NCBI GenBank assembly: GCA_029882975.1
Contig: JAOUJW010000011.1
Span: forward strand, 1 to 64,000
Length of the DNA: 64,000 nt
Direction: 5' to 3'
From: Gammaproteobacteria bacterium
GTDB taxonomy: Bacteria > Pseudomonadota > Gammaproteobacteria > SZUA-152
Both the position numbers and the translations under genes were made by a program. The notes below the pieces were generated by a model that made no database searches, was not told the origin of the DNA, and saw only the letters and a program-made list of their open reading frames with translations. Shown here piece after piece: positions 1 through 64,000 of the stretch (its first letter is position 1; each line of letters starts with the position of its first letter).

Positions 1-34
1 CGCCTCCGGCTTTATAAAAATTTCTTACATGCAC

Positions 35-62
35 AAAAAACCCGGCAATTGCCGGGTTTTTT
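35..62. terminator. Bidirectional intrinsic terminator
   Basis: A perfect palindrome: six A, a CCCGGC/GCCGGG stem around AATT, then six T. It can terminate in both directions: the dsrE2-tusA transcript coming from the right and whatever enters from the left edge. Confidence 0.9.
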
Positions 63-81
63 GTATTTCTTGTGGTGTCGA

Positions 82-549
82 CTAAATAAACAAACAAATA
101 TCCGATTGTCCGGCAAATTCGAAGAAAGTAGCCGCACCGCCATATTCGATTCCGTCGATAAATTCATCGTTTCGAAATTCAAACAAATCCACGGTCATTT
201 GACAAGCAATGAGCTTCACTCCCGCTTCAACACACAAATCCCGAAGCTCCTCTACGCTGGCCACACCTTTGGCTTTCATTTTTTGCTTCATCATGGTGCT
301 CATCATGGCCTGCATACCGGGCAGGGCCTGAAACAAAACTGGCATGGGCATCGGCATGGGCATGCCCGGATTCCCTAATGATGACATTTGTAAATTGAGT
401 TTTTTCCGTAGTAACTGCAAACCATAAAATGTACAAAATATCTCTACTTCATACCCTAAAGCCGCTGCAGTTGACGCCAATATAAACGGAGGATAAGCCC
501 AATCCAGGGATCCCTTGGTTGCAATAATTGCCAGTTTTTTATCAGACAT
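82..549 (-). CDS. dsrE2: DsrE2-like sulfur relay protein (DsrE/DsrF family)
   Basis: A 155-aa DsrE/DsrF-superfamily protein. The N-terminal beta-alpha start (KLAIIATKGSLDWAYPPF) and the conserved cysteine in IACQMTVDLF (C116; C106 nearby) are typical of DsrE2-type proteins. In sulfur oxidisers these are encoded with TusA and are thought to take part in cytoplasmic persulfide transfer; that role is inferred here from the neighbour. A Pro-Met repeat (about residues 61-70) and a Met-rich stretch (79-91) lie between the two halves, where this family usually has a variable hydrophobic segment. The gene lies 38 bp downstream of tusA, probably co-transcribed, and ends at the palindromic terminator near position 50. 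Confidence 0.82.
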   Translation of the reverse strand: MSDKKLAIIATKGSLDWAYPPFILASTAAALGYEVEIFCTFYGLQLLRKKLNLQMSSLGNPGMPMPMPMPVLFQALPGMQAMMSTMMKQKMKAKGVASVEELRDLCVEAGVKLIACQMTVDLFEFRNDEFIDGIEYGGAATFFEFAGQSDICLFI

Positions 550-587
550 GCATGTCCCACCTTATAAATCGTTTAAGGGTAAAATGC

Positions 588-818
588 TTAAGCTTTTTTG
601 ATACGGAAGTTGAACTTCCCACCGTCTTCACCGGAGTCTAATAACTCATTGCCGGTTTGTTTGGCAAAGGCTTCAAAGTCTTTAACCGATCCCGGATCTG
701 TTGCAATAATTTTTAGAACTTGTCCGGATTCCATTGTTGCCAAGCTCTTTTTTGCTCTCAATATGGGAAGAGGACAATTCAAACCGCTTGCATCCAACTC
801 TTGATCAAAATCTGCCAT
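588..818 (-). CDS. tusA: TusA family sulfurtransferase
   Basis: A small (76 aa) cytoplasmic sulfur carrier. The hallmark Cys-Pro motif is NCPLPIL with C15 as the persulfide-carrying residue, followed by the family's DPGSVKDFEAF region. TusA accepts sulfane sulfur and passes it to other carriers. In sulfur oxidisers it feeds Dsr or Hdr-type oxidation, so the pairing with a DsrE2-like gene and the nearby sox cluster supports a dissimilatory role rather than only tRNA thiolation (inference). An AAGGAG ribosome site precedes the ATG. The promoter must lie in the 236-bp gap shared with divergent bepA; no strong consensus pair stands out there. Confidence 0.93.
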   Translation of the reverse strand: MADFDQELDASGLNCPLPILRAKKSLATMESGQVLKIIATDPGSVKDFEAFAKQTGNELLDSGEDGGKFNFRIKKA

Positions 819-1054
819 GTTAAACTCCTTATGTCATTACTAGCATTATCGTCTAATTTTTGTGATTCATTAGTATTCAATTGACAACTTATATTCCAAA
901 TTAGTGAAAATTGCAACAGCTGCCGCGCGGTTGGCAACCAGGTTTTACTTTGTGATAAATATAAGAAGTTGGAATTAAAACTATTTCCACCGGAGCTGTC
1001 AAAGAAAGCAAATCTGGGGGACAATTTATTAAGCCCCACTTACGACCTAGAAAA

Positions 1055-2533
1055 ATGCTAAACATAAAATCCAAAATTTTACACTGCACCCTGATTGCCT
1101 TGTGCGCACAGATTTTCATGATTTCCGTGATCCCCGTCGTTGCGTCTGAATTACCTGATTTGGGCAGTAGCGCTGATGTAGTGTTGTCCCGCGAGGAAGA
1201 AAAGCGTTTAGCGGATGAATTTCTAAATTACATCCAAAATTCCTTAAAACTGGCGGATGATCCTTTGAGTACTGAGTATATTCAGAATTTAGGGGATAAA
1301 TTGGCAGCACATATGGAAGAAAAACAAAATTTTACGTTTTTCATTGTTGAGGACCCTTCAATCAACGCCTTTGCCGGACCTGGCGGCTACATTGGTATCC
1401 ACACCGGATTGATTTTCGCCACCCATAGTGAGGACGAACTGGCTTCGGTTCTGGCGCATGAAATAGCCCATGTAACCCAACGCCACTTGCTACGCAGCAT
1501 GGATCGAGGCAGCAAAATGACCTGGCCTTCCATTTTGGCTATTTTCGCAGCAATGGCCGTTGGCGATGCCCAGGTAGGTAATGCGGTGCTGGCGAGCACA
1601 ATCGCCGGAACAGTACAAAGCAAATTAAGTTATTCCCGCGACTATGAACATGAGGCCGACCGCATCGGTATTCGGCTGCTGTCACAAGCCGGATTTGACC
1701 CCAAAGCCATGCCGACGTTTTTTAAAACACTACAACAACAACACCAGTATTCCGATACGGGTCTACCGGAATTCTTACGGACCCACCCCATCACCGCCTC
1801 ACGTATTGCCGACAGCCAGGAATTGGCCGCCCAAATTCAACCCCTGCAGGCGCAGGATGCCACGAACTATTCGTTGACTACAGCCCGTTTGTATTACCAC
1901 TATCACAGCAAAAAAAAATCCTCTCAAAGCGGCCTTCCCACACGAAACAGCAAAGCCGTGTTTGTGGAGCAATATGAACAAGCTATTATTCATCTAAAAA
2001 ATGAACAGTATTCTACTGCTCGTAAATTGATCAATGACATCATACGTAAAGACCGTCCGCGCCTGCCTTATCTTATTACTCAGGCTGAAATCGAATATCA
2101 GCAAAAGGAATATAATAATGCGATTAAAGTATTAGATACGGCCCGTCTTTTTTATCCCAATGCCCTACCTTTGACGTCACTCCATGTTTCTTCTTTGATT
2201 AAAAATCAACAAGCCCATCAGGCCCTGCAATTACTGGATAAACAATTGCGCCAAACCCCCGACAATGCAGCACTATATAAACTTAAAGCCCAAGCCTGTA
2301 CCGGGTTAAATCAACCCAAAGAAGCCCATGAAGCCATGGCGGATCACTATCGACTGATTGGAAATATTCATGGCGCCATAAAACATCTTAAGTCATCCCT
2401 GAAATTGGCGGAAAACAACCGTACCGAAAAGCTGCGATTGACAGCGAAAATACAACAATTAAAGGAAAAAGTGATCGCAAATCAACCACCCCCGCCAAAA
2501 CCTGCCCATTTATCATTCTTGTATAATAATTGA
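1055..2533 (+). CDS. bepA: M48 family metalloprotease with TPR repeats (BepA/YfgC-like)
   Basis: A 492-aa periplasmic zinc metalloprotease. An N-terminal signal peptide (about residues 1-31) precedes an M48 domain with the HEIAH zinc motif at 135-139 and the distal glutamate in YEHEADRIG near residue 200. The C-terminal half (about 300-470) is helical and TPR-like. E. coli BepA works with the BAM complex, degrading stalled outer-membrane proteins and assisting LptD maturation; a similar envelope quality-control role is expected. It is transcribed away from tusA. No terminator is obvious after the stop codon. Confidence 0.9.
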   Translation: MLNIKSKILHCTLIALCAQIFMISVIPVVASELPDLGSSADVVLSREEEKRLADEFLNYIQNSLKLADDPLSTEYIQNLGDKLAAHMEEKQNFTFFIVEDPSINAFAGPGGYIGIHTGLIFATHSEDELASVLAHEIAHVTQRHLLRSMDRGSKMTWPSILAIFAAMAVGDAQVGNAVLASTIAGTVQSKLSYSRDYEHEADRIGIRLLSQAGFDPKAMPTFFKTLQQQHQYSDTGLPEFLRTHPITASRIADSQELAAQIQPLQAQDATNYSLTTARLYYHYHSKKKSSQSGLPTRNSKAVFVEQYEQAIIHLKNEQYSTARKLINDIIRKDRPRLPYLITQAEIEYQQKEYNNAIKVLDTARLFYPNALPLTSLHVSSLIKNQQAHQALQLLDKQLRQTPDNAALYKLKAQACTGLNQPKEAHEAMADHYRLIGNIHGAIKHLKSSLKLAENNRTEKLRLTAKIQQLKEKVIANQPPPPKPAHLSFLYNN

Positions 2534-2910
2534 GTTCGTATATTTGATTTTGTTGGGTGAAATATAGTACTGTCTGACCGACTGGATGAAACTCGTAAAT
2601 GTTAGGGTCTTATGCGTAGCGACTGGGATTCAGTATAAAGTAGGGGTATTTCCTGTACTGACTACCAAGATACGCATGAATAGCAAGTAATAAGAAGCAA
2701 TCATAATGAGACGGACTTGGCGACACTATAACGTTTAGTAACAATAACAGCCATGTCATTTCCCTTTGGGAATGTAATTAAAGCCGGTGAGTTGGACTGG
2801 TGGAGTACTAAGACAGAGTCGCAGACTATTTACCCTATCGTGTCTGGACCCGTCTCATGCAACTCCATCCGTCAATCGAACAATAAAAGTGAGTAATTAA
2901 GGAGGAAGTG
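2534..2910. other. Intergenic region upstream of soxX
   Basis: 377 bp with no plausible gene. It should hold the sox promoter, but no convincing -35/-10 pair is visible. It contains a compound hairpin (2612-2677) and a second, wide inverted repeat, ATGAGACGG (2706-2714) with CCGTCTCAT (2850-2858), either of which could be a regulator site or RNA structure. A strong ribosome-binding site (GGAGG at 2901-2905) ends the region. Confidence 0.6.
2612..2677. other. Imperfect long hairpin upstream of sox operon
   Basis: Nested inverted repeats share one centre: ATGCGTA (2612-2618) with TACGCAT (2671-2677), TGG (2624-2626) with CCA (2665-2667), CAGTA (2631-2635) with TACTG (2656-2660), and AGG (2642-2644) with CCT (2652-2654). 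The collinear nesting supports a single stem-loop of about 66 nt. It could act as RNA (leader or small RNA) or as a DNA operator; no function is recognised. Confidence 0.5.
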
Positions 2911-3288
2911 ATGCGAGCAACGCGGAAATCCGCTGTTAAACTGATAGCTGCTTTTGGTGCCATGTTCACCCTAAGCGGTATTTGCCTGACACCCAGTATT
3001 GCCGTGGGCGCAGATTCCATGGCCGATGATGGCAAGCAAGTGGCTTTTGATCGTAAAAAAGGCAACTGCCTCGCGTGCCACAAAATCAAAGGTGGGGAAC
3101 TGCCGGGAAATATCGGTCCGGAGTTAATTGCTATGAAAGCGCGCTACCCGGATAAGGCCAAGCTACGCGCCAAAATCTGGGATGCCACTGTGACATCTCC
3201 AAATACCATTATGCCTCCGTTTGGTAAACACAAAATCCTGACTGAGAAAGAATTGGATTTGGTTGTTGAATTCATTTATACCCTATAA
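2911..3288 (+). CDS. soxX: SoxX, cytochrome c subunit of SoxAX
   Basis: A periplasmic monohaem cytochrome c of 125 aa that pairs with SoxA to join thiosulfate oxidatively to SoxYZ. A signal peptide (about 1-34) is followed by the haem-binding CLACH (C53, C56, H57) and a likely distal Met ligand in IMPPFGKH (M101). The ATG at 2911 is preferred over the in-frame GTG at 2908 because GGAGG (2901-2905) is spaced 5 nt from the ATG but only 2 nt from the GTG. First gene of soxXYZA. Confidence 0.93.
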   Translation: MRATRKSAVKLIAAFGAMFTLSGICLTPSIAVGADSMADDGKQVAFDRKKGNCLACHKIKGGELPGNIGPELIAMKARYPDKAKLRAKIWDATVTSPNTIMPPFGKHKILTEKELDLVVEFIYTL

Positions 3289-3321
3289 GAAATTTATAGT
3301 TATTACAGGAGATTTCAGAGT

Positions 3322-3786
3322 ATGAAACGTAGAACGTTTTTAAAAGGCACAATTGCCGGAAGTATGGTAGGCACAGCTATTGGTGCCGGCCTGCTGACTC
3401 CACGCATGGTACTGGCCGCGTGGCCGTCTGCATCTTTTAAGGCCAAAACCGTTAGCGAAGCTCTTTCCGAGCTGCACGGCACCAGTGATACAAAACAAAG
3501 CGGCGACATCAAAATTAAAGCTCCAGACATCGCAGAAAACGGTGCCGTTGTACCTATTACCATTTCCACTAAAATGTCCAATGTCGAAGCCATTACGGTG
3601 TTGGTAGAAAAAAACCCACAACCTCTGGTGTGCAACTTCAACTTGGCCAGCAATGCCACCGGTTTTGCTTCCACGCGAATTAAAATGGGTAAAACCTCGC
3701 CGATTACTGCAATTGTTAAATCCGGCGGCAAGCTGTACAGCAATTCCAAGACCGTGAAAGTAACCATCGGCGGTTGCGGCGGTTAA
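3322..3786 (+). CDS. soxY: SoxY, sulfur carrier subunit
   Basis: A periplasmic carrier of 154 aa on which thiosulfate-derived sulfur is bound and processed. The C-terminus ends in the diagnostic GGCGG, whose cysteine (C152) carries the sulfur adduct on the swinging arm. A Tat-type leader (RRTFLKG, then a hydrophobic stretch to about residue 33) indicates export of a folded protein, with SoxZ presumably carried along as a complex. It lies 33 bp after soxX and 40 bp before soxZ. Confidence 0.97.
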   Translation: MKRRTFLKGTIAGSMVGTAIGAGLLTPRMVLAAWPSASFKAKTVSEALSELHGTSDTKQSGDIKIKAPDIAENGAVVPITISTKMSNVEAITVLVEKNPQPLVCNFNLASNATGFASTRIKMGKTSPITAIVKSGGKLYSNSKTVKVTIGGCGG

Positions 3787-3826
3787 TTCCGTATTTACTG
3801 AACATCGAAGACAGAGGAACATTTCA

Positions 3827-4144
3827 ATGGCTAAAAAAAGCATTCGTATTCGAGCCAAACTCAAAGGCAGCGTGACTGAAGTGAAAGCGCTGATGAGCCA
3901 CCCGATGGAAACCGGGTTGCGTAAAGATAAAAAAACCGGGGAAAAAATCCCGGAACATTTTATCCAGGAAGTCAAATGTGAGCATAAAGGTAAAGTTGTC
4001 GCTACCGCTGACTGGGGCCCCGCTGTTTCCAAAAACCCCTACCTTTCCATCCGATTCAAAGGGGGATCTGCTGGAGACGATGTCAATGTGAGCTGGGTTG
4101 ACAACACAGGTAAAAACGCTTCTGGAACAGCGAAAATTAAATAA
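3827..4144 (+). CDS. soxZ: SoxZ, partner of SoxY
   Basis: A 105-aa SoxZ: an immunoglobulin-like beta protein that forms the SoxYZ heterodimer. The start (SIRIRAKLKG) and the LMSHPMETGLRKD region are characteristic. There is no signal peptide of its own, as usual for SoxZ, which is thought to be exported with Tat-targeted SoxY. AGAGGA precedes the ATG. Confidence 0.96.
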   Translation: MAKKSIRIRAKLKGSVTEVKALMSHPMETGLRKDKKTGEKIPEHFIQEVKCEHKGKVVATADWGPAVSKNPYLSIRFKGGSAGDDVNVSWVDNTGKNASGTAKIK

Positions 4145-4204
4145 CGATAACCAGAGGCGGGGTACCGCCCAGGACAAGCCAATTCCGAGGAGGAGTAGCA
4201 AACA

Positions 4205-5041
4205 ATGAAGAGACTTCTGATGACTGCGGTCGCGGCTGTTACAATTACCGCCGCGCCGATGATAGTACAGGCAGATCCAGCATCGGATCTAAAAGCATTT
4301 CGAGACTATTTCTTTAAACGTTTTCCCAATGTACCACTGGAAGAATACGCTAATGGCGTATATGCCATTGATGCCGCATCCCGAGAACAATGGGAAGCCA
4401 TCGAGGAATTTCCCCCGTATGAGCTTGCGGTTGAAGAAGGTGAAGAGCTGTTTAACACTCCTTTTAAAAATGGTAAAACCTATGCCAGTTGTTTTCGTAA
4501 CGGTGGTATAGGCGTACGCAACGATTATCCCCAGTTTGACAAAGATACGGGGAAAATTGTAACCATGGAAAAAGCCATTAACGACTGTCGAGTTAAAAAT
4601 GGTGAAGCACCCTTACCATACAAAAAAGGTAAACTGGTTTCCATTTCTGCGTACATGGCATATACCACTCGTGGCAAGAAAATCGATGTAAAAATCCCGC
4701 ACGATCAACGGGCGTTGGAGGCTTACAATCAAGGCAAACAATTCTATTATGCCCGTCGCGGCCAATTGAATGTTTCCTGTGCTCACTGCCACATTGATAA
4801 TGCCGGTAACCGTATCCGCGCCGATTTGTTGAGCCCGGGTCTGGGCCACACTTCTCACTTCCCGGTCTATCGGTCCAAGTGGGGCGGCATGGGTTCACTG
4901 CACCGTCGTGTAACCGGCTGTAACAAACAGGTACGTGCCAAACCGTTTAAAGCACAAGGTGAAGAGTACAGCAATCTGGAGTATTTTCTTACTTATATGA
5001 GCAACGGAATTACTTTCAATGGTCCCGGAGTTCGAAAATAA
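4205..5041 (+). CDS. soxA: SoxA, monohaem-type cytochrome subunit of SoxAX
   Basis: A periplasmic catalytic subunit (278 aa) of L-cysteine S-thiosulfotransferase. Signal peptide about 1-23. Only one haem motif is present, CAHCH at 192-196. The place of the first haem is taken by isolated cysteines C96 (YASCFRNGG) and C128 (NDCRVKNGE), which in monohaem SoxA proteins form a disulfide. C239 in RRVTGCNKQVRAKPF is the expected active-site cysteine and haem ligand. It has a good AGGAGG site and a terminator 28 bp after the stop, closing soxXYZA. Confidence 0.95.
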   Translation: MKRLLMTAVAAVTITAAPMIVQADPASDLKAFRDYFFKRFPNVPLEEYANGVYAIDAASREQWEAIEEFPPYELAVEEGEELFNTPFKNGKTYASCFRNGGIGVRNDYPQFDKDTGKIVTMEKAINDCRVKNGEAPLPYKKGKLVSISAYMAYTTRGKKIDVKIPHDQRALEAYNQGKQFYYARRGQLNVSCAHCHIDNAGNRIRADLLSPGLGHTSHFPVYRSKWGGMGSLHRRVTGCNKQVRAKPFKAQGEEYSNLEYFLTYMSNGITFNGPGVRK

Positions 5042-5068
5042 TACAGTGTTGCAGGCTTTGTAAAAAAA

Positions 5069-5102
5069 CCCGGTTGGAGCGTAGACTCCAACCGGGTTTT
5101 TT
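5069..5102 (+). terminator. Intrinsic terminator after soxA
   Basis: An 11-bp stem, CCCGGTTGGAG (5069-5079) with CTCCAACCGGG (5086-5096), six-nt loop and six-T tail, preceded by A-rich sequence. It separates soxXYZA from soxB. Confidence 0.92.
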
Positions 5103-5172
5103 ATTTACAACTTCGTCATAAGTAGATAAAAACAAACGGGTGATGATACTAGAAACGTTCCAAAGTTGTGGA

Positions 5173-5178
5173 TACAAT
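5173..5178 (+). promoter_or_regulatory. Possible -10 element for soxB
   Basis: TACAAT lies 66 bp before the soxB ATG, downstream of the soxA terminator, where a separate soxB promoter would be needed. No clear -35 hexamer is seen, so this is tentative and may require an activator. Confidence 0.3.
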
Positions 5179-5243
5179 GCTCGCTGCCCGTACTTAGCCG
5201 TACCCTAGAAATAAAAATTCAATTACTTCCCTGGAGGTTTGGG

Positions 5244-6965
5244 ATGAATATATCTCGTAGAGAATTCTTGCAAATGCTGAGCGTAGCCAGCCTCGCCGGT
5301 GTACATTTACCGGGACAAGCCAAGAGTTTGACCAATAAAGCGCCGGACGATATGTATAACTTACCCAAGTTCGGTAATGTCTCGTTGATGCATTTTACCG
5401 ATTGTCATGCGCAGTTACTGCCCATTTGGTTTCGTGAACCCAATATCAATATCGGTGTTGGCAGCATGAATGGGAACCCCCCTCATGTTGTCGGTAAGAA
5501 TTTTCTGAAATATTACAACATCAAGGAAGGTACAGCGGCAGCCCATGCATTTACTTATCTTGACTTCGTTGAAGCGGCCAAACGCTTTGGGAAGGTAGGC
5601 GGATTCGCTCACCTGTCCAGCTTGGTGAAACATGTCCGCGGTCAGCGTCCAGGATCACTATTACTGGATGGCGGTGATACCTGGCAAGGTTCAGCCACTT
5701 CATTGTGGACCAATGCTCAGGATATGGTGGATGCCTGTAAACTGCTGGGTGTTGATGTGATGACCGGCCATTGGGAATTCACATTTGGTGCGGATCGGGT
5801 CAAAGAAGTTTTGGAAAAAGATTTCGAGGGACACATCGATTTTGTTGCACAAAACATTATTGATAACGAATGGGAAGAAAATGTATTCAAACCCTACGTG
5901 ATCAAAGAAATTAATGGAATTCCCACAGCCATCATTGGCCAGGCCTTTCCTTATACACCAATTGCCAATCCGCGATTTATGGTTCCCGATTGGAGTTTTG
6001 GTGTCCGTGACGACAAGATGCAACAGTCGGTTGACAAAGCCAGGGCCGAGGGTGCCCAAGTAGTTGCGGTTCTATCTCACAATGGCATGGATGTGGATAT
6101 TAAAATGGCCAGCCGAGTCTCCGGCATCGATGTCATTTTCGGCGGCCACACCCATGACGCTATTCCGCGACCTGTACAGGTAAAAAACAAAGGGGGTACT
6201 ACCCTGGTTGTCAATTCCGGCTCCAACGGAAAATTCCTTTCGGTCATGGATTTTGAAGTTAAAAATGGCAAGGTCAGAAACTTTGCATTTTCTTTGTTAC
6301 CGGTATTCTCCAATTACCTGGAACCGGATCAGGAAATGTCCAAATACATTAAGAAAGTCCGAGCCCCATACGAGAAGAAACTGAACCAAAAATTAGCGGT
6401 TTGTGACGAGTTGCTATACCGTCGCGGCAATTTCAATGGTACTTTTGACCAACTGATTATGGACGCGATGATGGATGTGCAAGGTGCTGAGATTGCGTTT
6501 TCACCCGGTTTTCGTTGGGGTGTGAGCGTACTTCCAGGCGAACCTATTACACGCGAACACGTGATGACACAAACTGCCATAACCTACCCCACGGCCACAC
6601 TGAACCAGTTTACCGGCCAGCAAATCAAGGATATTCTGGAAGATGTGGGTGACAATCTCTTTAATGAAGATCCCTATTTTCAACAAGGCGGTGACATGGT
6701 TCGTGTTGGCGGTTTGAAATTTGCTATGGATCCTACAGCAAAAATAGGCAAGCGCATTACCGATATGGAACTGAAAGGTAAGAAACTGGACCCCAATAAA
6801 AAATATTCTGTGGCGGGCTGGGCCAGCGTGGCCAGACCGCTGGAGGGCAAACCAATTTGGGATGTGGTTGAAGAGTACCTCGTGGCCAAAAAGACCGTCA
6901 GCATCAAGGAACTTAACCTGCCAAAAATCAAAGGCATTAAGGACAATGACGGTATGGTCTTGTAA
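5244..6965 (+). CDS. soxB: SoxB, thiosulfohydrolase
   Basis: A 573-aa dimanganese hydrolase of the 5'-nucleotidase/calcineurin-like family that releases sulfate from SoxYZ-bound thiosulfonate in the periplasm. Tat signal SRREFLQ at the N-terminus. Metal-site motifs in order: FTDCHAQ (D53, H55), GGDTWQGS, TGHWEF (SoxB version of the family GNHE block) and GGHTHD. The ATG at 5244 follows GGAGG and gives the Tat leader its proper position; upstream in-frame codons would bury it. It has its own transcription unit after the soxA terminator. Confidence 0.96.
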   Translation: MNISRREFLQMLSVASLAGVHLPGQAKSLTNKAPDDMYNLPKFGNVSLMHFTDCHAQLLPIWFREPNINIGVGSMNGNPPHVVGKNFLKYYNIKEGTAAAHAFTYLDFVEAAKRFGKVGGFAHLSSLVKHVRGQRPGSLLLDGGDTWQGSATSLWTNAQDMVDACKLLGVDVMTGHWEFTFGADRVKEVLEKDFEGHIDFVAQNIIDNEWEENVFKPYVIKEINGIPTAIIGQAFPYTPIANPRFMVPDWSFGVRDDKMQQSVDKARAEGAQVVAVLSHNGMDVDIKMASRVSGIDVIFGGHTHDAIPRPVQVKNKGGTTLVVNSGSNGKFLSVMDFEVKNGKVRNFAFSLLPVFSNYLEPDQEMSKYIKKVRAPYEKKLNQKLAVCDELLYRRGNFNGTFDQLIMDAMMDVQGAEIAFSPGFRWGVSVLPGEPITREHVMTQTAITYPTATLNQFTGQQIKDILEDVGDNLFNEDPYFQQGGDMVRVGGLKFAMDPTAKIGKRITDMELKGKKLDPNKKYSVAGWASVARPLEGKPIWDVVEEYLVAKKTVSIKELNLPKIKGIKDNDGMVL

Positions 6966-6992
6966 CCTATCCTGTAACCTATCCTGTAACCC
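6961..6992 (+). repeat. Short tandem repeat across the soxB stop codon
   Basis: TGTAACCTATCC occurs at 6961-6972 and 6973-6984, followed by a partial copy TGTAACCC (6985-6992). The first copy contains the soxB TAA. Probably a small slippage duplication. Confidence 0.8.
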
Positions 6993-7012
6993 AGGCAGGT
7001 GAGTCGTAAAAC

Positions 7013-7041
7013 AAAACGGTGGGCAAGCCCACCGTTTTTTT
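7013..7041. terminator. Bidirectional terminator between soxB and lptG
   Basis: A 12-bp stem AAAACGGTGGGC/GCCCACCGTTTT with an AA loop and a seven-T tail on the plus strand; the A-run provides a U-tract for the convergent lptF-lptG transcript. Confidence 0.92.
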
Positions 7042-7056
7042 ATTACAAACAGCAGA

Positions 7057-8121
7057 TCAATAGACTCTTTTAAACAGCCAATAAGCCGCCATCGCCGCCA
7101 GAATCAGTGGCAAAAAGACACTAAAGGCTGAGTTCAGTTTAAAAACCAACCCCACATAAGCAAATGTTTGGGTAAGAAGATGAAATGCCACACCCGTCAA
7201 TACTCCTACCAATACCCGTTGGCCCACACTGACCGAGCGCAAAGGACCAAATACAAAGGGTATGGCTAATAACACCATAATACCGGTTGCTAACGGGGAA
7301 GCCAGTTTAGACCAAAAAGCCTGAACATAATTACTGGAACTCAATCCATTCGCCTGTAGATATTCGATGTATTGGTACAAGCCCCAGGTAGACAAGGTAT
7401 TGGGTTTTACGGTAACTACACTGAGTAAATCCGGACTGATCGTTGTATCCCAGGCCAGTTCCTTTTTTGCTGCGGTAATGACTTGGTTTTCTTTGAGTTC
7501 ATTTTGTAGAACATTTTCCAGAATCCAGCGTTCATTGCGGTAGGAAGCCGTTTGCGCCTGTATTAACCGTATCAGACGATGTTGATCATCCATTTCATAA
7601 ATGTAGATTTCGCCCAGACGTTCCCCTGGGAGAAACTTTCTGGCATTGATAATATTGGTTCCATCCTTTGCCCAAAGCCCCTGCTTGCCCCCCATACTCA
7701 GTTGATTGGACAGGGCCACAGAACGTAGAGTCTGAGCCAAGCGCTCACTGTGCGGCCCCACCCATTCGCCCACTACAGCCACAAAGACCATGGCCAGAAT
7801 ACCCACTTTCATTACCGACCAAACTATGCGTCGCAACGATACCCCGGCACTGCGGATGGCCACCAGCTCACTATTACCCGCCAGCATTCCCAATCCCACG
7901 GTACAGCCAAGCAAAGCCGTCATTGGCATCAGTTGGCTAATTAAACTGGGTAAACTTAAGACAATATACAATATGGCTTCGCTGACACCGTAACGGCCCT
8001 TGCCGATATAATCCACCTCTTCGAAAAACCCGACGAAGGTAAACAAGGACAGCAACACGACCATGACAACGACCATGTTGATAATAACGCTCCAGCCAAT
8101 GTACCGATCCAGTATTTTCAT
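7057..8121 (-). CDS. lptG: LptG, LPS export permease subunit
   Basis: A 354-aa inner-membrane subunit of the LptB2FG ABC exporter that extracts LPS and feeds it to the periplasmic bridge. The start MKILDRYIGWSV is the conserved LptG N-terminus. Two N-terminal helices, a periplasmic beta domain (about 130-260) and C-terminal helices follow the YjgP/YjgQ pattern. Start chosen at 8121, 2 bp after lptF, rather than a longer in-frame extension into lptF. The stop is followed by a shared bidirectional terminator. Confidence 0.95.
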   Translation of the reverse strand: MKILDRYIGWSVIINMVVVMVVLLSLFTFVGFFEEVDYIGKGRYGVSEAILYIVLSLPSLISQLMPMTALLGCTVGLGMLAGNSELVAIRSAGVSLRRIVWSVMKVGILAMVFVAVVGEWVGPHSERLAQTLRSVALSNQLSMGGKQGLWAKDGTNIINARKFLPGERLGEIYIYEMDDQHRLIRLIQAQTASYRNERWILENVLQNELKENQVITAAKKELAWDTTISPDLLSVVTVKPNTLSTWGLYQYIEYLQANGLSSSNYVQAFWSKLASPLATGIMVLLAIPFVFGPLRSVSVGQRVLVGVLTGVAFHLLTQTFAYVGLVFKLNSAFSVFLPLILAAMAAYWLFKRVY

Positions 8122-8123
8122 AA

Positions 8124-9224
8124 TCAAGATGTCCGCAGGATTTGTTTGCGTTGACGCATCCAACTGAATCCAATCTGGCGATAGAGGAAAAATACAATGG
8201 CCGTAAAAGCAATGATATGCACATACCACATACCGAGTTCCGGCGGTAACACACCCCGCTCTACCCAGGAACGCGAAACCGTAACCATATTGTTATAAAT
8301 CACCAACACCAGAATCGCGAGAAACAACTTGGCAAAACGACCTCTGCGTGGTGAGGTTTTGCTGAGCAACATGGCCAACATGGCCAATAAAAAGGTTGAC
8401 AAGGGTAAGGACAGTCTCCAGTAAAATTCCGCCCGGTCTTTCACATCGGTCGAACGCATCAATTCGGTAGAGCTCAACGCGCGTTGGGTACGGTTTTTTT
8501 CCACAATCTTGGGGGGCTCTACCCGAAAAGCGCTTTTTTCATAACTCTGAATTCGAAAATCCGCTTCTCCGGGAATCCCTACATACCGATGTCCTTCCGA
8601 CAGTACGATATAACGTTCCCCGGTAGTGTCAGAACGATCATAAAAGGCACTTTTGGCTGAATAAATATCCAAGGTGTTTCCATCGCTCATTTGAACAAAT
8701 ACATTACTAATACGCTTACGGTCCTCGGACACCCCTTCCACATAGATCACTGCCTTACGCTTGGCATTCACCCGGTTAAAGTGACCGGCCAAAACACCCT
8801 CCAGTCGACCACTGGCTTCAGCGCGTTCCTGTATCTGTAAAGCTTTTTCAAAAGACCAAGGGGAAACCAGCAATGACAACACGGCAACTACGGCTGAAAC
8901 CGACAACGTCAGCCAGAACATGGAACGAAGAATACGCTGAGGCCCTATACCAGAGGCTGATAGAGCCGTCATCTCGCTGTCTTTATACAAACGTCCAAAG
9001 GCCAGGAAAATCGCAATATACAATCCAAATGGGATGATGAGGTTCATGGCGCTTAAAGTACGTAACACCAGCAAATCAAACACGATGGATCCGGATATAA
9101 ACCCCTCTGCAGCCCAACCCAAATAACGGGCAAAATACCGCCCCATAAAAATCAACAAAATCACTGCCAACACGGCAAGCAGATTATGCAGGATTTCCTT
9201 TGTTAAATAGCGCTCTATAACCAA
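8124..9224 (-). CDS. lptF: LptF, LPS export permease subunit
   Basis: YjgP/YjgQ family partner of LptG in LptB2FG. It starts with VIERYLTKEI, matching LptF N-termini, then six membrane segments around a periplasmic beta-jellyroll (about 130-260). No ATG precedes this motif. A TTG at 9224 gives 366 aa, equal to E. coli LptF; a TTG at 9257 would add 11 residues but abuts a possible -10 box (TATACT). Translationally close to lptG. Confidence 0.93.
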   Translation of the reverse strand: MVIERYLTKEILHNLLAVLAVILLIFMGRYFARYLGWAAEGFISGSIVFDLLVLRTLSAMNLIIPFGLYIAIFLAFGRLYKDSEMTALSASGIGPQRILRSMFWLTLSVSAVVAVLSLLVSPWSFEKALQIQERAEASGRLEGVLAGHFNRVNAKRKAVIYVEGVSEDRKRISNVFVQMSDGNTLDIYSAKSAFYDRSDTTGERYIVLSEGHRYVGIPGEADFRIQSYEKSAFRVEPPKIVEKNRTQRALSSTELMRSTDVKDRAEFYWRLSLPLSTFLLAMLAMLLSKTSPRRGRFAKLFLAILVLVIYNNMVTVSRSWVERGVLPPELGMWYVHIIAFTAIVFFLYRQIGFSWMRQRKQILRTS

Positions 9225-9455
9225 TGATTTGAACCCGACCCCAGCAGATGACGGCAAGTATACCCTGATCCGGGTAAAAATTTATCAAAATCGCCGCTAC
9301 AAAAACTTTTTCCGCACTAAAAACTTTGTCCACAATAGTACATGGATTAAACTATTATGCGTGTGTGCGGTATTTGGGCGAACCCCGGACTTGTGTTTGT
9401 GGGTTTCACGAAGCCAATCATACAACCAAGGTGTGAATTCATAAAGGAACAAGGC
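9225..9455. promoter_or_regulatory. Divergent promoter region lptF / pepA
   Basis: Minus strand: TATACT immediately upstream of the longer lptF start candidate could be the -10. Plus strand: TTGTCC, 16 bp, TAAACT is a plausible weak promoter for pepA. A ribosome site AAAGGA precedes the pepA ATG. Confidence 0.35.
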
Positions 9456-10973
9456 ATGGAATTTAGTGTTAAAAGCGGCAGCCCCGAGAAACAACGTACT
9501 GCGTGTGTTGTTGTCGGCGTCTTTGAGCCCAGGCGTCTTAGCAACGCAGGCGAACAATTGGATGAAGCCACCGACGGGTTTCTATCCAGCCTACTCAGAC
9601 GTGGAGATATTGAAGGAAAAATCGGCCAAACGCTGCTACTACACAATGTTGCCAACACTTTGGCTGAACGCATATTGTTGGTGGGATGCGGGCGGGAACG
9701 CGAACTGGGAGACAGTCAATATCGGAAAATCATCTCCAAGGCCGCATCCATTCTTAATGAAACCGGCTCCATGGAAGGTACCTGTTATCTGACGGAACTG
9801 AACGTTAAAACCCGGGATATGGTTTGGAACGTGCGCCAGGCAGTGGAAATCAGCAACAGTGCCTTATACGAATTTCAGCTATTTAAATCCAAAAAAGCCG
9901 ATCAGCGCCGCCCACTGCGAAAACTCATCTTTTGTGTACCTAAACGCAGTGATTTAGCCGGAGGCGAAAAAGCAGTACGCGAGGGCATTGCCATTTCTAA
10001 CGGGGTCAAACTGGCCAAAGACCTGGGCAACCTGCCCCCGAACGTCTGTGACCCTTCCTACCTGGCCTCACAAGCCAAGGATATGGCAAAAACCCATGAC
10101 AAACTGAAAGTCACAGTTCATGATCAAGCCGCCATCGAAAAACTGCAGATGGGTGCTTTTTTGTGTGTGGCCAAAGGCAGTCGCCGCCCTCCCAAATTTA
10201 TTGTTTTTGAATATCAGGGCGGCCCCAAAACCCAAAAACCGGTAGTTTTAGTGGGAAAGGGCATCACATTCGATAGCGGTGGAATTTCCATAAAACCGTC
10301 TGCAGCCATGGATGAAATGAAATACGACATGTGTGGTGCCGCTGCCGTATTTGGTGTGATGAAATCCTGCACTGAACTCAATCTGCCTCTCAATGTAGTA
10401 GTCCTTGTGCCCACATGTGAAAACAAACCGGACGGAAATGCCACCAATCCAGGTGACATCGTCACCAGCATGTCCGGCTTAACCATAGAAGTACTAAACA
10501 CTGACGCGGAAGGCCGTTTAATTTTGTGCGACGCCCTGACATATGCTGAACGCTATTCACCGAATAAAGTTGTGGATATCGCCACGCTAACCGGTGCCTG
10601 CGTTATCGCCCTGGGACACCATGTAACGGGAATATTGGGGAATCACAATCCTCTGATCCACGAATTGCTTAATGCGGGTAAAGCGAGCGGTGACCGGGCC
10701 TGGGGTTTACCATTGCTGGATGAATACCAGGAACAATTGAGGAGTAATTTTGCTGATATCCCCAATGTCGCCGGTCGAGACGCAGGCACCATAACTGCTG
10801 CTTGTTTTTTATCACGTTTCGCCAAAAAATATCACTGGGCCCACATGGATATTGCCGGCACCGCCTGGATCTCCGGCGCGGAAAAAGGCGCAACCGGCAG
10901 ACCGGTACCCCTACTGACACAGTTCCTGATTGACCAATGTGTCGAAGAACAGGGTAGTAAGAAAAAGTCATGA
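9456..10973 (+). CDS. pepA: Leucyl aminopeptidase PepA (M17)
   Basis: A 505-aa cytosolic M17 leucyl aminopeptidase using two metal ions. The C-terminal catalytic domain shows [15 protein letters not shown] (metal/catalytic Lys region) and the family signature NTDAEGRL, with GDRAWGLPL downstream. E. coli PepA is also a DNA-binding protein in site-specific recombination and carAB control; the sequence does not show whether this holds here. Start at 9456 has AAAGGA 8 nt upstream and yields the usual MEFSVKSG N-terminus. Overlaps holC by 4 bp. Confidence 0.96.
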
Positions 10974-11395
10974 CTCAAATCGATTTTTATATCCTGGGCG
11001 AACAGCCCAGTGAACAATTCGTCTGTAAATTGGTGGACAAGGTGTACCACCTATCCCACTCCATATACATCCATACCGGCTCAGAACAACAGGCGCTACG
11101 CTTGGACGAGATGCTGTGGACTTTCCGGCAGGGTAGCTTTTTACCCCACGAAATCACGTCAGATAAGCCAACCAACCCACCTGCCTCCCCCATCCTGATT
11201 GGCTTCGGGTACAATGCTCAAATTCATGCGGATGTGATGATTAATCTATCCGCCGAAATTCCCGGTTTTTTCAGCCAATTTGACCGTGTGGTTGAATTTG
11301 TTCACGGAGATGATGCGTTACGCCAAGCTGCCAGAGAAAACTACAAGTTTTACAAGGACCGCGGCTACTCCATCAACACCCATGAAATTAACTGA
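10970..11395 (+). CDS. holC: DNA polymerase III chi subunit HolC
   Basis: A 141-aa chi subunit that links the clamp loader to single-strand binding protein. The start (QIDFYILGE), central [19 protein letters not shown] and C-terminal [14 protein letters not shown] match HolC. It follows pepA with an ATGA overlap, the standard gammaproteobacterial order; valS, which usually comes next, is replaced here by a small Mth938-domain gene. Confidence 0.93.
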
Positions 11396-11419
11396 CCACA
11401 ACCCGTTAGCGAGAATACA

Positions 11420-11821
11420 ATGAGAATCAATCAGGAACTGGACCCCTCAAGTTACACCATTCGCAGTGTCAATGCTCATGAAATCACCGTTATGTCACCG
11501 GCCGGCAACGGTGTCGGATTTGAGGAACGGACCTTATCGAACAGTTTCGTGATTATGCCTAACCGCTTGATTAGCGACTGGCCGGCACGCCATGTGGAAG
11601 AGTTGTCAGAACCGCTGTTAACTCAACTCAAAGAGCTGGATCCGGAATTGCTGCTATTGGGCACAGGTTCGCGTTTAGTCTTCCCTCAGGCCCATGTGAT
11701 GGCCGAATTCTCCGATTTAGGTATCGGCCTGGAAGTTATGGATTCAGCGGCGGCTTGTCGAACCTATAACATTCTCATGCACGAAGGACGGCATGTCGCT
11801 GCAGCTATCCTGCTGCCTTAA
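11420..11821 (+). CDS. Mth938-like domain protein (DUF498/NDUFAF3 family)
   Basis: A 133-aa soluble protein of the Mth938/NDUFAF3 fold. Recognisable parts are the central PNRLISDWP segment, ELDPELLLLGTGSRLVFP, and the Cys-containing SAAACRTYNILMHEGRHVAAA near the C-terminus. The mitochondrial relative assists complex I assembly; the bacterial function is not settled. It follows holC after 24 bp, probably same operon, and ends 18 bp from the convergent rpoS stop with no terminator between. Confidence 0.85.
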   Translation: MRINQELDPSSYTIRSVNAHEITVMSPAGNGVGFEERTLSNSFVIMPNRLISDWPARHVEELSEPLLTQLKELDPELLLLGTGSRLVFPQAHVMAEFSDLGIGLEVMDSAAACRTYNILMHEGRHVAAAILLP

Positions 11822-11839
11822 ACAACTCAAAGACTCATA

Positions 11840-12856
11840 CTATTTCAGTATGTTATCTACCGAATAGCCTTCGCGTTCCATGATTTCACGCAAGCGTTTC
11901 AACGCTTCCAACTGAATCTGTCGCACCCGTTCACGGGTGACCCCCAATTCGTTACCCACTTCTTCCAAAGTGGCAACCTCACGACCGTGCAAACCAAAGC
12001 GGTATTCCACCACTTCACGCTGCTTGTCATTGAGCTGTCCCAACCACAAGTCCAAGCAGGACTGAATATCTTCGTCCTGTAACAAAACGGAAGGATCGAC
12101 ATTTTGCTCGTCAGGAATTGCATCCAATATGGATTTATCACTATCGCGCCCCAGGGGCACATCCACTGATGTCACGCGTTCGTTCAAACCCAGCATACGT
12201 TTAACATCGCTTATGGGCTTATCCAGCATTTGTGCGATTTCTTCCGGACTGGGCTCGTGATCTAATGACTGGGATAAATGCCTTGCCGCGCGCAAGTAGA
12301 TATTTATCTCTTTAACCACATGAATGGGTAAACGAATGGTACGCGTCTGATTCATGATAGCCCGTTCGATAGTCTGGCGTATCCACCAGGTCGCATAGGT
12401 GGAAAAGCGAAAGCCGCGTTCCGGATCGAATTTTTCAACGGCACGAATCAAACCCAGATTACCTTCTTCGATCAAATCCAAAAGCGCCAAACCACGATTT
12501 AAATATCGCCTGGCAATTTTCACCACCAAACGCAGATTACTTTCAATCATGCGTTTGCGGGCGTCTTCATCGCCTTTGGCAATTAACCGCGCATAGTATA
12601 CTTCTTCTTTGGCTGATAGCAGGGGTGAAAAGCCGATTTCACTGAGATAGATTCGGGTCGCATCCAGATCTCGCTCGGTGACTTCCCCCCTGGCGTATAC
12701 TTTGGATTTTGCCGGTGTTGATTCTTCCTCAACCTCAGTCTCTTCGACTTCATCCACTAAAACATCGGTTTCATCATCGTCTAATACTAAATCTTCACTA
12801 TCCACGATATCATCCAATTCAGGGTCAGTTTCTGGTTCGTCTTTATTTTCCAACAT
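11840..12856 (-). CDS. rpoS: RNA polymerase sigma factor RpoS
   Basis: A 338-aa stationary-phase/general stress sigma factor. After a very acidic N-terminal 45 residues come region 1.2/2 ([64 protein letters not shown] split by region 2.4), region 3 (RLPIHVVKE) and region 4 with the helix-turn-helix ([13 protein letters not shown]). The ATG at 12856 suits an AGAG ribosome site; a GTG two codons upstream is too close to it. Located just downstream of nlpD, as in Pseudomonas and enterics. Confidence 0.95.
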
Positions 12857-12882
12857 ATGCACAACTCTTTAAACAATAGTTT

Positions 12883-13767
12883 TCAATTAAATTGTTTCGG
12901 AATTGGTGTAGGTAAAAAAAGCAAGGGATCAACCGGTTTCCCGTGATGGCGAATTTCAAAATGCAATCTACTGCGATTCTGACTACCCGTGTTTCCCATT
13001 ACGGCTATCTGCTGTCCGTTACCAACCTCATCACCTTCTTTAACCAACAATTCCTTATTATGCGCATACGCACTTAAAAACATATCATTATGTTTGACTA
13101 TGATGAGCTTCCCATACCGTGGCAAACCACTTCCGCTATACACGACTCTACCGGATGATGCTGAATACACAGATTGACCTTCCGTTCCCACAATATCCAA
13201 TCCTCGTTCGCCAGGATTGCCTGCCTTAAATGTATTAACAATGCGGCCACTACGTGTGGGCCATAACCACTGAATCGTGTTTTCTACACTGGCTTTAACA
13301 CTGTTTTTAACACTATAGTTAACATTGTTGACAGATTGTTGTGAAACCTGTTGCTTTGTCTGTTTCAGCTCTTCCCCGGATTTATACACCTCTGCGTTGT
13401 ATTTAATTCGCTTATCGGTTTTTACCCAGTGTCCTTTAGTACTGACATCGGTTTCTGTGATGTGCTTCTTGTCCGCTCCGGCCCATGCCGGTTGCGCATG
13501 AGACATTGGATTAACTCTTAAGCGTTGTCCAACTCTTAGCGTGTATGGCGCTTGAATCTGATTCCATTCCGCCAAAGTATGATAATCATAACCATACATC
13601 CAACCAATGGAATACAGAGTTTCTCCCCTCTCGACAACATGAAAGACATGTGCCCCGCAACCCATTGGTACACTAGCGATTATCATGACAATCGCAACAC
13701 TTGTCCAATGAATTTGGCTTATCCAGGACTTTTTTGGTTTTTTGGCGTAAAAAACAACCTGTCTCAT
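12883..13767 (-). CDS. nlpD: NlpD-like LysM/M23 amidase activator
   Basis: A 294-aa envelope protein: N-terminal hydrophobic anchor, LysM domain (about 41-86, FHVVERGETLYSIGW), a low-complexity Ser/Lys-rich linker, and a C-terminal LytM domain (about 170-290). The LytM metal ligands are missing: GERGLDIVG lacks the first His and RLHFEIR has lost the first His of HxH. That is the NlpD pattern, a non-enzymatic activator of the AmiC-type cell-division amidase. The lipobox (VPMGC, C37) is poor, so lipidation is uncertain. rpoS follows after 26 bp. Confidence 0.9.
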   Translation of the reverse strand: MRQVVFYAKKPKKSWISQIHWTSVAIVMIIASVPMGCGAHVFHVVERGETLYSIGWMYGYDYHTLAEWNQIQAPYTLRVGQRLRVNPMSHAQPAWAGADKKHITETDVSTKGHWVKTDKRIKYNAEVYKSGEELKQTKQQVSQQSVNNVNYSVKNSVKASVENTIQWLWPTRSGRIVNTFKAGNPGERGLDIVGTEGQSVYSASSGRVVYSGSGLPRYGKLIIVKHNDMFLSAYAHNKELLVKEGDEVGNGQQIAVMGNTGSQNRSRLHFEIRHHGKPVDPLLFLPTPIPKQFN

Positions 13768-13844
13768 ACGGTTATAACCCCTTTGAAATCAGAAAAGGTT
13801 ATATTCATATCGCCATTCATTATGTTAGGACGGTCTTTTCCTGT

Positions 13845-14426
13845 TTACCGCAGTTCCATAATCACAAACCCTAACACAGCTAAAACTACTGTTGCCCAAC
13901 CAATGCGATCAACATGACGATTTAACACTTCCTGCATTTTACTGCCACCCCATACCATGAGTCCGGCAACCAGAAAAAACCGAGCCCCCCTTCCTAAAAT
14001 GGAAGCTAACAGGAAGGGCACAAAAGCCATAGCCACTACACCGGAGGCTATGGTAAACACTTTGTAGGGAATGGGTGAAAACCCTGCTATGAAAATTACC
14101 CAGACTCCATAGTCTGTAAACCAATTCACCGCCAATTGATATTTTTCCATGTAGCCCCAAGTGATTATTACCGGCTCAATCACATCAAATGCAAATGCAC
14201 CAATGAGATAACCTAATACGCCACCAAGCACGGATGTTACTGTAGTCAATGATGCGAAGTACCAGGCGCGCCGTGTGTTGGCTAAAGCCATCGGTGCCAA
14301 CATCACATCAGGAGGAATGGGGAAAAAAGATGATTCAGCAAAACTCAACACTGCCAAATACCATTGAGCATGACGGTGCGCAGCCCACCGCATGGCTCTT
14401 TCATACAAGGGTGAAAACAATTTCAT
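13845..14426 (-). CDS. yqaA: YqaA family (DedA-like) membrane protein
   Basis: A 193-aa polytopic inner-membrane protein with the DedA/SNARE-associated domain. Seen are SSFFPIPPDVMLAPMALANT (re-entrant helix region with conserved acidic/Pro residues) and FIAGFSPIPYKVFTIASG (Arg-less YqaA version of the second motif). DedA-family members flip or transport lipids; the substrate of the YqaA branch is unclear. It overlaps pcm by 4 bp, so it is translationally coupled in surE-pcm-yqaA-nlpD-rpoS. Confidence 0.9.
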   Translation of the reverse strand: MKLFSPLYERAMRWAAHRHAQWYLAVLSFAESSFFPIPPDVMLAPMALANTRRAWYFASLTTVTSVLGGVLGYLIGAFAFDVIEPVIITWGYMEKYQLAVNWFTDYGVWVIFIAGFSPIPYKVFTIASGVVAMAFVPFLLASILGRGARFFLVAGLMVWGGSKMQEVLNRHVDRIGWATVVLAVLGFVIMELR

Positions 14427-15088
14427 TGAATTCCTTCCAACATGGGAACAAAACTGACTTTTTCCAACAAGCGGGTTTCAAAACCCGAGTTGCTCCGTGT
14501 AACCAACAACAGTTCCTGACTTCCCGCTGTTCCCACCGGTGCAATTAAACGCCCCCCGTCCACTAATTGTTCCAACAATGCCTGGGGAATGTCTGCCGGC
14601 GCGGCAGTTGCAATGATGGCATCAAAAGGGGCATGTTCATCCCAGCCCCAGCTACCGTCAGAATAGTCGCTTTTTATGTTATACAGCCGTAATTCGGAAA
14701 ACCGCTGTCTGGCCGCGTTGAGCAATGGTCGAATCCGTTCTACCGTAAACACCTGGCTGACCAACTTGGCCAATACAGCAGCTTGATATCCGGATCCCGT
14801 ACCCACTTCCAACACTTTGTTGACAGGCCCAGACTCCAATAGTTCTTGGGTCATTTTTGCAACCACATAAGGCTGGGAAATAGTTTGACTGTATCCGATT
14901 GGCAATGCAGTATCTTCGTAAGAGCGGCTGGCCAAAGCCTCATCTACAAAAATATGCCGTGGTAATGTACGAATCACATCAAGCACCTCCGGGTGGCTGA
15001 TACCTTGTTGATGCAGACGTTTTACCAAGCGTTCGCGCGTGCGCTGCGATGTCATACCAATTCCGCGGTGACGTGTATTCGTACTCAT
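14423..15088 (-). CDS. pcm: Protein-L-isoaspartate O-methyltransferase
   Basis: A 221-aa SAM-dependent repair methyltransferase that converts L-isoaspartyl residues in aged proteins. Motifs: PRHIFVDEALASRSYEDTALPIG(YSQTISQP region), the SAM loop VLEVGTGSGYQAAVLA, and FDAIIATAAP. Overlaps surE (upstream) and yqaA (downstream) by 4 bp each, the classic stationary-phase damage-repair operon. Confidence 0.97.
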   Translation of the reverse strand: MSTNTRHRGIGMTSQRTRERLVKRLHQQGISHPEVLDVIRTLPRHIFVDEALASRSYEDTALPIGYSQTISQPYVVAKMTQELLESGPVNKVLEVGTGSGYQAAVLAKLVSQVFTVERIRPLLNAARQRFSELRLYNIKSDYSDGSWGWDEHAPFDAIIATAAPADIPQALLEQLVDGGRLIAPVGTAGSQELLLVTRSNSGFETRLLEKVSFVPMLEGIQ

Positions 15089-15843
15089 AATGTCAGTTTG
15101 TTCTCCTCCAACCAGCGCGACACGGTTTCAATGGTATCGTATTGGGTCAGGTCCACTTTGATCGGGGTTACCGAAGCGATATGATGATTCACTGCATAAA
15201 AATCCGTTCCCGGACCGGCGTCTTCCTCCGCGCCCACGGGCCCGACCCAATATACGGGGCGGCCTCTGGGGTCCAGTTGTTTTATGACCGGTTCAGACTT
15301 GTGGCGTCGCCCCAGACGCGTGGCTTCAATTCCTTTAAGTTTTTCCCAGGGAATATCAGGTACATTGATATTGAGAATGGTATCTGCCGCCAGTTTCTGT
15401 CGGTTTAGGCTTTTCAGTAAATGCAATACGACCTTCGCCGCCGTATCGAAATGTTGAAATTTTTCCCCGCTTAGGGATACAGCCAATGCTGGTAAACCCA
15501 GAAATCGACCTTCCATGGCCGCGGCAACGGTACCGGAATAAAGTACATCATCCCCCATATTGGCACCGGCATTAATACCCGAAATCACCATATCCGGTTC
15601 GTGTTCTAACAAACCGGTAATAGCCAAATGCACACAGTCTGTAGGGGTTCCGTCCACAGCCACGATATTATCCGTTATGGTGGTAGCACGTATGGGACTA
15701 TCAAGGCTAAGAGAGTTACTGGCTCCGCTGCGATTGCGGTCGGGTGCGACGACTGTGATTTGAGCCACCGACTGCAACGCTTGCGCCAGACATTGGATTC
15801 CGGGGGCCTGGTAACCGTCATCATTGCTAATTAATATTCGCAT
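15085..15843 (-). CDS. surE: 5'/3'-nucleotidase SurE
   Basis: A 252-aa metal-dependent nucleotide phosphatase. The N-terminal ILISNDDGYQAPGI carries the metal-binding Asp pair, followed by VVAPDRNRSGASNSLSL and SGINAGANMGDDVLYSGTVAAA. First gene of the surE-pcm-yqaA-nlpD-rpoS group; its promoter must lie in the 165-bp gap to the divergent Smr gene. Confidence 0.97.
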   Translation of the reverse strand: MRILISNDDGYQAPGIQCLAQALQSVAQITVVAPDRNRSGASNSLSLDSPIRATTITDNIVAVDGTPTDCVHLAITGLLEHEPDMVISGINAGANMGDDVLYSGTVAAAMEGRFLGLPALAVSLSGEKFQHFDTAAKVVLHLLKSLNRQKLAADTILNINVPDIPWEKLKGIEATRLGRRHKSEPVIKQLDPRGRPVYWVGPVGAEEDAGPGTDFYAVNHHIASVTPIKVDLTQYDTIETVSRWLEENKLTL

Positions 15844-16008
15844 GGGTACCGATTAAGCATATAAGCCGGTTAAACTGTCCCGTTTCAAATGTCGCAGTTT
15901 AAAGTTAAGAGACTGAACTGACAAGTTATTGCACGACGTTGTTTATCTTAGGAAATAATTCCGATTATTGCAGTACAATTTGGTAAAAATTTTGATAATG
16001 AGCTATTT

Positions 16009-16578
16009 ATGAGTAAAAAACCCAGTCAAAATTCATCGAAAACGGACACTACCGACCAAAACAAGGATGAACAAGAATTGTTTCAGCAAGCCATGGAGGG
16101 CGTAAAACCCCTGGTTCATGACAAAGTTGCACCGTATCGCGGCAAAATCCGACCAAAAAGTCCACTGCAGGCCACGGCCGCCGCAATATCAACGGGTTTT
16201 ACCCATGCAGAATACGCTCCACCGACCCGGCCTGATGAAATCATTCACTACGCTGACAGCAGCGTACAACCGAGGAAGCTGAAACAACTCAAGCAGGGAC
16301 AGCTACAGTGCGAAGCAATTTTGGATTTACACGGCACCAACATCGATGCCGCCGCACATCAATTAACCGAGTTCCTGATCCATTGCAGTGAACAGGGTTA
16401 CCGTTGCGTGACAGTGATCCATGGCCGTGGTCACCGCTCCGAAAATAATCAACCGGTTCTAAAACAGCAGGTTAACCACTGGCTTCGCTCCGATCAACGC
16501 ATTCTGGCCTTCCATTCCGCCATGCCTAAAGACGGAGATACGGGGGCACTGTATGTGTTATTGCGCAAGAGCGGTTGA
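16009..16578 (+). CDS. Smr-domain protein (SmrA-like)
   Basis: A 189-aa protein with a C-terminal Smr domain (about 100-188): LDLHGTNIDAAAHQL (LDxH motif) and VIHGRGHRSE (HGxG motif), the two signatures of Smr nucleases. The N-terminal half is charged and contains LFQQAMEGVKPL, as in E. coli SmrA/SmrB. Stand-alone Smr proteins have been linked to nicking activity and to ribosome-collision mRNA cleavage (SmrB); which applies here cannot be told from the sequence. Monocistronic; convergent with truD. Confidence 0.88.
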   Translation: MSKKPSQNSSKTDTTDQNKDEQELFQQAMEGVKPLVHDKVAPYRGKIRPKSPLQATAAAISTGFTHAEYAPPTRPDEIIHYADSSVQPRKLKQLKQGQLQCEAILDLHGTNIDAAAHQLTEFLIHCSEQGYRCVTVIHGRGHRSENNQPVLKQQVNHWLRSDQRILAFHSAMPKDGDTGALYVLLRKSG

Positions 16579-16591
16579 TTCTTTCTCACCG

Positions 16592-16686
16592 GCTTACGTA
16601 AGCTAACCCGCCCTACAAAAATTCCAGCGGCATGCAAACTCAGCGATGGTGATTCGACGCACGACTCCAGGGATGGAGGTAGGGCG
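16592..16686. repeat. REP/MITE-like palindromic element
   Basis: In the gap between convergent smr and truD: a 12-bp perfect palindrome GCTTACGTAAGC (16592-16603) directly followed by CGCCCTAC (16609-16616), whose inverse GTAGGGCG sits at 16679-16686, with an inner CTCC/GGAG hairpin at 16665-16678. Read on the minus strand it gives GTAGGGCGGGTTAGC, the type of edge seen in dispersed gammaproteobacterial intergenic repeats. It may also serve as a transcription end; no U-tract is present. Confidence 0.55.
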
Positions 16687-16701
16687 CAGCAATCTACAAT
16701 A

Positions 16702-17748
16702 CTACGACACTAACTCTCTCAATACTGTGGTGGCGTAAGCACCGGAGGGTAGACTGAAAGCCAGTTGCAGAACATCATCCTGAAGGCTCAGCTCAATATC
16801 GGGCACCACCAGGCGTAAGGCGCGCCGCTGCTGGCTTAAGCCACTGGCTTGTAACTGGGAACAAAGCTCCTGATACGGCTCTAATATGGCTTGTTCCAAT
16901 TCCGCTGCCTGCCCGCTCGCCAAACCACTCTTACCGCAAGTCCCCGGCAAGGGGCCACTGGGATGGATATCAAACTCCGTGAGGCGACGCTCAATTTCTG
17001 TGTCGATATGCTCGGCAATAAAACTGGAACGACTGCCATCCAAGGACATGGCGTCGCCCGGCAAGGCTTGATTCCAACACCGTTGCTCCACACGATGAGA
17101 TAATACCCGGTTGAACAAAAAAGAACGGATGGCGGAATAGTACAGCCCGCGTAAATGGCGACTTTTGACTTTTCTTCCCTGCAACATCTCCCTGGCCCGA
17201 AACAGGTTCTGCCCATTGTGACCGAAACGTTGCTCACCAAAATAATTGGGTACACCACGCTCGCGGATAGTGTTGACACGCTCGCAAATCCATTCCCGAT
17301 CGCCCTGAAGTTCATTAACGCGAATTTCAAACCGGTTTTGCGCAATAGCGCCGGTTTTCAGTTTGCGCTGGTTGCGCAACATTTGCTGCACTTGCAACTG
17401 GTCCGTATCAATTTGTGCTGCTGCCGGTACATCTCTACCTGCCAGCTTGACACTGAACCACTGTGTAGTGACGGCATGTTTGTCTTTTAGACCCGCATAG
17501 CCTATGTCCACTTTGCTGACTTTTAACTGATTGGCCAAGTGGGATACCACCTCCTCGGTATTCAACCCGGTTTTTTCGATTTGGAAAAACCAATGTTCAC
17601 CGTCACCACTGGGAGTAAAAGAGAGTTGTTCCCACACTTTAAAATCCGTGGGACTGCATCGTAAGCGACCTTTCGCTTGAGGCGCACCAAAGGCAAAGGC
17701 CAATTCTTGGAGGTGATGTTGGAATTGCTCCAGGAGCGGATCAGACAT
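16702..17748 (-). CDS. truD: tRNA pseudouridine(13) synthase TruD
   Basis: A 348-aa TruD-family synthase modifying U13 of tRNA. The catalytic aspartate lies in [28 protein letters not shown] and [12 protein letters not shown] are family blocks, with the TRUD insertion domain in the middle. It overlaps ispF by 8 bp, matching the ispD-ispF-truD order of gammaproteobacteria. Confidence 0.96.
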
Positions 17749-18220
17749 CCGTTTTTACCAGCAACACCACGGCATGTGCCGCTATTCCTTCGGCACGACC
17801 GGTGTAGCCCATGCCCTCGGTAGTGGTTGCCTTCACATTGACACAATCCGGCTTTATGCCCAAATCGGTAGCGATATTGTTGCACATAGCGGGTACGTGT
17901 TGCGCCAGGCGAGGTTGTTGCGCCACCAGTGTCATATCACAGTTGGCCACGCCCCAATGTCGTGAACTCAGTTCCTGCATGACGTGACGCAACAGAATAC
18001 GACTGTCGATATTCTCGTACTCGGCGCTGGTATCGGGGAAATGGCGACCTATATCACCCAAACCGGCTGCTCCTAATAGAGCATCACACAGAGCGTGCAG
18101 CAATACATCACCATCGGAATGGGCCTGCAGACCTTTGTCGTGAGCGATGCTGACACCACCCAAAATAACCTTGTCCCCGTCGCCAAAACGGTGTGCATCA
18201 AAACCGTGTCCTATTCGCAT
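17741..18220 (-). CDS. ispF: IspF, 2-C-methyl-D-erythritol 2,4-cyclodiphosphate synthase
   Basis: A 159-aa MEP-pathway enzyme forming the cyclic diphosphate. The N-terminal [11 protein letters not shown] (zinc ligands D and H), [14 protein letters not shown] and the C-terminal [21 protein letters not shown] are diagnostic. It acts after IspD, encoded just upstream; the transcript continues into truD. Confidence 0.97.
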
Positions 18221-18253
18221 GGGTATTCCTGTCGTTGCAAATTTCTGTAGTTT

Positions 18254-19003
18254 CTAAGAATCGTTACGCCGATGTATATAAAATTCCGCCAGGGCTAAAT
18301 CCTCAGCGCGAGTGATTTTGATATTGTCGGTGCGTCCTGGAACCAGTCGCGGTTGATGACCCGCGAATTCCATGGCGGACGCTTCATCAGTCACTAAGTA
18401 GCCTTGCTGCAAGGCTTGGTGTAGCGCATCGGTCAAGGCACGCAAAGGAAACATTTGCGGGGTTTGTGCCTGCCACAAATCGCTGCGTTCCACCGTGGTT
18501 TCTACTCTGCTGTGCCCCTCTGTACCGGTTTTATCCGCATTGCATACCACAGCCCGTTTGATAGTGTCGCTGACGGGGACCGCCAACAGGCCGCCCACCG
18601 GGTCGTTTTGCAAAGTTTGAATCAGGGTTTGAATGTCTTCAGCGCGCACACAAGGTCGAGCAGCGTCATGCACCAAGACCCAGTCCGTAGCTTCTGCGCC
18701 CAAGCTGCCCAGCGCCTCCAATGCATTCAATACCGAGTGGCAGCGCTCCTGCCCACCCTCTGTTCGGTGCACGGTTTTCCCCGGGAGTGCCAATGCCAAT
18801 TCTGACCAATAGGAATCGTCCTGAGACACGGCAACGACCGCTGTATTCAGTTCCGGATGTTGTAATAGAGCTTCAACGGAGTGCTGCATCACGGTTTTAC
18901 CCGCGAGAGGCAAATACTGTTTGGGTACTTGGGATCCCATGCGTTTACCCGCACCAGCCGCAGGTATCACCCCCCAGAAACGCCGGCCTTGCCTGCTCTC
19001 CAT
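18254..19003 (-). CDS. ispD: IspD, MEP cytidylyltransferase
   Basis: A 249-aa enzyme making CDP-ME from MEP and CTP. The nucleotide-binding N-terminus IPAAGAGKRMGSQVPKQYLPL, VLVHDAARPCV, and ETTVERSDLWQAQTPQMF match IspD. The ATG at 19003 was chosen because it begins shortly before the conserved block and 17 bp after ftsB; a longer reading would run into ftsB. Confidence 0.95.
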   Translation of the reverse strand: MESRQGRRFWGVIPAAGAGKRMGSQVPKQYLPLAGKTVMQHSVEALLQHPELNTAVVAVSQDDSYWSELALALPGKTVHRTEGGQERCHSVLNALEALGSLGAEATDWVLVHDAARPCVRAEDIQTLIQTLQNDPVGGLLAVPVSDTIKRAVVCNADKTGTEGHSRVETTVERSDLWQAQTPQMFPLRALTDALHQALQQGYLVTDEASAMEFAGHQPRLVPGRTDNIKITRAEDLALAEFYIHRRNDS

Positions 19004-19019
19004 AAAACCGACGGACCTC

Positions 19020-19325
19020 TTATTTACGTCCAGGAACAGGTGTGGTGGAAGAACCCCGTTCAATCACTTGAAAAAAAGTTTCGTCCTTTTTAATCATACC
19101 CAACTCACTGCGGGCACGCTCTTCCACGGCTTCCAAGCCCTTTTTCAAATCCTGTACTTCAGCTTCCAAAGCCGCATTGCGTCTGCGCAATTCCTGATTC
19201 TCCACTTTTTGCGCCTCTATGGCGTCACGCAATAGCCACACTTCCCGCAGGTTGCCATCCCCAAACCATAACTTGAATTGCAAAACGGCCAGTAGCAATA
19301 CCAGTATGGTGATGAGTGCTTTCAT
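19020..19325 (-). CDS. ftsB: Cell division protein FtsB
   Basis: A 101-aa bitopic membrane protein of the FtsQLB divisome subcomplex: one N-terminal transmembrane helix (about 3-20, ITILVLLLAVLQFKLWFG), then a periplasmic coiled coil (about 28-70) and the conserved ERARSELGMIKKDETFFQVIE. Its place between eno and ispD is the standard gammaproteobacterial location. Confidence 0.95.
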   Translation of the reverse strand: MKALITILVLLLAVLQFKLWFGDGNLREVWLLRDAIEAQKVENQELRRRNAALEAEVQDLKKGLEAVEERARSELGMIKKDETFFQVIERGSSTTPVPGRK

Positions 19326-19515
19326 TTAGGGAACCTCTGATCCACTCCATGAATGGCATAATATAAGGGCAAAATCGTCAATTGCTTCTGAAAAATTTGG
19401 AAATATTCCCGATATTCCCTGAATTTTTCGCGCACTTAACCATTATTCCCTCATCTCTGCTCATCCAGGAATGAACAGGCATGGCAACCGCCGGGACGTC
19501 ATGCCCCGGCACGGA

Positions 19516-20811
<1,296 letters not shown>

Positions 20812-20823
20812 TTACTCCATTAT

Positions 20824-20867
20824 TTTCATTTGCTGCTGTTTATTGCTTATTGCACTTTCATTTGCTG
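20824..20867. repeat. 12-bp direct repeat upstream of eno
   Basis: TTTCATTTGCTG occurs at 20824-20835 and 20856-20867, start-to-start distance 32 bp (about three helical turns), in the short kdsA-eno gap. It could be a regulator site or a small duplication. Confidence 0.5.
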
Positions 20868-20887
20868 TATTCCAGCCGGGAACTGCC

Positions 20888-21715
20888 TCAATCCAGGGCC
20901 AAGGCAGACGCTTTGACGGCAGTATCAATTTCTTTTAGAGAAACCAGTAAGGCTTCCATTTTGTCCAGTGGCCAGGAATTGGGCCCGTCACTCAAGGCTT
21001 GATCCGGGTTGGGATGGGTTTCCATAAACAAACCGGAAATACCGGCCGCCACCGCCGCACGAGCCAGGACCGGCACAAACTGGCGCTGCCCACCGGAACG
21101 GGTTCCCTGCCCTCCCGGCTGCTGTACCGAATGAGTCGCATCAAAAACCACCGGACAGCCGGTTTGGCGCATAATCACCAAACCACGCATATCGGATATG
21201 AGGGTATTGTAGCCAAAAGAAACCCCCCGTTCACACACCATTACCTGCTCGTTACCCACTTCCCTGACTTTGTCCACCACATTCTGCATATCCCAGGGCG
21301 CCATGAATTGACCTTTTTTAATATTCACCGGTACACCCTGTTGGGCCACTGCCTGGATGAAATTGGTCTGGCGACACAAAAAGGCCGGGGTCTGCATCAC
21401 GTCCACCACTTGAGCCACTTCGTTCAGAGGCGTGTCTTCATGCACATCCGTCAACACCGGAACACCAATCTGCTGTCGCACCTTTTCCAGGATTCTAAGC
21501 CCTTGTTCCATGCCCGGACCACGGTAACTCTTGCTGGACGAACGATTGGCCTTATCAAATGAGGACTTGTAAATCAGGGGAATTTGCAGCTTAGCGCAGA
21601 GTTCTTGCAAATAGCCCGCCGTATCCAAAGCCAGCTGCTCGCTCTCGATAACGCAGGTACCGGCAATAAGGAAAAAAGGCTGATCCACACCCACTTTAAA
21701 ATCGCATAATTTCAT
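20888..21715 (-). CDS. kdsA: KdsA, 3-deoxy-D-manno-octulosonate 8-phosphate synthase
   Basis: A 275-aa enzyme condensing PEP with arabinose 5-phosphate to Kdo-8-P for LPS inner core. Seen: [42 protein letters not shown] (split over the substrate loop), [11 protein letters not shown], and [13 protein letters not shown]. It lies between pyrG and eno, a conserved arrangement. Confidence 0.98.
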
Positions 21716-21745
21716 CGCACGCTTTGCCTCTGTATTTACGCTGGT

Positions 21746-23404
<1,659 letters not shown>

Positions 23405-23408
23405 TTAA

Positions 23409-23431
23409 CCCTCAACACCCAGTGTTGAAGG
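23409..23431 (-). promoter_or_regulatory. Hairpin in pyrG leader
   Basis: On the minus strand a 10-bp stem (one T-G wobble) around a TGG loop, centred on TCAACAC/GTGTTGA, ends 14 nt before the pyrG start. No U-tract follows. A site for control of pyrG translation or mRNA stability is possible. Confidence 0.45.
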
Positions 23432-23547
23432 GGATGAATTTTGGGGAAAATTTCTAAATTTTGAAGGGACTACAAGTTACCAGAAATCGGGGGTTGGCTC
23501 AATGGCCACAGCTCACAGTTTGCTCTATAGGGACAAATTTCCAGCGA

Positions 23548-24048
23548 CTATTCTAACCGGATTTTCTTCATTAATTGTTCCTGATCACGTAATGGCAAGC
23601 GGGAACCGTCCGGGTTTTCCTGCCACACCTCTTCCTTAAAAAAATTGACCACGATGGGCTTACTAGCAACTTGTTTGCGCAGTTTTTTTACAATCTCCTG
23701 TATTTTCTCTTGCTCTTTAGGCGCCGCGACTCCATAGACCCGAATCTCCAAGTAACGCCGATGGGCTATACCATCCACAGCCGGTCTAGCCTGATATTTG
23801 GCCTGCACGGGAAAATCGTAGCGCGATATTAACGCTGACACCACCTGCTGGGTTTCATCCGCATCCTGGTCACTGACGAATTTAAGATTGGAAAAAATCA
23901 GCAATCCCAGCAATACTACAGCAAAAGTGACAGCCACCACTTCGGAGAACTCCGGTTTAACACCGGAACGAAAGCGCCTTACCGCCCAGGTTAAAATTAG
24001 GGCCGGACCCAACACATACACCACAATAACTAGAACGATTTGAACCAT
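23548..24048 (-). CDS. Hypothetical membrane protein, two N-terminal helices
   Basis: No family recognised. 166 aa: a first hydrophobic helix at about 3-22, a basic loop (VRRFRSGVK), a second helix at about 38-54, then a soluble domain (about 55-166) of mixed alpha/beta character with the segment RRYLEIRVYGVAAPKEQEKIQEIVKKLRK and a charged C-terminus. By the positive-inside rule the C-terminal domain should be periplasmic or anchored in the envelope. It is co-directional with the polysaccharide locus and 54 bp after the VanZ-like gene, so a link to envelope biogenesis is possible but not shown. Confidence 0.6.
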   Translation of the reverse strand: MVQIVLVIVVYVLGPALILTWAVRRFRSGVKPEFSEVVAVTFAVVLLGLLIFSNLKFVSDQDADETQQVVSALISRYDFPVQAKYQARPAVDGIAHRRYLEIRVYGVAAPKEQEKIQEIVKKLRKQVASKPIVVNFFKEEVWQENPDGSRLPLRDQEQLMKKIRLE

Positions 24049-24102
24049 TTTGACCTGTTTTTGGAACTATTGTTGTGAATAAACCGAGGCAGCAAAAATC
24101 TA

Positions 24103-24489
24103 TTACTGTCTAAAAACAATCCGAGCTTCCACTTTGGCGAACAAACCGCTTAAAATATTTTCACTTAACCACCACCCCACCAATACACCGATGGTGTTCG
24201 CCGCCATGTCGGCGATCTCGAAAAAACGGCGTCCACTCATACCTTGCAGAATCTCCAAACCGATTCCCATGGAAACAAACAGCAGGGCCAATATCAATAG
24301 AGACACGCGTTTGAAATACAATTGCCCAAACCAAGCCATGAGGGTCAAGTAAGCCAGGAAATGACCCACTTTGTCCCCGAATTGGAAATGGATAATCTTG
24401 GGTGGGTTGGAGCTGAGACTAAGAAAAATAATCGTCGCTACCAAGGCGATACCCAAACCCAGCCAAATTTTTCGTAATCGCAATTCCAC
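24103..24489 (-). CDS. VanZ-like family membrane protein
   Basis: A 128-aa protein with four predicted membrane segments. GDKVGHFLAYLTLMAWFG (the conserved Asp-Lys-x-x-His helix) and GIGLEILQGMSGRRFFEIADMAANTIG (Glu-x-x-Gln and Asp-x-x-x-Asn helices) fit VanZ-like proteins. The biochemical role of stand-alone VanZ proteins in Gram-negatives is unknown; they often flank exopolysaccharide genes, as here, 15 bp after the WcaJ-type gene. Confidence 0.8.
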   Translation of the reverse strand: MELRLRKIWLGLGIALVATIIFLSLSSNPPKIIHFQFGDKVGHFLAYLTLMAWFGQLYFKRVSLLILALLFVSMGIGLEILQGMSGRRFFEIADMAANTIGVLVGWWLSENILSGLFAKVEARIVFRQ

Positions 24490-24504
24490 TTTATATATAA
24501 TCGT

Positions 24505-25917
24505 TTAATAGGCGTTTTTGTGAATAAAGCCGGTATAAAGGGTCATCAAAATAATCTTCAAATCCAACCACAAGGACCAGTTTTCCACGTAATAAAGATC
24601 ATATTCCACGCGCCGTTTCATCTTGTCCAAGGTATCGGTTTCACCTCGCAGACCGTTGACCTGCGCCCAGCCGGTAATACCGGGTTTTACTTTGTGGCGT
24701 AACATATAGGCATCAATCTGATCTTTATAAAACTCGTTGTGGGCCAAAGCATGAGGCCTGGGTCCTACTATAGACATTCGCCCCTGCAAAACGTTCATAA
24801 ATTGCGGTAATTCATCCAAACTGGTTCGGCGTAAAAAAGCCCCAAAGGGTGTAATACGAGTGTCGCCTTTGGTCGCCTGAGTAACCTCTCCATCGGCTTC
24901 CTCATGTACTGTCATGGTCCGAAATTTATAAATTTTTACCGGACGCCCGTCCCAACCATGGCGCATTTGCTTGAAAAACACTGGCCCCGACGAAGTCAGT
25001 TTCACACCCAAAGCGACGATTGCCAACAAAGGACTCACCAACAATAAAATCAGTAATGCCAGTAATCTGTCTTCCAACTCCTTAATAAAGCGGTTCATCC
25101 CCACCATGGGCGAGGCACTTAAATCAATGACCGGCAAACCGGCCACTTCGGTAATCGAGTGGTTTAACAAGCGAAACCCAAATATACCAGGCACGAAGCG
25201 GATATTGACTGTGCTGTGGCGTAAAGCACTTAATATTTCGACCATTCGTTCTTCTTCGCGTAAAGGCAATGCTAACCAGACTTCGTTGACTTTTTTTTCT
25301 TCTATCAATTTAAACAAATTAGCGGAACTAGGTACTACAGGTATACTATCTATGGCCGACAGCCCATACTCTGAATTTTCGGGACCTACAAATGCCACAA
25401 TATCCAAACCTGTCCATGCAGCATTGCGAATTTTTTCCGCTACATTTAACCCTAACTCCCCTATACCCACAATCACTATGCGTTTATGGTTCCAACCGCG
25501 TTTTCGCATTGCTTTTAATAATTCGTAAAAACCGATTCTAAACACCACCAAGCATACACCGCCGCTGAAAGCCCACATAATCATCCATTGGCGAGAAAAT
25601 ATTATGCTTGTCTTAGTAAACACAGATATTACGACCAAGAGAGTAAGCACTACTATCCAAGCTAACATTACCACTCGAACCTGGTAAACCCAGTTTTTGC
25701 CACGCCAGGAAGTATATATACCGGATGCGGAAAACACGATAAAGGTCAACATTGCGGCGATCAAAAGCGCTGCTTGATAACTAATTGAAAAATCTAAATT
25801 TCCGAAGCGCCAATAGTGAGCTACGCACGCGCTTAGCAAAACGCATATTACATCCAACATTTTGGAGATAAACGACAATGTGCTCGCGTACTCTTGTAAT
25901 ACTCCCCTAGGAATCAT
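24505..25917 (-). CDS. wcaJ: Polyprenyl-phosphate sugar phosphotransferase (WcaJ/PssE type)
   Basis: The initiating enzyme of glycan assembly: transfers a sugar-1-phosphate from a UDP-sugar to undecaprenyl phosphate. 470 aa with four N-terminal membrane helices, a CoA-binding-like central domain (RIVIVGIGELGLNVAEKI), a further helix near 285 and the catalytic C-terminal domain: FFKQMRHGWDGRPVKIYKFRTM, DELPQFMNVLQGRMSIVGPRP and KPGITGWAQVNG. UDP-glucose is the usual substrate of WcaJ-type enzymes; specificity cannot be read from sequence. Last biosynthetic gene of the polysaccharide locus in transcription order. Confidence 0.93.
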   Translation of the reverse strand: MIPRGVLQEYASTLSFISKMLDVICVLLSACVAHYWRFGNLDFSISYQAALLIAAMLTFIVFSASGIYTSWRGKNWVYQVRVVMLAWIVVLTLLVVISVFTKTSIIFSRQWMIMWAFSGGVCLVVFRIGFYELLKAMRKRGWNHKRIVIVGIGELGLNVAEKIRNAAWTGLDIVAFVGPENSEYGLSAIDSIPVVPSSANLFKLIEEKKVNEVWLALPLREEERMVEILSALRHSTVNIRFVPGIFGFRLLNHSITEVAGLPVIDLSASPMVGMNRFIKELEDRLLALLILLLVSPLLAIVALGVKLTSSGPVFFKQMRHGWDGRPVKIYKFRTMTVHEEADGEVTQATKGDTRITPFGAFLRRTSLDELPQFMNVLQGRMSIVGPRPHALAHNEFYKDQIDAYMLRHKVKPGITGWAQVNGLRGETDTLDKMKRRVEYDLYYVENWSLWLDLKIILMTLYTGFIHKNAY

Positions 25918-25963
25918 TTTTGTTTACCAAGTAGCTCTTGTAAAATATCGAATCACTCATTTA

Positions 25964-26863
25964 TCAGCAGTTAATTACTCTTTGTAGCCCTTCTTCCAAA
26001 CTTACCTTTGGAGACCAACCTGGTAGAATCAAACCTCTATCCCACGGACGCATAACCTCTCGATTCCTGTACTGATTCGCACCCCACTGAACTGATAAGC
26101 TTTTTTGAGATACTTTCTCTATAGTTTTCACAAGTTCTTTTATGGAAATCGTACTTTCCGCACTAACCATATACTCTTCCATATCATTCTGGCTCTCACT
26201 GAGTAATCTACTCACCCCCATCTCCAAACAATTTAATACATCATCAATAAACACCAGATTAATGTGTTGTTCTCCAGGTGACAATTTAATTTCCGTATCC
26301 AACCCCAAGTTTTTTATTAAAAGCGGAATTAATTTTTTTCTAGAATCATTTGGCCCGAACGTGTCAAACAGTTTTAAATCAATTATCTTAAAACCCCTAG
26401 CTTTATGGTAATACGCTGCAATATCCAAAAAGGCTTGTTTTGTCGCTGAATACAAATTTACCGGTTCGTACACATTATTGTTATAATGTTGCCAAGAAGT
26501 TCCAATATTAAGTAAATTTTTACATGAACTTCTATCCATAGCTTCCAGCAATTGAGAGCCAAACAGTACATTTGAATCAATTAGCGACTCAACATGCTCT
26601 AACTTATGCTCACTTACATAATGCGATGCCAAATGCACAACCAAATCAGGTTTCAATTCACAAAATCTACTTGCCAAACTCGCTGCCGTTTCATTCTCAT
26701 ATAACGTTATAATATTCTGCTCTACTACCTTTCCCCCTAAACCTGTTAAATCAGAGCCTGCGCGAAGAGTCACACTTACCTCGTACCCCCTTTTTAATAA
26801 ATAGCCCACTAAGCGACTACCTATATATCCAGTGGCGCCTGTAATTAATATTTTATTTTTCAT
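25964..26863 (-). CDS. NAD(P)-dependent sugar epimerase/reductase (SDR family)
   Basis: A 299-aa extended SDR with the NAD(P) motif ITGATGYIGSRL at the N-terminus and YSATKQAFLD in place of the typical YxxxK (Y137-region, with Lys preserved). With the RfbF-RfbG-RfbH genes at the other end of the locus, the best guess is the C4 reductase that finishes a CDP-3,6-dideoxyhexose (AscF/RfbJ-like), but other 4-keto-sugar reductases or epimerases are possible. It lies 11 bp after the RmlC-like gene, so the two probably act in sequence. Confidence 0.75.
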   Translation of the reverse strand: MKNKILITGATGYIGSRLVGYLLKRGYEVSVTLRAGSDLTGLGGKVVEQNIITLYENETAASLASRFCELKPDLVVHLASHYVSEHKLEHVESLIDSNVLFGSQLLEAMDRSSCKNLLNIGTSWQHYNNNVYEPVNLYSATKQAFLDIAAYYHKARGFKIIDLKLFDTFGPNDSRKKLIPLLIKNLGLDTEIKLSPGEQHINLVFIDDVLNCLEMGVSRLLSESQNDMEEYMVSAESTISIKELVKTIEKVSQKSLSVQWGANQYRNREVMRPWDRGLILPGWSPKVSLEEGLQRVINC

Positions 26864-26874
26864 TTCTAAGTAGC

Positions 26875-27420
26875 TTATATAAAAGGTGAATAGAAATCAG
26901 ATAGTTTTTCAAAACTTCTATCTCTTTGCGAAATAAATTCAGGATTATGCATTTCGGGCCACCTAATTCCACAACTGTTCCACAAAATACCATTATCCCA
27001 TTCCTGCCGGTATACCGTGCTTGTCTTATAAACCATAATTGACCTATCCTCTAACGCACAAAAACCATGCGCAATTCCCTTTGGTAAGATCAATGCACTG
27101 CAATTTATGTTATTAAGCTCAACTATACCGTGCTTAAGAAACGTTTCCGAACTCTTTCGTAGATCCAAAAAAACATCAAAAACCCTTCCTTTCGGACAAT
27201 AAACAAATTTCTCATGATCATATGGCGGTAATTGAAAGTGCATCCCCCTAACAACTCCTTTTCGGGAAACTGAATAATATTCTTCTTTAAACTCCATAAT
27301 GAAGCCCAATTCTTTGTAAGCTTCATCGTTATACACTTTTACGAACGACCCTCTTGCATCTGAAAATGGTTTCGTATGAACCAAGAAGCAACCTTTAATG
27401 TCAAGCTCTTCAAACCCCAT
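26875..27420 (-). CDS. RmlC-like sugar 3,5- or 5-epimerase
   Basis: A 181-aa cupin of the dTDP-4-dehydrorhamnose 3,5-epimerase family. It has the catalytic His in VVRGMHFQLPP and AHGFCALEDRS with the later Tyr in MVYKTSTVY. It is clearly diverged from the RfbC at 45588-46154, which already serves the rhamnose pathway, so a different substrate is likely. A CDP-3,6-dideoxy-4-hexulose 5-epimerase (AscE-like) would fit with RfbF/G/H and the adjacent reductase; that is inference. Confidence 0.75.
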   Translation of the reverse strand: MGFEELDIKGCFLVHTKPFSDARGSFVKVYNDEAYKELGFIMEFKEEYYSVSRKGVVRGMHFQLPPYDHEKFVYCPKGRVFDVFLDLRKSSETFLKHGIVELNNINCSALILPKGIAHGFCALEDRSIMVYKTSTVYRQEWDNGILWNSCGIRWPEMHNPEFISQRDRSFEKLSDFYSPFI

Positions 27421-27616
27421 TATTTATTTACCTGTATACTCTATACATCCAGATTCTTTCCACTAGTCACTTGTAGTTTTCCTAATGTCTCTATAACAAT
27501 CTTTCTATTCGGGCTCTAATTTCCCTGGTAACAATCGTATTCTTTTAATCACACAACCCCCTACACTCGATAGAGTTAGACCATTTCACATTTAATGCAT
27601 ATTTGTATATATTACA
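27421..27616. other. AT-rich gap inside the polysaccharide locus
   Basis: 196 bp, the longest gap in the locus, AT-rich with no credible gene. It may hold an internal promoter for the RmlC-like/reductase/wcaJ end; TTGTTA followed 18 bp later by TACAAG on the minus strand is a weak candidate. Confidence 0.35.
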
Positions 27617-28588
27617 TCAATGACTGCTTATTAGCTTAGCAATAACCTTTTTGTAACATACCCGACAGAATAGTATTAACGGAATTCGGTATATATTCAA
27701 CAGCACATAAATGATATCTTCTCGTAATATTTTGGGCTCAAGTTTATACTTCCCCCGCCAGTGCAAAAATATAAAATAAATACACCAAATCACCGATAAC
27801 TGTGAACTAGTTTCAAATTTCTTAGCTAACTCAGTTTTTCCTAGGTATACCAATGTGTGGTTGGCAATTTTATATCTGTTCGCAAATATTCTTGGCGAGT
27901 ACCTAAGGTTTCTATGGTCGTCATCAGACATGGCAACGATTTTTTTTCTTAGCACCAATTTGTGCGATTCCCCCAACACTATCAACATCATCAATGCTGC
28001 AAATAAATAATAGGAACCACTAAGACCAACTAAAAAGTCTCGATATTTTTCTATTTCAACCCTTTTGGCTATATATGCTGTTATCTTGGGAAACTTAATA
28101 ATGTCACGTACTATCGCCTCTTCTTTTTCTTCAATTTTTATAAACCCATCGAAATCAAATACCAAATTAGATTCTCCGTAACCACCCTCCTTGAAATTAG
28201 AAATACAAACCCCTGGCCGATACTTTTGTATATCCAACACTATATCGTTCAATGTTTCTATAATTACATCATCATCACTGCAATACCAAACATATTCCCC
28301 CTTACTCTCCGTATAACAACTCAACATGTTTGCATCCAGGCCAATATTTTCTTTTTGTTCTACATAAGAAAAATAAAATCCTTTTCGTTCTAATGCCTCC
28401 TTATAATCATGTACCACATGATACGTATTATCCTCAGATGCATTGTTTGCCACCAATATTTCTATACCTAGCCCACCAACCTCTTTAGAAAGGTCCATTT
28501 CAAGGAATTGCTGGAACAACCTACCCAATTTGTCTTCCCTATTGAATGTTGGAACAGCAATGGTTAAAAACGGTATCATATCATCCAC
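27617..28588 (-). CDS. Glycosyltransferase family 2
   Basis: A 323-aa GT-A fold transferase. FLTIAVPTFNREDKLGRLF at the N-terminus, ILVANNASEDNT, and the metal-binding Asp triplet CSDDDVI (about residue 105) are the GT2 signatures. There is no transmembrane segment, though the C-terminus is hydrophobic and basic (about 275-320), suggesting membrane association. It probably adds one sugar of the repeat unit on the cytoplasmic face; donor unknown, and the nearby dideoxyhexose genes make that sugar a candidate. Confidence 0.88.
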   Translation of the reverse strand: MDDMIPFLTIAVPTFNREDKLGRLFQQFLEMDLSKEVGGLGIEILVANNASEDNTYHVVHDYKEALERKGFYFSYVEQKENIGLDANMLSCYTESKGEYVWYCSDDDVIIETLNDIVLDIQKYRPGVCISNFKEGGYGESNLVFDFDGFIKIEEKEEAIVRDIIKFPKITAYIAKRVEIEKYRDFLVGLSGSYYLFAALMMLIVLGESHKLVLRKKIVAMSDDDHRNLRYSPRIFANRYKIANHTLVYLGKTELAKKFETSSQLSVIWCIYFIFLHWRGKYKLEPKILREDIIYVLLNIYRIPLILFCRVCYKKVIAKLISSH

Positions 28589-28613
28589 TTAATTGTAATT
28601 ATTGAACACATAA

Positions 28614-29486
28614 TTAAAGTTCCGTTCTATCAAACGAATCTATATAGGATTTTGAACTAGCATTTAATACAGATACACCACTTTTATCTGCGAAATGCCG
28701 CAATAATTTATAGCTATAATACAGCTTAGCCCAACCAGAAAATACCTGATGCATATCAAACACACCTTTATCTCCTGCGTTAAAAAATGGCGTCAACACG
28801 ACATTTTCGGCGTCATCATAAAAATGATGTTGCCTCACATAAAGCACATTATCCTTTCCCACGAGAATATCCTCATGCCAAGAATGATCCGCCCCAACAA
28901 AATATACCTTCTCATATCCCATATTAATTGCTAAAAAAATTGACGCCACCAGCACATTATAGGGCCGCGGCATCCCAAGCCCTCTTTTATATATCCCGTT
29001 AACCAACCACCCAAACCCGTCCACTGGCGTTCTATTATACAAGTTAATGTTTATATTCGAGTTCGTGCTCAGCTTACTGAATACTTTGCTGCGCCTAGCC
29101 TCTACAGGGATAAAAAAATTTAACTCCCATTTGGTTTTACTGCACATGTATTCTATAAATTTGTCTCGATCTTCTACGCCCTGCTTTAAATTATCATCCC
29201 AAATATCCGGATCTAAAACCACATAGTGGTTTGGCATTATTTCCTCATAGATTTCCGACAAAGCAAAATAGTTGACACAAACAATATCCTTCCCAGCACA
29301 AAGACCAGGATTATTGACCAAATCAATCGAAAGGGACGGCCCATTACCCAGGATAATACATTCCCTCCGCATAGCTTTTCCGCCATCCACTCCTCTCTTC
29401 GACATCACCACGACCAATGCTAGAGAAAAAATGGAATTACCGACTTTATCTAGCCAAGATAGAACTTTTCGAATTACTTCTTTCAT
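28614..29486 (-). CDS. GT42/DUF115-like protein, candidate pseudaminyltransferase
   Basis: A 290-aa protein with a Rossmann-like start CIILGNGPSL, then VCVNYFALSEIY, VVLDPDIW, and later ASIFLAINMGYEKVYFVGADHSWH and VRQHHFYDD. The GNGPSL motif, the AIxxGYxxVYxxGxD block and a following His resemble CST-type GT42 sialyltransferases and DUF115/Maf proteins that handle sialic-like nonulosonates. A role in transferring pseudaminic acid is inferred from this and the pse genes. The listed start overlaps wzx by 41 bp and has no ribosome site; ATGs at 29405 or 29372 (giving a start right before the GNGPSL strand) may be correct. Confidence 0.65.
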   Translation of the reverse strand: MKEVIRKVLSWLDKVGNSIFSLALVVVMSKRGVDGGKAMRRECIILGNGPSLSIDLVNNPGLCAGKDIVCVNYFALSEIYEEIMPNHYVVLDPDIWDDNLKQGVEDRDKFIEYMCSKTKWELNFFIPVEARRSKVFSKLSTNSNININLYNRTPVDGFGWLVNGIYKRGLGMPRPYNVLVASIFLAINMGYEKVYFVGADHSWHEDILVGKDNVLYVRQHHFYDDAENVVLTPFFNAGDKGVFDMHQVFSGWAKLYYSYKLLRHFADKSGVSVLNASSKSYIDSFDRTEL

Positions 29487-30714
29487 AGAATATGAAAACT
29501 GTTTGAGTTAACGAAATAGAAACCATAGATAGCACCATTGACAAAGCAACCCCTAATGCGGCTAGCTTAGGCGTTAATACAACCAATGATACCAACACAC
29601 ATAATAACCCTACATAGTTGCTTATCAATATCTTTACGTCTAACCTACGCACATACAGCGGGAAATAGGCTATGTGCCCGAAACACATCGCACAATTAAA
29701 AACTACGAGAACCCAATAAATCTCTATTTTCTGCCAATATATACTCTTACCCACAAACTCCAGCACTGGGTATATCAAGCCAATCGCCCCTATAGACAGA
29801 ACTACCACAGCAAACAATATTTCTTTTGCCATCCGTTTCATTTTGCTCTTGTATTCTGAATATTCGCCTCTATTATATGCTGCAACTATTTTTGGATACT
29901 GTTGAGCAACAACGCCTGCTTCGATAAAGGACAATATCGCACTAGACATACCCATGAAAAACACATACACACCTACAGCCGCGTCCCCAATATTTATCTT
30001 TAAGAAATATTTATCTGCAATGAATATTCCTCTTAAAGCTAAAGTGCCCGCAAAAAAAAGTAATGCATTCTTCAAACCCCTGCGAATCCAATACCAATCT
30101 ATGCTCCGTCCCCGCACCCCACACCAATCCAAATCCTTATACAAAATACGAGCGGTCAAAAGCATGCTTAATACTGCCCCGATAAACCACCCACTCCAAA
30201 CAGTATCTAACTGCCTATAACTATCATCCGAATACATCAACCCAACAACCACGTACACCCAAGCTCCACCTCTGAGCAACAGTACCAAGTTGGCAAAATT
30301 AGCCCTATGTATCACAACCAACAACCTATAGGATTCTTGAGATAGATGCTCTATTGATAGAATCAAATAAAACCAAGCAATATCCTCCCACTTTAGTAAT
30401 CCTGCAAAAAACACCAAGACCAGAAAAGGTAACACAACTAAATACACGATTACATAAAAAACCACTTGATCCCTGATAACGAAAGCCCACTCACTTTTAT
30501 CCAACGCGAGCATTTCACGAGACGCGTAGGCGTAGAAATCCAGCCCGAGGAAATACAAAGCATAGCCTACAGTTGCCACAAAAACGCCGTACACCCCCAT
30601 TTCTTCGGGGCTCAAATACTTGGCTAGATGAACGACTAAAATAAACTTGCTTATTAACGTAAGCAACCTTAATAATATTCCAACTATTCCACTTTTAAAC
30701 TCTAAGAGCTTCAT
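29446..30714 (-). CDS. wzx: Wzx-type oligosaccharide flippase
   Basis: A 422-aa polytopic membrane protein (about 12 hydrophobic helices) of the polysaccharide-transporter/MOP superfamily. The N-terminus LLRLLTLISKFILVVHLAKYLSPEEMGVYGVF is typical of O-antigen flippases. It would move the lipid-linked repeat unit to the periplasm. Its presence points to Wzx/Wzy-type assembly, although no Wzy polymerase is recognisable in the window. Confidence 0.9.
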   Translation of the reverse strand: MKLLEFKSGIVGILLRLLTLISKFILVVHLAKYLSPEEMGVYGVFVATVGYALYFLGLDFYAYASREMLALDKSEWAFVIRDQVVFYVIVYLVVLPFLVLVFFAGLLKWEDIAWFYLILSIEHLSQESYRLLVVIHRANFANLVLLLRGGAWVYVVVGLMYSDDSYRQLDTVWSGWFIGAVLSMLLTARILYKDLDWCGVRGRSIDWYWIRRGLKNALLFFAGTLALRGIFIADKYFLKINIGDAAVGVYVFFMGMSSAILSFIEAGVVAQQYPKIVAAYNRGEYSEYKSKMKRMAKEILFAVVVLSIGAIGLIYPVLEFVGKSIYWQKIEIYWVLVVFNCAMCFGHIAYFPLYVRRLDVKILISNYVGLLCVLVSLVVLTPKLAALGVALSMVLSMVSISLTQTVFIFYERSNSKSSILAR

Positions 30715-30769
30715 TCAGTTTCATCACAAATAATAAGCATACATTTCACACAACATTCAAAATTCAAAA

Positions 30770-31816
30770 TTATTTAATATACTCCCAGCACATAGGCTCT
30801 CCTCGTTCAATGTCTACTTTTGCATATAGACCCAAAATTTCCTCATAGAATTTCGGAGCCAGCCCCATGCCAGGCCTTATTCGTCGAACGTTATCTTTTG
30901 TTATCAATTCCCCTTTCTTAATATCTTTTATTGCATAGATGGATCTCCTGAATTTTACGTTTTCTATTTCAGCAGGCTTCCTCTCATAGCTTGCTTCCCC
31001 TAGAGCTTTCCATGCATTCTTCGCCTCTACACACAAAATTTTTAGTTCATCTGGCTCAAGTGAAAATTCACTATCAGGCCCCTTATCTGCCCTATCTAAG
31101 GTAACATGTTTCTCTATTACGCATGCCCCCAGAGCAACACTTACAACAGATACCGTTGTTCCCAAAGTATGATCCGAAAGTCCGGCAATCACACCAAATG
31201 ATTGAGACAAATCATTTATTGTACGTAAATTTGATTGTTCTATTGGCGCGGGGTAGCTACTAATACAATGCAGAAGTATAAGGTCGTCACATCCATTCTC
31301 TTTAGCTACTTCAACGGCTTCTTGTATTTCGGTATAACTTGCCATACCGGTCGAAATGATCATGGGCTTCCGTGTTTGCGCGACATATTTAATCAGTGGT
31401 AAATCAATCGCTTCAAAAGAAGCTATTTTATAAGCAGGAACATTTAAATCCTCCAAAAAATCCACAGCCGACTCATCAAAAGGGGTGCTAAAACAAGTTA
31501 TACCTACTTTTGACGCATGATCGAACAACTCCTTGTGCCACTCATAGGGTGTTTGTGCCTGCTTATAGAGCTGATACAAATTGTAGCCATTCCACAATCC
31601 ACTATGAATCTGAAAATCTTGTTTATTACAATCAATAGTAATTGTATCTGCAGTATAGGTTTGCAGTTTAACGGCATCCGCCCCCATTTTGGCCGCCATT
31701 TCTACTGTTTCCAACGCCCTTTGTAATTTTCCATTATGATTCGCCGACAATTCCGCGATGATATACGGTGGTTCATTCAACCCAATAGCTCTTCCGTTTA
31801 TTTCTATAGACTTCAT
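30770..31816 (-). CDS. pseI: PseI, pseudaminic acid synthase
   Basis: A 348-aa NeuB-family enzyme condensing 6-deoxy-AltdiNAc with PEP to give pseudaminic acid. YIIAELSANHNG, GADAVKLQTYTADTITID, LLHCISSYPAP, GLSDHTLG and EKHVTLDR are family motifs; a C-terminal SAF domain (about 285-345) is present. The AELSANHNG and LWNGYNLYQLY segments favour PseI over NeuB/LegI. The ATG at 31816 follows GAGGAAAG; a GTG two codons earlier lacks spacing. Confidence 0.93.
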   Translation of the reverse strand: MKSIEINGRAIGLNEPPYIIAELSANHNGKLQRALETVEMAAKMGADAVKLQTYTADTITIDCNKQDFQIHSGLWNGYNLYQLYKQAQTPYEWHKELFDHASKVGITCFSTPFDESAVDFLEDLNVPAYKIASFEAIDLPLIKYVAQTRKPMIISTGMASYTEIQEAVEVAKENGCDDLILLHCISSYPAPIEQSNLRTINDLSQSFGVIAGLSDHTLGTTVSVVSVALGACVIEKHVTLDRADKGPDSEFSLEPDELKILCVEAKNAWKALGEASYERKPAEIENVKFRRSIYAIKDIKKGELITKDNVRRIRPGMGLAPKFYEEILGLYAKVDIERGEPMCWEYIK

Positions 31817-31894
31817 ACGCACACTTTCCTCATCGACTTCACAAATATTGCTTTTGTACTATTTACTCTTTAACGTTCACAATATTCCAGGCCA

Positions 31895-33412
31895 TTATAA
31901 GGTAGAACGTTGATATACATTCCGTTCGCTATCTGAAAACACACACTCAAAACCCAATGAATTGAATATTTTATTGGAGGCAATATTCTGTGTTTTTACC
32001 TGCCCCTTTATTTTTTCAATCGCCCTACTCTCCTCCTTTAATTTTTTTAGTGCCGACCATAAAATAATCTGCCCTATCCCTGCACCTCTATAATTCGCAT
32101 CAACGGAATAACTAATCTCTGCCACTGAATCGATTATATCAAAACGGACTTGGCCAACAGGAATGCTGTTGCACTCAAATATATATAGCAAGCAATTATT
32201 GTTTTTAAGTTTTTTTTCAAACCAATCTTCATGTGCTCCCCTTTCAATCATGTCGGTTTTAAATGCCGAACTTCGAACGACAGGGTCATTAGTCCATTTG
32301 TATAATAGATCTACATCTTTAGCATTGGCACTTCGACATGTCATACTAAGTATATCTACCAATCGTGTAGCGCCAAGCCCATCGCATATGTCTATGGAGT
32401 TTTCAAACATTGAATACCACTTGCTTTTATCAGACACCACGTCTTCAATAATTTCTTTCAAATCCTCCAATTGTTCCCACAAACGAACAGCGCCTCGGGC
32501 TTGTAATTGACAAATATTCTCTTTTTGGTTTTCCGCGATAAACGTCACCAGACTAGGCAGACCCAACACGCATCTCTCCCAAGAAGCTGTACCACCAGAT
32601 CCAATTGATAAGTCTGCTTGCAACATTAACTCCGCCATGTTATCCACTCCAACCAACACTTCCATAGCGACGGGATATTCACGTGAAATATCATTTATTT
32701 CGTCGACATGTGGAGCCCCCTTACCAAGAACAACAACAATTTTTTCTATACTCAGTCCTTTCATCTTAACCAACAACTGCAGTACTTTTAGCGCATAGTT
32801 TCTTTCGTCCATCCCCCCCATGAATATCAATAGAGTTTTTACGCCGTTATACATCTTTCTTTTTCTGAGAGCTTTTTCTCTTAGTGCTAAATACTCAGAC
32901 CGAAGCAACGCGTATTTAGGACCAAGCCTAAACAGGCATGGTTTATCTATATACAAACGATAATCCCCACTATCGACATCCAACGCTGAATTTACTAATA
33001 TGTCGCAATCCAATCTTCTATTTGCCAAGTCATCAATAACCATAATATTTTGCACGTGCGGTCGTAGCATCGCGTGCCATTGATAATCGATTCCGTAGTG
33101 ATCGACAATGAACCAATCAATATTCAAAGCAGCCACTGCATCTATTGTGTCCGATGCATCCTCTGAAAATGAAACGCCAAGCCAATCTTTGTAAGATTCC
33201 AGTGTGCTAACCTGAAACTTCGTTCTATTGATATCCGGAAGGGTAATGAGTGTATGGCCATGTTTTGTAATATAGTAATCTAGATCCAACTGTGTTTCTC
33301 GACAGATGAAGTATATTTTAGCTTCATTTATCGCATCGGCTAATGTCAAACATCGCATAAGATGCCCCAAACCGATGGCTATACTAGCGTCAACACGAAA
33401 CGCTACGTTCAT
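31895..33412 (-). CDS. pseG: Fused PseG-PseH: UDP-sugar hydrolase and N-acetyltransferase
   Basis: A 505-aa bifunctional protein. Residues 1 to about 345 are PseG, the GT-B-like hydrolase that removes UDP from UDP-6-deoxy-AltdiNAc (AIGLGHLMRCLTLADAI, IVDHYGIDYQWH, GSGGTASWERCVLGLP). Residues about 360-505 are a GNAT acetyltransferase with acetyl-CoA loop NYRGAGIGQ (about 440-448), matching PseH, which N-acetylates C4 in the preceding step. No separate pseH is seen, so this C-terminal domain likely supplies it. Overlaps pseF by one base (TGATG). Confidence 0.92.
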   Translation of the reverse strand: MNVAFRVDASIAIGLGHLMRCLTLADAINEAKIYFICRETQLDLDYYITKHGHTLITLPDINRTKFQVSTLESYKDWLGVSFSEDASDTIDAVAALNIDWFIVDHYGIDYQWHAMLRPHVQNIMVIDDLANRRLDCDILVNSALDVDSGDYRLYIDKPCLFRLGPKYALLRSEYLALREKALRKRKMYNGVKTLLIFMGGMDERNYALKVLQLLVKMKGLSIEKIVVVLGKGAPHVDEINDISREYPVAMEVLVGVDNMAELMLQADLSIGSGGTASWERCVLGLPSLVTFIAENQKENICQLQARGAVRLWEQLEDLKEIIEDVVSDKSKWYSMFENSIDICDGLGATRLVDILSMTCRSANAKDVDLLYKWTNDPVVRSSAFKTDMIERGAHEDWFEKKLKNNNCLLYIFECNSIPVGQVRFDIIDSVAEISYSVDANYRGAGIGQIILWSALKKLKEESRAIEKIKGQVKTQNIASNKIFNSLGFECVFSDSERNVYQRSTL

Positions 33413-34113
33413 CAGCTGTCGGCGCTTTTAAAGCACATGGACTGAAACATCAATTCCGCTCTATCCCAGTCTTCTAAAGTATCCAAATCCTGGACCATAT
33501 GTCGGGGCAACACTATGGGTATAGACTCATTAGAATATATGGTTACGTTATTCAAAAATGCAGACTTGGTTCCCCAATAGAATTGGCCGGCATCATGATA
33601 GGTCTCCTCTAAGTCTTGAGATCTGATCATATTATTTTCAGGCCAAATTGCCTCCACACAGCCGCTTGATTCTATTCGAAGCGCCCTTTGTATTGGAAAA
33701 GCAAAGGTGGTAACAGGAAAAACATATGATTTTCCGGAAGTGATCAATTTGTTGTAAGCTTCCTTCAAATACTCCGGTAGTAAAGACGGTGCTGTGGCAT
33801 AGATACAGCAGATGTAATCAACAGAAATACCGCTATCATCGCACCAAGTCAGCGCATGCTTTATCACATCCACAGTTCCTGTGTAATCATCTGATAAGTC
33901 ATGTGGCCGTATAAAAGGCACCTCCGCCCCATAACTTTGGGCAACAAGGGCAATTTCTTCATCGTCCGTAGAAACTATTATCCGATCAAAACAGGAGCAA
34001 TCTATAGCCGCTTGTATAGACCATGCGATGATTGGCTTCCCATGAAAATCTTTTATATTTTTCCTTGGTATTCGTTTACTACCCCCCCTTGCTGGTATCA
34101 AAGCAATATTCAT
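33412..34113 (-). CDS. pseF: PseF, CMP-pseudaminic acid cytidylyltransferase
   Basis: A 233-aa CMP-nonulosonate synthetase activating pseudaminic acid with CTP. The N-terminal ALIPARGGSKRIPRKNIKDFHGKPI is the signature nucleotide-binding region of the CMP-NeuAc synthetase family, and STDDEEIALVAQSYGAEVPFIRP follows. Assigned to the PseF branch because it lies between pseC and pseG/pseI. Overlaps pseC by 4 bp. Confidence 0.92.
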   Translation of the reverse strand: MNIALIPARGGSKRIPRKNIKDFHGKPIIAWSIQAAIDCSCFDRIIVSTDDEEIALVAQSYGAEVPFIRPHDLSDDYTGTVDVIKHALTWCDDSGISVDYICCIYATAPSLLPEYLKEAYNKLITSGKSYVFPVTTFAFPIQRALRIESSGCVEAIWPENNMIRSQDLEETYHDAGQFYWGTKSAFLNNVTIYSNESIPIVLPRHMVQDLDTLEDWDRAELMFQSMCFKSADS

Positions 34114-35267
34114 AATACACTTTGTTTTAAAGCCGTAATAACTTTATCCTGCTCATCCTCCTTAAGACCAGGAAACATCGGCAAGCTAATTGCCTCTTGA
34201 GAGTAGGTTTCCGCCGCGGGATAATCCCCCTTCTTAAAACCTAATTCTCTATAATATGGTTGTGTATGTACTGGTATGTAGTGCAAATTCACAGATATAC
34301 CCAAGCTTCGTAGCTGCATAAATACATCTTTGTGAGACTTATTCATACTCTTCAGGTCCAATCGAATAACATATAGGTGCATCCCTGAATAGCTGTCACT
34401 TGGTCGGTATGGACACCTTATCGGCAAACCCTCTAGCATTTCATCATAGCGATTTGCCAGCGAATGCCTCCTCATGATAAATTCATCCAACCGATTAAGC
34501 TGGCTCTCTCCCAAGGCTGCCTGAATATCCGTCATCCTATAGTTATAACCTAAATGTATTTGCTCGTAGTACCATGGTCCATGACTCGATTCTGTCATTA
34601 TATTTAAATCTCTTGTAATACCATGACTTCGTAGCAAGCACATTTTATCAAATAGTTGCTCATTATTTGTTACAGCCATACCGCCTTCACCGGTAGTGAT
34701 AGATTTTACTGGATGAAAGCTAAAAACCGCAATATCGCTAAATTCGCAACTTCCGATTGGCTTATCTAGGTATTTACCTCCTAAGGCATGGCATGCGTCC
34801 TCGATCACATGGAACCCATACTCCTTTGATAGCGAATAAATCTCTTTCATATCACATGACAAACCGGAAAAATGAACCGTAACTAAAACTTTCGGAAGTG
34901 AGTTGGTTTTGCTTGATTTTATAAGCTTTTTTCGTAAGAGCTCTACGCTAATGTTGCAGGTAACTGAGTCAATGTCTACGAAATCTATATTTGCGCCACA
35001 ATATAGAGCACAATTCGCGGATGCCACAAATGTAATTGGTGAAGTCCAAACCCAGTCACCTCTACCGACACCTAGCGCCAAACAAGAAATATGTAGCGCA
35101 GAAGTGCCGCTGTTAACCGCTACACTGTATTTTGAACCTGTGTATTCTTTCACAGATTTTTCGAATTGAGGAACCGCCTCGCCTTGCGTAAGAAAATCTG
35201 ACTTCAGAACCCTGACAACCGATTCAATATCCTCATCAGAAATGTGTTGACGACCATAAGGTATCAT
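34110..35267 (-). CDS. pseC: PseC, UDP-4-amino-4,6-dideoxy-AltNAc aminotransferase
   Basis: A 385-aa DegT/DnrJ/EryC1-family PLP aminotransferase that aminates the 4-keto product of PseB. The PLP lysine is K188 in FSFHPVKSITTGEGG; IPYGRQHISDEDIESVV, AVNSGTSALHI and NYRMTDIQAALG are family blocks. The intact Lys contrasts with the His in RfbH of the same locus. Confidence 0.94.
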   Translation of the reverse strand: MIPYGRQHISDEDIESVVRVLKSDFLTQGEAVPQFEKSVKEYTGSKYSVAVNSGTSALHISCLALGVGRGDWVWTSPITFVASANCALYCGANIDFVDIDSVTCNISVELLRKKLIKSSKTNSLPKVLVTVHFSGLSCDMKEIYSLSKEYGFHVIEDACHALGGKYLDKPIGSCEFSDIAVFSFHPVKSITTGEGGMAVTNNEQLFDKMCLLRSHGITRDLNIMTESSHGPWYYEQIHLGYNYRMTDIQAALGESQLNRLDEFIMRRHSLANRYDEMLEGLPIRCPYRPSDSYSGMHLYVIRLDLKSMNKSHKDVFMQLRSLGISVNLHYIPVHTQPYYRELGFKKGDYPAAETYSQEAISLPMFPGLKEDEQDKVITALKQSVL

Positions 35268-35271
35268 TTTC

Positions 35272-35886
35272 TCATTTACCTTTTTCCATCAGGAACCAAG
35301 TTATATCGTCTTGGGGATACACTGGATCATTTCGATATAAAAAACCATAGTCTTTGAGAGTCAGATCACTATACAGTGTCATTATTTCGTTTGCGAAATC
35401 ACGCTTGTATAACCTATCCTTGTGTCCGCGGTATTCCAGCGCAACAGGAGTTGGATTGTAGTATTCGGCAATAAGTATATACTTTGTAGAATACTCATAA
35501 AGCCTTTTATATACCTCATTTACATAATCAGGATTTATATGAATCAACAAACCCTTGGTAAAAGTTAGCTCATATGTAGTATCTAGCGTAACATCCAGGA
35601 CAGAATCAACAACAACTTCAGCTTCGCCCCATTCACGTAATATCTTTGCTGCTTCCTCGTTTATCTCTATACCTGTTAATTTACAGCTTGGTAATAGTGA
35701 CCTCAATGCGCGCAAATTCATACCGACGTTGCAACCCATCTCCAGAATATTTCCCAGATTACCCGTACGTCGAATTACCTCTGAAAAAAAAGACAAATTG
35801 GCTGCTGCTAGTTTTGCACCAATATTTCGGGAAATATACTCTTTCCCAAATTCACCTTGCCAAAATTTTTCTTGACCTGTCTTCAC
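35272..35886 (-). CDS. Pseudaminic acid biosynthesis-associated methylase
   Basis: A 204-aa class I SAM methyltransferase. KTGQEKFWQGEFGKEYISRN at the N-terminus and the SAM loop NILEMGCNVGMNLRALR are characteristic of the small methylase family found in pse clusters (TIGR03587 type, as I recall it). It could O- or N-methylate pseudaminic acid or its amidino group; the exact target is unknown. Start: a GTG at 35886 with GAGG 8 nt upstream, giving the family's usual N-terminus. A longer reading to 35925 would overlap the upstream gene by 28 bp. Confidence 0.82.
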   Translation of the reverse strand: MKTGQEKFWQGEFGKEYISRNIGAKLAAANLSFFSEVIRRTGNLGNILEMGCNVGMNLRALRSLLPSCKLTGIEINEEAAKILREWGEAEVVVDSVLDVTLDTTYELTFTKGLLIHINPDYVNEVYKRLYEYSTKYILIAEYYNPTPVALEYRGHKDRLYKRDFANEIMTLYSDLTLKDYGFLYRNDPVYPQDDITWFLMEKGK

Positions 35887-35897
35887 ATCATAATACC

Positions 35898-37025
35898 TCA
35901 AGTTCGATCTCGTATTAAAACCCACTCACCTTTGGAATCTTTCTCAAACAAATCATGATTCACAAAGGAATCCATTATTTTCTCGTACTTTTCCAAACTG
36001 ATACCTATTAAATCGCAAAATTCTTTTACGTTATCAGAATCTACTCCACCATCAATGTTCTTTGCTATTTCGAGCGCTTCAGAACGAGATATACGATTGT
36101 TTCGAATCTCTATATTAAGCTGATCGGTTGCTCGCCCATAGCCAAACTTTAGAAATTTAACCCGCTCACGGATATCAATATATTTCATATCACAATTCTC
36201 ATAATCAACCCACGCCCCTTGAGGAGGCTCAACCAAAGCTTGCCAACCCAACTTTTTCACCACTTGTAAATGTACACTTGCATCCCACTTATAGAAGTAG
36301 CCATAAAACAAGCCCAATATTCCTAGTTTTTGAATGTCTTCATCGGATGGAAACTGGAGCATACACAAATCTTCCATGCTAATTTCTTCATCTACCATAT
36401 CCTCTTCACGAAAACCTCGCATCAATCCAAATTCTTGCCGCCATCGTCTATCGATAATCATGCTATCGCGACTTTGAGTCGGCCCACCATATTCAAATTG
36501 AGGATTCTCACCAAATATGACTAAAGGAATATTGAATTTGGCGGCCACATGAAAAGGTACTGTGTAAATCCCTACGTGATTAACCCAATAGTGATCCCCC
36601 ACTATTTCAAATCCTTTCCTAACTAGAGCTCGAACTATTTTGGGGTTAAGAGTAAAATGAACATGATCGACACCTATCTCTTTTAGCACCTCCAAATTGT
36701 GCAGACCGGTATTCGTTTGATCAAATTGATCAAACGTTACTGCCAACGGTCTCATGCCATGAATAACTTTCATCGCATATACCTGCCAAGTACTATCTTT
36801 ACCCCCGCTAACAGGTATAACGCAATCGTACCATCCCCGCGATTTACTCCTCGCGTCGGAGATTATTTCCTTGAACGATTTATCTCTCTGCTCCCAATCA
36901 ATCGCATCTTCTATGCCATGTTTTCTTTCGGCAGACTTGCAAGCATCACAAATTCCTTCCGAGTCAAAAAACAAATCAGGTTTTGTATTTGGAAAAAGAC
37001 ACTTTTTACAGTACAAAATATTCAT
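35898..37025 (-). CDS. pseA: N-acetyl sugar amidotransferase (WbuX/WbpG/PseA family)
   Basis: A 375-aa PP-loop ATP-dependent enzyme that converts a sugar acetamido group to acetamidino using ammonia from a HisH-type glutaminase. N-terminal zinc-type cysteines (CKKCLFP, CDACKSAE) and the PP-loop IPVSGGKDSTWQ are clear, followed by GVDHVHFTLNP and HVGIYTVPFHVA. Inside a complete pse set, the likely product is 5-acetamidino-pseudaminic acid, the PseA-type outcome; an FucNAm- or ManNAmA-type target (WbuX/WbpG) cannot be excluded. Four-base overlap with the hisF paralogue. Confidence 0.88.
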   Translation of the reverse strand: MNILYCKKCLFPNTKPDLFFDSEGICDACKSAERKHGIEDAIDWEQRDKSFKEIISDARSKSRGWYDCVIPVSGGKDSTWQVYAMKVIHGMRPLAVTFDQFDQTNTGLHNLEVLKEIGVDHVHFTLNPKIVRALVRKGFEIVGDHYWVNHVGIYTVPFHVAAKFNIPLVIFGENPQFEYGGPTQSRDSMIIDRRWRQEFGLMRGFREEDMVDEEISMEDLCMLQFPSDEDIQKLGILGLFYGYFYKWDASVHLQVVKKLGWQALVEPPQGAWVDYENCDMKYIDIRERVKFLKFGYGRATDQLNIEIRNNRISRSEALEIAKNIDGGVDSDNVKEFCDLIGISLEKYEKIMDSFVNHDLFEKDSKGEWVLIRDRT

Positions 37026-37774
37026 ATCAACCTCATTGGCAGCCCTTGTTCACTCATATGTTTTTTAATAGTTATAATACTTTCTCCAATCCAGTAAAAT
37101 ATACTGCCCGCCGCAATTGCTGTTGCACCGCTATTTATCGCTTTTACACAATCTTCTTTACTTCCACAACCACCCGCAGCAACTATCGGGACATCTACTG
37201 ACTGGGACACACTCTTTATCAGCCCCAAATCGTAACCATTCATTTTTCCGTCGTTGTCAACTGAATTTAGCAAAATTTCTCCTACCCCCATAGACACCAC
37301 TTTCTGAGCTGTCTCCACTGCGCCCACATCATGAACTATATTGGCTGATTGCGATGCTGCATAGTAGACAGAATTTTCTTTTTTAACATCCAAGGAAAAT
37401 ACAACAGCTTGACGACCGTATTTCTTCGATACTTTTTCAATTAAACTCGGATCACTATAGAAAGCGCTATTTATCACCACTTTATCAGCACCTGATCTAA
37501 ACAGTCTGTCCGCGTCTTCAACAGAGCGAACCCCTCCTCCTACTGACAATGGCATTACACATTGAGCTGCTAACCTCTTAATCAAGTCTTCATTAATTCG
37601 TCCGGATTTATAGGCATCTATATCGACGATAACCATTTCATCAGCCATACGACTGGAAAATACTTTAACATTAGTGATGGAATCACCCACCATGCGCGCA
37701 TCATCGAACTGCACAGTTTTAACAATGGAACTCCCGCGAACAAGCAAGATTGGAATGATACGTATTTTGAGCAT
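37022..37774 (-). CDS. hisF: HisF paralogue for sugar amidination (WbuZ type)
   Basis: A 250-aa TIM-barrel HisF relative. The catalytic Asp11 of true IGP synthase is replaced by Leu (IIPILLVRG, L11), while the second Asp (FSLDVKK, D129) and the phosphate/ammonia-channel framework (SVGGGVRSVEDADRLFRSGADKVVIN) remain. Loss of Asp11 argues against imidazole synthesis; WbuZ-like proteins with such changes sit with amidotransferases and are thought to channel ammonia. Overlaps hisH by one base and the amidotransferase by four. Confidence 0.88.
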   Translation of the reverse strand: MLKIRIIPILLVRGSSIVKTVQFDDARMVGDSITNVKVFSSRMADEMVIVDIDAYKSGRINEDLIKRLAAQCVMPLSVGGGVRSVEDADRLFRSGADKVVINSAFYSDPSLIEKVSKKYGRQAVVFSLDVKKENSVYYAASQSANIVHDVGAVETAQKVVSMGVGEILLNSVDNDGKMNGYDLGLIKSVSQSVDVPIVAAGGCGSKEDCVKAINSGATAIAAGSIFYWIGESIITIKKHMSEQGLPMRLI

Positions 37775-38406
37775 TATATATTCTTGAGATGAACAAAGTT
37801 TTTCAGCAATTTCAATCCGGCTTTTTGGCTTTTTTCCGGATGAAATTGCACCCCGAAAACATTTTTTTTCTGGAATGCCGCTACTATATTCTTATTGCAG
37901 AAACGAACATAAGAGCATTGCACATCCTCTCTTACAACGGAATGATAACTATGCACAAAGTAAAATGAAGACCCCAGCTCCACCCCCTCAAACAAAGTTT
38001 GCTCCAACCCGTTAAAACCCTCCATATTGTTCCACCCCATATGAGGGACTCGACACTTACCGGAAGATTCTAGCGGTACTACGTTACCTTGCACCAAATC
38101 CAATCCTGAAGTTCTACCATCCTCATAACCCTCAGAAAGAGCTAATTGCATCCCCAAACATATACCTAACAACAACCCTCCTTGATCAACATGACTTTTT
38201 ACATGTTCTGAGAACCCTAAACTATTAAGGTTTTTCATACCTTTAGGATAAGCACCAACACCCGGCAATACTATCCTATCAATCCCTACTAATTCATGAG
38301 GCTTCGTTGCGACCACCACATTACAATCTAAAGCTTGAAGTGCATTGACAATGGAAAATATATTTCCAACGCCATAATCTATCACACCTACCGATACACT
38401 ATTCAT
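37774..38406 (-). CDS. hisH: HisH paralogue, glutaminase for sugar amidination (WbuY type)
   Basis: A 210-aa class I glutamine amidotransferase. IDYGVGNIFSIVNAL, nucleophile [18 protein letters not shown] and the catalytic FGVQFHPEKSQ are intact, so it should release ammonia from glutamine. With the HisF paralogue directly downstream it presumably supplies ammonia to the WbuX/PseA amidotransferase. No other his genes are nearby apart from hisC far away. Confidence 0.88.
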   Translation of the reverse strand: MNSVSVGVIDYGVGNIFSIVNALQALDCNVVVATKPHELVGIDRIVLPGVGAYPKGMKNLNSLGFSEHVKSHVDQGGLLLGICLGMQLALSEGYEDGRTSGLDLVQGNVVPLESSGKCRVPHMGWNNMEGFNGLEQTLFEGVELGSSFYFVHSYHSVVREDVQCSYVRFCNKNIVAAFQKKNVFGVQFHPEKSQKAGLKLLKNFVHLKNI

Positions 38407-38424
38407 GTATTAATTAAAACTCGT

Positions 38425-39429
<1,005 letters not shown>

Positions 39430-39517
39430 TTATAAAACCTTCAATTTCGAGTTTGTAAAATTTCTAATAACCAACTATGCACATCGTTTATACCTTCTAA
39501 GGTTGGTCGTTTTTTGC

Positions 39518-40732
39518 TCAAATCATTGAACTCAACCTAGACTCAAAACTCGTCAGTACAGTTTCTTTATCAAGATTACTTTCAGCATAATGTCTGGCAT
39601 TTCTACCCAGATCATTCCTAAGCTCTTGATTATTCGAAAGTTCCAAAATAGCCCTGACAAACGCTTCAAGATCTGCGGGTGGCGTTACTATACCGCAGCC
39701 CTGTAAAATCCTCCACACCTGGGTGTTCTCCTTAGCCGTCGCAACGCATGGTTTACCACTGGCCATAATTCCCGATAGCTTGGACGGCATTACCAAATCT
39801 GCTACATCGTCACGTTGTGGCAATAAATGAATATCTGCCGTGTTCAGAAGATCATTCAATTTTTCTACAGGCTGGAGTGGCAGCCAATACACTGTCGGTA
39901 GATCGCCTGCGTACTGACGTAACTTTTTGTAAACCGCGCCTTGTCCACACATTAAGAATACGATGTTTCTATTTTTTAATTCCTTTGCTGCATCAATAAC
40001 TATTTCCAACCCTTGCTTCTCACCAAAATTTCCAGAGTATACTGCAACAACTGCCCCTTCCTCCAAGTTCAATGATTGCCTTAAGTCCGATATTGTTTCC
40101 ATCGGTTTAATTGTTTCGCAATCAACCCAATTTGGGAAATACACTTGATTGTCTACTTTAACACCTTTAGCCTCTATTCTTTTTTGCATATTTTTGGAAA
40201 TCGTAGATACAATATGGAATTTGCGCACTAGATTTCTCTCTAACCAATAAGCCATACTTACGACAACTTTATTTTTAATGATCCCTAAATCCACAGCTGC
40301 GTCAACTTCCAAATCTTGAACATGCAACCAGGTTTTGATTTTAAAAAATCGAGCCGCGAATAGAACTACAGGCGCACAAAACAAAGGTGGTTCGGTTAGG
40401 AAAACAACATTCTTTTCTTTCCGAGCTTGCAATAGGATAATCGGCAATGAACTAATTGCGAAGCTGAGCAAATGAAAAATTCGCTTAATTCCATTTACAT
40501 TCTTAGGAACCCAAATCGGGCATCGAATCACACACTCTGAAAGATGCCTTGCCTCAGAATACCAAAACTTTCGAAAACCTGACCATACTTCCCAATTTGG
40601 ATAGTATGGTGGTGTAGTGACTACTGTTACCTCGTGTCCTTTTGATACTAACCATTCAACTAATTCTCCGCTGTATTTGCCAATCCCTGTAAGTTCAGGA
40701 GTATAATTTAGAGAAACCAACAGTATTTTCAT
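39518..40732 (-). CDS. Glycosyltransferase family 4 (WcaI/WbuB-like)
   Basis: A 404-aa GT-B transferase: N-terminal LVSLNYTPELTGIGKYSGELVEWL, VVTTPPYYPNW, and C-terminal donor site GNFGEKQGLEIVIDAAKEL and PSKLSGIMASGKPCVATAKE. A hydrophobic central helix (about 95-125) suggests membrane association, as in WcaI/WbuB fucosyl- or FucNAc-transferases. Donor unknown. Four-base overlap with the FkbM gene. Confidence 0.9.
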   Translation of the reverse strand: MKILLVSLNYTPELTGIGKYSGELVEWLVSKGHEVTVVTTPPYYPNWEVWSGFRKFWYSEARHLSECVIRCPIWVPKNVNGIKRIFHLLSFAISSLPIILLQARKEKNVVFLTEPPLFCAPVVLFAARFFKIKTWLHVQDLEVDAAVDLGIIKNKVVVSMAYWLERNLVRKFHIVSTISKNMQKRIEAKGVKVDNQVYFPNWVDCETIKPMETISDLRQSLNLEEGAVVAVYSGNFGEKQGLEIVIDAAKELKNRNIVFLMCGQGAVYKKLRQYAGDLPTVYWLPLQPVEKLNDLLNTADIHLLPQRDDVADLVMPSKLSGIMASGKPCVATAKENTQVWRILQGCGIVTPPADLEAFVRAILELSNNQELRNDLGRNARHYAESNLDKETVLTSFESRLSSMI

Positions 40733-41454
40733 ATCGATTTCTTTTGAAACAAGAAATCTGCCTGTATAGCTAATCCATTACTATCGAATGAGCCGTTGTA
40801 CACTCCTGTCAAAATAAAATCGTATTGAGACAAATACTCGATGACTTGGTGAACCAAAGCTTGGCCGCTGTACAATTCAACGAAAGAAGCTTCTACGTAA
40901 ACATGGCTAACTGTATGTAAGAAATCGCTGCCGCCTCGCAACACCCCCAGCTCACCTCCTTGAACATCAATTTTAAGGAGTACAGGCGGTATAATCTCCA
41001 AATTCGAAATTATCGAATCCATTTGCTTCACTTCTATATAAATTTGGCCTATTTCTTCCGTTCCAGGAAAATATTCTGATTGTTTTTCTGAAATTCCCAG
41101 CAAGGAAGAAGAATCCCTTCGCTTTGACACATGGAATATTGATTTACCCTCATCTTCCCCTAAAGCAAATTCGGATACATCAAAATTTTTATCACTATCG
41201 AACAAACTTTGCAGAATCTTCCTAGCATCCTCCAGCGGTTCAAACGAATATATCCTGGCTTCAGGGAACCGAGACCTGGCCACCAATGCAAACTGACCTT
41301 TATTTGCACCGACATCTATTACTGTATTGCAATTCATATTATTCAGCACTGAAACATGCTCAATTGCAGCGAACACACCTCGCTTGTTAGCCAACCAGTA
41401 ATCGGGGTTGGCAATGTTTTTCACCACCTTTTCTATTTTCGATAGAAATGACAT
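40729..41454 (-). CDS. FkbM family methyltransferase
   Basis: A 241-aa SAM-dependent methyltransferase of the FkbM family: SAM loop TVIDVGANKGQFALVA, YSFEPLEDARKILQ, LLKIDVQGGELGVLRGG and YVEASFVELYSG. FkbM proteins O-methylate sugars in many O-antigen and exopolysaccharide clusters, sometimes as a chain-capping step. The acceptor sugar is unknown. Confidence 0.9.
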   Translation of the reverse strand: MSFLSKIEKVVKNIANPDYWLANKRGVFAAIEHVSVLNNMNCNTVIDVGANKGQFALVARSRFPEARIYSFEPLEDARKILQSLFDSDKNFDVSEFALGEDEGKSIFHVSKRRDSSSLLGISEKQSEYFPGTEEIGQIYIEVKQMDSIISNLEIIPPVLLKIDVQGGELGVLRGGSDFLHTVSHVYVEASFVELYSGQALVHQVIEYLSQYDFILTGVYNGSFDSNGLAIQADFLFQKKSI

Positions 41455-41484
41455 TTAAAAACCAAACACTATACAGTAAGAAAA

Positions 41485-42798
41485 CTAAAAATTGAGGCCA
41501 TAGAACTCCTCCATCTTTGACACAGAATAATCCAGCATCGATTCGCTCAACCCCGGATATAAACCGGTCCAAAATGTATTGGTCATAACTAGGTCTGTGT
41601 TTCCCAAATCACCTGCTTTTCTATAATTTCTATTTTTAAAATACGGTTGTCGAATAAGGTTCCCGGCAAACAACAAGCGACTGCCAATTTGATATTGATC
41701 CAAATACGACAACAAATCAACTCTATTTATCGGACCTCCCGGCCTCAACGTAATTGGGAAACCAAACCAAGCCGGGTCACTATTCTTTGTTGCCTCCGGC
41801 AATATGAAAAATTCTTCTAGCGAACTCATCCGCTCTTTTAAATAGGCGAAATTGGACTTGCGTTTCAGCACAAATTCATCCAACCTATCCATTTGGGCTA
41901 AGGCGCAAGCAGCTTGCATATCAGTTATTTTTAAATTGAACCCAAGATCCGAATAGATATATTTATGATCGTAACCTTGTGGCAAATCGCCTAATTTCCA
42001 TTCAAATCGCTTCTTACATGTGTTATCTTTTCCAGGCTCACAATAACAATCTCGACCCCAATCACGTATAGACTCACATATGCGCTTTAACTCACCATTG
42101 TTTGTAAACACGGCACCGCCTTCACCCATAGTTATATGATGAGCCGGATAAAAACTTACCGTCCCTATATCGCCAAAAGTGCCAACCATCTCCCCACTGA
42201 ATTTTGATCCCAAAGCATCACAACAATCCTCTACCAACCACAGATTGTGTTTCTTAGCAATTCGAACAACTTCTTGTAAATCAAATGGATTACCCAGCGT
42301 ATGTGCAATCATAATTGCACGAGTTTTTTCTGTAATAGCCGATTCAATTTGTGTTGCATCAATATTGTAGGTCGGAATATCAATATCAACAAAAACCGGC
42401 ACCAACCCATATAACAGTATCGGATTGACGGTAGTTGGAAAACCGGCAGCTACCGCGATCACTTCGTCACCTGGGCGCAACGCCCTATCACCCAGCTTTT
42501 CTGACATGAGTGTTGCAAATGCCAACAAATTTGCTGACGAACCAGAATTAGTTGTTAAGACATGCGTCAGCCCCAAATAGTTAGCCAACTTACATTCAAA
42601 TTCATGATTAAAATTCCCTGTAGTTAGCCACCCATCCAATGAAGCGCTAACCATATTTCTCAGCTCGTCCTCACCAATAACTTTACCAGATGGAGGAACA
42701 ACACTTACTCCCGGTATAAATTCTTTTGGATCGTAAACCAGTTGCGCATATTGACTCACTAAGCTAAGTATCTGATCTTTGAGTTCTAATGGATTCAT
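41485..42798 (-). CDS. rfbH: RfbH, CDP-4-keto-6-deoxyglucose 3-dehydrase (E1)
   Basis: A 437-aa PMP- and [2Fe-2S]-dependent dehydrase removing the 3-hydroxyl to make 3,6-dideoxyhexoses. The usual PLP lysine is replaced by His ([14 protein letters not shown]220), and the iron-sulfur cysteines C193, C251, C253, C261 ([12 protein letters not shown]) fall at the same residue numbers I recall for the Yersinia enzyme. Both features distinguish it from ordinary aminotransferases. It needs an electron-delivering reductase (AscD/RfbI, E3), not seen in this window. Confidence 0.94.
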
Positions 42799-42806
42799 AG
42801 CTGGCC

Positions 42807-43877
42807 CTAGGATTCCATATACTGTTTTATTTGAGACAAGGTGTGTTCTTTCATGTTTCCTCCGTCATAATATGCTTTATACCATTCAACTACATTTTTG
42901 AGCCCAATATCCAGATTCCATTTTGGTTTCCAACCTAATCTGGACTTGGCCTTAGCACTATCCAACTTTAAAAAACAAGCTTCATGCGGCTGATCCAACT
43001 TATCTTTATTCCATGCTACCGGACCACCCCATAGATTTACTAACTTATCTACCATCCAACCAACAGATTTTTCACTTTCGCTGTCCGGACCAAAATTCCA
43101 AGCCTCAGAAAATTGATCACCTTCAACCCACAATTTTTCCGCCAATACGATATATCCATGCAAAGGATCCAAGACATGTTGCCATGGTCGAACTGCCATT
43201 GGGTTTCGAATGGTAACGGATTGTCCGTCTTTGAAGGACTTGATGGCATCCGGAACCAATCGATCTCTAGCCCAGTCCCCACCTCCCACCACGTTACCTG
43301 CACGAACTGTCGCTAGACCAACACCATGAGTTTCATATAGCGCCTTATTAAAGTAAGAGTTTCGGTAGGCCGCTGTGACCAATTCTGCACATCCCTTACT
43401 ATTGCTATAAGGATCATAACCTCCCATTGGCTCGTCTTCCCGGTATCCCCAAACCCACTCTCGGTTCTCGTAACATTTGTCGCTCGTAACGACTACTACA
43501 ACCTTGACACTATCGGTCAATCTAACTGATTCAAGCAAGTGCACCGTTCCTAATACATTGCTTGCATAGGTTTCTACCGGGTTGTCGTAGGAATATCTAA
43601 CCAGAGGTTGTGCCGCTAAATGAAATATTATCTGTGGTTTAACCTTATCAACATAAGAGAGTAAATTTTTCAAATCACCTATATCACCCTGGCACATATC
43701 CACCATGTCATCCCCTACTCCGGCAGAGGAGAATAACGACGGAGTCGTAGGTGGGTCTAGAGAATACCCCGATACTTTCGCACCAAGCGATTGCAGCCAA
43801 AGTGTCAACCACCCTCCTTTGAACCCGGTAAAGCCTGTGATCAGGACATTTTTCTGATGCCAAAAACTATTATCCAT
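42807..43877 (-). CDS. rfbG: RfbG, CDP-glucose 4,6-dehydratase
   Basis: A 356-aa SDR converting CDP-glucose to CDP-4-keto-6-deoxyglucose. NAD motif [50 protein letters not shown] and YSNSKGCAE are typical. The ATG at 43877 shares a base with the rfbF stop (TGATG) and follows GGAAGG; a longer reading into rfbF is unnecessary. Confidence 0.95.
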
Positions 43878-44644
43878 CACCACACCTTCCACGGAGCCTT
43901 TCCGGAGCGCCACAAACGCTCCAGGTAATGCTTATCACGAAGGGTATCCATCGGCTGCCAGAATCCATTGTGTTCGTATGCTGACAACTGACCATCGTGT
44001 GCCAGTCTCTGCATCGGACTTTGTTCCCAAACGGTATTGTCTTCATCGATATAGTCAAAAACTCTAGGAGAAAGAATAAAGAAGCCACCATTTATCCAAG
44101 CCCCATCGCCTTGAGGTTTTTCCTGAAAATTAACAACCTTATGTTTGTCAATATTCAATGAACCAAATCGTCCAGGTGGCTGAGTTGCTGTAACCGTTGC
44201 ATACGCGCCACTTGATTTGTGAAAACGAATGAGTTCTTCGATGTTGACATTCCCCACGCCGTCCCCATAGGTAAAACAAAAGGTATCATCTTCAATATAG
44301 GGTGCAATTCTTTTAAGCCTCCCACCGGTCATCGTTTGCTCGCCCGTATCCACCAGAGTAACTCGCCAAGGCTCCGAATTATTATTGTGAACTTCCATCT
44401 TATTCTTTACCATATCAAATGTTATATCTGACATATGTAAAAAATAGTTAGCGAAATATTCTTTGACCACATACCCTTTGTAACCTAAACACACAATGAA
44501 ATCATTGATCCCGTAAGTGGAATAGATTTTCATAATGTGCCACAAAATGGGTTTACCGCCTATTTCCACCATAGGTTTCGGTTTAACCTCTGTTTCCTCG
44601 CTAATTCGAGAACCCAGTCCGCCTGCCAATATCACTGCCTTCAT
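43877..44644 (-). CDS. rfbF: RfbF, glucose-1-phosphate cytidylyltransferase
   Basis: A 255-aa enzyme forming CDP-glucose from CTP and glucose 1-phosphate, entry to the CDP-dideoxyhexose branch. [37 protein letters not shown] and [14 protein letters not shown] match RfbF closely, as does the end [11 protein letters not shown]. The ATG at 44644 begins right before the nucleotide-binding strand; a GTG four codons upstream is an alternative. Confidence 0.95.
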
Positions 44645-44691
44645 ATCAATATCCACACGACATATTTTCGATCAAAGTTTCAATACGCATA

Positions 44692-45591
44692 TTAGGACGA
44701 TCTTCCCCGCTCGCCTAAGCTAGCTACGACGGTATCCACTACATCCAACATACCCAAATTCCAGCTGTCAATTTTATAATCATACGTTTCAACAAATTTA
44801 TCACATCGCAGACATGAACTCTTTGGACGCTTTGCGGGTGTTGGATATTCAGTTGTTAAAATGGGCCTGATACATTTGTTACTAATTTCAATTTTCTGGC
44901 TCAGCGCAGATCTAATAAATTCTGCAAATTCATACCACGTTGTTTCCGGATTATCACAATAATGGAAAACTCCAAATCGTAATCGGTCATCAGATTCACA
45001 GACCTTTAAAACTGCCCTAGCCAGATTCCCAGTATAGGTTGGACACCCTTGCTGGTCTTTAACGACTCCAAACTCGTCCTTTTCCATTAACAACCGAATC
45101 ATCGTTTTTACAAAGTTATTGCCTTGCCTACCAAACACCCAGCTGGTACGAAGAATGATGTGCTCCCTTAAATGCTTTGCAACAGCCAACTCCCCTTCCA
45201 GTTTACTTTTGCCATAAACATTGATTGGGTTTACTGGATCAGTCTCTACATAAGGTTCGGATTTGGCGCCATCAAAAACATAATCCGTGGAGATATGAAT
45301 CATGGGTATACCTAACTCAGCACAGTTTTGAGCAATATAGGCCGGACCATCTCGATTCACTGCATAGGCAAGCTCCACTTCCGTTTCGGCCTTGTCCACG
45401 GCTGTGTAAGCGGCAGCATTAATGGCTATATCCGGCTGGAATGACTGCATGGATGCCCTTACGGCTTTTTGATCGGTAATATCCAGTTGATTCCGGTCCA
45501 AAGCCAAAACCTGGTATTGCGGCATAAGCTGAGCCATTTGATTGATTTCCCAACCCAGTTGACCATTGGCACCGCTTAACCAGATCTTCAT
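44692..45591 (-). CDS. rfbD: dTDP-4-dehydrorhamnose reductase
   Basis: A 299-aa last enzyme of dTDP-L-rhamnose synthesis. WLSGANGQLGWEINQMA, INAAAYTAVDKAE, HISTDYVFDG and VYGKSKLEGE (YxxxK) are present. The C-terminal part carries CIRPILTTEYPTPAKRPKSSCLRCDKF; a CxxC-like pair there is slightly unusual. Overlaps rfbC by 4 bp. Confidence 0.96.
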   Translation of the reverse strand: MKIWLSGANGQLGWEINQMAQLMPQYQVLALDRNQLDITDQKAVRASMQSFQPDIAINAAAYTAVDKAETEVELAYAVNRDGPAYIAQNCAELGIPMIHISTDYVFDGAKSEPYVETDPVNPINVYGKSKLEGELAVAKHLREHIILRTSWVFGRQGNNFVKTMIRLLMEKDEFGVVKDQQGCPTYTGNLARAVLKVCESDDRLRFGVFHYCDNPETTWYEFAEFIRSALSQKIEISNKCIRPILTTEYPTPAKRPKSSCLRCDKFVETYDYKIDSWNLGMLDVVDTVVASLGERGRSS

Positions 45592-46154
45592 AAAACTTCC
45601 TGGTAATCGGGCAAGAATTTGTGCTGCTTTAATGCAGCCAAGCTTAAGTTGGCTTTATCTTTCTCTGATAAGGCGGGAAATTTAATCGGCCAATCAACAC
45701 CCACCTCCGGGTCGTTCCAGATTAGTCCTTTTTCATCGTCCGGTCTGTAAAATCCATCACACTTGTAAACAAAGTCTGCTGTTTCGCTCAATACGCAAAA
45801 CCCGTGGGCAAAACCACGCGGAATATACAATTGGCGATAATTCTCTTCACTGAGATTCACTCCCACCCACTGACCGAATGTTGGCGAACCTACTCGTATG
45901 TCCACCGCCACATCGAAAACTTCACCGCGAGCGACACTGACCAATTTAGCTTGCGGATATTTCAATTGATAATGTAAGCCACGCAAAACGGCTTGACTGG
46001 AACGGGAATAATTATCTTGGATAAAATCCGTCGCTATGCCCGCTTCTTGGTAACGTTGCGCTTGGTAGGTTTCCATAAAAAAACCGCGCGCATCACCAAA
46101 CACTTTAGGCTCAATAATCAACACACCAGGCAATGCAGTTTGAATCACCTTCAT
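45588..46154 (-). CDS. rfbC: dTDP-4-dehydrorhamnose 3,5-epimerase
   Basis: A 188-aa RmlC cupin. [20 protein letters not shown], catalytic VLRGLHYQ (His) and [25 protein letters not shown] (Tyr) are canonical. Together with rfbB, rfbA and rfbD in overlapping order it makes dTDP-L-rhamnose. Compare the diverged paralogue at 26875-27420. Confidence 0.97.
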
Positions 46155-47032
46155 GGTCTATAACTCAACATATCCAGCAAATAACGTCCGTAATCGTTTT
46201 TGAGCATGGGTTGGGCCAGCTTTTCCACTTGCGCGGCGTTAATATACCCCTGGCGATAAGCCACCTCTTCCGGGCAGGAAACTTTAAGACCTTGTCTTTT
46301 TTCGATGGTTTCAATAAATGCGGAGGCTTCCATCAATGAATCGTGAGTCCCGGTATCCAACCAGGCCATGCCACGTCCCATAATAGCCACTTCCAAAGCA
46401 CCTTGACGTAAATACTCTCGGTTGGCATCGGTGATTTCCAATTCTCCCCGCGCCGATGGCTTTAGGGATTTGGCGATATCCGTGATTTTTTCATCGTAAA
46501 AATATAACCCCGTGACCGCATGCCGTGATTTGGGTTGCTGCGGTTTCTCTTCCAGGCTAATGGCCCTATTATCGTCGGCGAACTCCACCACACCATAGCG
46601 TTCGGGGTCTTTAACCTGGTAGGCGAATACCGTGGCACCGCTGTCTCGCCGCGTGGCTTGATCCAGCAACACGGCCAAATCGTGGCCGTAAAAAATATTG
46701 TCGCCCAGAACCAATGCACTGGGGTGGCCATCGATAAAGGACTCTCCGATGATAAAAGCCTGCGCCAAACCTTCGGGCTGCGCTTGCACCGCGTAGCTGA
46801 TGTTGATACCCCATTGAGACCCGTCACCTAAAAGCTGCTGAAACCGAGGCGTGTCCTGGGGAGTGGAAATTAATAAGATATCGCGTATATCCGCCAACAT
46901 GAGGGTGGATAAGGGATAATACACCATGGGTTTGTCGTACACCGGTAACAGCTGTTTGGATACCACCTGAGTAGCGGGGTATAAACGAGTACCACTGCCT
47001 CCGGCTAGAATAATCCCTTTGCGTGGTTTCAT
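46151..47032 (-). CDS. rfbA: Glucose-1-phosphate thymidylyltransferase
   Basis: A 293-aa enzyme forming dTDP-glucose. [52 protein letters not shown] region and [19 protein letters not shown] match RmlA. The ATG at 47032 overlaps the rfbB stop by 4 bp; a longer in-frame reading inside rfbB is rejected. Confidence 0.97.
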
Positions 47033-48096
47033 AGTGCGGACTCTCCAATCCCCAAACGTTCGCGTCGGTAACTGCCATCCTGAACATGACGACACCATTG
47101 TTGATTTTGCAAATACCACTGTACGGTTTTGCGCAAACCGGTTTCAAACGTTTCTTGCGGTCGCCAACCCAGTTCGTCGGCTATTTTATTTGCGTCAATG
47201 GCATAACGCTTGTCGTGGCCGGGCCGATCCGTAACATAGGTAATCAAAGATTGGTGCGGTTTGTGTACAGCTTCCGGCAGCAACTCATCCAACAATGTGC
47301 ATATGCCTTGCACCACTTCCAAATTGGTCTTTTCGTTGTGGCCACCAATATTATAGGTTTCTCCGGGACGGCCTTTTTCTAACACCGCGAGCAAGGCTTC
47401 CACGTGGTCATCCACATAAAGCCAATCGCGAATATTGTCACCTTTACCGTAAATAGGTAACGGCTTTCCGTCCAGTGCGTTGAGGATAACCAGGGGAATT
47501 AATTTCTCCGGAAATTGGTACGGTCCGTAATTATTGGAGCAATTGCTGGTAACCACCGGCAATCCGTATGTATGATGCCAAGCCCGCACCAAATGATCTG
47601 ATGACGCCTTGCTGGCGGAATACGGTGAGTTGGGCTGATAAGCTGTGGTTTCATGAAACAGGCCCGTATCCCCTAAAGAACCGTACACTTCATCGGTGGA
47701 TATATGATGAAACCGAAAATGCGGCTGCTTGTCCGCAGGTAATTCGCGCCACCACTTTAAGCTCGCCTGTAATAGATTATAGGTACCAATAATATTGGTT
47801 TGCATGAAATCCGCCGGGCCATCTATGGATCTATCCACATGAGACTCGGCGGCAAGGTGCATCACGGCATTCGGTTTATGTTTCGCCAATAAGGGATACA
47901 AAGTATCCGCATCGCGAATATCCACGTGTTCAAAGCAATAACGTGGACTGCGCTCCACTGAACTGAGGGATTCCAGATTTCCCGCATAGGTCAAGGCATC
48001 CACATTGATAACGTGTATTTCGGTCTTTTCGATTAAAAAACGAACCAACGCTGACCCGATAAACCCGGCTCCGCCTGTAATGAGTATTTTGTGCAT
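47029..48096 (-). CDS. rfbB: dTDP-glucose 4,6-dehydratase
   Basis: A 355-aa SDR, first gene of the polysaccharide transcript. [59 protein letters not shown] and [17 protein letters not shown] are canonical. Supplies dTDP-4-keto-6-deoxyglucose to RfbC/RfbD. A promoter-like -10 and a small hairpin precede it. Confidence 0.97.
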
Positions 48097-48110
48097 AGGA
48101 CTCTTTATCG

Positions 48111-48144
48111 GATAACTCCTGTTATCGAATCTCGTGTTATTGTA
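48111..48144 (-). promoter_or_regulatory. Possible promoter and leader hairpin of the rfb/pse operon
   Basis: On the minus strand TACAAT (plus-strand 48139-48144) could be the -10 about 43 bp before the rfbB ATG; no good -35 is seen. Between them GATAAC-AGGA-GTTATC (48111-48126) forms a six-bp hairpin. TATCGAATC is repeated directly at 48123-48131 and 48154-48162. No JUMPstart/ops motif was recognised. Confidence 0.35.
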
Positions 48145-48189
48145 TATCCCACTATCGAATCACGCTCGCGATGGAATAGGCTCTGCAGC

Positions 48190-49059
48190 TCAAGACAAAC
48201 CCAGCGATTGCCACAACTTGGCTGTGGGTTGATCCCGGTTCATGCTGTAAAAGTGTAGTCCTGGAGCGCCGTTTTCCAACAGGTTGCGACACAAAACCAG
48301 CGTCACATCAAAACCAAAGGCTCTTATGGATTCCATATCGTCTCCGAAAGCCTGTAACCGACGGCGAATCCATTGGGGGATTTCCGCGCCGCAAGCATCG
48401 GAAAAACGAGCCAGCTGAGTAAAGTTGGTAATGGGCATGATGCCCGGTACAATGGGAATATCCAGCCCCATGGTTTCACAACTGTCTACAAAGCGATAAT
48501 ACGCATCCGCATTATAGAAATATTGGGTGATGGCGCTATTGGCTCCCGCTTGTACTTTACGCTTGAAGTTCTCCAAATCCTCTAGAGCGGATCTGGCCTG
48601 AGGGTGAAACTCGGGATAAGCGGCCACCTCAATATGAAAATGATCACCACTGTGCTTCCGAATAAACTGCACCAGTTCGTTCGCGTAACGCAGCTCGCCG
48701 GCAATACCACCCATTCCGGACGGCAAATCACCGCGTAAGGCCACTATACGTTTTACACCCAGATCAACATATTGCTGTAAGGTTGCAGAAATACCGTCCC
48801 GGGTTGAACCAATACAGGACAAATGGGGCGCACCCTGAAAACCGGCCGCGATGATATCCTTAATGGTTTCGTACGTGCCCGATTGGGTACTGCCTCCGGC
48901 GCCAAAGGTTACGGAGAAATAACTGGGATTCAATGGAGCCAGCGCTTCGCGTACCGCCCGCAATTTATCCCGGCCTTCCGGGGTTTTGGGCGGAAAAAAT
49001 TCCACGCTGAACGTGCGGTTATATTTTTTCTGGGATTGCATTTCATTCTGGGAATGCAT
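48190..49059 (-). CDS. metF: Methylenetetrahydrofolate reductase
   Basis: A 289-aa FAD enzyme reducing methylene-THF to methyl-THF for methionine regeneration. FSVEFFPPKTPEG, VTFGAGGSTQSGTYETI, IVALRGDLPSGMGG, YPEFHPQA and GANSAITQYFYNADAYYRF are canonical. The ATG at 49059 is chosen to leave out the terminator-like hairpin just upstream; 49041 is an alternative. With ahcY and metK it completes an activated-methyl cycle cluster. Confidence 0.95.
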   Translation of the reverse strand: MHSQNEMQSQKKYNRTFSVEFFPPKTPEGRDKLRAVREALAPLNPSYFSVTFGAGGSTQSGTYETIKDIIAAGFQGAPHLSCIGSTRDGISATLQQYVDLGVKRIVALRGDLPSGMGGIAGELRYANELVQFIRKHSGDHFHIEVAAYPEFHPQARSALEDLENFKRKVQAGANSAITQYFYNADAYYRFVDSCETMGLDIPIVPGIMPITNFTQLARFSDACGAEIPQWIRRRLQAFGDDMESIRAFGFDVTLVLCRNLLENGAPGLHFYSMNRDQPTAKLWQSLGLS

Positions 49060-49113
49060 AGTAACATCCAACCAATCAAACCAACTTGGTCGACTCCAAA
49101 CAAGTGCCATTGG

Positions 49114-49142
49114 AAAAACAGAAGGGGGATGTAACCCCCCTT
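49114..49142 (-). terminator. Terminator/attenuator between ahcY and metF
   Basis: On the minus strand AAGGGGG pairs with CCCCCTT around a short loop (plus-strand 49122-49142), followed within two bases by a run of five T. It lies 62 bp after the ahcY stop and 55 bp before metF, so it may end metK-ahcY transcripts or modulate read-through to metF. Confidence 0.7.
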
Positions 49143-49203
49143 CCCGTTTCTTAAACTAGTTTAGACCACAAAAACACAAATAAAATACACGAACTTTCTG
49201 TCT

Positions 49204-50625
49204 TTAGTACCGATAGTGATCAGGCTTGTAGGGTCCTTCCACCGGCACACCAATGTAGTCGGCCTGTTCTTGCGTAAGCGGGGTCAAATTAACACCAATT
49301 TTCTGCAAGTGCAGGCGAGCGACTTTTTCATCCAATTGCTTGGGCAAAACATAGACTTTGTTTTCGTACTTTTCGGAATGGTTCCAGAACTCCATTTGCG
49401 CCATAACCTGATTGGTAAACGAGGCGGACATAACGAAACTGGGATGCCCGGTAGCACAACCCAAATTCACCAGCCGACCTTTGGCCAGGATAATAATTTT
49501 TTTGCCGTCAGGGAAAATAACATGATCAACCTGAGGCTTGATCTCTTCCCATTGGTAACCTTCTAAAGCGGATATTTCAATTTCCGAATCAAAGTGACCA
49601 ATGTTGCAAACTATGGCTTCATCTTTCATCGCCTGCATATGAGCGTGATTGATAACGTTAACATTACCGGTCGTCGTGACAAAAATATCGCCCAACGTGG
49701 CTGCTTGATCCATGTTCACTACACGGTAACCTTCCATTGCTGCTTGTAAAGCACAAATTGGATCGATTTCCGTTACCCATACGGTGGCACCCATGCCTCG
49801 GAACGCCTGAGCACAGCCTTTGCCCACATCCCCATAGCCCAAAACCACACAGATTTTCCCGGCGATCATGACATCGGTCGCACGTTTAATCCCGTCGATC
49901 AAAGATTCTCGACAACCGTACAGATTATCGAATTTGGACTTGGTGACCGAGTCATTGACGTTCATGGCCGGAAACAACAACTCATTGCGCTCTTGCATTT
50001 GGTACAAACGATGTACACCGGTGGTGGTTTCTTCGGTGACGCCTTTTACGCTTTGGGCCATCCGGGCCCATCTACCTTTATCCGACTCCAGGTTACGACG
50101 CAGTACATCCAGTATCGCCACCCACTCTTCATTATCACCGGGTTTTGCATCGGGAACCGCACCGGCTTTTTCAAACTCCACACCTTTGTGAACCAATAGT
50201 GTGGCATCACCACCATCGTCCAAAATCATATTGGCTTCGCCGCCATCGGGCCAGGTCAGACATTTCTCTGTACACCACCAATACTCTTCAATGGTTTCAC
50301 CCTTCCAGGCATAAACAGGAACGCCGGCTGCCGCAATGGCTGCCGCGGCATGATCCTGGGTAGAGAAAATATTACAGGATGCCCAGCGTACTTCCGCCCC
50401 CAAATCCACCAAAGTCTCAATCAAAACCGCGGTTTGAATGGTCATGTGTAAGCTGCCCGATATGCGCGCACCTTTCAACGGCTGGTCTTTTTTAAACTCT
50501 TCACGTAAGGCCATCAACCCCGGCATTTCTGTCTCGGCAATGGCGATTTCTTTTCTACCCCAGTCTGCCAGAGAAATATCCGCGACTTTATAGTCAGGAT
50601 TCATGTTTTCTACGGGTTGGCTCAT
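49204..50625 (-). CDS. ahcY: S-adenosylhomocysteine hydrolase
   Basis: A 473-aa NAD-dependent enzyme clearing SAH to adenosine and homocysteine. [52 protein letters not shown] (NAD loop) and the C-terminal KPDHYRY are canonical. It contains the extra 40-residue insertion usual for the proteobacterial long form (region around 150-190). 60 bp downstream of metK. Confidence 0.98.
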
Positions 50626-50685
50626 TATTTGGTAACTCCTGCTTTCCTGTTTAAATGGTTTGAAACTTCCGACTGATGAGGTTTC

Positions 50686-51846
50686 TTAAATTCCGGCGGC
50701 ATCTTTCAATGCTGCTGCCTTATCGGTTTTTTCCCAAGTAAAGTTCTCTTCTTCACGACCAAAGTGTCCGTAAGCCGCTGTAGGGCCATAGATAGGTCGC
50801 AGCAAATCTAACATTTTAACCAGGCCTTTAGGACGCAGATCGAAAAACTCGTGTACTAATTCAACGATTCTCTTGTCATCTATCTTACCGGTACCAAACG
50901 TTTCAATGCTGATGGAAGTGGGTTCGGCGACACCGATGGCGTAGGAGACCTGGATCTCACAACGATCCGCAAGACCGGCCGCAACGATGTTTTTGGCTAC
51001 GTAACGTCCGGCGTAGGCGGCAGAGCGATCCACCTTAGAAGGATCTTTACCGGAAAATGCGCCTCCGCCATGGCGCGCCATGCCGCCATAAGTATCCACA
51101 ATGATTTTACGACCGGTAAGACCGCAGTCTCCCACAGGTCCGCCAATGACGAACCGTCCGGTGGGATTAATATGGAATTTAGTGTCAGCACTCAGCCATT
51201 CTGCCGGTAATACGGGTTTGATAATTTCCTCCATAACGGCTTCCTGGAGGTCTTTTTGGGAAATATCGGGCGTGTGCTGTGTGGACAACACCACGGCGTC
51301 AATACCCACAGGTTTGTTGTCTTCATAACGAAAAGTCACTTGGCTTTTGGCATCGGGGCGTAACCAGGTCAACACACCGTTCTTACGTACTTCGGCCTGG
51401 CGTTTTACCAGACGATGAGCATACGTGATAGGAGCCGGCATGAGCACATCGGTTTCGTTACTGGCGTAACCAAACATCAAACCCTGGTCACCGGCGCCTT
51501 GCTCATGATCCTCGCTGTCATCCACACCCATGGCGATGTCAGCGGACTGTTTATCGATTGAGGTAAGAACCGCACAGGATTCCCAATCAAACCCCATGTC
51601 AGAACTGTTGTAACCGATACGTTTGATCGTTTGGCGAACCACATCCTGGATATCCACCCATGCCGATGTGGTGATCTCCCCGGATATAACCACCATCCCG
51701 GTATTCACCAGGGTTTCACAAGCAACGCGGGCTTTATTATCTTGTTCAAATATAGCATCCAAAACCCCGTCAGAAATCTGATCGGCTACTTTGTCCGGAT
51801 GCCCCTCCGACACCGACTCGGAGGTGAAAACATGTGAATTCGCCAT
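50686..51846 (-). CDS. metK: S-adenosylmethionine synthetase
   Basis: A 386-aa enzyme making SAM from methionine and [59 protein letters not shown] and [20 protein letters not shown] are canonical. GAGGA lies 7 nt before the ATG. It is preceded by a leader of roughly 190 nt with several hairpins. SAM feeds the many methyltransferases in this window (pcm, FkbM, pse methylase). Confidence 0.99.
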
Positions 51847-52048
51847 TAGGTATCCTCATTCCATTTCGCCACTGTTCCCACAGGGGCCACTAAAAAATAC
51901 AAGACAGCAGGGAGGCTCTGCATCCGCTGAAGGCTCAGTCCACGCTGAGGGTTCATCAGTTTCCAGCCAAAGCTACCTACAATCCAAGGCCAGACGGCCA
52001 CGAAAAATCCGGCAATTCTAACCTGTATTAGGAATTGCTTCAATTATA
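51847..52048 (-). promoter_or_regulatory. metK promoter and long structured leader
   Basis: A consensus -10 TATAAT (plus-strand 52043-52048) predicts a start near 52035 and a leader of about 190 nt. Hairpins in order: a 10-bp stem with one bulge (52012-52038) followed after five bases by TTTTT; GGCC/GGCC (51988-51999); CTCAG/CTGAG (51934-51949); and GCC-CTGT/ACAG-GGC (51868-51887), which ends 21 nt before the ATG. I could not match any known SAM or SAH riboswitch consensus to it. Confidence 0.55.
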
Positions 52049-52120
52049 ATCTAATCTGTCGCTAAAACGTCGAGAAAACACGCGTTTATAAAACAATCCA
52101 CTAAGTTGGTCAATTTTCCA

Positions 52121-53599
52121 TCATTCACGGCCATACACATCCTCGAAACGCACAATATCGTCTTCCCCCAGATAACTGCCCGACTGTACTTCGATGATCT
52201 GTAAGGGCAGTGTGCCGGGATTTTCCAGGCGGTGTTTTACCCCCAAAGGAATATAGGTGGACTCGTTTTCGGACAACAAAAAGCTTTCGTCGCCCCGCGT
52301 TACTTTGGCGGTTCCTTTCACGACGATCCAATGTTCCGCCCGGTGGTGATGCATTTGCAGTGACAACGACGCTCCCGGCTTGACTTCTATTTTCTTCACT
52401 TGGAAACGTTCGCCTTCCACCACCCCTTGATAGAACCCCCAGGGCCGATAAACCTGACGGTGTGTAATACGTTCAGATCGATCTTGTTGTTGCAGTGTTT
52501 CCACTACTTGCTTCACGTCTTGAGTACAACCCTTGTGAGCCACCAGCACCGCATCTTCGGTCTCCACAATAATGAGATCCGTCAAACCTACGCCGGCCAC
52601 TAAACGGCTTTGCGAATGAATATAACTGCCTTGCACCTCATGGCATATAACGTCGCCTTTGAGAACATTGCTATTACTGTCCTGTTGCTGCACCTGCCAC
52701 ATGGCAGACCATACCCCGACATCAGACCAATCCGCATCCAGGGGAATAACCACACCTCTGTTTCGGAGTTCAGAAGTGCTGCTCTGTGTTGTCTGCGTTA
52801 AAGGTTCCATAACCGCATAATCAATGGAGTCGGAGGGGCAAGCTTGAAACTCTGCCGTAGCAACACGGAAAAAGTCCAAATCCTTAACCCCATTTTTGTA
52901 AGCCACTTCACAAGCTTGAAGCATGTCCGGTCGGAACTGCGCCATTTGTTCCAACCACAAACGCGACTTCATCATAAACATACCGCTGTTCCACAAGTAC
53001 TCACCACTATCCACGTAGGAACGTGCCGTTTTTTCATCGGGTTTTTCGACAAATTGCTCGATGAAATAGGCATTGGCATCACACTGATGGACCGGTTGTC
53101 CTTGATGAATGTAACCGTATCCGGTTTGAACGCTGTCCGGAACAATACCAAATGTCACCAAAGCCTCGTCTGCAGCTAATTCAAATCCCGCAACGACCGC
53201 TTTTTGAAAGGCTTTTTGGTTTTTGATGACATGGTCGGCGGGCATCACTAACAAAATACTTGCTTCTCCATTTCCCGGCTTCGCCAAATCGTGTAGCGCA
53301 GCCAGAGTTAGGGCCGGAGCCGTATTTCGGCCACAGGGCTCGAGCAATATTGCACTTGGATTAAGCTGCAATTGTCGCAATTGCTCTGCCACCAAAAATC
53401 GGTGCCTTTCATTACACACCACCAAAGGCGCTGTCACTTCGGTGCCACCCAATGTCATTCCCCTCACACGGTTGACGGTATCTTGTAGCAAGGAAAATTC
53501 GCCCACCAAGGGTAGCAGCTGTTTTGGATATTGTTCTCTAGACAAAGGCCAGAGCCGGGTGCCTGATCCTCCCGATAAAATGACAGGTAATAGATTCAC
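52121..53599 (-). CDS. manC: Mannose-1-phosphate guanylyltransferase/mannose-6-phosphate isomerase
   Basis: A 492-aa type II enzyme. The N-terminal nucleotidyltransferase has [26 protein letters not shown] and FVEKPD; the C-terminal cupin (about 375-485) has [26 protein letters not shown] and [12 protein letters not shown] for PMI activity. Makes GDP-mannose for surface glycans; no GDP-mannose-using gene is recognised in the locus itself. Overlaps pyrF by 4 bp. Confidence 0.95.
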
Positions 53600-54321
53600 A
53601 ACCCTTCTCCATGCGCCGTCTGTATTTCTTGATGAATAGCCTGTAGTGCCTGCAATGGATCGGCAGCTTGTGTAATCGGTCGACCAATCACCAGATAATC
53701 CGACCCTGCTTGAATGGCATCTGCCGGTGTCATGATACGTTTTTGATCGTCATGAGCAGCACCGGCCGGTCGGACTCCCGGCGTCACCAGGGTGAACCGA
53801 GCTCCCCGCTGTTCCCGTAAGCTCTGAACTTCCCAGGGGGAACATACCACCCCATCCAAACCGGACTCCTGGGCCAACTGAGCCAAGACGCTTACTCTTT
53901 CCTGAGGACTGCCGGAAAATCCAATTTCCTGTAGATCTTGCTCATCCATGCTGGTTAAGACCGTAACGGCAATGAGTAGTGGCTTTTGCGAGCTGCCGGC
54001 GATTGCCTCTGCTGCACCTTGCATCATTTTCCGACCGCCCACAGCATGCACATTGACCATCCACACACCTAATTGCGCCGCTGCCTGACACGCCTTGGCG
54101 ACAGTATTGGGGATATCGTGAAACTTTAAATCCAAGAACACAGCAAAACCCTGTTTCTGAATCTGCTCCACAAATTGGGGACCCGCCGTCGTAAAAAGCT
54201 CTTTCCCCACTTTCAAGCGGCATAAACTCGGGTCTAAGCTGGACACGGTTTTCAAAGCCGTCGCGGCATCCGCATAATCCAAAGCCACAATAATTCTGGG
54301 ATTCATAATCTGTTGGTTCAT
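53596..54321 (-). CDS. pyrF: Orotidine 5'-phosphate decarboxylase
   Basis: A 241-aa TIM-barrel enzyme for the last step of UMP synthesis. [14 protein letters not shown], the catalytic [12 protein letters not shown], and VTPGVRPAG with [12 protein letters not shown] are canonical. The ATG at 54321 has AGGT 8 nt upstream; an ATG five codons later is possible. Confidence 0.97.
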
Positions 54322-54419
54322 GTAATAACCTGTATACTGATTTCGTTACTTTGTTCTTAGAGTATTATTTCCGACTAAACTAAATTCTAGACACTTAACT
54401 CAAGCGCCAGCGTGAAACC

Positions 54420-55595
54420 CTATTCACCTTCCACTCCCACAATGGGCTTAATGCTGCCCCAGGTTTTACAGGTGGGGCACTTCCAATGCAAAGTTTTGGC
54501 TTTAAAGCCACAATTTTGACATTTATATACCGAATTGTCTTGTAACAGTTTGGAAGTCAGATCTTGAAGAATAAGAAGGTTCTCGCGTACAGCCCCTTCA
54601 CTTCCCACCAGATTCAGTTCAATCAACCGATGCAGTCCTTTAATCGACGGCCTTTTGCGTAAGGCCTCAATAATTTTATATGCAGCTTCTTCTTCGCCAT
54701 ATCGCAACCGCGTCAGCTCTGCCAGAAAGAGCACTACAGAAACTCCCTCATATTTCCCCTGAATTCGGTGCAAATAACGCTCGTATTCAGCCAGAGTACC
54801 CAAAGCCTGGTGACATTCGTACATCGCACCCAGAACTTCCGACAAATAAACGGGATCCTGCTGTTCAATCTGCCGGAATACCTTAATTGCCCCTTTGTAA
54901 TTATGATTTTCTTTTTCAATATGCCCTAATAAAATGTTAGCCCTGACGCAGCCTTTATCATTTGCCAGGGCCCGTTTCAGGGTCTTAACGGCTTGCCGGG
55001 TTTCACCCGCGGCCTGCGCGTGAGCCGCGAGTTCGCAACAAAAATGGGCGGCAACAGCCCCTGTGTGCACGCCGGTATTGGCTTCGATTTTTTTTGCGGT
55101 AACAATGGCTTTTTCCCAATCCTGCTCTTGTTGATAGATATCCAACAAATGGTTCAATGCTTCTATTTTGTGGCTCTTACCTTCAATCAGTTCCAGAAAT
55201 AGATTCTCAGCCCGATCAAGAAATCCCGCCCGCATGTAGTCGTTGCCCAATTCGAATAGTGCCTGGGCTCTTTGCTCTTTGCTTAGTGTGGGCCGGGCAA
55301 TGAGATTTTGGTGAATGCGAATGGCGCGATCCCCTTCCCCTCGACGGCGGAATAAATTGCCCAGAGCCAGATGGGTCTCCACCGTTTCGCTGTCAACCTC
55401 CAGCATTTTGATAAAGACATCCACCGCCTTATCCGGCTGCTCGTTCAGTAGAAAATTCAAGCCTGTAAAATATTCAGCGGAAAATACGTTGGATTTTTGG
55501 GCCGGGATAGGATTTTGCTTGCGACGACCGATTCGCCAACCCGAATAAGCCGCCACGGGTAACAGCAGGTATAACAGCAGTAACTCTATGCTCAA
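54420..55595 (-). CDS. lapB: LapB (YciM), LPS assembly regulator
   Basis: A 391-aa inner-membrane-anchored TPR protein that, in E. coli, directs FtsH proteolysis of LpxC to balance LPS synthesis. N-terminal membrane helix (about 3-20), a chain of TPRs (about 40-330) and a C-terminal rubredoxin-like metal site CQNCGFKAKTLHWKCPTCKTWGS, the LapB hallmark. Starts within lapA (4-bp overlap). Confidence 0.95.
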   Translation of the reverse strand: MSIELLLLYLLLPVAAYSGWRIGRRKQNPIPAQKSNVFSAEYFTGLNFLLNEQPDKAVDVFIKMLEVDSETVETHLALGNLFRRRGEGDRAIRIHQNLIARPTLSKEQRAQALFELGNDYMRAGFLDRAENLFLELIEGKSHKIEALNHLLDIYQQEQDWEKAIVTAKKIEANTGVHTGAVAAHFCCELAAHAQAAGETRQAVKTLKRALANDKGCVRANILLGHIEKENHNYKGAIKVFRQIEQQDPVYLSEVLGAMYECHQALGTLAEYERYLHRIQGKYEGVSVVLFLAELTRLRYGEEEAAYKIIEALRKRPSIKGLHRLIELNLVGSEGAVRENLLILQDLTSKLLQDNSVYKCQNCGFKAKTLHWKCPTCKTWGSIKPIVGVEGE

Positions 55596-55885
55596 TGCGG
55601 GTCCTTAAGAGGCAATGAGCGTAAATTTTCCACTTCTTTCTCTGTGACCCTGACGGTTTTTTTCAATTTAACCAAATCGTGCTTCAACCGCAACACCAAA
55701 CCCATCGTGGCCAAAACCCCCAGCACGGCACCTATTGCCACGCTGAATACAATCACCACCAACAGGTCGGTTTCTTTTTCTCCAAAATAATACTTCAGCA
55801 TAACCGGTTGCGAGTTGGTTAAAGTAAAAGAAATGGTACTTATGGCTATCACTAACAGTACAAATAACAGAATTATCCGCTTCAT
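55592..55885 (-). CDS. lapA: LapA (YciS), LPS assembly protein A
   Basis: A 97-aa DUF1049-type protein: two membrane helices (about 3-22 and 42-64) and a short cytoplasmic coiled tail (LKKTVRVTEKEVENLRSL). Partner of LapB, in the conserved ihfB-lapA-lapB-pyrF order. Confidence 0.92.
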   Translation of the reverse strand: MKRIILLFVLLVIAISTISFTLTNSQPVMLKYYFGEKETDLLVVIVFSVAIGAVLGVLATMGLVLRLKHDLVKLKKTVRVTEKEVENLRSLPLKDPH

Positions 55886-55987
55886 TTTATCTGGTCACTA
55901 TTTTCCGATAACTTACCCGAGATTGACATTATAATGTAACTTGCCGGGAAACTATATTTCCCCAGGAACAATAACTGCAGACACCAT

Positions 55988-56021
55988 AAAAAAAAACGGT
56001 ACAAGGATTCCCTTGTACCGT
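55988..56021 (-). terminator. Intrinsic terminator after ihfB
   Basis: An 11-bp stem ACGGTACAAGG/CCTTGTACCGT (plus-strand 55996-56021) with a 4-nt loop, followed on the minus strand by a run of nine T. It ends the rpsA-ihfB transcript. Confidence 0.93.
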
Positions 56022-56046
56022 CTCAAAAACCCGATTAAGGGAATTC

Positions 56047-56373
56047 TTAAATAGTCGGTTGTGCCACCGGCGTTTCGCTCGTAGACTTTTGCTCCACATT
56101 GTTGACCCGCTCACGCAATTCCTTACCGGGTTTGAAATGGGGAACATATTTGCCAGACAGGGCTACCGCTTCACCGGTCTTTGGATTCCGCCCAATGCGA
56201 GGTGGGCGAAAATGCAATGAAAAACTGCCAAAACCGCGAATTTCAATCCGGTTTCCCGTTGCCAGTTTTTGCGCCATTTGCTCAATCAGCGTTTTAACAG
56301 ACAACTCCACATCCTTATACGGCAAATGCGGTTGCTTTTTCGAGATTCGTTCTATGAGTTCAGATTTTGTCAT
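56047..56373 (-). CDS. ihfB: Integration host factor beta subunit
   Basis: A 108-aa DNA-bending protein of the HU/IHF family: [56 protein letters not shown]-type DNA arm (GRNPKTGE) and [11 protein letters not shown]. The ATG at 56373 matches other IhfB starts; an upstream in-frame extension through a hairpin is rejected. Translation start sits immediately after a hairpin that encloses the ribosome site. Confidence 0.96.
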
Positions 56374-56422
56374 CTCATCAGCCCTCAGATGAGCTGATTT
56401 GGCACCCACAGGGTGCCAAATC
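56374..56422 (-). promoter_or_regulatory. Two tandem hairpins in the ihfB leader
   Basis: Distal hairpin: a perfect 12-bp stem GATTTGGCACCC/GGGTGCCAAATC with a three-base loop (plus-strand 56396-56422). Proximal hairpin: CTCATC/GATGAG (56374-56393) with the Shine-Dalgarno GAGGG in its loop, ending at the base before the ATG. No U-tract, so control of translation or mRNA processing is more likely than termination. Confidence 0.65.
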
Positions 56423-56494
56423 AACGAAGCTTAATAATTAAACAGCTATAACCTTATCCATAATTACTAACTGTAGAACACTTCCGAGATTTTG

Positions 56495-58174
56495 CTACGA
56501 ACTTTCTTTATTTTCCATTTGTTCCTTAAGGAGATCACCCAATGTGGTGGTACCACCCTGGTCCGAATTACGGGTGTAATCCTCAATGGCTTCCGCTTCC
56601 TCGGCACTGTCCTTAGCTTTAATGGACAAATTAATAGTGCGGTTTTTACGGTCAACACCAACAAATTTAGCTTCGACCTCTTCGCCTTCTTTGAGCACGG
56701 TACGCGCATCTTCAATGCGATCCCGGCTGATTTCGGAAGCCCGGAGATAACCTTCCACGCCTTCCATCAAGCGAACCACAGCACCTTTTGCATCTACTTC
56801 AATTATATCGCCTTTTACGATACTTCCTTTAGTATGTTCGGCCAAATAATTGGTAAATGGGTCCTGTTCCAGCTGTTTGACGCCCAGCGAAATGCGTTCC
56901 CGCTCCGGATCGATAGCTAAAATGACCGTTTCGATCTCCTGGCCTTTCTTATAATTACGTACGGCATCTTCGCCGGTTTCGTTCCAGGAAATATCCGACA
57001 AATGCACCAGGCCATCAATTCCGCCGTCCAGACCGATAAAAATACCAAAATCCGTAATGGATTTAATGGTACCCACAATGCGATCGCCTTTGTTGTTGCC
57101 GGCCGCAAATCCTTCCCAAGGATTCATCTTGCACTGCTTCATGCCCAGGGAAATGCGACGACGTTCGGCGTCGATATCCAGAACCACCACTTCCACTTCT
57201 TCGCCCACTTGTACCACTTTACCGGGACTGACGTTTTTGTTGGTCCAATCCATTTCAGACACGTGCACCAGACCTTCAACGCCTTCCTCGATTTCCACAA
57301 AGCAGCCGTAGTCAGTCAAATTGGTCACTTTGCCAAACAAGCGGGTGCCCACGGGGTAACGTCGGGTAATGTCTTCCCAAGGATCTTCGCCGGTTTGCTT
57401 CAGCCCCAAAGAAACGCGAGTTTTATCGCGATCAAACTTCAGCACCTTGACGTCAATCTCATCGGCGACATTAACGATTTCGCTAGGATGTTTAATACGC
57501 TTCCAAGACATATCGGTAATGTGTAACAGGCCATCGATGCCGCCCAAGTCGATAAATGCACCGTAATCGGTCAGGTTCTTAACAATACCCTTGACCACTT
57601 GGCCTTCCTGCAAGCTTTCGATCAGCGCTTCACGCTCTTCGCTGCTCTCTGCTTCTACGACTGCACGGCGTGAAACCACCACGTTGTTGCGTTTTTGGTC
57701 CAGCTTAATAACTTTGAATTCCAGCTCTTTGCCTTCCAAATAAGACAAATCGCGAACCGGTCGCACATCCACCAAAGAACCGGGTAAAAAGGCACGAACC
57801 TCGCCCAGTTCCACTGTGAATCCACCTTTGACTTTTCCATTAATGATACCTTTGACGTTTTCGCCGGCATCGTAAGCTTTTTCCAGCAAGCGCCAGGAGC
57901 GCGCTCGTACTGCTTTTTCTCGGGATAAGCGGGTTTCACCAAACCCGTCTTCAACGTATTCCAGGGCGACTTCCACTTCGTCACCCACTTTTACCGTCAT
58001 CTCTCCCGCTTCAAGGAATTCAGATGCCGAAATCACCCCTTCAGACTTCAAACCGGCATTAACAACCACCACATCCGGATTCACTTCCACAACCGTACCG
58101 GTGAGGATGGTTCCGGGTGTCATCTGGGTATTGGCAAGACTTTCTTCAAATAATTGGGCAAAGCTTTCGCTCAT
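56495..58174 (-). CDS. rpsA: 30S ribosomal protein S1
   Basis: A 559-aa S1 with six S1-fold repeats; the last four show clear copies such as [49 protein letters not shown] and [25 protein letters not shown]. Binds mRNA for initiation. The ATG at 58174 has AGGAAG 10 nt upstream; a TTG three codons earlier touches that site and is rejected. Confidence 0.98.
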
Positions 58175-58211
58175 TTTGATCAAACTTCCTGGGCGTTTCT
58201 CTTTGACTACC

Positions 58212-58268
58212 GTACGAAGATTCGACGGTTAGGAAACGACTCGCCTGCACAGGTGATCTGTACCAGGC
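58212..58268 (-). promoter_or_regulatory. Folded leader of rpsA
   Basis: In the 246-bp cmk-rpsA gap: hairpin GCCTG..ACAG/CTGT.CAGGC (plus-strand 58243-58268) and a second stem CCGTCGA/TCG.ACGG (58212-58230) before the start. E. coli rpsA has a structured leader through which S1 represses itself; a similar role is inferred. An ACAGGT direct repeat and a T-run (58274-58280) further upstream may end cmk transcripts. Confidence 0.45.
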
Positions 58269-58420
58269 TGGAAAATAAAAAAACCTGTATTAGCCGTTTT
58301 ACGGTTTGGATAACACAAGCACCTGTAAAAGGGGGAACAAACCCCTATCCTACTTTTCGACAAATCACTCAACTTAACACGACTACCACTAGCTACACGC
58401 GGTTTATCCACTCCGGAAAA

Positions 58421-59101
58421 TCAGGAATGAATCCGTTGTTGGTAGAGTTCGATGATTTGCTTTGCCGCCTCTTCAGCAGTAATATGGGTCGTATCCAACA
58501 TTACCGCATCTGCAGCCGCCTTTAAGGGCGCACTGCTCCGACTGCTATCACGCTTATCGCGTTCGGCGATCTCGCCGAAAAGATCGCCAAGACTAACATC
58601 TATGCCTTGCTCCTTCAACTGCTTGTGGCGTCTTTTTGCTCTTTCCTCGGCGCTGGCGGTCAAAAAAATCTTCAAAATTGCGTCGGGGAACACGACGGTA
58701 CCCATATCCCGCCCATCCGCCAGTAGTCCGGGCGGCAAGCGAAAGGCCCTTTGCCGCTGCAACAGGGCTTGCCGCACTTCGGGAATCGCCGCCACTTTAG
58801 AAGCCATATTGCCACAGCTTTCCGTTCGAATTTGAGCTGTTACATCCTCACCGCTTAACATGATGCGGGTTTCCCCGGATACAACCAGGAACTGTACATC
58901 CAAATCCGATGCCAATTGCACCAATTCCTGCTGATTTTCCACGTCCACGCCGGTTTTTATTGCTCCCAAGGCCACCAGGCGATACAAGGCGCCACTGTCC
59001 AACATGGTCCACCCCAAGGCATTGGCCACCAATGCGCTCAAAGTACCCTTGCCGGACGCGGAGGGCCCGTCGATGGTGATTACCGGTGTGACGGTCGTCA
59101 T
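58421..59101 (-). CDS. cmk: Cytidylate kinase
   Basis: A 226-aa CMP/dCMP kinase: P-loop [28 protein letters not shown], and [15 protein letters not shown] with [17 protein letters not shown]. The ATG at 59101 overlaps the aroA stop (ATGA); reading further into aroA is rejected. Confidence 0.97.
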
Positions 59102-60414
59102 GAAACTGCCAGCTTTAAACCGGTTTGGGTGGCCAAGTGTGCGAAATCCGGAAATGATGTGTTCACATTGGCACAATCACGGATCACAATCTCACCCTCC
59201 GCACGTAAAGCAGCCATCGCAAACGACATGGCAATACGATGATCACCGTGACTATTAACTTCACCGGAACCGATAGGTCCGCCATTAATGATCATGCCGT
59301 CTTCGGTCGGACGTGCGTCCACCCCTAAAGCCACCAAACCATCTGCCATTGCTTGGATGCGATCACTTTCTTTGACTCGCAGCTCCTTGGCTCCGGTCAA
59401 CACAGTCTCACCTTCGGCGCAGGCTGCAGCAACAAACAATGCAGGGAATTCGTCGATGGCCAGAGGCACCTGATCCTCAGGAATAGCGATGCCGTGCAAA
59501 TCGGCTGAGGTTATACGAATATCCGCCACCGGTTCACCATTCACTTCACGAGGCGACTGTATTTCAATATTAGCTCCCATAGCTCTCAATATATTGATCA
59601 CGCCGATTCGGGTGGGATTCATGCCCACATGGCGCAGCAACAAATCCGATCCCGGCGCTATACTGGCTCCCACCATAAAAAAGGCAGCGGAAGAAATATC
59701 CGCGGGAATATCCAATTGCGCTGCCGTTAACTCGCCGCCGCCCTGCAGACACACTGTGGAACCGTTGCGCCTGACGGTATAACCAAAACCGCGCAACATA
59801 CGTTCGGTATGATCGCGGGTCACAGCCGGTTCGGTAACACAAGTCTCACCCTGGGCGTACAAACCTGCCAATAGTAAACAGGATTTCACCTGAGCACTGG
59901 CTACCGGAGATAGATACTCAATGCCTTTGAGTTTATGGCCACCACGAATTTTCAAAGGTGCGGTACCTTTTTCGGTGGTTTCAATCTGAGCCCCCATTTG
60001 CGCAAGGGGTTCGGTAACACGCCGCATAGGGCGTCCTGAAAGGGAAACATCACCGGTCAACTCGGTATCGAAAGGCTGGCCCGACAATAAGCCGCTGAGT
60101 AAACGCATGGAGGTTCCGGAATTCCCCAAATCCAGTGCTTGCGACGGAGCCTGTAAGCCGTGCAAACCCACACCATGAATACGCAACTCACCTTGATTGA
60201 GTCTTTCGATTTTAACCCCCATGGCACGAAACGCTTCCAAGGTGGCAATACTGTCCTCACCCTCAAGAAACCCGCTAACCTGGGTAACACCATTTGCCAA
60301 GGAACCCAACATAATGGAACGATGAGAAATGGATTTATCGCCCGGTACCCGCACGTCGCCGCACAAGGCTCCGCCGGCTTCAACGCGGAATTGAATCTGA
60401 TCAGAATGACTCAT
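59098..60414 (-). CDS. aroA: EPSP synthase (3-phosphoshikimate 1-carboxyvinyltransferase)
   Basis: A 438-aa shikimate-pathway enzyme. [35 protein letters not shown] and [16 protein letters not shown] are the signatures. At the Gly-Ala position of the active site the sequence is LGNSGTSMR, as in class II (CP4-like) enzymes rather than LGNAGTAMR of class I. Overlaps cmk; 69 bp after tyrA. Confidence 0.97.
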
Positions 60415-60483
60415 AATGATACTCTTTAATTAATTGATGCTTTGGATGCTCTAATTGAACAACATAAAGTTGAACCAGAATCT

Positions 60484-61350
60484 CTATTGACCGCAGAACT
60501 GGTCACGCGCTTTCTTGGCGCGGCGAAAAACCTCAAGTATGTAATCGCTGTTTTTATCCTCAATTGCCTGGCGCAATAAGCCCAGATCGGCAGTAAAACG
60601 ATCCAGCATTGCCAAAATAGCGTCGCCGTTGGTCACACAGATGTCGTGCCACATCTGGGCATCGCTGGAAGCGATACGGGTAAAATCTCGAAACCCACCC
60701 GCGGCAAATTGAAAAATCTCCGCTTTATCGTCCATAGTTGCCAGTGTGTCTACCAGGGCAAATGCCAGCATATGAGGTAAATGGCTGGTAGCTGCCAGCA
60801 CTTCATCATGGTGTTCCACACTGGTAATACTGACCTTTGCACCCGTGCATTGCCACAATTGCGACACCGTTTCCACTGCTTTCGGGTCCGCATTTTGTGC
60901 CGGGGTTAAAATCACCCGGCGATTTTCAAACAGCTCGGCAAAAGCTGCCTCCACGCCGGATTTTTCTGTTCCCGCAATGGGATGTCCGGGAACCAAACAT
61001 GGCGGCACCTCGCCAAACACTGCGTGAGCTGCCTGGACCACCACTCCTTTGGAACTCCCCACATCAGTAATGATGCACCCAGGTCTGATGAACGGTTGAA
61101 TCTGTCGTAACACCTGCTCCGTCGCACCGACCGGCATGGCCAGCACCACCACGTCCGCATCCTTTATGGCCTTTTGCAGATCCAGTTCGGCTGCATCAAT
61201 AACCCCCAGGTGCAGAGCTTTTTCCAAACTCCCGGCATCCCGTCCTGTACCTACAATGCGGGTAGGACAACCTTGTTTCTTTAAGCCTAAAGCAAAGGAG
61301 CCTCCAATCAAACCGACTCCGATAATGGTAATTTGCTTTGGCATATCCAT
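60484..61350 (-). CDS. tyrA: Prephenate/arogenate dehydrogenase
   Basis: A 288-aa NAD(P)-dependent dehydrogenase for tyrosine synthesis: IIGVGLIGGSFALGLKK, VVVLAMPVGATEQVL, VGSSKGVVVQAA and HPIAGTEKSGVEAA. It has no chorismate mutase domain. Start ATG at 61350 (GGAG 10 nt upstream); an ATG two codons later is also possible. hisC lies directly upstream. Confidence 0.95.
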   Translation of the reverse strand: MDMPKQITIIGVGLIGGSFALGLKKQGCPTRIVGTGRDAGSLEKALHLGVIDAAELDLQKAIKDADVVVLAMPVGATEQVLRQIQPFIRPGCIITDVGSSKGVVVQAAHAVFGEVPPCLVPGHPIAGTEKSGVEAAFAELFENRRVILTPAQNADPKAVETVSQLWQCTGAKVSITSVEHHDEVLAATSHLPHMLAFALVDTLATMDDKAEIFQFAAGGFRDFTRIASSDAQMWHDICVTNGDAILAMLDRFTADLGLLRQAIEDKNSDYILEVFRRAKKARDQFCGQ

Positions 61351-61354
61351 CACG

Positions 61355-62476
61355 CTAGGACTCCAAACATTGCTGCAATGCGGTAAGGCAGGCCGCGTTT
61401 TCCTGCTCCAGTCCTACACTCACCCGTAGATATTCCGGCATGCGGTAGTTCATTACCGGGCGCACTATCACTCCCAGATGCAACAAACGTTCGTAAACCG
61501 CCATGGAATCCCCTACGCGTACGCATATAAAATTGCCCACTGAAGCAATGGCATCCAAGCCCAAGCCAGAAAAACCCTTACTCAACTGCGTCAACCCGTT
61601 GCTGTTGCACTGAATTGCCTGATCCAGATAGGTTTTATCTTCCAAAGCCGCCACCGCCATACACTGAGCCATGTGGTTCACATTGAAAGGTTGGCGTATC
61701 CTGTTCAGTACATCTGCCACGGCAGGATGCGACACGCAATATCCCACCCGCAAACCGGCCAAACCGTAGGCCTTGGAAAAAGTACGACACAGAATCAAAT
61801 TGGCATAACGATCTAATAAAGGTAATGCATTAGGATAATCATCCGCCCCGGTACGCGGATCGCTGGCGTATTCATAATAGGCTTCGTCCAGCACCACCAG
61901 CACAGACGCTGGGATTTTGTCCATAAAAGTAGTTAGTTCCACCTCGCCAAACCACGTACCGGTAGGGTTATTGGGATTGGCCAGAAATATGACTTTGGTC
62001 TTTTCCGAAACGGCTGCCGCCATAGCGTCCAGATCATGCCCCCAGTTCTTTGCTGCCACCTCTACTGCTTTTGCGCCAATGGCCTGAGTCACTAAAGGGT
62101 ATACGGCAAAAGCGTATTGAGAAAAAATGATTTCTTCAGACGGAGCAGCAAAGGCACGAGCGATTAACTCTAAAACATCATTGGAGCCATTACCTAAGGT
62201 AACTTGATTGCTCTGCACGTTTAGAACCCGACTCAAAGCCTGCTTTAACTCGAAACCGTTACCATCAGGATAACGATGCAATCCAGGCAAGGCATCTTTC
62301 GCAGCCTCCAAAGCTTTTGGGCCGGGCCCCAAAGGATTTTCATTGGATGCCAGCTTGGTTACCTGTTTCAAACCATATTCCCGCTGCAGCTCCCCGATGG
62401 GCTTCCCGGGTTGATACGGTGAGAGTTTCTGAATGCCGGGCAAAGCCAATTCAACAAAGGCGTTATCGCAACTCAT
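61355..62476 (-). CDS. hisC: Histidinol-phosphate/aromatic aminotransferase
   Basis: A 373-aa class I/II PLP aminotransferase of the HisC family: KLASNENPLGPGPKALEA, LGNGSNDVLELIARAF, FLANPNNPTGTWF, and the PLP lysine in LCRTFSKAYGLAGLRVGY. Its place between pheA and tyrA suggests use in phenylalanine/tyrosine synthesis as well as, or instead of, histidine. Confidence 0.95.
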   Translation of the reverse strand: MSCDNAFVELALPGIQKLSPYQPGKPIGELQREYGLKQVTKLASNENPLGPGPKALEAAKDALPGLHRYPDGNGFELKQALSRVLNVQSNQVTLGNGSNDVLELIARAFAAPSEEIIFSQYAFAVYPLVTQAIGAKAVEVAAKNWGHDLDAMAAAVSEKTKVIFLANPNNPTGTWFGEVELTTFMDKIPASVLVVLDEAYYEYASDPRTGADDYPNALPLLDRYANLILCRTFSKAYGLAGLRVGYCVSHPAVADVLNRIRQPFNVNHMAQCMAVAALEDKTYLDQAIQCNSNGLTQLSKGFSGLGLDAIASVGNFICVRVGDSMAVYERLLHLGVIVRPVMNYRMPEYLRVSVGLEQENAACLTALQQCLES

Positions 62477-62524
62477 AGGGGTTTCCTGATGTATGTTTCC
62501 AAAGTTATGCTGTGAATCTACAAA

Positions 62525-63616
62525 TCAAAACACGGCTTTTGGGTAGGAGCCAAGCACTTTGAGCATAGCGGACACTTTTTCCAATTCGACTAAAGCACCG
62601 GCCACGGGTGTATCCGCAGCATGTCCTTCAATATCAATGAAAAAGACATATTCCCAAATTCCGGAACGAGACGGTCGTGACTCGATTTTTGTCATGGAAA
62701 TATTATTGTCTGCCAAAGGTTGTAACAAAGAAGCCAAAGCACCCGGTCGGTTTTGGGCCGATACCAGTAAGGTGGTTTTGTCTTTGCCGCTGGCAGGCGT
62801 TGATTTTTTACCAATCACAAGAAACCGTGTGGTGTTATTGGTATCGTCTTCTATTTTTTGCTTAACCAGGTGCAGTTGGTAAATTTCAGCCGCTGCGGCA
62901 CTGGCAATAGCGGCTGTATTGGCTTCACTAACAGCCATTTTCGCTGCTTCAGCATTACTGCTCACCGCCACACGTTCAACACCCGGCATATGAGTATCCA
63001 ACCATCGTCGACATTGAGCCAGAGATTGCTGGTGAGAAAATATTTTTTTCACGCTACGCAGATCCACATCCGGGTCACGGCACAACAAATTGTGATGTAC
63101 GCGCAATTCAACCTCACCGCTGATTTTCAGAGACGATTGCAGGAACATATCCAAGGTGTGACTGACCACACCCTCAGTTGAGTTCTCTACCGGTACCACG
63201 CCAAAATCAACCGAATCCGATTCCACTTGCCGAAATATCTCTGCAATGGAACTCAAGGGCACCGTTTTCGCTGAATGACCAAAATGCTTTAATGCAGCGG
63301 CTTGAGTGAAAGTCCCTTCCGGACCAAAATACGCCACGGTAATCGGTCGTTCCACGGCCAGACAGGTAGACATGATTTCGCGAAAAATCCGCGCCATTTC
63401 CTTATCCGGAACCGGACCGGTGTTACGCTCAATGACATTGCGCAACACCTGTGCCTCACGCTCAGCACGGTAGAACTCGTTTTGCTCCCCAGCTTCCATT
63501 TTGGCGATGGCAACGTCTTTGGCCAAAGAACCGCGCTCATTGATCAGGGTCTGGATTTGTTCATCCAGCGCATTAATACGCTTGCGTAAGCTCTGTAATT
63601 TTTTACTATCTGACAT
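62525..63616 (-). CDS. pheA: Chorismate mutase/prephenate dehydratase (P-protein)
   Basis: A 363-aa bifunctional enzyme: AroQ mutase domain (about 1-90, LRKRINALDEQIQTLINERGSLAKDVAIAK), dehydratase domain (about 95-275, VAYFGPEGTFTQAAALKHFG, VVPVENSTEGVVSHTLDMF, TTRFLVIGK) and ACT domain (about 280-360, NRPGALASLLQPL, ESRPSRSGIWEYVFFIDIEGH) for phenylalanine feedback. Confidence 0.97.
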   Translation of the reverse strand: MSDSKKLQSLRKRINALDEQIQTLINERGSLAKDVAIAKMEAGEQNEFYRAEREAQVLRNVIERNTGPVPDKEMARIFREIMSTCLAVERPITVAYFGPEGTFTQAAALKHFGHSAKTVPLSSIAEIFRQVESDSVDFGVVPVENSTEGVVSHTLDMFLQSSLKISGEVELRVHHNLLCRDPDVDLRSVKKIFSHQQSLAQCRRWLDTHMPGVERVAVSSNAEAAKMAVSEANTAAIASAAAAEIYQLHLVKQKIEDDTNNTTRFLVIGKKSTPASGKDKTTLLVSAQNRPGALASLLQPLADNNISMTKIESRPSRSGIWEYVFFIDIEGHAADTPVAGALVELEKVSAMLKVLGSYPKAVF

Positions 63617-63643
63617 AAGTTGTATAGGCTACTAAAACTCAGC

Positions 63644-64000
63644 TCACATTGTGCGAACAGCCAACACGCCATCAATGGCGCGGATTTCACTCAATACCGA
63701 TTCGTCGATGGCTTGATCCACATCTGCAACGGTATACGCCAGATCGCCTCTGGATTTATTTAACATATCAATAATGTTCAATCCCGCCTTGGCCATCGCG
63801 GTGGAAATCTGACCTACCATATTGGGCACATTGGAATTCACAATACCAATCCGATAACCTTCGCCCCGGCTCATTTGCACTTCGGGAAAATTTACAGAAT
63901 TTCGCACAGTACCGTTTTCCAGATATTCTCGCACCTGATCGGCGACCATAATGGCACAGTTCTCTTCCGCCTCGCGGGTAGACGCCCCTAAGTGCGGCAA
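63644..64000 (-). CDS. serA: D-3-phosphoglycerate dehydrogenase, C-terminal part
   Basis: Cut by the right edge; 118 residues visible. PHLGASTREAEENCAIMVADQV holds the catalytic His region of D-2-hydroxyacid dehydrogenases, VRNSVNFPEV is the SerA linker, and an ACT domain (GIVNSNVPNMVGQISTAMAKAGLNI) closes the protein. It makes the serine precursor. A serA directly before pheA differs from the common serC-pheA order. Confidence 0.93.
   Translation of the reverse strand: MPHLGASTREAEENCAIMVADQVREYLENGTVRNSVNFPEVQMSRGEGYRIGIVNSNVPNMVGQISTAMAKAGLNIIDMLNKSRGDLAYTVADVDQAIDESVLSEIRAIDGVLAVRTM

Follow-up and report, generated by a model that had tools for sequence, protein, structure and literature searches.

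A family of predicted Cst/Maf-like proteins accompanies nonulosonate genes and includes a probable pseudaminic acid transferase

Which enzyme attaches pseudaminic acid (Pse) in a polysaccharide locus that appears equipped to make its activated form? The CMP-Pse and CMP-legionaminate (CMP-Leg) pathways are well known; few transferases using them have been identified, and this shortage blocks both surface-antigen annotation and enzymatic synthesis. The question arises in the window, the 64,000-nucleotide stretch of gammaproteobacterial DNA analysed here, where a single open reading frame (ORF) very probably encodes the protein that attaches Pse to a surface glycan. The strongest line of evidence for its function is gene context across a protein family that we define below.

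The candidate lies within a long run of polysaccharide genes. This minus-strand run, from about 48.1 to 24.5 kb, opens with genes of the rmlBACD type and a CDP-glucose branch that includes RfbH (41.5-44.7 kb); next come an FkbM methyltransferase, a WcaI-type GT4 and pseB. HisH-, HisF- and WbuX-like genes follow, then a methyltransferase gene and, after it, pseC, pseF, the pseG-pseH fusion, pseI and the wzx-like gene. Beyond the candidate itself lie the GT2, an RmlC-like gene, one for a sugar dehydratase/epimerase and, last, the WcaJ-type initiating transferase. The features on which the argument draws are:

39518..40732, minus strand: WcaI-type GT4 glycosyltransferase (NF007640, 522 bits)
38425..39426, minus strand: PseB dehydratase (TIGR03589, 554 bits)
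35898..38406, minus strand: WbuX-type amidotransferase with HisF- and HisH-like partners (TIGR03573, 327 bits; PF00977, PF00117)
34110..35267, minus strand: PseC aminotransferase (TIGR03588, 551 bits)
33412..34113, minus strand: PseF, CMP-Pse synthetase (TIGR03584, 331 bits)
31895..33412, minus strand: PseG-PseH fusion, 505 aa (TIGR03590, 269 bits; TIGR03585, 49.2 bits)
30770..31822, minus strand: PseI, pseudaminic acid synthase (TIGR03586, 525 bits)
29446..30714, minus strand: Wzx-like flippase (PF01943, 26.8 bits, slightly below the 28.2 cut-off)
28614..29486, minus strand: candidate CMP-pseudaminate transferase, an ORF of 290 aa with an ATG start
27617..28588, minus strand: GT2 glycosyltransferase (PF00535, 55 bits)
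24505..25917, minus strand: WcaJ-type undecaprenyl-phosphate sugar-1-phosphate transferase (TIGR03023, 559 bits)

The first-pass annotation had described a complete CMP-Pse set with no second obvious nonulosonate transferase, and both statements hold. NCBIfam equivalogs score above cut-off for PseB, PseC, PseF, PseG and PseI; PseH, the C-terminal part of the PseG-PseH fusion, falls below its cut-off of 93.1 bits. When the cluster proteins were scanned with Pfam and NCBIfam, the only glycosyltransferases returned were the GT2, the WcaI-type GT4 and the WcaJ-type enzyme. As annotated, the WbuX/HisF/HisH genes between pseB and pseC probably place an amidino group on Pse, a step for which we take Campylobacter jejuni PseA to be the analogue. 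Wzx and the initiating transferase are both present in 24505-48096 (minus strand). None of the ORFs listed for that interval is evidently Wzy-like; such a polymerase could be encoded at another site, or the glycan could consist of one unit only.

The candidate ORF carries three recognizable blocks. Its start overlaps the wzx-like ORF by 41 bases, and 25 bases separate its end from the GT2 ORF. The first helix (residues 2-28) is mildly hydrophobic. The blocks are:

29331..29348, minus strand: GNGPSL, residues 47-52, in the loop behind the first strand
28878..28895, minus strand: GADHSW, residues 198-203
28815..28826, minus strand: HFYD, residues 221-224

Besides GNGPSL and HFYD the protein carries AINMGYEKVYFVGADHSWHED, and residues 186-198 read AINMGYEKVYFVG, followed by ADHSWHED (199-206). 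The GNGPSL, hydrophobic and acidic/His elements singled out by the first-pass annotation are thus all present in this ORF. A single copy of GxDH-x19-HFYD is present in the window, against none in 100 shuffles.

Searched alone, the candidate falls in no curated family. Its best Pfam match was MptE-like/DUF115 (PF01973) at 24.6 bits, below the gathering cut-off of 34.6, followed by a weaker match to DUF5496 (E 0.019); NCBIfam gave nothing at E 0.1, and phmmer against the PDB gave no meaningful match. PF06002 (CST-I) was absent among its Pfam families at E up to 1, and GT29, GT42 and GT52 were not among its Pfam matches, taking the Pfam models for GT29 and GT52 to be those we assigned; we know of no Pfam model for GT97. 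Of the profile links raised earlier, the one to DUF115 stands as a sub-threshold match, and those to GT42 and GT52 drop out at this level. Across 229 same-class genomes, PF06002 matched one fragment, below cut-off.

A spaced motif opened up the family. With the candidate alone, protein-based scans found no relatives in genome contigs or in viral contigs, small alignments or a partial relative found none in viral contigs, and a scan of 57 relatives' and 369 same-class genomes returned only the candidate itself. The spacing G-x-D-H-x19-H-F-Y-D is preserved in a partial homologue, 28.7% identical over 122 residues, from a record of gut origin. Scanning the DNA of named genome contigs for this pattern gave at least 80 loci, at least 66 of them clear relatives, 25-43% identical to the candidate and typically about 290-300 aa long; we discarded 14 of the 80 loci listed, L017, L025 and L065 among them, as chance hits or frames of no relation. 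Viral contigs gave one chance match, with an internal stop. The relatives come mainly from Bacteroidota, and also from Melioribacter (Ignavibacteriota), Geotalea (Thermodesulfobacteriota) and Marinobacter (Pseudomonadota). The top-scoring relative among the matches listed, from Melioribacter (L030, 39% identity), lies with PseB, PseC, PseG, PseH and PseI.

By sequence, the GADHSW/HFYD proteins form a coherent family. In an alignment of 63 rows, which omits three short sequences (L031, L033, L052) and one long one (L076), N72, P85, G198, D200, H201, H221-D224, N275 and D283 are invariant. Conservation of the GxDH and HFYD residues in 63/63 rows is by selection, because they belong to the search pattern; the remaining invariant columns lie outside it. 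Wherever a row covers them (61 rows), N48, G49 and P50 are likewise invariant. With 11 columns invariant in 63 aligned relatives, the motif set is no chance pattern. The family signature combines the search criterion, G-x-D-H-x19-H-F-Y-D, with two elements independent of the search, GNGPS and a C-terminal SxID-A/S-F, and the candidate carries all of it. The family is rare, since a draw of 148 Bacteroidota genomes contained it in only one, the centre of the draw itself. It is also apparently undescribed so far: the open-access literature, which was the scope of our search, yielded no description, and an existing CAZy number is possible.

Family-level comparisons reveal the likeness to sialyltransferases that the single sequence conceals. 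PF01973 matches 47 of 63 members (E <=0.01) and CST-I (PF06002) one of 63 (E 1.1e-4). For a profile built from the 63 relatives, the best solved chains were Cst-I and Cst-II (GT42), at E 2.7e-4 to 0.004. The alignment spans GNGPSL, which pairs with GNGPSL of Cst-I/II, and the GxD block, where D200 aligns with the Asp of the Cst-I/II GID.

The predicted fold is Cst/Maf-like. An AlphaFold2 model of the candidate (mean pLDDT 94, pTM 0.92) gave Foldseek matches at E < 0.001 that include human sialyltransferase ST8SiaIII, Maf and Methanocaldococcus jannaschii HPPK, with query TM-scores of 0.34-0.47. On realignment, Maf 5mu5 ranked first (Z 13.5, rmsd 4.0, 198 aligned residues), ahead of Cst-I 2p56 (Z 11.2, rmsd 3.7, 172 aligned) and Cst-II 1ro8 (Z 11.1, rmsd 4.2, 189 aligned). 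SteA, a cell-division regulator and no transferase, ties with the Cst enzymes (Z 11.0, rmsd 3.7, 163 aligned). Pasteurella multocida sialyltransferase 9c08 (Z 10.5, rmsd 4.1, 176 aligned) and the M. jannaschii HPPK, MptE, a pterin kinase (Z 10.5, rmsd 4.2, 169 aligned), follow, and animal sialyltransferases reach Z of about 7.3-8.3. The resemblance to CST-II proposed from the motifs thus extends to the modelled fold, but because SteA and HPPK score alike, the fold by itself leaves function unsettled.

Gene context ties the family to nonulosonate synthesis. We searched 45 member-holding genomes whole for the NeuB family, the GADHSW/HFYD family and the flippase PF01943; they were hand-picked from the 66 relatives after their 8-kb contexts had been seen, mainly avoiding short contigs. 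Each genome has one family gene. NeuB lies within 5 kb of it in 28 of 45 genomes, within 10 kb in 34 and within 20 kb in 37; random placement would put about 0.8 of 45 family genes near NeuB. Flippase genes served as a control, one that takes in MATE/MurJ-like genes lying outside polysaccharide loci: among those listed, NeuB was within 20 kb in 20/150 rows, falling to 4/132 for flippases more than 30 kb from the family gene in the same genomes. The contrast between 37/45 and 4/132 gives a Fisher p of 9e-26 when genes are treated as independent despite shared ancestry. Inside individual loci, the closest detected glycosyltransferase to NeuB is the family gene in 16 of the 19 cases that could be tested (9.2 expected, p 0.0013). 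The test is crude and takes in loci where another GT2/GT4-type gene was detected; by it, the other 15 of the 34 NeuB loci show no further glycosyltransferase. Co-presence per genome (NeuB in 44/45 member genomes versus 103/148 evenly drawn Bacteroidota) is weak evidence, because NeuB is common in Bacteroidota. Among the 21 relatives outside the genome test, the stored stretch holds a nonulosonate-pathway match for 15 and none for L021, L031, L047, L055, L067 and L082.

The family appears to serve several nonulosonates: Pse, Leg, Sps-like sugars and products of unassigned NeuB pathways. We typed loci by best matches to query genes from the window, from Leg-type loci and from rhizobia within about 10 kb, at thresholds that we set ourselves. 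The 45 loci plus the window divide into 12 Pse (window included), 12 SpsE/F-like, 7 Leg, 7 other NeuB and 8 with none, where the Pse labels of L023 and L086 are based on PseB, or PseB plus PseC, alone. The eight family genes with no type in this scheme vary in their surroundings: NeuB stands 11.7 kb from L059; L091 is close to genes of the CMP-synthetase and NeuC kinds; contig ends cut short the view around L022, L058 and L060; for L037 and L043 the only NeuB is distant or on a separate contig; and the whole genome of L084, a divergent Alistipes member, is without NeuB. Within 20 kb, NeuB is absent for 8 of the 45. Mapping the five locus labels onto the family tree takes 14 changes, compared with 27.6 after shuffling; donor type is therefore inherited yet repeatedly changed. 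The window falls in a mostly Pse/Leg part, at an exact position that is poorly supported. This coherent family, and its company with several nonulosonate pathways, goes beyond what the first-pass annotation had proposed.

The evidence makes a specific role highly probable: the candidate would be a single-domain GT42/Maf-like CMP-Pse transferase that adds Pse to a lipid-linked O-antigen or capsule unit before Wzx export. The ORF, the Pse pathway, the coherence of the family, the predicted fold and the family-wide NeuB linkage are the observations behind this reading; donor, acceptor and chemistry are our reconstruction. CMP-Pse from the neighbouring pse genes, probably in an amidino form, would be the donor. 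CMP would bind at GNGPSL and N72, behind the first and second strands, positions that we take to correspond to Cst-II N9 and N31. D200 and H201 together with HFYD would form the catalytic region, with D200, H201 and H221 taking part in catalysis. The HFYD His is a candidate catalytic residue, and the general base would be H201 or H221, in place of Cst-II H188, presumably its counterpart. The first helix may tether the enzyme to the inner membrane, where the acceptor would be an undecaprenyl-linked unit awaiting flipping. The anomeric carbon would be inverted, as in GT42, giving the opposite anomer to the one made by the retaining GT118 enzyme KpsS1.

The cluster and the fold each suggest other roles for the protein. 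The GT2 (27617-28588) and the WcaI-type GT4 (39518-40732) are both real glycosyltransferases, and sugars of the dTDP-rhamnose type and derived from CDP-glucose are further products of the cluster, so that one of these two enzymes might add Pse while the candidate transfers another sugar. We consider this unlikely: the candidate's whole family tracks nonulosonate genes over several pathway types, and to our knowledge neither the GT2 nor the GT4 class uses CMP-nonulosonates. The Cst profile match, the Maf/Cst fold and the NeuB linkage together support the earlier proposal that this gene is the best candidate for adding Pse.

Structure raises two further readings. Since Maf is the top structural match, the candidate might glycosylate proteins as Maf does, adding Pse to them instead of to a lipid-linked glycan. 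That seems a shade less probable again, because the protein lacks Maf's other domains (290 versus 632 aa), sits between wzx and the GT2 in a polysaccharide cluster, and shares its genome with an 850-aa Maf beside flagellins and legionaminate genes. The name of its best Pfam family and the match to M. jannaschii HPPK would make it a 6-hydroxymethylpterin diphosphokinase, a reading to which we give almost no weight: folate and pterin genes are absent nearby, the relatives follow nonulosonate genes, and the best solved relatives of the family profile are sialyltransferases and not pterin kinases. We rejected it on gene context. The reading as a CMP-Pse transferase acting on a lipid-linked unit is the one we carry forward.

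The candidate's family is separate from GT42 and Maf while sharing features of both. Campylobacter Cst-I and Cst-II (GT42) resemble it in the GNGPSL start, in the GxD block past a hydrophobic strand, in fold (Z about 11) and presumably in using a CMP-nonulosonate donor. Unlike them, the candidate does not match PF06002, as only one relative in 63 does, and their alignment with the family profile, which ends at the GxD block, does not show the GADHSW...HFYD signature. Maf proteins (Maf_flag10, with central PF01973) provide the best structural match; the candidate is a single domain where the solved Maf chain has 632 aa, and it lies in a polysaccharide locus, not a flagellar one. The GT42/DUF115 features noted earlier thus stand in profile and fold, and membership of either group does not, PF06002 being unmatched, PF01973 below cut-off and the protein single-domain and non-flagellar. 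The central PF01973 domain of Maf is itself described as Cst-II-like (PMC11339370).

Two known Pse transferases appear to be of other kinds. KpsS1 of Acinetobacter baumannii (GT118) is described as a KpsS-related retaining enzyme that transfers Pse (PMC12887879). It shares with the candidate Pse transfer, which is presumed for the latter, and the KpsS/GT118-type Pfam family PF05159 (Capsule_synth) has no match in the whole genome. GtfS of Tannerella forsythia transfers a Pse or Leg derivative and belongs to a Bacteroidota Pse cluster (PMC6120980, PMC6388019); it has 445 aa and is described as of GT-B type. By that length and fold class it would belong to a different family, and on the same published description we rejected it as a known founder of the GADHSW/HFYD family.

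The genome appears to divide two nonulosonates between two destinations. Its Maf (850 aa, PF01973 131 bits) is encoded on another contig with flagellins; aligned with the candidate's family by hhalign, it covers 85 columns only, at a probability of 22%. That stretch (L005:3373-13103, contig C19 of the same genome) holds two flagellins, Maf, LegB, LegC and NeuC-, NeuB- and PglD-like genes, a separate flagellar glycosylation island. The arrangement suggests that Maf transfers Leg to flagellin and that the candidate transfers Pse to an envelope glycan.

A broader interpretation follows for the family as a whole, and we lean towards it with some reserve. Its at least 66 sequences from Bacteroidota, Ignavibacteriota, Thermodesulfobacteriota and Pseudomonadota would make up a general class of single-domain enzyme that transfers nonulosonates from CMP donors to envelope glycans and has repeatedly switched donors among Pse, Leg, sugars of Sps type and NeuB products not yet described. 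GT42 and the catalytic domain of Maf would have diverged from this stand-alone relative or in parallel with it. The family would form a third, simpler branch linking stand-alone GT42 sialyltransferases and flagellar Maf. Its signature would allow the transferase gene to be predicted in many nonulosonate clusters, and its members would provide an enzyme panel with different donors.

More distant relatives extend the pattern in part. Two proteins encoded on rhizobial plasmids (21% identity) have, a few genes away, a NeuB synthase together with a cytidylyltransferase and a gene resembling pseG; the one compared reaches an hhalign probability of 98.8%. Among other phylum hits, L198 is of the rhizobial type and has nonulosonate genes, and L200 has Leg-type genes alongside (hhalign 53%, 25 columns only). 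A distant relative in a Pse cluster (L199:9197-9983) appears broken by a stop codon. The wider superfamily may hold other specificities, because L201, at an hhalign probability of 97.3%, lacks a nonulosonate synthase in its vicinity. The gene at that locus (L201:8956-9798), MptE-like with GVDHSF, adjoins polysaccharide genes.
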